A stretch of 33,138 nt of DNA from Bdellovibrionota bacterium (GTDB lineage Bacteria; Bdellovibrionota; Bdellovibrionia; Bdellovibrionales; JAMPXM01), in assembly GCA_963170185.1 (NCBI GenBank), contig CAUJGS010000083.1:1-33138 (forward strand). Direction: 5' to 3'. The notes under the pieces were generated by a model. That model did not search any database and was not told the DNA's origin. It saw only the letters and a program-made list of their open reading frames with translations. The translations under genes and the position numbers were made by a program. Numbering within the stretch: the stretch's first letter is position 1; each line of letters begins with the position of its first letter. This document shows, piece by piece, positions 1 through 33,138 of this stretch.

Positions 1-1
1 T

Positions 2-328
2 TTCTTCACGCTTGGCGAAGCACCCGTGGTGATTCTCTGCTACTCGTACAATGACGAAGAAGAGCGTTATCACACCTCAGTCGGAAGTGTGTACATGGCG
101 GTGGAGAACTTGAACCTCGCCTGCGTCGCCGAAGGACTTGGTTGCTGCACGATGGGTGCTCCGCTTGAGATCAAAGCCGAAGTCGACAAGTTCCTAGGAG
201 TCGATCAGCTGCCGGAACATAAAGAAGGGAAGCTCGAGCTTCTCTGCGGCATCGTCCTTGGCTGGCCCGATCACGATCCTCCCAAGGCCCCACGCCAACA
301 CGAAGACCGCATCCACTTTCTGAAGTAG
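2..328 (+). CDS. Nitroreductase-family protein, C-terminal part (left edge)
   Basis: The frame is already open at the window edge, so only the C-terminal 108 residues are visible and the true start lies outside. The segment APVVILCYSY is followed about 25 residues later by VENLNLACVAEGLGCCTMGA. This matches the family pattern in which an 'N.NLACVAEGLG' type helix packs near the flavin in FMN-dependent nitroreductases. The family reduces nitroaromatics, quinones or related substrates with NAD(P)H in the cytoplasm; the substrate cannot be told from this piece. The protein ends in a short basic stretch with a stop at 326-328. It converges with pgeF on the other strand with only two bases between the two stop codons, and no terminator hairpin is visible there. 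The family call is fairly good; the subfamily is unknown. Confidence 0.7.
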   Translation, partial: FFTLGEAPVVILCYSYNDEEERYHTSVGSVYMAVENLNLACVAEGLGCCTMGAPLEIKAEVDKFLGVDQLPEHKEGKLELLCGIVLGWPDHDPPKAPRQHEDRIHFLK

Positions 329-330
329 CG

Positions 331-1128
331 TTACAGTGAGAAGATGAAGCTTAGATTGCGGCCGGCGTTTTTGCCGTCGCGGCGGTAGGAGGCCCACTCG
401 GGGTTGGTTTTGGTGTCGGGTGCGGCGGCGATGCGCTGCTGATCGGCCGAGCCAATGAGTGTGGTTCCGTACACTTGAATTTGGTCTTTCGGTACCGCCT
501 CGGACATGAGTTGGGCAACTGCGATTATCTCGAGATCCACGACGTACTTCCCGCTGTCGGAATTTCCGAAGGGCTTTACGATTTCTGCCAACTGCCGAGA
601 GTCTCGAAGGCCGGCATTCTGTGCGGTGAGAGTCAGTTGTTGAGCGACGTCGTGGTCGACTTCAAAACTTTTCTGTCGAATGTGCGGCCCGATAAAAACT
701 TTGAGCTTAGCCGGTTTCACGCCGCGATTTTTTAATGTGCGAATAGTTTCACCAAGAATTTCGTTCTCAACACCGCGCCAGCCGGCGTGAACGGCGGCAC
801 ACAATGATCCGTCGGTAGCGAACATCAGCACCGGAAGACAGTCGGCGGTTTTCACTATCAGACCGATGTTGGTGTCGGCGCTAAAGTGCGCGTCGCCTTC
901 GCGTAAAAGCGCTTCGTCTCGTGTCGCGTGTTCGGGGCGTGATTCCAAAACCGTTTTGGAGTGCGTTTGTTTGAGGTGAACCCAAGAGATCTTTCGGTCC
1001 GTAATTCGTTGGATCTCAGCGATCAGCTGATCAAACGTCAAATCGCGTTTTCCGAAACCGACAATATGATTCCCGGTGCGCGCATACGCCATCTTGGGTG
1101 TTTCCACCCAGGCGAGAGCTTCACTCAT
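331..1128 (-). CDS. pgeF: Peptidoglycan editing factor / purine nucleoside phosphorylase, YfiH (laccase-domain) family
   Basis: The 265-residue protein carries the YfiH family signature: QTHS near residue 56, KTADCLPVL around residues 93-101 and AAVHAGWRG at 111-119. H56, C97 and H114 would be the metal-binding triad. The C-terminus has the family's ASYRRDGKNAGRNLSFI ending. Family members act on purine nucleosides, and E. coli PgeF also keeps wrong dipeptides out of peptidoglycan precursors. A longer open frame exists upstream, but the ATG at 1128 is preferred because it has a strong GAGGAGG ribosome site just upstream and begins the conserved part. It overlaps the end of rluD by 8 bases, so translation is probably coupled. 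The rluD-pgeF order is the same as in E. coli. The exact substrate is inferred from the family. Confidence 0.9.
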   Translation of the reverse strand: MSEALAWVETPKMAYARTGNHIVGFGKRDLTFDQLIAEIQRITDRKISWVHLKQTHSKTVLESRPEHATRDEALLREGDAHFSADTNIGLIVKTADCLPVLMFATDGSLCAAVHAGWRGVENEILGETIRTLKNRGVKPAKLKVFIGPHIRQKSFEVDHDVAQQLTLTAQNAGLRDSRQLAEIVKPFGNSDSGKYVVDLEIIAVAQLMSEAVPKDQIQVYGTTLIGSADQQRIAAAPDTKTNPEWASYRRDGKNAGRNLSFIFSL

Positions 1129-2245
1129 CGTCGGCCTCCTCACTGTCTGGCGCGGTACCCTCTTTGATAAGGTTCTCTCGAACCTTGGGCCAAGGGTAGG
1201 AATCATCCGGACGAGTTTCAAACTCTTGCACGGCGGGTGCGTCGTCAAACTTTGGAAACGAAAACTCGTCGATCAAAGGCATGAGGTCGGCTGGCCATTT
1301 TGAAGCGAGTTTTAAAAATTTTCCGGTTGCTGGGTGATAAAACCCAAGCTCAAAGGCGTGAAGCGCAAAGCGCGGCATTTCGCCGATCTGCTTACGAAGA
1401 GCTACGGATTTTAGCGATTTCGCCCGTGAGTCCGCGCCATACATCGTGTCACCCACGATGGGGGTGCCGGCTTCTTTCATGTGAACGCGAATCTGGTGTG
1501 TGCGACCCGTTTCAAGCTTTAATTCAATCAACCGAATGCCCGAACTGTGTTCGGCCAAGATCCGGTAGTGCGTGATCGCGATCTTTGCGTTCACCGTATC
1601 TTCCGGAACCGAAGCGGATCGACGTCGGTCTTCGGGGTGTCGTTTTAAATAAGAAACAATAGTTCCAGCCTCTTCTTTTGGTCGACCGAAGATCAGAGCG
1701 CGATAAATGCGATGAGTGATTTTTCTCTGAAACTGAAGCGCAAGCTCGCGCTGGGAGCGTTCGTTTTTTGCGATCACGATGAGTCCGCTGGTGTCCTTGT
1801 CGAGGCGATGCACAAGCCCTGGCCGAAGTTCGTCAAAACCTTGCGAAAGATCCTTGGTGTGATGAAGAAGTGCGTTCACCAATGTGTCTTGTGCGTGGCC
1901 GTAGGCGGGGTGCACGACAAGCCCAGCCGGTTTGTCGACGACAATGAGATCGCGATCTTCATACGCGATTGTGAGAGGGAACTCGTAAGGCACAAGTGTC
2001 TGCTGAGGAACCACCGGGATGCAGACTAGAAACTTTTCTCCAAGTTTCACGACATGGGAGGGGCGAACCGGTTTTCCGCCCAAGAGAACGAGTTCGCGCG
2101 AAAGCAGGCGAGAAGCTTGCGAGCGTGTGCCTACGACTTGAAGCGACGCCAGCGCTTTGTCGATACGTTGACCGACAAGATCGGCAGATATCTCGAGAAT
2201 GTGTTCTTGAATCGTTTCGCCGGGCTTTAAATCGTCACGGCCCAT
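1121..2245 (-). CDS. rluD: 23S rRNA pseudouridine synthase, RluD type
   Basis: The 374-residue protein has an N-terminal S4 RNA-binding domain (about residues 20-80), followed by the RluA/RluC/RluD catalytic fold. Motif HRLDKDTSG at 146-154 contains the catalytic aspartate D149, and LETGRTHQIRVHM further on is the second family signature. RluD converts uridines in the helix 69 loop of 23S rRNA to pseudouridine and supports ribosome assembly. The S4 domain and the pairing with pgeF favour RluD over RluA. It is about 45 residues longer than E. coli RluD because of an acidic C-terminal tail ending in EEADDE. The start at 2245 overlaps the end of the preceding gene by 11 bases and has no clear Shine-Dalgarno, which fits translational coupling. 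Confidence 0.88.
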   Translation of the reverse strand: MGRDDLKPGETIQEHILEISADLVGQRIDKALASLQVVGTRSQASRLLSRELVLLGGKPVRPSHVVKLGEKFLVCIPVVPQQTLVPYEFPLTIAYEDRDLIVVDKPAGLVVHPAYGHAQDTLVNALLHHTKDLSQGFDELRPGLVHRLDKDTSGLIVIAKNERSQRELALQFQRKITHRIYRALIFGRPKEEAGTIVSYLKRHPEDRRRSASVPEDTVNAKIAITHYRILAEHSSGIRLIELKLETGRTHQIRVHMKEAGTPIVGDTMYGADSRAKSLKSVALRKQIGEMPRFALHAFELGFYHPATGKFLKLASKWPADLMPLIDEFSFPKFDDAPAVQEFETRPDDSYPWPKVRENLIKEGTAPDSEEADDE

Positions 2246-3161
2246 ATTTCGAGGGCAGGCCGGCCTTGGCGAGACTCATGTAGGAGGTGACGACCTTCGT
2301 TTCATCGAGACCCAATTGTTTGGCCATCTGTACAAGGAATCCACGAAGAAAAACGGTCGCAGGCAGATTTTTAAAATCATTGGATTCAAGCGCGATCAGG
2401 TAGGTTTTTCCGATGCGCGAAGAGACGCTCAGTTTTTCTAGCGACACTTGTTTGTAGAGTCGGATCTTTTGCAAAAAGAGTCCATCGAACTCGGTCGCCG
2501 TTGCGATGTCTTGCTCCATGGCGAGGTCGATCTTGTAGGTGCCAAGCGGGCAGCGTCCGGTGTCGGCAGGGAGCGGTGTCGCGGTTTCTCGCTTGCGAAC
2601 CGTGAACTCCGAATTCGTGACCAAGATGGATTCGCGCACACCTGTTGCAGACGCGTGAAGCGGGTCCATTGCTGGCGCTGGTGGTGCTGCGACCTGAACG
2701 GCAGGTTTGGGTGCAGGCTGCGAGTAAGGGTTGGCCACCGCATTTGGAGGTGGGATCGGTGACGGCACGTGAAGTGTTTGCACCGGAGCGCTGTAGTCTG
2801 GCGCTTCGTCAAATGAACCAGGGATCGAAGGATCTGGAACGACGAAGTCAGGAAGTGAGTCGTGTTGCATCTCGGGCGCATACCGCGAGTCATGCGACGG
2901 GGCCGCGACGGCAACGGGATTCATGTTGCGAAGGCCGGCCTTCAAGAGAGTTTCGTCGTAGTTTCGTCGAAGACCGTGATTGCCAAGAACTGCATAAGCT
3001 TCGTCGACGAGCTTCATCAGATCGCGAGCTTCCTCACGCGTGAACATCGAGTACAAAGCCGGATTGTCCTGGGCGTAAGTGGCCTTGGCGCGCTGATAGG
3101 CCTTGTGAATCTCGTGCTGAGGAGCATCGTGTGGCACCTCGAGCACCTCGTAATAATTCAT
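2235..3161 (-). CDS. J-like domain fused to a RodZ-type helix-turn-helix domain
   Basis: Residues 1 to about 70 (MNYYEVLEVPHDAP...AYAVLGNHGLRRNYDE) look like a J domain, but the HPD tripeptide needed to stimulate Hsp70 is absent: the matching stretch reads ATYAQDNPAL. A proline- and alanine-rich linker of about 120 residues follows. A C-terminal domain from about residue 225 to the end (LEKLSVSSRIGKTYLIALES, then FLRGFLVQMAKQLGL) resembles the Cro/C1-like HTH of RodZ. No membrane segment is seen, unlike RodZ. The ATG at 3161 has TAAGGA just upstream; an ATG at 3182, seven codons earlier and two bases from the previous stop, is the alternative. It follows the MinD-like ATPase directly. The function is unknown; a scaffold or polarity role with that ATPase is only a guess. 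Confidence 0.7.
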   Translation of the reverse strand: MNYYEVLEVPHDAPQHEIHKAYQRAKATYAQDNPALYSMFTREEARDLMKLVDEAYAVLGNHGLRRNYDETLLKAGLRNMNPVAVAAPSHDSRYAPEMQHDSLPDFVVPDPSIPGSFDEAPDYSAPVQTLHVPSPIPPPNAVANPYSQPAPKPAVQVAAPPAPAMDPLHASATGVRESILVTNSEFTVRKRETATPLPADTGRCPLGTYKIDLAMEQDIATATEFDGLFLQKIRLYKQVSLEKLSVSSRIGKTYLIALESNDFKNLPATVFLRGFLVQMAKQLGLDETKVVTSYMSLAKAGLPSKYGP

Positions 3162-3184
3162 TCCATCCTTAGAACCGAACATAC

Positions 3185-4153
3185 TTAAATGACAGCGCGA
3201 AGCGCTTGAGGATTCAACAGGTTCTTTGTGATCTGTAGGAACTGACCGACGATGCTGGAGTAAGGATACTCGATCACTAAGGGGCGACGCTTGCGAAGCG
3301 ACTGCCACACGGCGTTATCGTGGTCGATGTAGCCGAGGTAGTTGGCGTCGATTCCAAAATACTTGCGACAGACACTCTTCATCGAGTGACCGAGCTCGAT
3401 ATCTTGGCGCGTGCGCACTTGGTTTAAGAGCAACTGCAATTGGAAGTCGCCGATTCGCTCTTGGAAGCGCTGGCCGGCCTCAGGATTGTGCTGAGACACG
3501 TAGCGAACGAGATCGGCTGGGCTGCGAATGCCGAGCTGGTTGCGTGAGTCCATGGCGCTTTCGATAAGGCTTTGCAGGCCAAGTTCGGACTCAGCAAGAC
3601 GAAGCTTGCGATAGAAGCTCGATTTCATGAAGCGGTACGCGTTTTCGATCGAAGTAGGTTCGGGTGTAACGGCGACGACCTTTTGGTCGGCCGACAAGAA
3701 GAAGTCGAGAGTGTTTTCGCTGGTGCCCGCGCCGAGATCGAGAATCACATAGGGTGTTTGGATCTGACGAATGCCGTGAATCAGACGAGCTTTGTTGTCG
3801 CGGTCGATATCTGCGATATTGAGCGCGTCGTTGAAACCGCTGATAAACTGAAGACCCGGAATTTCCGTTGGCGCCGAAACCTGATTGAGCGATTGCGCGC
3901 GGCCCGAGATGAAGTCCGAAAGTGTTTGCGGCGGGATCTTTACGCCAAGCACGGTGTGCAGGTTTGCGCTGCCGAGATCGAGATCGATCAACGTCACCGA
4001 CTTACCCATTTTCGTTAGGCAAATAGCCAGCGAAGAGCTGATGAAGCTCTTGCCGATTCCCCCTTTGCCGCCGCCGATTGCCCACACATTGGTGGGAAGC
4101 GTCGCGGGTCCCTTGGGATTTAGTTTGAACGGGCTTGGTGTATTGTCATTCAT
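3185..4153 (-). CDS. MinD/ParA-family P-loop ATPase (FlhG-like)
   Basis: The 322-residue protein has the deviant Walker A motif GGGKGGIGKS at residues 27-36, with the signature lysine K30 and the Walker lysine K35. It continues with LIDLDLGSANLHTVLG and VILDLGAGTSENTLDFF, and a PEPTSIENAYRF switch-like segment typical of the FlhG/FleN-like branch. Such proteins dimerise with ATP, often on the membrane, and place flagella, pili or chemosensory arrays, or act on division. No MinC, MinE or flagellar gene lies nearby, so its partner is not given by context beyond the J-like/HTH protein downstream. Its ATG overlaps the tsaB stop as ATGA (4150-4153). The family is clear; the cargo is unknown. Confidence 0.85.
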   Translation of the reverse strand: MNDNTPSPFKLNPKGPATLPTNVWAIGGGKGGIGKSFISSSLAICLTKMGKSVTLIDLDLGSANLHTVLGVKIPPQTLSDFISGRAQSLNQVSAPTEIPGLQFISGFNDALNIADIDRDNKARLIHGIRQIQTPYVILDLGAGTSENTLDFFLSADQKVVAVTPEPTSIENAYRFMKSSFYRKLRLAESELGLQSLIESAMDSRNQLGIRSPADLVRYVSQHNPEAGQRFQERIGDFQLQLLLNQVRTRQDIELGHSMKSVCRKYFGIDANYLGYIDHDNAVWQSLRKRRPLVIEYPYSSIVGQFLQITKNLLNPQALRAVI

Positions 4154-4875
4154 CCCCTCTTCTCTTCGGCACCACTGCCGCGAAGGTAAAGAGGTTGGAC
4201 ACTTTGCCAGGGATACTTTCGGACCAAGGACTCGCGCGATTCTGCACGAAGTTCGTTCGCCAACTTCGATGCGGCCATTCGTCCAAGGGTTGCGGCATGA
4301 GGATGGCCTAGACTTGCGTCGAGTTTTTTAGACTTAAGTCCGGCTTTGAACACGTCGTCTTCGACAAGTGAGAGGCCGTCGCCCACAAGTGCGACCGAAG
4401 CTGCGCCATGTTTTTTCGTGCGCGCGGCGAGGTCGGACGCGAAATCAAGTGGCGAAAGTGCGCGTGGCTCTTCATCGGCGTACGAACAAAACACCATACC
4501 CATTTGTGCGTTTAGTACTGCGGCGACAAGTGTGCTTTTGTCGTCGATAAGCCCACTAGCTTTAACGCCTTCAAGCAAAATAGCCGTTGAAGAGAATCCG
4601 ATGACGGGGAGACCGAGGTTCCAGGCCGCGGTTTTCGCTGAATTAAGTCCGACGCGAATTCCTGTGAAGCTGCCAGGTCCAATTCCAACGGCTATCGCAG
4701 CAAGATCGTCAAGCCCGCCGGCGATGTTGATCGCATCCGCCAAGGCGGGTGTGGCGACCTCTGCATGGCTTCGACCGCGCACCCACTCGTTCAGTGCAAG
4801 CACCTTGAAATCGCTAGCCCGCACGACCGCCACAGAGCCGGCGGACGTGCTGGTTTCAATCGCAAGGATATTCAT
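4150..4875 (-). CDS. tsaB: tRNA t6A biosynthesis protein TsaB
   Basis: The 241-residue protein opens with MNILAIETSTSAGSVAV, the ASKHA-type phosphate-binding start of the TsaB/TsaD family. GIGPGSFTGIR at about residues 64-74 is diagnostic for TsaB. TsaB is the scaffold subunit that works with TsaD and TsaE to add threonylcarbamoyl to A37 of ANN-decoding tRNAs; neither partner is in the window. A longer frame reaches 4923, but those 16 extra residues overlap the rseP end and precede the conserved N-terminus, so the ATG at 4875 is chosen. It lies 7 bases after the rseP stop and overlaps the MinD-like gene by 4 bases. The length is close to that of E. coli TsaB. Confidence 0.9.
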   Translation of the reverse strand: MNILAIETSTSAGSVAVVRASDFKVLALNEWVRGRSHAEVATPALADAINIAGGLDDLAAIAVGIGPGSFTGIRVGLNSAKTAAWNLGLPVIGFSSTAILLEGVKASGLIDDKSTLVAAVLNAQMGMVFCSYADEEPRALSPLDFASDLAARTKKHGAASVALVGDGLSLVEDDVFKAGLKSKKLDASLGHPHAATLGRMAASKLANELRAESRESLVRKYPWQSVQPLYLRGSGAEEKRG

Positions 4876-4882
4876 ATATCGA

Positions 4883-6574
4883 CTATCTAAAGAAGATGCG
4901 CGAGACGTCGTTGAAGAGCGCAAACACCATCAGACCGACGAGCAGTGCGGCTCCGACTTTCTGCGCGAGTTCCATTTTCTGGAGCGAAAGCGGGGCACCG
5001 CGAATCGCTTCGATGGAATAGAACACCAAGTGTCCGCCATCGAGAACTGGAACCGGAAGCAAGTTCAACACGAAGAGGTTGATCGAAATCACGGCCATCG
5101 CCAAAAAGAATTCGGTCATGCCCATGCCCCAAGACTTCTTCGCCATCTGGCCGATAGAAAGGAAACCGCCGATGTTTTTCGACGAAACCTCGCCTTGAAT
5201 CAGGCGGACAAAGCCCATCACGACCGCGCCGGACATTTCGACCGAGCGCACAGCACCACGCTCGAGCGCTTGAAGCACGCCGCCTGCGACTTTCTCAACA
5301 GTTTGCGGAGTGTCCTCGACGATCATGGGGCGGATGCCGACTTCGAAGCGCGACTCTTCCTGGCCCATGTTGTTCATGCGCTTCTTCACATTCGGAGTGA
5401 CCTCGATCGAGACCGGCTGTCGATCGCGAAGCACGCTGAACTTCAAAGGCTTTTCGCCGTTGAACGTGCGAATCGCCGCGATGACGTTCTCAAAATCCTT
5501 CATGTTCTCGTCGTTGATGGCCTGAATCTGGTCGCCGGGTTTTAAGCCCGCCTTGTCCGCCGGTGATTTCGGCTCGACCATCGCGAGATAGAGTTCCGGG
5601 TTGTCAAAGCCCATGGCGTGAAGGGCTTCGAGTCCCGATTTTCCTTTCGCCTCGGAAGGGACCTGCAGTTTGAACTCGAGAGTTTTCGGCTCCGAGCTGT
5701 CGTTCAAAAGGCTTTCCAAAAGTCCGCGCTGCACAGTGACCGTGAGTTCGGTTTGTTCCGCAAAAGTGCCAGCCGATGCGATCAGTTCACGCCAGCGACG
5801 GATAGGTGTCGCGTTGATCTTGGTGATGGTGTCGCCCGTTTTGAGGCCCGCTTTCGCAGCCGCGCCTTCGGAGGAGTTCACCGCGATCGAAGAAGAGCGC
5901 GAGAAGAAGCTTAAGCCCTCGATACCGCCCACTTCGCGTTTCCAACCAAGAACGTAGGGGTTGGGAACAAGCTTCGGTGTCGCTTCGATTTCATCAACGG
6001 TTCCAGAGGCGCGCTGAACCGTGAAGACGAGTTTTTGATCGGGGTGATCTTGAATGGGTTTGTCGAAATCATTCCATGTTAACGGTTCGACCACTTTGCC
6101 ATCGGGCAATTGCACCTTGGTGATGGTGTCGCCAGATTGGAAGCCGACAGCCGCCGCCATGGATTTTGAATCGATGTCGCCAAGACCAGGGTAAACGGCT
6201 TTTTCGCCCATCATCGCGATCATGGAATACAAGATGAACGCAAAGAGCAGGTTCATCAGCGGTCCAGCGAGGACGATCGCAATTCGTTGTCCAACTGGTT
6301 TATGCAGGAACGAGCCACGGCGATCAGCTTCGGAAACATCCGCCGACGGATCGTCGCCAAACATTTTCACGTAACCGCCAAGAGGGATCGCGGCGATGCA
6401 GTACTCGGTTTCACCTCGGCGGAAGCTCAGGAGTTTTTTCCCGAAACCGAGACTGAAAACCTCAACGCGAACCTTGAAGTATTTCGCCACCAAAAAATGC
6501 CCGAGCTCGTGGACGAAAATCAGAAGCCCGAGAAGGATAATCATGGGAACGGCGTAAGAGAAGATGTTCGACAT
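4883..6574 (-). CDS. rseP: Site-2 intramembrane zinc protease RseP
   Basis: This polytopic inner-membrane metalloprotease has the HELGH zinc motif at residues 22-26 inside the first membrane segment. The second metal-binding motif, PVPVLDGGH with D512, lies in a C-terminal membrane segment. Two PDZ-like domains lie between them, seen as GAAAKAGLKTGDTITKIN and KSPADKAGLKPGDQIQAIN. RseP cuts anti-sigma factors and remnant signal peptides within the membrane. At 563 residues it is over 100 longer than E. coli RseP, the extra length being in the periplasmic PDZ part. In many Proteobacteria dxr precedes and bamA follows rseP; here cdsA is upstream, 102 bases away, and tsaB is downstream. Confidence 0.92.
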   Translation of the reverse strand: MSNIFSYAVPMIILLGLLIFVHELGHFLVAKYFKVRVEVFSLGFGKKLLSFRRGETEYCIAAIPLGGYVKMFGDDPSADVSEADRRGSFLHKPVGQRIAIVLAGPLMNLLFAFILYSMIAMMGEKAVYPGLGDIDSKSMAAAVGFQSGDTITKVQLPDGKVVEPLTWNDFDKPIQDHPDQKLVFTVQRASGTVDEIEATPKLVPNPYVLGWKREVGGIEGLSFFSRSSSIAVNSSEGAAAKAGLKTGDTITKINATPIRRWRELIASAGTFAEQTELTVTVQRGLLESLLNDSSEPKTLEFKLQVPSEAKGKSGLEALHAMGFDNPELYLAMVEPKSPADKAGLKPGDQIQAINDENMKDFENVIAAIRTFNGEKPLKFSVLRDRQPVSIEVTPNVKKRMNNMGQEESRFEVGIRPMIVEDTPQTVEKVAGGVLQALERGAVRSVEMSGAVVMGFVRLIQGEVSSKNIGGFLSIGQMAKKSWGMGMTEFFLAMAVISINLFVLNLLPVPVLDGGHLVFYSIEAIRGAPLSLQKMELAQKVGAALLVGLMVFALFNDVSRIFFR

Positions 6575-6676
6575 CCATCCATAATAGACCTGAGGCCCTA
6601 GAGGCTCCAGTTGTTTTCTGCTTTTTCGGTGTGCACCAATTTGAGACGTTCGGGCGCAGGCCGAGTTTTGGCCGGA

Positions 6677-7495
6677 CTAAATTCCAGACCGGGAAACCAG
6701 AAAACTCACCAGACTGAAGTACACAGGTGCGGCAAAAAGGACACCATCGAGGCGGTCAAGCATGCCGCCGTGCCCAGGCATGATCGAGCCCGAGTCTTTG
6801 ACGTCGGCCACGCGTTTTAAAAGGGACTCATTGAGATCGCCGATCTGAGCAAAAGCCCCAGTGATTGCGGCGCTTGCGACCATCATCCAAGACGAAACTT
6901 CCGCGGGCAGGAACTGCGCGATCACGACCCCTGCGATCGCCGAGCCCAACATGCCGCCAATGGCGCCTTCAATGGTTTTCTTGGGGGAGACGGCCTCAAA
7001 GAGCTTGTGGCGTCCAAAGAACCGGCCGGTTACGTAAGCCATGGTGTCGCCGGCAAATACAATCGCCAATAAACCAAAGAACCAAACGTCCCCTTCGGGG
7101 AATTTCAAGATGCGAAGCGCGAGCGCCGGAAAAAGCCCAACATACAAAAAGCCCATAAGGCCCGCGCCTTGAAGCTGAACGGAAAGGGCGAGATCGCGGC
7201 GGTTGGTGACGTTAAAGAGAACGATCGTCAGAAAATAGATCGAGGCTTGCGCGATCGAGGCTACGGGCTTTTCGACGAAGACCGTTGTGAGGAATAGCGA
7301 GGCGCAGAGAATGACAAACGACCATCTCAACGAGCGCGGAGCAAGATCGGGACGAAACGTCAGGCGTCCGTATTCGTAAATCGAAGCAAATGTGAGCAGG
7401 ATTCCGACGGCCAGTAGTCCGGTCGTTTTAAAAAACCAATAAGTGGCGACGAAAATCAAGACGGCGACGATAGCAGAGACCGCCCGTATTCTCAT
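6677..7495 (-). CDS. cdsA: Phosphatidate cytidylyltransferase
   Basis: This 272-residue membrane protein has several hydrophobic segments and the CdsA signature near its C-terminus: KDSGSIMPGHGGMLDRLDG, with the DRLDG aspartates at about 247 and 250. VSPKKTIEGAIGGMLGS is the other conserved block. It makes CDP-diacylglycerol from CTP and phosphatidic acid, the branch point to phosphatidylethanolamine, phosphatidylglycerol and cardiolipin. Its ATG overlaps the uppS stop as ATGA (7492-7495), so the two are probably translationally coupled. This is the usual uppS-cdsA order. The 102 bases after its stop, before rseP, hold no recognisable gene. Confidence 0.93.
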   Translation of the reverse strand: MRIRAVSAIVAVLIFVATYWFFKTTGLLAVGILLTFASIYEYGRLTFRPDLAPRSLRWSFVILCASLFLTTVFVEKPVASIAQASIYFLTIVLFNVTNRRDLALSVQLQGAGLMGFLYVGLFPALALRILKFPEGDVWFFGLLAIVFAGDTMAYVTGRFFGRHKLFEAVSPKKTIEGAIGGMLGSAIAGVVIAQFLPAEVSSWMMVASAAITGAFAQIGDLNESLLKRVADVKDSGSIMPGHGGMLDRLDGVLFAAPVYFSLVSFLVSRSGI

Positions 7496-8283
7496 GGCGT
7501 GAGTTCCGCCATGACTTGAGCCGAAGTTTTGCCAAAGCGGCGTTCACGATTGGCGTACCACTGAAGGGCACTTAGGAGCTCGGATTCGTTGTAGTCGGGC
7601 CAAAGCGCCGAGGTGATGAGAATTTCCGAGTAGGCGCTTTGCCACAGAAAGAAATTCGAGAGTCGAGATTCGCCACTGGTGCGAATGATGAGATCGGGGT
7701 CCGACATGCCATTTGTCATAAGCTGATCTTCAAATCGACGAGAGAAGTCTTCCTGGCTGAGAGTGTTTGGATCGAATTCGCCGCTTTGCGCCTGATACGC
7801 CAGTGTGCGTGCGGCCGCGAGAATGTCCTGGCGGCCGCCGTAACTAAGCGCAAAGGTGAGACGCATTCCCGTGCAATGCGCAGTGGTTGCGATCGTGAGA
7901 TCGACTTCCTCGCGTACCGCCGCCGGGAGTCGGCTCAATTCGCCTATGGCATTAAAGCGAATATTGTTTTTCACGAGTGTTGCGCGCTCGCGTTTCAGGT
8001 GTCTTGAGAGAAGGGCCATGAGGAATGAAACTTCCTCCAGCGGCCGCAGCCAGTTTTCCGAACTGAAAGTGTACAGAGTCAGTTCTTGAAGGCCGATTTT
8101 CGACGAAGCCTCGATAATCTCCCGCGCGATTCGCGCGCCACGCAAATGTCCGAAGGTTCGGTTGCGACCGCGCAGCTCGGCCCAGCGCCCGTTGCCATCC
8201 ATAATAATGGCAACATGCTTGGGAAGCTTGCTGGGGGCCGATTGCTTGTTCTGCGGTTTCGAGTCGTCGTTATTCACGGGCAC
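7492..8283 (-). CDS. uppS: Undecaprenyl diphosphate synthase
   Basis: The 263-residue protein has the cis-prenyltransferase signature HVAIIMDGNGRWAELRG with the catalytic D29 in MDGNGRW. LYTFSSENWLRP and the C-terminal SDPDLIIRTSGESRLSNFFL are further family blocks. It condenses isopentenyl diphosphate onto farnesyl diphosphate to give the C55 lipid carrier for peptidoglycan and other envelope polymers. The start is a GTG at 8281-8283, four bases after the frr stop; it has little Shine-Dalgarno and likely depends on coupling. The first about 20 residues are a polar, lysine- and asparagine-rich leader ahead of the conserved fold. Confidence 0.95.
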   Translation of the reverse strand: MPVNNDDSKPQNKQSAPSKLPKHVAIIMDGNGRWAELRGRNRTFGHLRGARIAREIIEASSKIGLQELTLYTFSSENWLRPLEEVSFLMALLSRHLKRERATLVKNNIRFNAIGELSRLPAAVREEVDLTIATTAHCTGMRLTFALSYGGRQDILAAARTLAYQAQSGEFDPNTLSQEDFSRRFEDQLMTNGMSDPDLIIRTSGESRLSNFFLWQSAYSEILITSALWPDYNESELLSALQWYANRERRFGKTSAQVMAELTP

Positions 8284-8287
8284 CGAA

Positions 8288-8845
8288 TTAGATCGTCATG
8301 ATCTCTTTTTCTTTTTCAGCCGAAACCTTGTCGACCTTCTCGATGTATTGATCCGTGAGCTTTTGGATATCTTGTTCGGCGCGCTTGCTATCGTCTTCGC
8401 TGATCGCCTTGTCTTTCAGAGCTTTTTTGAGAAGTTCGTTGGCATCGCGACGAGCCATGCGGATTGCGACTTTGGCGTCTTCCACGATCTTCTTGGTGTT
8501 TTTCACCATCTCTTTACGGCGTTCTTCGTTGAGGTCAGGAACTTTGAGGCGAATGACCTTGCCGTCGTTGATAGGGCTCATGCCGAGATCACTTTTGATG
8601 ATCGCTTGTTCGATTTCTTTAAGCATCTGCGCTTCCCAAGGCGCGATGAGGAAGCTCTTCGCGTCGGGAGTGGAAACCGCCGACACCTGGTTCAGAGGGG
8701 TTGGGTTTCCGTAGTAGTTTACCTTCACGTTGTCGAGCATCGAGATCTGAGCACGACCAGTGCGCACTTTCTTGAGTTCGTTACCGAGTGCGACCAGGGA
8801 TTTCTCCATCGAGTCTTTTGCTGCTTTTTTTGCGTTCTCGACCAT
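8288..8845 (-). CDS. frr: Ribosome recycling factor
   Basis: The 185-residue protein matches RRF across its full length. It has KVRTGRAQISMLDNVKVNYY in the first helix and turn, the PLNQVSAVSTPDAKSFLI beta segment, and the long basic C-terminal helices with RRKEMVKNTKKIVEDAKVAI. RRF works with EF-G to split the post-termination ribosome. The start ATG has a strong GAGGAGG site at good spacing. It sits between pyrH (27 bases upstream) and uppS (4 bases downstream), the standard order in Proteobacteria. Confidence 0.97.
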   Translation of the reverse strand: MVENAKKAAKDSMEKSLVALGNELKKVRTGRAQISMLDNVKVNYYGNPTPLNQVSAVSTPDAKSFLIAPWEAQMLKEIEQAIIKSDLGMSPINDGKVIRLKVPDLNEERRKEMVKNTKKIVEDAKVAIRMARRDANELLKKALKDKAISEDDSKRAEQDIQKLTDQYIEKVDKVSAEKEKEIMTI

Positions 8846-8872
8846 GATTCCTCCTCAATTACTGAATCAAAA

Positions 8873-9595
8873 TTACTGGATCAGTGTCCCTATGCGATCA
8901 CCTTTGACCGCTTTGAGAATATTCGCCGGATCTTTGAGATTGAAACAAAGAATAGGCATCTGGTTGTCCATGCACAGGCTGATCGCTGTCGAGTCCATGA
9001 CGTTGAGTCGACGATTGAGAACTTCGATGTAGTTGAGTTCGTCAAACTTCACAGCGTCTGTGTGTTTCATCGGATCTTTGTCATACACGCCGTCGACCTT
9101 GGTCGCCTTCATGATGACTTCCGCATTGATCTCCATTGCACGGAGAGCTGCGGCTGTATCTGTTGTGAAATAAGGGTTGCCCGTACCGGCAGCGAAGATC
9201 ACCACGCGCTTTTTTTCGAGGTGGCGAACCGCGCGGCGGCGGATGTAGGGCTCTGCAATTTCGGCCATTTCGATGGCGCTTTGAACGCGCGTGTCGATAT
9301 TGAGCTTTTCGAAGGCGTCTTGCAGGGCCAGAGAGTTGATGCAGGTTGCGAGCATGCCCATGTAGTCGGAGCTTGCGCGGTCCATTCCGTTGGCGGAAGC
9401 GGCGACACCTCGGAAGATGTTGCCGCCGCCAATGACGATACCAATCTCAACACCTGTTTCGACCGCCGCAGCGACGCCACGTGCGATCTCTTCGATCGTC
9501 TTGGCGTTGATGCCAAATCCTTGCTCGCCGGCGAGAGCCTCGCCGCTAAGCTTGAGAAGAATTCGTTTATAGTTCGGCCGAACAGGGTTTGCCAT
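8873..9595 (-). CDS. pyrH: Uridylate kinase (UMP kinase)
   Basis: The 240-residue protein of the amino acid kinase fold has [19 protein letters not shown] at its start and IGGGNIFRG, which form the phosphate-binding loops. [18 protein letters not shown] and [13 protein letters not shown] are PyrH signatures. It phosphorylates UMP to UDP in the cytoplasm, feeding nucleotide and UDP-sugar pools; the UTP made from its product is the GalU substrate. It begins 9 bases after the tsf stop with only a weak AAGG upstream. The length agrees with the family. Confidence 0.96.
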
Positions 9596-9604
9596 GTGTG
9601 TACC

Positions 9605-10255
9605 TTAGACCTTTGCTTGAGCTGCAACTTCTGCCGCGAAATCGTCTTTCTTCTTCTCGATACCTTCGCCGAGTTCGAAACGAACGAAGCGACGGATAAC
9701 GATGTTCTCCCCGATTTTCGCGATGGTTTCTTTCAAGTAGTCCGCGATCTTGAGATCTGGATTTTTCACGAAAGGCTGTTCAAGAAGAGCGACATCCGAC
9801 AACCACTTTTTGATTTGGCCATCGACGATCTTTGGGATCATGTCTTCTTTCTTGCCTTGCTCGCGTGCTTTCGCCGTCAAAACCTCGCGCTCGCGCGCGA
9901 TAAGAGCTTGGTCGACTTCGTCTGTGCTGACAGCCACGGGGCCGGTAGCCGCGATGTGCATCGCGATGTCGCGTGTGAACGTTTTGAAACCGTCGTTGCG
10001 AGCAACGAAGTCTGTTTCCGAGTTCACTTCAAGGAGAACGCCAACGCGGCCTTCACCGTGAATGTACGAAACAACCGCGCCTTCAGCCGCGACGCGACCA
10101 GCTTTTTTGCCAGCCGACGCGAGACCTTTTTGACGAAGCCAATCAACCGCTTTTTCGAAATCGCCAGAAGTCGCTTCAAGCGCCTTCTTGCAGTCCATCA
10201 TTCCTGCGCCAGATTTCGAGCGGAGTTCTTGAACCAATGATGCTGTAATAGCCAT
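9605..10255 (-). CDS. tsf: Elongation factor Ts
   Basis: The protein begins with the UBA-like domain motif VQELRSKSGAGMMDCKKALE, and the core has the diagnostic TDFVARN around residue 80. EF-Ts exchanges GDP for GTP on EF-Tu. At 216 residues it is well below the about 280 of E. coli EF-Ts. It belongs to the short class in which the second core subdomain is reduced, as in Thermus. Intactness is supported by a complete N-terminus and a normal lysine-rich C-terminal helix. AGAGGA lies a suitable distance upstream of the ATG. It is 47 bases downstream of rpsB. Confidence 0.95.
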   Translation of the reverse strand: MAITASLVQELRSKSGAGMMDCKKALEATSGDFEKAVDWLRQKGLASAGKKAGRVAAEGAVVSYIHGEGRVGVLLEVNSETDFVARNDGFKTFTRDIAMHIAATGPVAVSTDEVDQALIAREREVLTAKAREQGKKEDMIPKIVDGQIKKWLSDVALLEQPFVKNPDLKIADYLKETIAKIGENIVIRRFVRFELGEGIEKKKDDFAAEVAAQAKV

Positions 10256-10302
10256 TTAAAATATCCTCTACTTTAAGTCGGGTTCTTACGAGTGCCTGCG
10301 AA

Positions 10303-11244
10303 TTACTCTTCTGTCTCAGTCGTTTCCGACTTTTCGCCTTCTTCGAGCTCCTGTTGGATCTCGACGTCGTCAGCTGTTCCAGCCGCGACGAGCTTGCGAG
10401 TTTTCGAAGCTTTAACAACTGCTGGTCCCGCTTTTTTCTCTTCAGCTTTTGGTTCAGGACGCGCGCCACGACGGCGTGGAGCTTCGTCTTTGTCGCGAGT
10501 TGGTTTTGCCACGACTTCGTCTTTATCAGCTTTGTCGCCCATAGTGCGAAGCTTCGCTTCGTACTCTTTCGCGCCTTCGTTGTAAGACTCAGCTACGAGG
10601 CCAGCGAACAACTTGATCGAACGGATCGCGTCGTCGTTGCCTGGGATTGGGAAATCAGCCGACTCGGGATCAACGTTTGTATCAGCGATGCCGATAACTT
10701 TGATACCAAGGCGTTTTGCTTCCGCAACCGCGATGTGTTCCATGTTGAGGTCGACAACGAACATCGCTGTCGGCATCTCTTTCATGTCACGGATACCGTC
10801 GAGGTACTCGAGAAGACGTTGATATTCTTTTTCGATTCCAGCGCGCTCTTTCTTCGAGAAGAACTCGAGTTCGCCTTTTTCGCGCATTTGATCGATCTTC
10901 TTAAGACGGTCGATCGAAGCTTTGATTGTCGCGAAGTTTGTGAGCATGCCGCCCAACCAGCGCTTCGTGACGTAGAACTGACCGCAAGACTTTGCAGCTT
11001 CTTGAATTGGCTCAACAGCTTGTTTCTTCGTGCCGACGAAGATCAAGCGTCCGCCGTCAGCAGCTGTGTGCTTAACGAACTCAGCCGCTTTTTTTGCGAA
11101 ATCGACCGTCTTGTGCAGGTCGATGATGTGGATACCGCCGCGGTCTGTGAAGACGTACGGTTTCATTTTTGGGTTCCAGCGTTGAGTCTGGTGACCGAAG
11201 TGCACGCCCGCATCGAGCATGGATTTCATTGTAACTTGCGCCAT
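10303..11244 (-). CDS. rpsB: 30S ribosomal protein S2, with long charged C-terminal tail
   Basis: Residues 1-230 are a standard S2: MLDAGVHFGHQTQRWNPKMK, FVGTKKQA, TKRWLGGMLTNF, and VIGIADTNVDPE. The remaining about 80 residues form a highly charged, low-complexity tail rich in Lys, Glu, Asp and Arg, ending in ETTETEE, so the protein is 313 residues against 241 in E. coli. The open frame continues upstream to 11415, but the ATG at 11244 begins the conserved protein and has a near-perfect AGGAGGT site, so it is chosen. It is the first gene of a 12-gene minus-strand run. The 468-base region before it should hold its promoter and possibly a leader RNA. Confidence 0.95.
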   Translation of the reverse strand: MAQVTMKSMLDAGVHFGHQTQRWNPKMKPYVFTDRGGIHIIDLHKTVDFAKKAAEFVKHTAADGGRLIFVGTKKQAVEPIQEAAKSCGQFYVTKRWLGGMLTNFATIKASIDRLKKIDQMREKGELEFFSKKERAGIEKEYQRLLEYLDGIRDMKEMPTAMFVVDLNMEHIAVAEAKRLGIKVIGIADTNVDPESADFPIPGNDDAIRSIKLFAGLVAESYNEGAKEYEAKLRTMGDKADKDEVVAKPTRDKDEAPRRRGARPEPKAEEKKAGPAVVKASKTRKLVAAGTADDVEIQQELEEGEKSETTETEE

Positions 11245-11712
11245 TGCGCTACCTCCTGAAAGCCCGTCAAACCACTTTTGGTGACGGAAAAACTGTTTAT
11301 GCTTTCGGAGTTCGCCGACAGACGCTGGGGGTCTGTGGTGGGAAGGTTTTAAGACAAGCTGCTTGTTTTTAAGCCGCTTCTCGTTCAACCCGGGACCTCG
11401 TCGACGTGTTGCCAAATCGACTGGCTGCGCTCCGAACGCGTTTCTGGTTAAGCCTCCGTCCCAGATTTGGAGCTTCGATTCCTTTTGGGAACCTGAACCC
11501 CGTCGATTGCTTAAAGTTCTTTTGGAACTTCAAGGTCGATCACCAGCGGAGTCCGGGACGTGTGAATTTCCTCGATTTCTCGGGGAGCGTTACGGGTAAC
11601 ACGTCGACAAGGACCGAGGCAAGTGATGCGAGTGTAAATCTTGAAGTTTCTTAGGGATTTTCGCATGGAAACTGGACTCCCCTAGGGGTGTCCTGGGTGA
11701 GACCCTAAGCGC
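11245..11712. promoter_or_regulatory. Divergent control region between rpsB and the 11713 gene
   Basis: These 468 bases hold no convincing gene. The short frames here lack start sites and family likeness, including the upstream extension of the rpsB frame. The region must contain the rpsB operon promoter on the minus strand and probably the promoter of the plus-strand gene. I could not fix -35/-10 boxes with confidence. A 6-base inverted repeat (ACAGAC at 11318-11323, GTCTGT at 11331-11336) lies in the presumed rpsB leader. A larger palindrome is listed separately. rpsB leaders bind S2 in some bacteria, but no known S2 leader fold was recognised. Confidence 0.5.
11650..11709. repeat. Nested inverted repeats just upstream of the 11713 start codon
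   Basis: An outer 7-base inverted repeat pairs CTTAGGG (11650-11656) with CCCTAAG (11703-11709). Inside it, 11674-11693 forms a 20-base palindrome with arms GGAC/GTCC and CCCC/GGGG around a TA centre, broken only by one T-T mismatch on each side of symmetry. The right outer arm ends four bases before the ATG at 11713, where the ribosome would bind. It could be a DNA operator or an mRNA hairpin that hides the start. There is no T-tract, so it is not a normal intrinsic terminator. Confidence 0.6.
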
Positions 11713-12624
11713 ATGAATATATTTGGTAAAACGGCGTTTTTCGGAGCGCTGATGGCGGGTTTGTTCGGCAGTGGGGGTTGTGCGATGGCGGCAAAAGGGG
11801 AAAAGGGCACGGATTCGGGCAAGCTCTACGAGATTCTCAAGCCTGTGTCGGAAGCCGATGGGGATCTGGTTCGCCCGAGTGCGAGTCGGATTGCGCCGCC
11901 AAAAATCGCTCCGGTGGTTCATGGCGGGATCTCTTATGAGGCACCATGGGACCCGCGCGGCACGCTGATCGCCAAGGACAAAAAGACCGGGAAAGAGCTA
12001 TGGCGTCTCTTGATCGTCGACGATTACATCGATCCGATTTTAGAGCGCGATGTGCAAGAGATTTGGTTCGCGAAAATGGAGATTTCCAAAGACGGAAAGA
12101 CCATGAATGTGACGGACGAGTCGGGCCGTTTGTACATCGTGGATCTCGAAAAAAAGAGCTTCGTGATTCCACGCTGGGAGGTTTCCACCAAGATTGTTGA
12201 ATGGCGCCCCGGCGAAAAGGGTTGGAAGTACTGGGTCGAGCTTCGTATCTACAACCGTCTCAATCGTCCGATTCTTTTGGACCGAGAGAGTGTGGCCGCG
12301 ACTCGAGAGCTTTCAAATAACCTCTTTCAAGTGAAGGTCGACGGAAAGCAAGTTCCCTACATGGGCATGATGAAAAAGCGTGCGCCGCCCGATCCGAGTG
12401 AGTTTATTCGTCTTGGCCCAGGGGAAACATACTTGAGAGAAATCGAGATCGGCGAAAATTATCGTGTGCCGCCGGGCAATCATGAAGTGACGGTGGGCTT
12501 TGAGCACACCAATCACTTTTCTCCTGATGGATTTCGCATGACGACTTCGCGACCCGATAGCCGCGGGTTTTCTGAAGAGGGCTACGACATCCGTGAGAAC
12601 AAGAAGCCCAAACCCGGGGACTAA
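11713..12624 (+). CDS. Exported protein of unknown function
   Basis: This 303-residue protein has an N-terminal hydrophobic stretch MNIFGKTAFFGALMAGLFG followed by GSGGCAMAAKG. It is therefore either a lipoprotein with an unusual lipobox at C23 or a secreted protein cut near AMA-A. The middle part, TLIAKDKKTGKELWRL and TDESGRLYIVDLEKKSF, reads like beta-strand repeats of the kind seen in quinoprotein- or PQQ-like proteins, but the protein is too short for a full propeller. The C-terminal half (VTVGFEHTNHF) may be an Ig-like or jelly-roll domain. I do not recognise the family. No clear Shine-Dalgarno precedes the ATG; the palindrome upstream may matter. Its stop codon overlaps the stop of the oxidoreductase on the other strand (12621-12624). 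Confidence 0.75.
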   Translation: MNIFGKTAFFGALMAGLFGSGGCAMAAKGEKGTDSGKLYEILKPVSEADGDLVRPSASRIAPPKIAPVVHGGISYEAPWDPRGTLIAKDKKTGKELWRLLIVDDYIDPILERDVQEIWFAKMEISKDGKTMNVTDESGRLYIVDLEKKSFVIPRWEVSTKIVEWRPGEKGWKYWVELRIYNRLNRPILLDRESVAATRELSNNLFQVKVDGKQVPYMGMMKKRAPPDPSEFIRLGPGETYLREIEIGENYRVPPGNHEVTVGFEHTNHFSPDGFRMTTSRPDSRGFSEEGYDIRENKKPKPGD

Positions 12625-13772
12625 GCTTCCGCCGAACGCGGACGATCGCTGTCGGCGTCGAGATCGGTTCCGCTGTGGTGTTCGCCGATTTCCTCGACAA
12701 CTCGGCGGGTTTGCATCAGCGCTCCTAGCGTGTTGCGGCCTTCCGAGAAGAAGGATGATGTCAGCCAGAGGTTTTCGATCTTTGGCAGGCGGCCGGCGTG
12801 GTCAAATGCGCCGATAAGGCTGCCGTGTGACGCCGGAATCACGAGAATACGTTCTTGCACGATCCCTTCGAGGGCCGATTCGTAAGCGCGCTTGATTTGG
12901 CGTTTGATTTGTTTGAGCGCGCTCGCCACGAGTTCTTCTTCGTCGATCTGGTCGCGAGGGATGAGGGTGAACCATTGCGAAACTTGCAGCAAGCGGCCGT
13001 CCTCGGAGCGAGTCGGCTCGAGGAAGAGACCGACCGTCGGTTCTTCGTTTGCGCCCTTTAATACGTGAACAGAGTTGCTGTCGGTCACGGGCTGCGGATG
13101 AACGAGATCCAAGTTCACGCTTGTCCAGAAATCACCCTTCAAGAGCTTTTGGCGAACGCGAGGAGCAAGAGTTCCCTCAGGGAGAAGCGCCGTAAGCAGG
13201 TGCGGGGCTCCAGAGAACACGACCTCTTTTGCGGTGATGCGCTTGGCGCCGTTGATCAGAGATTCGATGATAAAGCCGTCTTCGATCATCATGCGGGTGA
13301 CGTGCGACTGCGTGAGCAATGTGCCGGAGAACTGTTCGGCGAGTTTCGCGACCCAGCTCTTGGGTGTCGAGCTGAGGTTGAGTCGTTTGTGCACGGCATA
13401 CGCTTCGACTTCGGAAGACGTGATCACGCCGTTATCGCCGAAGCCAATGTATGGTTTAAATTTTCCGTCGTCGTAGTTCAGCGGCGCGGATTCAATGGAT
13501 GTGCGCTCGATCTTTTCTCCTAGCACTTGTTCCAGCCAGTCGAGTGCGCCATGAGCCGCTTCCGAATCGGGGAAAAGTTTTAGCCCGTGGTCGACTGCGC
13601 CCGCAGCGGTGAGGCCGCGTCGGCTGGCGCCGCCGACGAGATCGGCCGACTCGACAATTGCAACGTGGCGACCTGTCGCTTCGAGGGCATTGGCTGCGAT
13701 CAGGCCACTTAAACCTGCACCGATGACGAGAGTATCAAATTCTTGTGCTTTGGGAGTTTTTGATTGAGCCAT
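12621..13772 (-). CDS. FAD-dependent oxidoreductase, amine oxidase / phytoene desaturase-like
   Basis: The 383-residue protein has a Rossmann dinucleotide-binding start, DTLVIGAGLSGLIAANALE, with GAGLSG at residues 18-23. VAIVESADLVGGASRRG, the family's E-x-x-x-x-x-GG-x-x-x motif, follows. The C-terminal LWLTSSFFSEGRNTLGALMQ fits the second FAD-binding block of amine oxidase and protoporphyrinogen oxidase-like proteins. The substrate is not evident, and no carotenoid or haem gene is near. The frame runs up to a TTG at 13808, but the ATG at 13772 places the Rossmann motif normally. Ribosome binding looks weak. It follows the CFI-box gene by 101 bases on the same strand and may belong to the same unit. 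It is about 383 residues against 430-500 for typical amine oxidases. Confidence 0.8.
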   Translation of the reverse strand: MAQSKTPKAQEFDTLVIGAGLSGLIAANALEATGRHVAIVESADLVGGASRRGLTAAGAVDHGLKLFPDSEAAHGALDWLEQVLGEKIERTSIESAPLNYDDGKFKPYIGFGDNGVITSSEVEAYAVHKRLNLSSTPKSWVAKLAEQFSGTLLTQSHVTRMMIEDGFIIESLINGAKRITAKEVVFSGAPHLLTALLPEGTLAPRVRQKLLKGDFWTSVNLDLVHPQPVTDSNSVHVLKGANEEPTVGLFLEPTRSEDGRLLQVSQWFTLIPRDQIDEEELVASALKQIKRQIKRAYESALEGIVQERILVIPASHGSLIGAFDHAGRLPKIENLWLTSSFFSEGRNTLGALMQTRRVVEEIGEHHSGTDLDADSDRPRSAEA

Positions 13773-13873
13773 GGACTCGATCAGAGCGTAGGACGTGCGT
13801 CGAATCAAGCGCGGGAGGCAAGTTTTTGCGAGGTGATGAGGAGAAATCGAAGCGAAATCGCCTGTAATTAAGG

Positions 13874-14845
13874 CTACTGGCTGTTTTCCCGGCGTTTTAT
13901 CGCCGGTTTTTCCTGAAAACTACGGGGAGAAGACGCTAGCGGGCGAGTGAGCGCAGCGACGAAACGCAGGGCCTGTCGCAAGACGGCGCGTAGAGGCGAC
14001 GGCGCGCGATCGATCCAGCCGGCGAGGCGAGGTGAGACGCGGTAGTAGAGTCTGGTCGCGATTCGTCCGCATCGCGAGCGTCGAAGCACGCGATCGCGGA
14101 ACTGGCGCAAGTCGGTGACGGTCGGGGATTCGTAACCGTCAAAAGCCGCCGTCGCGATAAAGCAGCGCGGACGATTTTTATTCGAAGCCTTGACGAAAAA
14201 GCGGTACACGTCCGCGTTTTTTCCGGTGCGTGAGAGGCCTTCGGCTTTGCGCATGATATGTGGAAAAATCGGTGTGAATCTGGCGAACTCCGCGAGTTTT
14301 TTTGCCGCGGTCATTTGGCGATCTTTGTAGCGCGGCGATTGGTCGTAGATTCGCATGAGATCCCAGTAAACAGAGGCGACGACGGTCATCTCTTGTTGGC
14401 GTGAGCCCGAGGCAAATAGCTCGGGCGAAAGCTCGCCCGGTTTTTTATCGTAAACGAGTTCCAACACACGCAGGTATTTTTCATACTGCACGGCGGACTC
14501 CGCGTAGCTCTTTTGTGCCAAAAGCTCTTTGGCTTTTTTCACGAGATTCACGCGGTTTCGCCAGAGCATGAGGCGGTTTTGTTCTTTTGCCTGCTGCTGC
14601 GCCCTTAGGGCGGCTCCTTTGGAAACCATTTTGGTCAAAATGGAATAACACCCGGCGCAGACCGTATCGGGCACGGCCGAAAGCTGCGCGTTTTCTTGTA
14701 AGCCGATCTTCATTCCTGCCGCAACCGGCACAAGCGAAGGGACGTTGTCGCCGCAGTATGGGCAGACAATGACTCCCTCTTCGTCGCCTTTGGGCGAAGG
14801 GGCCTTCTTGGGACTCGGTTGAAGACTCGTGTCGGCTCCGGCCAT
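13874..14845 (-). CDS. Zinc-ribbon protein with C-terminal CFI-box domain
   Basis: The 323-residue protein has two CxxC knuckles near its N-terminus, CPYC at 28-31 and CAGC at 63-66, likely one zinc site. An alpha-helical middle with basic and aromatic residues resembles a TPR- or coiled-coil-like segment. From residue 228 it has CFIATAAFDGYESPTVTDLR, then QFRDRVL and RLYYRVSPRLAGWI. This is the CFI-box-CTERM pattern, a motif near the C-terminus of many otherwise unrelated bacterial proteins whose role is not known. There is no N-terminal signal peptide. Its ATG overlaps the stop of the upstream gene as TAATG (14843-14847), so the two are coupled. It is the last gene of a trio with two secreted cysteine-rich paralogues. 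Confidence 0.75.
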   Translation of the reverse strand: MAGADTSLQPSPKKAPSPKGDEEGVIVCPYCGDNVPSLVPVAAGMKIGLQENAQLSAVPDTVCAGCYSILTKMVSKGAALRAQQQAKEQNRLMLWRNRVNLVKKAKELLAQKSYAESAVQYEKYLRVLELVYDKKPGELSPELFASGSRQQEMTVVASVYWDLMRIYDQSPRYKDRQMTAAKKLAEFARFTPIFPHIMRKAEGLSRTGKNADVYRFFVKASNKNRPRCFIATAAFDGYESPTVTDLRQFRDRVLRRSRCGRIATRLYYRVSPRLAGWIDRAPSPLRAVLRQALRFVAALTRPLASSPRSFQEKPAIKRRENSQ

Positions 14846-16536
14846 TACTTCGCGGTTCCTTTGCCTTTTGTCGGAATCAGATTCACACCTTTGTCAAAAG
14901 CGAGCGCGCGACACGCGGTATCGGCGCAGCAGGGGCCGAGGAGGCGAAGTCTTGCAACTGGTTGCGCGACGCTTGGATCATACTGTTTCCAGCGTAGCGA
15001 GTCGTTGGCGCGTCTCAAGAGATCTTGTGCGCGCTTGAGATCGGCTCCGCTAAGAGACTCGCCGCCGACCAGTGTGACCGATTGGCAGGCGTTGTTTTTA
15101 GTTGGGCAGTTGTACTCGATTTTCGCGCTTCTACCGGCGCTGGAGCTGGCTTTGAATGCCAGTGCCTTCTCCACCACTTCTTCGGTTTTATTCGGTGGAA
15201 TTCTGTAGGATTCAAATTCCTTTCCCGAGAGAAGGCTTGTGCAAGTCGCGTCGGTGCAAGCTTTCACATCAAGTGAACGATCTGAAACGATAGAGATCTT
15301 GTCCAATTGAGCGGCGGCTTCGAGAAGTGTGTTCTTGTGAGTCGTGTACCAGGCCTTCATTCCGGTTGCGAAGATCGACATTTGTTCCTCGACGCTTCTT
15401 TCGGGGCCGTAAGAGCGTTGATTCTGAAGGTCATTGAATTTCGCGCAAGCGGTCGAGGTTTGATCCAGAAGTTTCGGTTGTTGCGCTAGGTAGCCCAGTT
15501 CGTCTTTGATTCTACAGAGTCGTTTGGTCTCGCGCTCAAGTTTGCCGATATCACTTTCGAGTCGATTCTTTTGATAGGCACTGCTCGCGGCGTCCGCGCT
15601 GAGTCGTTGAAGATTGCCGCCGTAGAATTCAAAGTCCATGCGGCGATTGCCTGGATTTAATTGTCGAGGTTCAAAGAACACGACCTGTGAATTGCCGTCG
15701 GATTTCAACTGCACGCCTTGATCAGGGCGTGCAACGAATTCGACCTTGGTGCCACCGACCATGGCAAAGCCTTTGGCGCCTTCAGGCGTACACTGAACGT
15801 CGTATCGAGAGAGAGTGATTCCTTTGAAGACGGCCTTTGCCCAGTCGAGCTCGCCGGTGCTTTGGAAGTGTGCACCGTGAAGAAGCGAACTGTCGAGTGA
15901 GGTCTCTTTGATCATGTCGCGCAGAGCTTGTGGCGTCGATTTTCCGGCCGCACGCACATAGTAGTAAAGTGGCAGAACCTCGGGACTTGGCGCCGCTGCG
16001 TCGGCTTCTTTTACAAGCTGAAAGGCGATCCCGGCCCACTCGAAAAATCGTGCTGGCAAAGATCGGTTCGCGCCGGATTTTTTCGGTGTGTCTTGAGTCG
16101 GATTCAGGTGCCGATTGAGATCGCGCAAAATCGAACCGGATTCTGGCATCGTCCAGCTTCGGCCGTTGAGAAGAAATTCGGTTTTACCAAGTTCGGGCGG
16201 GCGCACTTCGAAAAGGACTTTGCCCTTTTTGTCGGACATTCGCAGGTTCGTGCCGACGGCCTCGATGACATGGCTCTTCGAATATTTGTAAGAAGCCAGG
16301 AGGCGCTGAAGTTCGATCTTGTCTTCGGGGGCCGCGGAATTGAGGAGCGCTGTCTTCATATCCTGATCGAGCATTTTGCCAGAGAACTCGTCGCGGATTT
16401 TTTCGGCGATGGCGGCTTGAATCATTTGATAGGTCGGCGTCGAGACCGCCTGAGGTTCCGCAGCTTCGGCTTGGAAATTCGCGAGCAAAAGCCCTGATGC
16501 GAAGGCAAAGCGAAGCCATTTTAGGTCGATGATCAT
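14845..16536 (-). CDS. Secreted cysteine-rich protein of unknown function, paralogue B
   Basis: This 563-residue protein has a Sec-type signal peptide (MIIDLKWLRFAFASGLLLAN, cut after about AEA at 24-26). The mature part has ten cysteines at about 249, 341, 364, 427, 432, 477, 484, 536, 537 and 542, typical of disulfide-linked extracytoplasmic proteins. It is homologous to its upstream neighbour along the whole length. Shared blocks are SDKKGKVLFEV, an NGRSWTMPESGSI block followed by NRHL, ACTDATC, NCPTKNNAC and RLLGPCCADTACR near the C-terminus. Both proteins end in KGTAK or close to it. Its ATG overlaps the neighbour's stop (16533-16536) and its own stop overlaps the CFI-box ATG. I recognise no known domain. 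Confidence 0.8.
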   Translation of the reverse strand: MIIDLKWLRFAFASGLLLANFQAEAAEPQAVSTPTYQMIQAAIAEKIRDEFSGKMLDQDMKTALLNSAAPEDKIELQRLLASYKYSKSHVIEAVGTNLRMSDKKGKVLFEVRPPELGKTEFLLNGRSWTMPESGSILRDLNRHLNPTQDTPKKSGANRSLPARFFEWAGIAFQLVKEADAAAPSPEVLPLYYYVRAAGKSTPQALRDMIKETSLDSSLLHGAHFQSTGELDWAKAVFKGITLSRYDVQCTPEGAKGFAMVGGTKVEFVARPDQGVQLKSDGNSQVVFFEPRQLNPGNRRMDFEFYGGNLQRLSADAASSAYQKNRLESDIGKLERETKRLCRIKDELGYLAQQPKLLDQTSTACAKFNDLQNQRSYGPERSVEEQMSIFATGMKAWYTTHKNTLLEAAAQLDKISIVSDRSLDVKACTDATCTSLLSGKEFESYRIPPNKTEEVVEKALAFKASSSAGRSAKIEYNCPTKNNACQSVTLVGGESLSGADLKRAQDLLRRANDSLRWKQYDPSVAQPVARLRLLGPCCADTACRALAFDKGVNLIPTKGKGTAK

Positions 16537-18206
16537 TTTGCGGTTCCTTTCGTTCGAGAATCCGTCGGATTTGATTTCACGTTGAGGCCGAGCTCTTTAG
16601 TGAGTCGCTCGCGGCATAGGGTTTCGGCACAACACTGTCCAAGTGGGCGAAGGGCGGAAGCGTCAGCGAGAAAGGGGTCTTTGCGCCAATACATGCTGAG
16701 GTTGGCTTTGTGGATCTCAGCGCGAAGTCGGCCCTGTTCTTTGGCTGGCAGTCGGCGAGCGGCTTCGGTCTCGGTTAATAGGGAGCAGGTTTCATTTTCC
16801 ACGCTGCAGCCGTACCGAACGAGAGGTTGGTTGCCAGTCGCGGGGTGTCGTTTGGCCAGGATCTCGGTAGCCTCGCTTGAGGGGCTTGGCGGAGCTGGGC
16901 GAATCATTTCGACGGCGTTGGTCTCGCCGATCATTTCGCAAGTCATTCCGTCTCGGCATTGCCCAATGCTGAGTTTTCTTCCGATGACTTTGATATTGGC
17001 TACTGAGTTCATCATGTCGCGAATCGCGGTGGCCTCGTCGTTGACGAATTTTGTGGTGGCGTCCTGGAAGCGAAAGTAGGCGTTCTGAGAAAGTGAAATG
17101 CCTCGGCTGCGTTCGCACTCCACGCGAGCGGGGCCACGTTCGGCATTCAAGCATCGCCCTTCGATTGAAACCCGTTTTTCATACGAGCGTTCGCAAAGTG
17201 CCGCCATCTTGGCATCGACTTTCAACATGGTGATGCGCTCGCAGATCGTGCGCAAGGGGCCGTCGACGATGGCCATTGCGGTTTCCGGAGATTGGGACTG
17301 CGCGAAGCTCGCGAGCAGGCGATCGAGGTACTTCGCGGCTGCATCGAAATCGATGCGTGACGGACGAAGGCGTACAGGGGCGGCGTCGCGAAACGCCGGA
17401 GTGAGAATGAGGTCACCGTTGGCGCGCGACTCAAAGCGATGCATTTGTCCGTCGATGCGGGCTACGCCGGTGGCTTTCACTTTCGCGCCGACGCCTTGGC
17501 AGGTCAGCGTGCCTTCCTTGTCGAGAACGAAACGTTTTGCGACTGCGGCGAAAGCGTTAGATGACTCGGGCATGAGCTGCGCTTTGATAGCCGTCGCTTG
17601 GTTCTCCACCTCTTGAGAAACGGAGTGGCTTTGCGGCGGCGTTTGATTGGCGTCGTAAAAATCGATGTAGAGATAAATGGGCAGCGCGGCCTGCGTCGCC
17701 AGGTCGGCGTCGGCTGTTGAAATGAAGGTATCAAGCAGGGCGTGCTTTCGTGCCTCGTTTTTCAAGTGACGTCGGATGGCTTCGAAGACCGAACCGCTTG
17801 ACGGTTTGACGAAGGGACGCTCGTTGAGCACAAAACCAGAGCGACTTTCCGGGTTGGAGCCGGTCGAGATTTCGGCGATGAGTCGACCTTGTAGATCCGT
17901 GATGCGTAGCTGGCCGTCTTCGGACGAAAGGTGGATCTGTTTTTTGTCGCGATCTATTGCGGCAAGAGCCTTCTTTAAAGAGATCAGGTCGGCTTCGCTT
18001 GCGCGCGCGAGTACGGCGGCGGTGAGAGAGCTTCTGGTTTCTTTGGCCGCGTAGAAGTCGTGCACTTGCCGGCTGGTGCGGTCGTTTTCGATCAATTCGA
18101 ACGCACCGCCGGCGGCGTGTGCTTGCGGTGTCGCGAAGACGCAAAAACACATAGCGAACGAGACGAATGCGCGGCGAGAAAAATTTCGGCCAAAAGGCGA
18201 ATGCAT
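16533..18206 (-). CDS. Secreted cysteine-rich protein of unknown function, paralogue A
   Basis: This 557-residue protein has an N-terminal signal with a twin-arginine-like start, NFSRRAFVSFAMCF, and a cut site near AHA-A at about 29-31; it may use Tat or Sec. The mature part has twelve cysteines. Ten sit in the same order as in paralogue B (about 236, 322, 338, 417, 423, 467, 474, 525, 526, 531), plus an extra pair near 352 and 364. Matching blocks include TDLQGRLIAEI, NERPFVKPSSGSV followed by RRHL, QCRDGMTC, GCSVENETC and RPLGQCCAETLCR. AAAGG lies just before the ATG. It is the first gene of the trio, 68 bases after priA on the same strand. The family is not recognised; tandem duplication is the simplest origin. 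Confidence 0.8.
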   Translation of the reverse strand: MHSPFGRNFSRRAFVSFAMCFCVFATPQAHAAGGAFELIENDRTSRQVHDFYAAKETRSSLTAAVLARASEADLISLKKALAAIDRDKKQIHLSSEDGQLRITDLQGRLIAEISTGSNPESRSGFVLNERPFVKPSSGSVFEAIRRHLKNEARKHALLDTFISTADADLATQAALPIYLYIDFYDANQTPPQSHSVSQEVENQATAIKAQLMPESSNAFAAVAKRFVLDKEGTLTCQGVGAKVKATGVARIDGQMHRFESRANGDLILTPAFRDAAPVRLRPSRIDFDAAAKYLDRLLASFAQSQSPETAMAIVDGPLRTICERITMLKVDAKMAALCERSYEKRVSIEGRCLNAERGPARVECERSRGISLSQNAYFRFQDATTKFVNDEATAIRDMMNSVANIKVIGRKLSIGQCRDGMTCEMIGETNAVEMIRPAPPSPSSEATEILAKRHPATGNQPLVRYGCSVENETCSLLTETEAARRLPAKEQGRLRAEIHKANLSMYWRKDPFLADASALRPLGQCCAETLCRERLTKELGLNVKSNPTDSRTKGTAK

Positions 18207-18274
18207 GCCTTTATTTTAGGGCTCAAATGAAGAGTCGTGCCAGTCGAGTTTCCAGCGGATTCTCGAGCGAATTC

Positions 18275-20380
18275 TCAGAGCAGATGGACGGCGTCGACAT
18301 CGACAGAGAATCGGACCTTCGGCGGGAGCAAGGGCGCTTTGGACTTGGCCCGGGCTTCGATATGCTCGCTCAAAGTCTTGCAAAGGGAGCTGACGGGCGA
18401 GTTGATGCCTTGGCCGCGGATAAGGACTTGAAAGCGGTAGAGGTTTCGAAGCTTTGCCATGGGCGCCGGTGCTGGACCAAGTACCAGGATAGAGTCGGCG
18501 CGCTCGGCCGCCTCGGCACTGTAGCCTTTGCCGCTAGGGTCCTTGGCGTTTTCCAGAGATCGTCTTGCGAGCTCGGCGACTCTTCGTGCGGCGTCTTCGG
18601 TTTCTTGCAAATCGGGACCCGCGAATTTGAGAGCTGCAAGGCGTCCATGTGGTGGGTAGCCGAGAACTTCGCGGAAGCCGAGATCGTGTTCGGCAAAACC
18701 TTCGTAGTCATGTTTGAGCGTGAACTGAATGCTGGGATGGTCGGGATTGTAAGTTTGAAGAACGACGTGACCCGAACGATCTTTCAGATGGCGGCCCGAG
18801 CGGCCCGCAACCTGTGTCAGAAGCTGGAAAGCGCGCTCGGAGGCGCGAAAGTCCGGGAGATTGAACGCGATGTCCGCCATAACAAGTCCGACCAGGGTGA
18901 GGCCGGGGAAATCGAGCCCTTTGGCGATCATCTGTGTGCCGATCAGGATGTCGGCTTCGCGTTTTTCGATTTTAGCGATGGCCTCTTCAAGATCTTCTCG
19001 CGATTGAATTTCGTCTCGGTCCATGCGCACGGTGCGCGCGTTTGGGAAAAGTTTGGCGAGATCGCGTTCGATTTTTTCGGTTCCAAGTCCCAGCGGTTTT
19101 GGTTCGCCGGTGTTACACTGGCTGCAAACTTCTTTAAGTGACTCGTGATAATCGCAGTAGTGGCACACAAGATGAGATCTGCCGTGAAGAGTCAGCGCGA
19201 CCTCGCAGTTTGGACAATCCGAAGAGTGGCCACACGACGGGCAAACGACGGACTGTGCGATTCCGCGTCGATTTAAAAACAGAGCGGCTTGCTCGCCACG
19301 TTCAAGTGTTTCGGTGAGCGCGAGATGCAGCTCTTGCGAGAGCCAAAAGGGGCGCGATTCGTCGCGGCCGGATTGCCGTTCTTGGTCGCGGGCTTCGCGA
19401 AGATCGATGACATCGATGCGTGGCAGTCCGCCGCTGTGGATTCGCGACGGCAATCGGTGCAGCCGATATTTGCCGAGCTTGGCGTTTTGCCAGGATTCAA
19501 GGCTCGGTGTCGCTGACCCAAGCACGATCGGAATCTCACACATTTTAGCAAGCATCACGGCCGCATCGCGCGCGTGGTAACGAAGCGATTCGTCTTGCTT
19601 GAAGCTTGATTCATGTTCTTCGTCGATCACAATGATGCCGAGCTTCGGTAGCGGGCAAAACAACGCGGACCTGGCGCCGATGAGAATGGGTTTTTCGCCT
19701 TGGTGAGCGGCCCACCAGTTGTCGGTCTTTTCCCGTGGTGTCAGATGCGAGTGGATCACGGCGATCTTTTCGCCAAATCGCCTAGCGAATCGTTGAATCA
19801 GCTGTGGAGTGAGCGAGATCTCGGGGACGAGGACAAGGGCTTGCTCGCCGCGCTCTGCTGCGCGTGCGATAAGTTCCATGTAGACTTCGGTTTTTCCCGA
19901 ACCGGTGACGCCGTAGAGCAGATGGGTTTGAAAACCCGGTGTCGCTGCGATCGCGTTGACGACTTCGGTTTGTTCCGCGGTGAGTGAGACCGAGTGATCA
20001 ACCCCTTCGGTCATGTCGGCCTGAATCAGCGGCGCCTTGCGGGCCTTTTTCCTGCCGCCCGATTTGTCGAGAGGTGGAAACATCAATTGCAGCGTCGGCC
20101 CCAGGGGGTAGGCATAGTATTTTGCAAGCCACTGGAGCCACGCCAAAGACTTGCTGTCGATGACCGGGCGATCTGCGATGAGGCCAAGTGTTTCGCGCAG
20201 CCGGACTCCTTCGGGAGCGGACTCGCTGGGCTCAAGCAGGACGCCAGGAATCTTGCGCGCTCCAAGGGGAACTGTGACAGAGACGCCTGGCATGAGGGCT
20301 TCAGGTGGGAGGGTGTCCGGAATCGCGTAGTGCAGGGGACCCAGCGGTGCATCCACCGCCACGGACCAGATTCGGCTCAC
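18275..20380 (-). CDS. priA: Primosomal replication restart helicase PriA
   Basis: The 701-residue superfamily 2 helicase has Walker A GVTGSGKTEVY at 157-167 and the Walker B DEEH box VIDEEHESSF at 251-260. The zinc-binding insert has paired CxxC knuckles, CPSCGHSSDCPNC and CHYC, followed by CSQC. Helicase motifs V and VI are seen in GTQMIAKGLDFPGLTLVG and LLTQVAGRSGR. PriA recognises stalled or repaired forks and reloads the replisome. The start MSRIWSVAVDAPL agrees with the family's 3'-end-binding domain. Its ATG overlaps the stop of the upstream gene as ATGA (20377-20380). The length is slightly below that of E. coli (about 732). Confidence 0.95.
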   Translation of the reverse strand: MSRIWSVAVDAPLGPLHYAIPDTLPPEALMPGVSVTVPLGARKIPGVLLEPSESAPEGVRLRETLGLIADRPVIDSKSLAWLQWLAKYYAYPLGPTLQLMFPPLDKSGGRKKARKAPLIQADMTEGVDHSVSLTAEQTEVVNAIAATPGFQTHLLYGVTGSGKTEVYMELIARAAERGEQALVLVPEISLTPQLIQRFARRFGEKIAVIHSHLTPREKTDNWWAAHQGEKPILIGARSALFCPLPKLGIIVIDEEHESSFKQDESLRYHARDAAVMLAKMCEIPIVLGSATPSLESWQNAKLGKYRLHRLPSRIHSGGLPRIDVIDLREARDQERQSGRDESRPFWLSQELHLALTETLERGEQAALFLNRRGIAQSVVCPSCGHSSDCPNCEVALTLHGRSHLVCHYCDYHESLKEVCSQCNTGEPKPLGLGTEKIERDLAKLFPNARTVRMDRDEIQSREDLEEAIAKIEKREADILIGTQMIAKGLDFPGLTLVGLVMADIAFNLPDFRASERAFQLLTQVAGRSGRHLKDRSGHVVLQTYNPDHPSIQFTLKHDYEGFAEHDLGFREVLGYPPHGRLAALKFAGPDLQETEDAARRVAELARRSLENAKDPSGKGYSAEAAERADSILVLGPAPAPMAKLRNLYRFQVLIRGQGINSPVSSLCKTLSEHIEARAKSKAPLLPPKVRFSVDVDAVHLL

Positions 20381-21360
20381 CGAAACCTCGTGTAGAACTC
20401 GCGCACAATCGGCGCATCAGGAAGGCGTGCCGCCCGCAGTTCGCCAGTGGTGATCGACGTGGGTAGAAACTGTGCTGCAAGCGATTTGTCGGGATAGTTT
20501 TTTACCGACGTGACCTTGATGGTGACCGCGCGTGGTTCTGTGACATTGGGATCGTTGGATCGCCAGACGATCGAACGTTCACGCGCAAGTCGCAGACCAC
20601 CACCGCTGGGTGCGTGTTCGCCAAGAGTCATTTCCGATTGTGACATGTGACGGATTTTTCTCAGCAAGAAACTGTCTTGTTCGATCCATGCTCCGGGGAA
20701 CGCATTTTTGGCGTCGACAGGAGTGGGCTCGCCAAAGACCCATGCGACAGCTCCGGCCGCGCGCCCGAGACGGACACCCACTTCGGGAGTCGGTTTGTAG
20801 GTGGCGATGTTTCCGATGCGAGGCCGTTCTCTAGCCGCGGACGGAGGGAGAATTTTGGCTTTGACGAAGTGTTCGAGGTACTTCGCGGAAGTTCGGAAAA
20901 ACAAATAGGGCTCGAAAAAATCCGCAGGCAGTGCTGTGGTTTTTGGGTCTTTTCCTGGTTCGACTTTCGCCGCAAGCTCTGGATTTGGTGACGTGCTCGC
21001 AGGGGCGAAGATGGCCGCAGGTGCCGTCGATGTGCGGCGATTGTCCTTGTAGAGAGCGTCGAAGCGGAAGTCGCCTGGCTTTTCGCCTTGAACCGTGAGG
21101 CGCATCACCTCGGCGTTTTGCACAAGCCAGCGTTCTTTTAAAACGACGCCTTCCGTTCCGGAGAATCGTACTTCTTGATCGACAACGTAAACGCCACGGC
21201 CCGAATTTTTTGCCAAGCGTGAGATGATGGTTCGGCTATGTGGAATGGCCGCTTCGGCGATCGAAGCCAAAGTCGCGGATAGGGCGGTGGCAAGAATCAG
21301 AACCGGAACAAGAACCGGATTCGCGGTCAGTGAGAGAGTTTTCGTCAGAGAGTTTTTCAT
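20377..21360 (-). CDS. Exported protein of unknown function between galU and priA
   Basis: The 327-residue protein has a long signal peptide, with a hydrophobic core after a polar start and a cut near AEA-A at about 35-37. The mature part begins IPHSRTIISRLAKNSGRGVY, followed by strands such as VYVVDQEVRFSGTEGVVLKE and WLVQNAEVMRLTVQG. This suggests a beta-rich fold like LolA-like outer-membrane-directed proteins, though that is a guess. There are no cysteines of note and no known domain. It overlaps both galU (ATGA, 21357-21360) and priA (ATGA, 20377-20380), so the three are translated as a coupled set. The function is unknown. Confidence 0.75.
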   Translation of the reverse strand: MKNSLTKTLSLTANPVLVPVLILATALSATLASIAEAAIPHSRTIISRLAKNSGRGVYVVDQEVRFSGTEGVVLKERWLVQNAEVMRLTVQGEKPGDFRFDALYKDNRRTSTAPAAIFAPASTSPNPELAAKVEPGKDPKTTALPADFFEPYLFFRTSAKYLEHFVKAKILPPSAARERPRIGNIATYKPTPEVGVRLGRAAGAVAWVFGEPTPVDAKNAFPGAWIEQDSFLLRKIRHMSQSEMTLGEHAPSGGGLRLARERSIVWRSNDPNVTEPRAVTIKVTSVKNYPDKSLAAQFLPTSITTGELRAARLPDAPIVREFYTRFR

Positions 21361-22247
21361 AATTTCTCCGCCAATTTTTTGATGTAGCTTCGCAGGCTGG
21401 TTTTTAGTTCGGGGTGTTCGAGCCCGAGCTCGATGGTTGCCATGAGGTAGCCAAGTTTATCGCCCGCATCGTAGCGACGAGCTTCGAAAGTTGTGGCCAG
21501 GAGTCCTTTGGACTTGGCGATGGCGACCATGGCATCCGTGAGTTGGATCTCGCCAAGTTTGCCGGGCTTAGTGTTGCGGATGTGTTCAAAAATCTCGGCA
21601 TCAAAAACGTAACGTCCCGGCAGCGCAAAGCGCGAGGTCGTTTGTCCTTGGCTCGGTTTTTCGATCACGTTTTTCACTTTCACGATCTGGGCGGTGCCGT
21701 CGCGAGTGACGTCACCTTCGACGATGCCGTACTTGGAGGTGTCTTCCAGCGGAACTTCCATCACGGCGACCGTGGAAAGCCCAGTGGATTCAAAGCGACG
21801 AGCAAGCTGCTCGGTGACGGTTTGCTGGTCGGTTCGCGAGATCATGATCTCGTCGCCTAGCAAGACGGCGAAGGGTTCTTTTCCCACAACGGGAGCCGCG
21901 GCCCCGACGGCGTGACCAAGTCCCAGCGGTTGCTTTTGGCGAATCGAGATGATGTTGGCCATCGAACGTATTTGCTTTAACGAGTTCAACCATTCGTGTT
22001 TGCCGTCGCGCTCGAGTTTGTCTTCGAGTTCATAGCTCACGTCGAAGAAGTCTTCGATGGCGGTTTTGCCCCGGCCTGCGACGAGAACGATGTCTTCGAT
22101 TCCGGCGCGTGCGGCTTCTTCCACGACGTGAAGCAGAATCGGACGATCCACAATCGGGAGCATTTCCTTGGGAACGGTCTTGGTCGCGGGAAGAAAACGG
22201 GTCCCGAGTCCAGCTGCAGGAATCACGGCTTTGCGCACTTTTGCCAT
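21357..22247 (-). CDS. galU: UTP-glucose-1-phosphate uridylyltransferase
   Basis: The 296-residue protein starts with KAVIPAAGLGTRFLPATKTV, the nucleotide-binding loop of the GalU family, and PKEMLPIVDRP follows. LPGRYVFDAEIFEHI and GEIQLTDAM are further GalU blocks. It forms UDP-glucose from UTP and glucose-1-phosphate for LPS, exopolysaccharide and other envelope sugars. The length agrees with the family. The ATG has no strong ribosome site. It is the first gene of the galU / exported protein / priA set and is divergent from the plus-strand unit that begins at 22422. Confidence 0.95.
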   Translation of the reverse strand: MAKVRKAVIPAAGLGTRFLPATKTVPKEMLPIVDRPILLHVVEEAARAGIEDIVLVAGRGKTAIEDFFDVSYELEDKLERDGKHEWLNSLKQIRSMANIISIRQKQPLGLGHAVGAAAPVVGKEPFAVLLGDEIMISRTDQQTVTEQLARRFESTGLSTVAVMEVPLEDTSKYGIVEGDVTRDGTAQIVKVKNVIEKPSQGQTTSRFALPGRYVFDAEIFEHIRNTKPGKLGEIQLTDAMVAIAKSKGLLATTFEARRYDAGDKLGYLMATIELGLEHPELKTSLRSYIKKLAEKL

Positions 22248-22294
22248 GGGAAGCAGTCAATCAAAGCTAGGCAAATCTGTCATGAGTTCCTTGG

Positions 22295-22373
22295 AGTTCG
22301 GTGCGGCGCCTCAGTTTGAGACAAAGGGCTGGAAGTTCGGCGGGTTCTGGGCGCTTCCGGTGAGTTCGGCGGG
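22295..22373. repeat. Three AGTTCGG direct repeats in the galU divergent spacer
   Basis: AGTTCGG occurs on the plus strand at 22295, 22334 and 22363. The last two are extended to an 11-base perfect repeat, AGTTCGGCGGG (22334-22344 and 22363-22373). They lie in the 174-base spacer between the divergent starts of galU and the 22422 gene, so they could be binding sites for a regulator. Directly after, 22373-22384 is a palindrome, GCATT-TG-AATGC. The spacing (39 and 29 bases) is not a whole number of helical turns for all pairs. Evidence is limited to sequence repetition. Confidence 0.4.
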
Positions 22374-22421
22374 CATTTGAATGCCTAATCATGATACGCT
22401 TTTTTAGTGGGGATTGATTCT

Positions 22422-23633
22422 ATGCGTGGTTCCTTGAAGGGTAAGTCGGGTATGGGCGCGGCGCTTGCGACTCTTGCGGCGGTTGCGGTTGTTCTCGTAT
22501 TTGGTTTTCAAAACTGTTCGCAACCTCCGGAAGTCGATACGGTTAGCCAGCTTGATTCTGAGGCGGCGAAAGTGGAGTTCGCTTACGACGCCACGATCGA
22601 TCAAATTGCCTACATGTCTTGCGCGGTATCCGATGTCGGCACCTTCGATGCCGGAGCCTATTTTTCGATTCGAGTGGGAGCATATCGCTCTGGCGGACTG
22701 CGGTTAAACGATGCGTTCCGAGCTGGCCAAGGCAAAAAGCCAGTGGAAAAGCAGTCGACCCTCTTGGTGGCAAGCCCGGCGAACTCGCAAACCAAAGTGC
22801 AGTTTGCGATTCGAAAGCTCGATAACTTTCAGGTGATGTACACGTCGTCGGGAAGTTCGATCCATGGACAGGATTACGTGAACATTTTCGAGCCGCTAGG
22901 CACGTTGGATCTTTCGGACCTCTTGGTGCGCACGGACCCGGCGTCTCGTCTTAGATACCTGCGCAACGGAACTGTTTTTGGTTCGCGTTTCGAGGGTAGC
23001 CTTTACTTCACAAAAAATCCGACGCTTGCGAACTCGATTCGCACGGCTTTGCGTAACGATGCGTTTTTGGGGCAGACCTACGCGCACACCTCGACAGGCC
23101 CTTCGGGTTCGCCGAGTTCTTCGGACACACTTGCGAGAAGTCCTCGCGATGTGATCGAGGGTTCGACGGCGAATCCCTACACGCAGGTTTATGGTCGCGG
23201 CTTCTACTTGAAGTTTGCTCAGCCGACGGTGGGAGCGACACCATCGCATGCGAACTTTCCGAATGTGATCTTGCGTGAGGTCTCTGAACTCAATCTGATG
23301 AGTTCGTCGGATCGCACGGGGCTTGGTACTTGGACGTGTCCGGATACGATTCGCTTCCGCATTGTTCGACCGGAGGATTCAAAGGCTGGTTTGGTGGCGT
23401 GTGCGATGGCGCCAGATCCGGCCGTTCTGACTCAAGAGCTTTCGATCGTTCGCAATCAGCTTCGTGTGGAAGATTGGTATGTCGACATGACTAACCGATG
23501 CATTGTTCCGAAGAAGTCGACGAACGCCTGCTACGGTGCCGCAACGCAAATTCAGTACAACATCACGCAGACTTGCACGGAAGGCGTCGATCCGGCGTGT
23601 GTTTCGTTTGCCTCCATCTGCTACCGCCAGTAG
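22422..23633 (+). CDS. Probable lipoprotein of unknown function
   Basis: The 403-residue protein starts MRGSLKGKSGMGAALATLAA, followed by a hydrophobic run ending VFGFQNCSQPPEV. C32 is a likely lipidation site in a non-standard lipobox; FQNC-type ends are frequent, as I recall, in Bdellovibrio-group lipoproteins. The mature part has about six further cysteines, clustered in the last 70 residues, and Ser/Gly/Thr-rich loops such as STGPSGSPSSSDTL. No known domain is recognised. The ATG at 22422 is chosen because GGGGA stands nine bases before it; a GTG at 22407 in frame is the alternative. It is the first gene of a three-gene plus-strand unit. Confidence 0.75.
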   Translation: MRGSLKGKSGMGAALATLAAVAVVLVFGFQNCSQPPEVDTVSQLDSEAAKVEFAYDATIDQIAYMSCAVSDVGTFDAGAYFSIRVGAYRSGGLRLNDAFRAGQGKKPVEKQSTLLVASPANSQTKVQFAIRKLDNFQVMYTSSGSSIHGQDYVNIFEPLGTLDLSDLLVRTDPASRLRYLRNGTVFGSRFEGSLYFTKNPTLANSIRTALRNDAFLGQTYAHTSTGPSGSPSSSDTLARSPRDVIEGSTANPYTQVYGRGFYLKFAQPTVGATPSHANFPNVILREVSELNLMSSSDRTGLGTWTCPDTIRFRIVRPEDSKAGLVACAMAPDPAVLTQELSIVRNQLRVEDWYVDMTNRCIVPKKSTNACYGAATQIQYNITQTCTEGVDPACVSFASICYRQ

Positions 23634-23681
23634 CATAAGGTACCTCCTTGTTTTTTGATTTGCACTGCGTCGGGCGAAGTG

Positions 23682-24596
23682 ATGTCGAGAGTTGTCGTTT
23701 TCATCTTGAATTCGGTTTTAGTGGGATCGCTTTTTTCGCTTTCCGCAGCGGAGGCGGCAACGACAGAAGTGCCGTATCGCGTGGGCCCGGTGGCGTCTGC
23801 GCTGGGTGGTGCGGGGCGCGCGGCGGTCGACGGCGGCGAGGGCGGTTGGCTGAATCCCGCAGCGCTCGTTCACATTCAATCGTATCATTTCGGATTCTCT
23901 CACCAGCAGTCGCATCGTGATCTGGGCGACGGATACCGTGATTTCGCAGTCACGCTTTCCGATGGCGGTCAGGAGAAGATCGCGGCTGGGAGCTTTAGCT
24001 ACATTCAGCGCAGTCACCTTCGCGGAGGACCCGGCGCGATCTCGGCGGAGAGCCGCGACTTTCAGTTTTCGCTGGCTGGTTTTTTTCCGAACAAGCGCCT
24101 GGCGATGGGTGTGACGTATCGCCGATTGATTCACGAGCAACCAGGGTTTGATTCGGCTCAGGACAATTTCACTCTCGGCTTGCTTTATCCGTTCTCTGAA
24201 AAGTTCGGCTTGGCTCTGGTGGGGCAAGACTTGGCTGGCGCTTCGGACTCTGTCGCTCCGGAGGCGCGCATGATTCCTTCGGTCAGTGTCGGCGCGCACA
24301 TTGTTCCGAACCAGATTGTGCGGCTGCGAGCGGACGTGGTTCGGCGCCTTGAACTGAATCCCGACAATCTCGAGAATATTCATCTTGGGCTTGAGAGCTG
24401 GTTTGACCCGAACTTCGCGTTTCGCATGGGTTCAGCTTGGCTGGAGTCGCAGAATGAGCAGTGGCTGACCGTGGGCCTTGGTTTTAAAGGCCCTCGCCTG
24501 AGTTTTGGCTATGCTTTTGAGATACAGACCCGTGAAAAGGTCTCCCGAGACGCCAATGGAACACGTCACTCGTTTGACTTGTGGCTGCCCCTTTGA
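23682..24596 (+). CDS. Outer-membrane beta-barrel candidate (PorV/FadL-like)
   Basis: The 304-residue protein has a signal peptide MSRVVVFILNSVLVGSLFSL with a cut near AEA-A at 23-25. The mature start YRVGPVASALGGAGRAAVDG, then GWLNPAAL, is the pattern of the N-terminal plug or first strands of PorV- and FadL-like barrel proteins. Alternating strands follow (RLAMGVTYRRL, LSFGYAFEI), and it ends in the aromatic-hydrophobic HSFDLWLPL expected of a barrel. It would sit in the outer membrane; the cargo is unknown. A TTG in frame at 23655 is less likely than the ATG at 23682, as it would add residues ahead of the signal. It is 48 bases after the lipoprotein gene. Confidence 0.7.
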   Translation: MSRVVVFILNSVLVGSLFSLSAAEAATTEVPYRVGPVASALGGAGRAAVDGGEGGWLNPAALVHIQSYHFGFSHQQSHRDLGDGYRDFAVTLSDGGQEKIAAGSFSYIQRSHLRGGPGAISAESRDFQFSLAGFFPNKRLAMGVTYRRLIHEQPGFDSAQDNFTLGLLYPFSEKFGLALVGQDLAGASDSVAPEARMIPSVSVGAHIVPNQIVRLRADVVRRLELNPDNLENIHLGLESWFDPNFAFRMGSAWLESQNEQWLTVGLGFKGPRLSFGYAFEIQTREKVSRDANGTRHSFDLWLPL

Positions 24597-24627
24597 TAGC
24601 CAATGCCTCTTCCAAAAGAGGTAAATC

Positions 24628-24756
24628 ATGGCTTCGAAAACAAAGCGCACTGAAACTGTCCGAGCTCGCAAGCGTCAGCAAAAGGGCAAAAAAGCAAAAG
24701 CGGCTCGTCGCACCAAGGGCTCGACTAAGTCGGCAAAAGCTCTCTTTAAAGACTAA
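24628..24756 (+). CDS. Small, very basic 42-residue protein
   Basis: The ATG at 24628 is preceded by AAAAGAGGTAAATC, a strong ribosome site at normal spacing. The frame runs 42 codons to TAA at 24754-24756. The product starts MASKTKRTETVRARKRQQKG and continues with Lys, Arg and Ala-rich sequence, ending ALFKD. About 40 percent of residues are Lys or Arg, there is no cysteine, and no signal peptide is seen. Such proteins often bind nucleic acid or the ribosome (compare small ribosomal proteins or histone-like tails), but no family is recognised. It lies 31 bases after the barrel gene and is followed 45 bases later by a strong terminator, so it is the last gene of the unit. Confidence 0.75.
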   Translation: MASKTKRTETVRARKRQQKGKKAKAARRTKGSTKSAKALFKD

Positions 24757-24800
24757 GAGTTTTTAACTAAGTTAGTAATTTTAGTGACTTAGAATATGAA

Positions 24801-24841
24801 AAACGCGAATGGTGTTGAACCCATTCGCGTTTGTTTTTTTT
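24801..24841. terminator. Bidirectional intrinsic terminator
   Basis: A perfect 12-base stem pairs 24801-24812 (AAACGCGAATGG) with 24821-24832 (CCATTCGCGTTT) around an 8-base loop. On the plus strand it is followed by G and eight Ts (24834-24841), ending the unit that closes with the 42-residue gene. On the minus strand five Ts follow the stem, so it can also end the TonB-like gene, whose stop is at 24872. Confidence 0.9.
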
Positions 24842-24871
24842 GAGGTCGGACCTGTTGGCGGCTTGTGATGC

Positions 24872-26203
24872 CTATTTTCCAAGCGCTCCGGATTGGCGTT
24901 TTAAGACCTCGCCAAGCTGTGCAGGAACCTCTTTGGCATTTCCAACCAAGCGGAATTGAAAGGGTTTGCGAACCCAGCCCGCTTGGCCGGCTTGAAATCT
25001 CCAGCCCTTAAAGGCCTTTGCTGATTCAAGATCCATTTCCTTTGAGCCCGACGATTTTTCTAATACCACGCGGCCGACTCTGCCATCGGGTTGGATTTGT
25101 CCAAGAACCACGGCTGTTCCCTCTTTGCGTTTCAAGCGATCGCGAGCGGGATAGACGGGGTTGGGGTTACCTGGCAGCGCGCGAAGTTCACCGGCATCGC
25201 GAATCGGTCCGTTGATCACGAGTCCCGCGCCATTGCCTTGTCCGTTTTCGCCAACTCCCGCCGACTTTTCCGCCTGTGAAGAACCAGCAGAAGAGCTACT
25301 GTTTGCGGAGTCGCCGCCTTCATTTGCCTCATGGCCTTGAGCTGCGGCCATGGCCATCATCGGTTGTGGCTCGTCATTTGGCTCGCTTACTGGTTCGCTC
25401 ACCGATTCGTTGGCCGACTCATTGACTGATTCGCTGTTTGATTCACTGTTTGTTTCACTGGGCGGTGTCGCCAGCAATGTTGGTGGTGCCTCTTGTTGTG
25501 AAGTGTCTTCGGTGGTGGCTTCGTCTGTGGGGGCGGTGGCTGGCGGCTCTGCTGGAGTTTCTGGTTGCTGTGCGAGCTTTGGTGCCGCTGCTAGAGGCAA
25601 TTCCGATTGGTCTTCGGTTTGAAGCGAAGCTGATGTCGGAGCTTCCGTTGGATTGTCCGTTGGATTTTCTACGGGCACAGCTGCGACCACTGGCGCGGGT
25701 TTCTGAGGTGCTGGCTTCGATACCGGTTTTGGTTTCGGCTGTGCGACGGCTTTTGGCTCTTCGACTGGCTTTGTTTCGACTGGCTTGGTTGGAGGGGATT
25801 CTGTCTTTGTGACTTCTGCGGGAAGAGCGATTTCGCTTGTCGCGTCTGTCATCACACCTGTGTTGGCGGCCGAAGTCAGCGGTGTGCCGGCGTCATTCAC
25901 TTCGATGATCGAAATTTCGGAATTGTTTCCTGTGGCTCCCAGACCGGTGCCTTGTTCGCGTCCATCGCCACCACCGATTTGATGGAGGGCGGGGATCAGA
26001 TTTGAGTTCATCATGATGCCGGTTAGCAGGGCGAGATGCGCGAGAATGGAAAACCCGATGAAACCAGCGCGACGACCGAAGACACGGTCTTCCGCCAGAG
26101 GAGAGCTTGTTGGCGCTTTCACGGTAGCTCTTCGAATTTCTTGGGAGCGACGACCTGCTTGGTCGTTTCGTGTTTCATCTCGATCAAATGTGGAATTCGA
26201 CAT
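24872..26203 (-). CDS. TonB-like energy-transducer protein with low-complexity linker
   Basis: The 443-residue protein has a cytoplasmic N-terminal about 45 residues and a single membrane segment at about 47-69 (GFIGFSILAHLALLTGIMMN). A very long Pro/Glu/Ala/Ser linker with PKPKPVSKPAPQKPAP and an SESVNESANES stretch follows. The C-terminal domain, PVYPARDRLKRKEGTAVVLG through AFKGWRFQ (about 360-420), is the TonB C-terminal fold that contacts outer-membrane partners. The ATG at 26203 has TAAGGAG eight bases upstream; a longer frame to 26239 adds residues without a site. No ExbB, ExbD or TonB-dependent receptor is in the window, so its partners are elsewhere. AgmX/gliding-type proteins are an alternative family. 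Confidence 0.75.
   Translation of the reverse strand: MSNSTFDRDETRNDQAGRRSQEIRRATVKAPTSSPLAEDRVFGRRAGFIGFSILAHLALLTGIMMNSNLIPALHQIGGGDGREQGTGLGATGNNSEISIIEVNDAGTPLTSAANTGVMTDATSEIALPAEVTKTESPPTKPVETKPVEEPKAVAQPKPKPVSKPAPQKPAPVVAAVPVENPTDNPTEAPTSASLQTEDQSELPLAAAPKLAQQPETPAEPPATAPTDEATTEDTSQQEAPPTLLATPPSETNSESNSESVNESANESVSEPVSEPNDEPQPMMAMAAAQGHEANEGGDSANSSSSAGSSQAEKSAGVGENGQGNGAGLVINGPIRDAGELRALPGNPNPVYPARDRLKRKEGTAVVLGQIQPDGRVGRVVLEKSSGSKEMDLESAKAFKGWRFQAGQAGWVRKPFQFRLVGNAKEVPAQLGEVLKRQSGALGK
25368..25463. repeat. Eight 12-base tandem repeats inside the TonB-like gene
   Basis: The stretch 25368-25463 splits into eight consecutive 12-base units. Plus-strand examples are GATTCGCTGTTT (25428-25439), GATTCACTGTTT (25440-25451) and GTTTCACTGGGC (25452-25463). 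The pattern is G-x-Y-T-C-x-Y-T with a variable end. On the coding minus strand each unit gives a tetrapeptide of the type Ser/Asn-Glu-Ser/Pro-x, placing a negatively charged repeat in the linker. Because units are whole multiples of three, copy-number change keeps the frame. Confidence 0.75.
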
Positions 26204-26332
26204 GGCCTTGCTCCTTAGCGGATTGAGAATCTCAACCAAGCTCTCTCAACCAAATTTCATAGGGCAAAAAGCGGGCTTGGATGGCCGGGGGGAGATCGGG
26301 CGGCTGGTGGCCGTTCGCTCGGCGTCGTAGGT

Positions 26333-26371
26333 AAAAAGGTAAGCCGGGTGAGCCTGAAAGCGTCACCCCGG
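26333..26371 (-). terminator. Probable intrinsic terminator after nagZ
   Basis: The arms 26343-26351 (GCCGGGTGA) and 26363-26371 (TCACCCCGG) form a GC-rich stem with one bulged base and an 11-base loop. Read on the minus strand the stem is followed after a few bases by five Ts (the As at 26333-26337). It lies 27 bases after the nagZ stop and would end the nagZ unit before the TonB-like gene. Confidence 0.6.
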
Positions 26372-26397
26372 TTGCCTGGTGTTGTGGCGAGCGGCGA

Positions 26398-27516
26398 TTA
26401 GCCTTCGAGCAAAGAGGCGGGCACGCTGCCGGCGCGTACGGCGTCCGCGAGCTGTTTGTGAGACTCCGCGCCGATGAGTTTTTCGGCCTCCGACCAAGGC
26501 TTGATGGTGAGATCTGCGGACGTACCGAGTTTGAGTTCACCTTTGAGTTTCATAACTCGCGCGGCATTCTCGGTGACGATGGCGGCGGGGAGCGTGCGAT
26601 CACGTACGGCTTTTTCGATGGCATCGATGGCGATGCCTGGAGATGCAGGCTCGTTGCAGTAAAGCAGAACATTGGTTCCGGCCTGGAGCGCACGCACGGC
26701 GATGTCGCCGACCGAATGATGTTTGGTGAGAGCCTTCATGTCGAGATCGTCGCTGATAATCAGACCACGCCAGCGAAGCGAGTGGCGAAGGATGTCGCTT
26801 AGGAAAACTTCGCTCAGAGAAACGGGCCACTTGGCGTCGACGTTGGGGAAAAGTATGTGGGAACTCATGATGAAATCAAGACGCGCGCGAATCACGCGAC
26901 GAAATGGTTCAAGCTCACAAGCCTCAAGTTCGGCCAGAGTCCGATTTTCTACGGGCAGTTCTTCGTGACTATCGAGAAGAGTGTTGCCGTGGCCGGGAAA
27001 ATGTTTCGCCACGGGGATCAGGCCGGATTTGATAAAGCCGCGCACGACGGCGGAAGCGAGTTTGGCAACACCCTCTGCTGTCGTGCCAAGCGCGCGATCA
27101 CCAATGACGGTGTTGGCGGGGTTGGTAAGAATATCCACCGAAGGTGCGAAGTTCATGTTGATTCCGGCCGCCGCTAGTTCGATTCCGATAAGCTGTGCGA
27201 CTCGAAACGCCACGGTCGCCGAGTCGATGGCTCCGACCTTTGCCATGGGCGGCCATTCGGTGAAGGGGCTTCGAAAGCGGGCGACGCGTCCGCCTTCTTG
27301 ATCGACAGAGATAAAAAACGGTGTTTTGTCGCCTTTGCGTGCGGCGAGTGAGCGAATTTCCGAGCAGAGCGCGTGCAGCTGCTTTGGGCTTTCAAAGTTG
27401 CGCTTGAACAGAATGATTCCACCGATATTTTCTCGAACGAGAAATTCAGTTTCTTCCGCTGTCAGCGAGAACCCGGAGATTCCAACAATCATAGACGCGC
27501 CAATTTTTTCGCGCAC
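26398..27516 (-). CDS. nagZ: Beta-N-acetylhexosaminidase, glycoside hydrolase family 3
   Basis: The 372-residue protein has FISVDQEGGRVARFR at about 68-82, KHFPGHGNTLLDSHEELP at 171-188 (the loop carrying the catalytic Asp-His pair, D182 and H184), and GLIISDDLDMKAL, where D256 is the expected nucleophile. NagZ removes N-acetylglucosamine from anhydromuropeptides in the cytoplasm during cell-wall recycling; no signal peptide is present, in agreement. It has GTG as start (27514-27516) with TTAAGGAG eight bases upstream. It is 10 bases after the dppC-like gene, so it belongs to one unit with the permeases. The C-terminal about 40 residues go beyond a minimal one-domain NagZ. Confidence 0.9.
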   Translation of the reverse strand: MREKIGASMIVGISGFSLTAEETEFLVRENIGGIILFKRNFESPKQLHALCSEIRSLAARKGDKTPFFISVDQEGGRVARFRSPFTEWPPMAKVGAIDSATVAFRVAQLIGIELAAAGINMNFAPSVDILTNPANTVIGDRALGTTAEGVAKLASAVVRGFIKSGLIPVAKHFPGHGNTLLDSHEELPVENRTLAELEACELEPFRRVIRARLDFIMSSHILFPNVDAKWPVSLSEVFLSDILRHSLRWRGLIISDDLDMKALTKHHSVGDIAVRALQAGTNVLLYCNEPASPGIAIDAIEKAVRDRTLPAAIVTENAARVMKLKGELKLGTSADLTIKPWSEAEKLIGAESHKQLADAVRAGSVPASLLEG

Positions 27517-27526
27517 GACTTGCTCC

Positions 27527-28342
27527 TTAAGTTTTACGTGGATTCAGCCAATCGCGAAGCGAATCGCCGACAAGGTTGAAGCCGAGTACGAGAGTGAGGA
27601 TCGCAAGCCCTGGAAAGAGGCTCACGTGCGGTGCTTCCATAAGGATGCGACGTCCAGAGTTCAGTAGCGAACCCCAGGTGGGAATCGTGGGTGGGGCACC
27701 AAGGCCGAGGAAGCTTAAGCCTGATTCCGTGATGATGGTGCCTGACATTCCGAACGTCATTTGCACGACTAGAATCCCAAAAAGATTTGGCCAAATATGA
27801 CGGGTGAGCAGGCGAAGTGGCTTGGCGCCAACAGCCAAGGCGCCGACGACGTATTCGCGCTGCTTGAGATGGAGAATTTCGCCGCGCACGAGCCGAGCGT
27901 ATCCGGTCCACCCGGTTACGCACATTGCGAAGATCAAGTTTCGAATCGAAGGACCAAGCACCGCGACCAGAGACAGTGCGAGAAGAAACCCGGGAAACGC
28001 GTAGAACATATCGAGAAAACGCATCACGATTTGGTCGACCCAGCCGCCGATATAGCCGGCCAGACTGCCGATGATCAGACCGATGATTGCGCTGATAAAG
28101 ACCACGGTGAATGCGACTTGAAGACTGATGCGGGCGCCGTAGACGACTTGCGCAAAAACATCTGCGCCGTTTTGATCGCGTCCAAAGAGGTGTTCGCTAG
28201 ACGGCGGTGAATACCGAGCTGAGAGATCCATTGCCGTTGGTTCATGCGACGCAAGAACGGAAGCAAAAATCGCCGCCAGCGCCATGAGACCGATAAGAGC
28301 GATTCCAACGAAGAACTTTTTCGGGAGGCGCTTTTTCTTCAA
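27527..28342 (-). CDS. Dipeptide/oligopeptide-type ABC transporter permease, DppC-like
   Basis: The 271-residue inner-membrane protein has an N-terminal membrane segment (KKFFVGIALIGLMALAAIFA). The family's HLFGRDQNGADVFAQVVYGA block follows, then four or five more segments. The EAA loop GALAVGAKPLRLLTRHIWPN contacts the ATPase. SLSFLGLGAPPTIPTWG is a DppC/OppC signature. An open frame extends far upstream of the gene with no family likeness; the true start is most likely a TTG at 28340-28342 that overlaps the dppB-like stop as TTGA, with GTGAGG just before it. The substrate is not certain. The ATPase and binding-protein genes are not in the window. Confidence 0.88.
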   Translation of the reverse strand: MKKKRLPKKFFVGIALIGLMALAAIFASVLASHEPTAMDLSARYSPPSSEHLFGRDQNGADVFAQVVYGARISLQVAFTVVFISAIIGLIIGSLAGYIGGWVDQIVMRFLDMFYAFPGFLLALSLVAVLGPSIRNLIFAMCVTGWTGYARLVRGEILHLKQREYVVGALAVGAKPLRLLTRHIWPNLFGILVVQMTFGMSGTIITESGLSFLGLGAPPTIPTWGSLLNSGRRILMEAPHVSLFPGLAILTLVLGFNLVGDSLRDWLNPRKT

Positions 28343-29259
28343 GAGAGCCTCACTTTTGGATTTGCCGCCGCGTAGGCGAGATCCGTGATGAGATTGACCG
28401 CGACATAGGTGAAAGCGATGAAGAGAACGCAGCCCTGCACCAGTGGGTAGTTTCGCTGCTGGATCGATTGAAACAAAAGCGTGCCGACTCCGGGCCAATC
28501 GAAAATGGTTTCGACGATGACGGTTCCGGTGAGAAGTGCGCCGAATTGAAGGCCGATGATGGTGATGATTGGCATCATGGCATTGGCAAGGGCGTGCTTG
28601 AACCAAAGTCGAAGCGGGCCCGAGCCTTTGGCGCGTGCGACGTTCACAAAGTCTTCGCGAACGACTTCAATCATCGAGGCGCGAGTGACCTGCGTGAGAA
28701 TGGCGGAAAGACTTAGCGCGAGCGTCAGTGCGGGGAGCACCACGTGTTCAAAACCGCCGCGCTCGCTAACAGGAAGCCAGTCGAGGTTGATCGCAAAAAG
28801 AAGAATCAACATCGGTCCCAACCAAAAACCCGGCGTCGACATTCCAAGAAGGCCATATAGCAGAGTGAGCTTTTCAAATAAAGTGTGGCGGTAAACGGAG
28901 GCCAGCACTCCTAGGGGGATTCCGATTCCCAAGGCGATCAACATCGCGACGGCGGTCAGTTCAAAGGTGGCGGGTACTCGCTCGGCGATTTCCTCCCAGA
29001 CGGGGCGGCGTGAGTGCAACGAGGTTCCGAGGTCGAGCTGCACGAGGCCTTTGAAGTAGGATGTGATCTGCTCGCGAAACGGCCGATCAAGACCCAACTC
29101 GCGTCGGAGCACGTCTTTGTCCGCTGCCGTGGCTTGGTCGCCAAGCATGATGTCCACGGGATCGCCAGGCACAAAGTGCAAGAGGCTAAAGCTAAGTGCC
29201 GACACCCCTATCAGCACTGGCAGCGCCAGTAGCAGCCGGCGAATCACGTAGGTCAACAT
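28339..29259 (-). CDS. Dipeptide/oligopeptide-type ABC transporter permease, DppB-like
   Basis: The 306-residue protein starts MLTYVIRRLLLALPVLIGVS, the usual DppB/OppB start. SLLHFVPGDPVDIMLG and the EAA loop NVARAKGSGPLRLWFKHAL follow. Six membrane segments are likely. It pairs with the DppC-like protein to form the channel of a peptide-type importer. AAAGGA lies upstream of its ATG. It follows the exported protein gene by 3 bases and overlaps the DppC-like gene. Because nagZ is in the same unit, muropeptides or short cell-wall peptides are possible substrates; this is inference only. Confidence 0.9.
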   Translation of the reverse strand: MLTYVIRRLLLALPVLIGVSALSFSLLHFVPGDPVDIMLGDQATAADKDVLRRELGLDRPFREQITSYFKGLVQLDLGTSLHSRRPVWEEIAERVPATFELTAVAMLIALGIGIPLGVLASVYRHTLFEKLTLLYGLLGMSTPGFWLGPMLILLFAINLDWLPVSERGGFEHVVLPALTLALSLSAILTQVTRASMIEVVREDFVNVARAKGSGPLRLWFKHALANAMMPIITIIGLQFGALLTGTVIVETIFDWPGVGTLLFQSIQQRNYPLVQGCVLFIAFTYVAVNLITDLAYAAANPKVRLS

Positions 29260-29262
29260 GCG

Positions 29263-30183
29263 TTAGTTTCCTTTGCTAGGCGCCGCAGTCGGTGCGGGCG
29301 TGGGCGCCAGAGTCGCCGTCGGAACCGCTGCCGGAGTTGCTGCCGGGGGTGTCGTGAGAGTCGGTGAATTTTTCGAATCGGTTGCCGGCGTGACCGGAAC
29401 AGCAGGGAGGAGACTTCTCTTAGCGAGTTCGTTCTCTTTACCTTTAGGCATCGTTCCGAATAGCTGAGTCAGCGCGGCGGAATTCACACCGTGTCCGGCG
29501 ACGGCCTCTTCCATGGAGGCCGCTAGAACTGTTTGCACGTTTTGGTTGGGAGAGATTGTTCCAAGCACTTCGGCTTTGTGGGTGGCGAGGCTGATATATC
29601 GTGAGCCATTGACCGTGTTGAGGATCCGGAATGCCGGAATTCCAGATACAGTTTCTTCGTCCGCGATAAAAGCTTCGCCCTTGGCGATGGAGGCAGATTC
29701 TTCGAGTACACCTTGGTATTCGTACTTGATTCCCTTTTTGAGTCCTTCTTTTCCTTGCAGCATGACGTAGCCAAGAAAAGCCGAAAGGAACGCGCCTTTT
29801 GGAACGGTATTGGTGATGGTTTTCTTTTCTTTGCCTTCAGTCACGGCGGCGGTCATTTTGTCGCCTTTAAAGCTGGCATCGATCAAGATTGGTTTTCCGT
29901 CTTTCAGGCCGGTGTATTGATAGCTAAGTGGTTTGAAGGATGAATCTGCGCGCGCGACGAGGCTATCTGTTAGCCCGCTATCGGCGCTGACGATTTTCAT
30001 GAAGTGTACGGCGCGATATTCTTTTTTCTTTTCGTCGAATTCGTAGCGTTGAACGATGTAGCCGACGTGCTGACCGGAGATCAAGACTTTGGACCAGCCT
30101 TCAAACAGGACAGCCGCCTGCGCATAAGAAAAGGCGCAGAGGGTGAAGATCAATCCAAGAGCTGAGAGTGTTAGTCGAAACAT
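29263..30183 (-). CDS. Exported protein of unknown function, first gene of the nagZ-permease unit
   Basis: The 306-residue protein has a clean signal peptide, MFRLTLSALGLIFTLCAFSY, cut near AQA-A at 21-23. The mature part (FEGWSKVLISGQHVGYIVQR, then RYEFDEKKKEYRAVHFMK) looks like the beta-rich start found ahead of transglutaminase-like or lipocalin-like domains, but no catalytic triad is seen. A long Pro/Ala/Thr tail (about 60 residues, PTATLAPTPAPTAAPSKGN) follows. The ATG at 30183 has GAGAGGT six bases upstream; a longer frame reaches 30237 without a site. It may be a periplasmic helper of the permease, but it is not a typical peptide-binding protein: at 306 residues it is much shorter than DppA/OppA. 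Confidence 0.75.
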   Translation of the reverse strand: MFRLTLSALGLIFTLCAFSYAQAAVLFEGWSKVLISGQHVGYIVQRYEFDEKKKEYRAVHFMKIVSADSGLTDSLVARADSSFKPLSYQYTGLKDGKPILIDASFKGDKMTAAVTEGKEKKTITNTVPKGAFLSAFLGYVMLQGKEGLKKGIKYEYQGVLEESASIAKGEAFIADEETVSGIPAFRILNTVNGSRYISLATHKAEVLGTISPNQNVQTVLAASMEEAVAGHGVNSAALTQLFGTMPKGKENELAKRSLLPAVPVTPATDSKNSPTLTTPPAATPAAVPTATLAPTPAPTAAPSKGN

Positions 30184-30205
30184 GATGACCTCTCTTTCAA
30201 GACAA

Positions 30206-30234
30206 AGCGTAGCAATCGGCTCATCTTGAGACAA
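30206..30234 (-). promoter_or_regulatory. Candidate sigma-70-type promoter of the nagZ-permease unit
   Basis: On the minus strand TTGTCT (30234-30229) and TACGCT (30211-30206) are separated by 17 bases. TGC stands just before the -10-like box, as in extended -10 promoters. Both boxes match the consensus only in part (4 of 6 and 3 of 6). It lies about 23 bases upstream of the 30183 start codon. It is offered as the best of several weak options. Confidence 0.3.
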
Positions 30235-30328
30235 CAACTCTGCTTTCGCTGCCGGTAATCCTCAGGGCTAGTCGAGGTGTCTCTTGTTGATTCTCAAGCT
30301 GCCTCTTTTTGAGATACGATTTCGAGGT

Positions 30329-32551
30329 ATGCGCTTGCGATCGCGATCAGTCATAACCAACGAATCTGGGCAGATGTCCGTCTTCCTTGCGTTGGTCTTT
30401 CAGGTGCTCTTCGTTTTTTTTGCGATGGTCATCAACATCGGCCTCATGGTGCACGACAAAATCAATTTGCAGAACTCGGTCGATCTCGGCGCCTACTATG
30501 CCGCCCAAAAACAAGCCGAGATTTTAAACGAGATCGCGCATCTCAATTATCAGATCCGGCAAGATTACAAGCTGCTCGCTTGGCGATATTGGGTTCTGGG
30601 AACGATCGGTCGTGCTGGATACAACGAGACGCAACCGACGCCTCAGATCTCCGCCCCTGGTACCGACCCGGGGGAATATGTTAGACGGTATTCTTCTGGT
30701 GGGGCTTCGGCCCAGGAGGAAGTTCCTGTCGCCTGCCTTGCGACGCTTTATTGGTGGGAGTTTGCGATGCTGACTCCGGCGGGTGTGAATCCCAACGAGA
30801 ACTATTGCTGGCACAACTACAATTGGACCTCGACACCGATCGCGGTTCCATCCGTTCCATTCACGCCGGCGACGGCTGGATACAATGCGTATGCGTACAG
30901 CCTTGGGCAAACGGGCCAGGCGGACTATGTTCGAAGTTGTGACATGGCTTCGCCACTAAGCTGGGCGTTTGTTGCGGCGATCATGACGAACTATAAAATG
31001 TCGATCGCTTATAAAAAACGAGCGATAAAACGACTCCGTGAAAATTTGGTCTCCGAGAATCCGTTGGATCGAGACGGCGTGCCGATCCGCAATGGCGTGA
31101 TCGCCACAATTGAAAAGAATCTTACTGAAAGTAATCGCCAGGGATTCGATCCTAACTCGGTTCAACTTCTAAACGGCCTTTCGAGGGGCGATTGCGCTCA
31201 GGGTAGTCAGCCCGGTGAAAACACACTGCCGGAGATTCTTACTGCACCAGGAATGTATTTTGCCCTCCTGCGTGGATCGGCCGGTTCGACGTGCTCCTTC
31301 ACGATCTCTTTTCAGTTGGAATGGGGGAATATTCCGCTCACCGGTGGTGGCGTCAATAGATGGGATCCAAACCCTCCTCAGCTTATGCGCCAGATGACTA
31401 GTGGTGAACCTAATGCCAACGATGACTACCATTCCTCTCTTGGCTTTGAGAAAAACCCTTGGTGTATGGCATATGTTGGAGTGAAGGCACAAACATCTTC
31501 ACGAAAACCGTTTGCTCCATTTGGCAGAGCTTCGACTTTGGTAGCGCGCGCATTTGCGCAGCCGTTTGGTGGTCGTATTGGTCCTTGGTACGGCAAGCGA
31601 TGGTTTGCTGCAGCTTTGACCTCGGAATCTATTCCGGGCCCAAGTGCCGCTGCCGGATCGGGTGATATGAATCCGAGGCCTGAGCAGGCGGCCGCAAGGA
31701 CCGACCCGCTTACTTCTCCGCGAATTGTTCCCGGCGGGCCCAACTACCCATACTCCGCTTATAGTATTCCGAACTATTCTCGGTTTCCTGGCGATCCGTT
31801 AGGAATGCGTTCGAGTCGAGCTAAGGCGGTTGGCCGTCACTATTTTGGCCCACTGAGGAGCAGGCTTTATCAGCCGGCCGGTGGCCCGGAGGATCCGCGT
31901 CTTCGTTTGAATTGGTTTTTGGGTTTCTATGGGTTTCAAGATTCTGCAGATCCGTTGGCGTTTGATGCCGTCGCGCAGGCAGCTGCGGGTGCGATGCCTG
32001 CTCCACTAGAGCGATTTCGTAAACTCGAAATGGCTGCCGTAGCACCGGACCTCTTTGATATGACCTATTACTCGGTCGATCCGGCCGCGAATGCTAATTA
32101 TCTTAGATTAGCGCGCAGCAATCCATCTCGATATGGAAATACAGGGCAGCGCCCGATGGGAGACTTGGGTTCGCGCGGCAATGTGCCGAGCATGCAAGAG
32201 ACCAATGTTGAGTCTCAAATCAATGCCGTCAACGATGGCAGTGGTGTTGATCCGACTATTCGAGGAGTCATTTTCTGGCTGGCGCGTAGTTGGACACATT
32301 TATTGACGGGGTGGGCTCCTCACCGAGTGACGAACTTCACATTTCCGCTTGAGCGTTTTGGAATTTGCACGGCTGGAAATGAAGCGGCCGACGCTTTCAT
32401 GATTCCTGGCAAATGTGCAGCGGGTGGCCGAGTCGGGTACTCGGTCCGCCTAATTAGCCGAGCGCATCTAAACGGTCCGTGGCAAGTTGGTGGCGATGGC
32501 GTTGGAGCTTCACCGCTACGCAATCCTCCGGGAGACGACTCGCAGTTTTGA
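30329..32551 (+). CDS. Large TadG-like membrane-anchored surface protein
   Basis: The 740-residue protein has a TadE/TadG-like N-terminus: NESGQMSVFLALVFQVLFVF and further hydrophobic residues to about 40 form one membrane segment. VHDKINLQNSVDLGAYYAAQ and HLNYQIRQDYKLLAWRYW follow. Similar starts are, as I recall, common in Bdellovibrio. The remaining about 650 residues are outside the membrane, rich in Pro, Gly, Asn and aromatic residues, with some cysteines, and no known domain. TadG-like proteins belong to Flp/Tad pilus machines, but no other tad gene is seen here. The ATG at 30329 has GAGGT directly beside it, too close for a normal site. TTG codons at 30284 and 30287 with GAGGTG 4 to 7 bases upstream are real alternatives that add up to 15 residues. 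Confidence 0.7.
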   Translation: MRLRSRSVITNESGQMSVFLALVFQVLFVFFAMVINIGLMVHDKINLQNSVDLGAYYAAQKQAEILNEIAHLNYQIRQDYKLLAWRYWVLGTIGRAGYNETQPTPQISAPGTDPGEYVRRYSSGGASAQEEVPVACLATLYWWEFAMLTPAGVNPNENYCWHNYNWTSTPIAVPSVPFTPATAGYNAYAYSLGQTGQADYVRSCDMASPLSWAFVAAIMTNYKMSIAYKKRAIKRLRENLVSENPLDRDGVPIRNGVIATIEKNLTESNRQGFDPNSVQLLNGLSRGDCAQGSQPGENTLPEILTAPGMYFALLRGSAGSTCSFTISFQLEWGNIPLTGGGVNRWDPNPPQLMRQMTSGEPNANDDYHSSLGFEKNPWCMAYVGVKAQTSSRKPFAPFGRASTLVARAFAQPFGGRIGPWYGKRWFAAALTSESIPGPSAAAGSGDMNPRPEQAAARTDPLTSPRIVPGGPNYPYSAYSIPNYSRFPGDPLGMRSSRAKAVGRHYFGPLRSRLYQPAGGPEDPRLRLNWFLGFYGFQDSADPLAFDAVAQAAAGAMPAPLERFRKLEMAAVAPDLFDMTYYSVDPAANANYLRLARSNPSRYGNTGQRPMGDLGSRGNVPSMQETNVESQINAVNDGSGVDPTIRGVIFWLARSWTHLLTGWAPHRVTNFTFPLERFGICTAGNEAADAFMIPGKCAAGGRVGYSVRLISRAHLNGPWQVGGDGVGASPLRNPPGDDSQF

Positions 32552-32702
32552 GAACTCTCCTGTGTGGACGAGTCTGTTTGCTGTTTCAGTATGAGACGGT
32601 TTTGAAATTTTCTTGCATCAAAACATCGACACCTGTCTTCAAAGCTAACATGCGCTCGAAAGATAGACGGGGAAATCATCCTAAATATACGTTTTTTTTA
32701 CG

Positions 32703-32739
32703 AAAATCGGCACCTCCCCCTTTAGAAGTGCCGATTTTT
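32703..32739 (+). terminator. Intrinsic terminator after the TadG-like gene
   Basis: The arms 32703-32713 (AAAATCGGCAC) and 32728-32738 (GTGCCGATTTT) pair perfectly over 11 bases around a 14-base loop, and the right arm runs into five Ts (32735-32739). It is 152 bases after the TadG-like stop. The 216-base spacer 32552-32767 holds nothing else recognisable. On the other strand a run of As upstream of the stem would give a T-tract, so it may act both ways, although no minus-strand gene ends here. Confidence 0.85.
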
Positions 32740-32767
32740 GTCCGACAATATTTGTATGGGAGAGATC

Positions 32768-33138
32768 ATGAAAAAAAATATGCTCTCAAGTACATCCACA
32801 ATCTTGGCGTTTCTTTTGGGATCAGTCTTTGTTGTGTCAACTGCTCATCTGCCACTGGCAATTGCCGTAGGTGATCCGCAGGCGTGTGAGGCGGCTGGTG
32901 GCATATGGGACTTTGTTGCTGGATGTGAAATGAATCCAGGTGGCGGCGCGGGTGCTGGTGGCGCTGTTGGAGCTGCGGCGGGTGCTGGAGTTGCTGCAGG
33001 TGCGGCCGCTGGTGCTGCTAGCGGTGGCGAAAGTGCTGGGGTTGAGGGTGGTGAAGAGGCGACTTGTCAGTCAACTCAGCAAACAGCTCAAACAGCGTGT
33101 TTGACACCGGGGACTTCGGGTATGGATCCCGGTACGGC
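32768..33138 (+). CDS. Secreted Gly/Ala-rich protein, N-terminal part (right edge)
   Basis: The frame opens at ATG 32768 after GGGAGAG, a fair ribosome site, and is still open at the window end, so only 123 residues are visible. MKKNMLSSTSTILAFLLGSV then FVVSTAHLPLAIA is a signal peptide, cut near AIA-V at 31-33. The mature part begins with CEAAGGIWDFVAGC (C40 and C53). A run of about 40 residues of almost only Gly, Ala and Val follows, then a Gln/Thr-rich part with two more cysteines (EATCQSTQQTAQTACLTPG). Such Gly/Ala runs are flexible linkers or fibre-like surface segments. It follows the TadG-like gene after a terminator, so it probably has its own promoter. No family is recognised. Confidence 0.7.
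   Translation, partial: MKKNMLSSTSTILAFLLGSVFVVSTAHLPLAIAVGDPQACEAAGGIWDFVAGCEMNPGGGAGAGGAVGAAAGAGVAAGAAAGAASGGESAGVEGGEEATCQSTQQTAQTACLTPGTSGMDPGT

Follow-up and report, generated by a model that had tools for sequence, protein, structure and literature searches.

A lineage-restricted tandem pair of cysteine-rich, probably exported paralogues at the priA-CFI site of one Bdellovibrionales clade

Orphan exported cysteine-rich proteins are a kind of protein, not a family; they are recognised by signal-like N-termini, even and conserved cysteine counts, fast evolution and a narrow distribution. The locus described here, which lies in a window of 33,138 nucleotides (the whole stretch of DNA that was analysed) from a predator-related bacterium, has all of these traits, and differs in holding a coupled pair of long paralogues, A and B, that share a C-terminal cysteine element. 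Proteins with the CFI-box-CTERM domain (NF041770) form the other described group that the locus touches; its third gene scores above the cut-off of that family, A and B are unmatched by it, and our literature search on the domain found no paper. As a kind of thing, a lineage-specific exported pair is not unusual. Our preferred reading, to which we give a probability of about 0.6, is that A and B are an exported, disulfide-bonded pair restricted to one lineage, gained downstream of the promoter of the CFI-box gene and most likely working as a heteromer.

Two coupled cysteine-rich paralogues

In the window, the minus strand carries priA, A, B, the CFI-box gene, an FAD-dependent oxidoreductase gene and, further on, rpsB and tsf (Table 1). 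The earlier note had placed and sized A, B and the CFI-box gene correctly, strand included, and had read both junctions as they are: A and B have four nucleotides in common, and a single A belongs both to the stop codon of B and to the start codon of the CFI-box gene.

Table 1 Features of the A-B locus in the window
Feature	Position	Strand	Description
CFI-box gene	13874..14845	-	323 aa; N-terminal CxxC...CxxC; C-terminal NF041770 domain
Gene B	14845..16536	-	563 aa; signal-like N-terminus; 10 cysteines; paralogue of A
Gene A	16533..18206	-	557 aa; signal-like N-terminus; 12 cysteines in the mature part
A stop / B start overlap, ATGA	16533..16536	-	
B stop codon TAA, last base = first base of CFI start (TAATG)	14845..14847	-	
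Putative -10-like hexamer, TAAAAT	18213..18218	-	ends 6 nt before the A start
priA	18275..20380	-	conserved; flanks the insertion on the upstream side, before A
FAD-dependent oxidoreductase	12621..13808	-	conserved neighbour, downstream of the CFI-box gene

The paralogy of A and B, which had been proposed from the letters, is far beyond chance. BLASTP aligned the two proteins over 571 columns at 25% identity (93.6 bits, E 2e-24), against a best score of 27.7 bits in 500 shuffles of B, and a profile-profile comparison of the A pair with the B pair, each composed of the window protein and its orthologue in the congeneric genome G004, gave E 1.5e-25 over 491 columns. In the window A contains 14 cysteines in total, of which those at positions 20 and 22 lie in the signal-like region, and B contains 10; the mature parts hold 12 in A and 10 in B in both genomes, so that both counts are even. 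Across the four known sequences, eight columns always hold cysteine (for A versus B, hypergeometric P 9e-14). To these A adds four mature cysteines and B adds two, and G004 retains every one of them. The claim that the paralogues share ten cysteines in the same order was therefore nearly right: eight columns coincide exactly, whereas the two remaining cysteines of B sit 1 and 4 columns from cysteines of A. The elements CC-A-x-T-x-C-R and KGTAK were both found in A and B of the window, and in the G004 pair only CC-x4-C-R is kept of the first, with tails reading ERTAK and KGVAQ. The C-terminal element common to A and B can be written Y-x-C-x3-N-x2-C ... LR-x-L-x2-CC-x4-CR.

A hydrophobic signal-like N-terminal stretch, judged by eye, is present in all four sequences. 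The window and G004 agree in 35.5% of the aligned residues of A and in 34.7% of those of B, and every mature cysteine is retained. Full retention of cysteines amid low overall identity is the pattern of disulfide-bonded exported proteins, and on this ground A and B are probably exported and probably disulfide-bonded. The genome of the window has three DsbA-family matches. No internal repeats were detected in A or B by profile comparison of three segments, and neither is akin to the other exported genes of the window. AlphaFold, supplied with an alignment of the two window proteins only, returned mean pLDDT values of 35.6 (A) and 38.5 (B) and no usable model.

A very narrow family

Among 369 genomes of the phylum, a single one besides the genome of the window carries the A-B pair, and it is G004, a member of the same genus. 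Its orthologues are 36% (A) and 34% (B) identical to those of the window and stand in tandem, in the same order and at the same place, with both overlaps (GTGA between A and B, TAATG between B and the CFI-box gene, the latter as in the window). The description of A and B as tandem, tightly coupled and probably exported paralogues thus holds in the sole other carrier, and since the pair is known from two genomes only, its being kept together is a matter of one comparison. The genome of the window has no further copies of A or B, and no match was found outside G004 among 60 relatives. A profile of the four sequences, searched against 144 genomes of the class, recovered nothing beyond the known carriers; over the 369 genomes of the phylum it added just two weak matches, with E 0.009 and 0.010, one of which is interrupted by four stops, and both were at chance level. 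A scan for conserved peptides over GTDB contigs, covering 84,980 species with one genome each, found no relative, this being a pattern-based scan that misses distant ones.

Database comparisons agree with the initial impression that neither paralogue resembles a known family. Neither had a match near a cut-off in Pfam or NCBIfam, the best PHROG match had an E-value of 0.01, PADLOC gave none, and among PDB chains the A/B profile had no match at E 5 while B as a single sequence reached E 0.17 at best. A and B are thus a new, very narrow protein family. A phage or plasmid origin was considered and rejected: B had no match in phages, A had none in plasmids, and neither A nor the profile had one in viral contigs. 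In both genomes A and B resemble their neighbours in base composition and in third-position G+C, which gives no sign of recent foreign origin. The neighbours are far more alike between the two genomes (PriA 75%, the CFI-box protein about 75-76%, FAD oxidoreductase 77%, RpsB 89%) than A and B are, and it follows that A and B are fast-evolving. Rapid change beyond the cysteine frame is compatible with proteins at the surface or secreted ones that face changing partners, and also with relaxed constraint.

Could A and B be independent proteins with separate targets, for example secreted factors or proteins of surface recognition, whose coupling reflects tandem duplication only? Their identity of only about 25%, their different cysteine numbers (12 versus 10) and the fast divergence of both are what such proteins would show. 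However, the two copies already stood in this order and with the 4-nt overlap before the two species separated, and both species have retained the arrangement, which favours joint use; we regard independence as unlikely. The suggestion of two partner subunits made in the earlier note remains plausible, whereas the cytoplasmic zinc-ribbon partner that it added to them is unsupported.

The CFI-box gene and the insertion between priA and CFI

The third gene does encode a CFI box, as had been recognised: residues 228-295 match NF041770 with 68.5 bits against a cut-off of 40 (E 3e-19). The N-terminal CxxC...CxxC motif is conserved as well; in 19 sequences of the family C63, C66 and C228-F229 are invariant, and C28 and C31 occur in at least 90%. 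A match to the protein was found in all 40 genomes searched (E 1e-5) and was full length in 38 of them, the exceptions being G002 (76% complete) and G015, which returned only the short CFI box of another protein. In the relatives the gene follows priA, whereas in the window the A-B pair stands between the two. The CFI-box gene is ancestral in the order and occurs in practically every member of the Bdellovibrionales that was examined.

These results bear on the proposal that A, B and the CFI-box gene make up one functional system, with two extracytoplasmic subunits and a cytoplasmic zinc-ribbon partner. Gene order is the same and both overlaps are present in the only two carriers of the pair, and both known occurrences of A-B adjoin the CFI-box gene. 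Against this, 38 of 40 genomes have the CFI-box gene at full length and only two have A-B, and between the carriers its protein is about 75% identical versus about 35% for A and B, which gives no sign that the three share a pace of change. Because the gene is order-wide and normally stands right after priA without the pair, taking it for a dedicated partner of A and B is not justified. Nor does the trio hold as a unit, and genomes that lack the pair at this site have no A or B anywhere. We consider a single three-gene system very unlikely.

The genome of the window has a second CFI-box gene (L009, G000:C134:135-341, in a 652-aa frame), and a DsbA-family gene (G000:C134:7274-7777) lies about 7 kb from it. 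A similar closeness of CFI-box and DsbA-family genes is seen on contig C30 of G003 (Bdellovibrionales bacterium Ga0074137) and contig C1 of G004.

To locate the pair, we compared gene maps of 26 loci and of 80 named Bdellovibrionales loci from public genomes. The common order is galU, a conserved exported gene, priA, the CFI-box gene, the FAD oxidoreductase gene, rpsB and tsf, and of the 72 named loci with a measurable interval, nearly all have priA and the CFI-box gene side by side. Within the genus, the spacer between them is 70 nt in G001 and 16 nt in G003. Given this common order and these short spacers, the A-B pair has been inserted between priA and the CFI-box gene in one two-genome clade. 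A tree built from the PriA, RpsB, FAD oxidoreductase and CFI-box proteins pairs the genome of the window (G000) with G004 as its sister (support 1.000), so that one gain suffices; as alternatives to gain by birth, the pair may have been lost in G001, G003 and all others, or transferred. That the pair is ancient in the order and was lost or diverged beyond recognition elsewhere is highly improbable. Fast divergence and a shallow four-sequence profile could hide relatives, but the priA-CFI interval of other genomes (usually 7-130 nt) is too short to contain the pair, and the rest of those genomes gave no match either.

The pair is a well-delimited, lineage-specific and probably exported addition to a stable housekeeping neighbourhood, galU-priA-CFI-rpsB-tsf, with an empty site available for comparison in close relatives. 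The locus also illustrates how guilt by association can go astray when genes are translationally coupled to a conserved one: the CFI-box gene is older and normally stands without the pair.

Putative promoter, expression and exported genes nearby

We inspected the spacers upstream of the CFI-box gene in loci L070-L149. In many relatives an A+T-rich hexamer (TAAAAT, TACAAT) ends the priA-CFI spacer, 5-11 nt before the start of the CFI-box gene. A strict -10 motif was found there in 22% versus 7% expected, and a relaxed motif, AxAAT with its end 4-11 nt ahead of the start, in 26 of 74 (35%) versus 12% by shuffling; the same relaxed motif occurred before seven control genes in 2-5%, without enrichment. 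Sites resembling a Shine-Dalgarno sequence precede the CFI-box gene in 18%, versus 82-100% for rpsB, tsf and the gene at 8873. These patterns suggest that across the order the promoter adjoins the start of the CFI-box gene and that the message is leaderless or nearly so.

In the window the hexamer stands before A, and the CFI-box gene is preceded by coding sequence of B. With the hexamer before the CFI-box gene in relatives and before A here, the A-B pair probably took over the promoter of the CFI-box gene, which became coupled behind B; the motif test was set after the pattern had come to light and the loci share ancestry, so the take-over is a lead. As a point against it, in G004 TACAAT lies about 45 nt further from the start of A than the hexamer of the window does, and an SD-like site is present.

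Under the preferred reading of a gained, exported pair, an old tandem duplication would have produced A and B before the two carrier genomes split, and the pair would have been gained in the common ancestor of the two species, between priA and the CFI-box gene and downstream of the promoter that served the latter. All three genes are now probably on one message, on which the stop-start overlaps would hold A and B at near-equal amounts and keep the CFI-box gene expressed behind them. A and B would be exported, oxidised by DsbA-like enzymes of the host and most likely assembled into a periplasmic or surface-located heteromer, their sequence outside the cysteine frame evolving fast; they would act together there. 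The CFI-box protein, presumably cytoplasmic and older, would be tied to them by transcription and translation and not by function. If the pair does form a complex, it would represent an unstudied fold. A bolder version, in which a new family with a new disulfide-bonded fold forms an obligate envelope heteromer in one Bdellovibrionales lineage, inserted between a conserved gene and its promoter, strikes us as somewhat unlikely.

Other exported genes occur in and around this interval. The long priA-CFI intervals of four relatives (L112, L117, L126 and L128) contain genes unrelated to A and B. That of L128 (849-3539 of NCGL01000114.1, minus strand) holds several small exported cysteine-containing genes, two of them mutually similar, and that of L112 (4144-7656) encodes an exported protein of 1170 aa; this interval seems open to lineage-specific exported genes. 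Adjoining galU on the opposite strand, the window encodes at 22407-23633 (+) a conserved exported protein with no Pfam match and with 9-11 cysteines in most relatives; as an order-wide unknown it is more promising than A or B. An exported gene of 303 aa (11713-12624, +) lies on the opposite strand, flanked by the FAD oxidoreductase gene and rpsB; its counterpart in G004 (L008:17222-17494) is a frame of only 90 aa with a 39-residue match, possibly a remnant of that gene.
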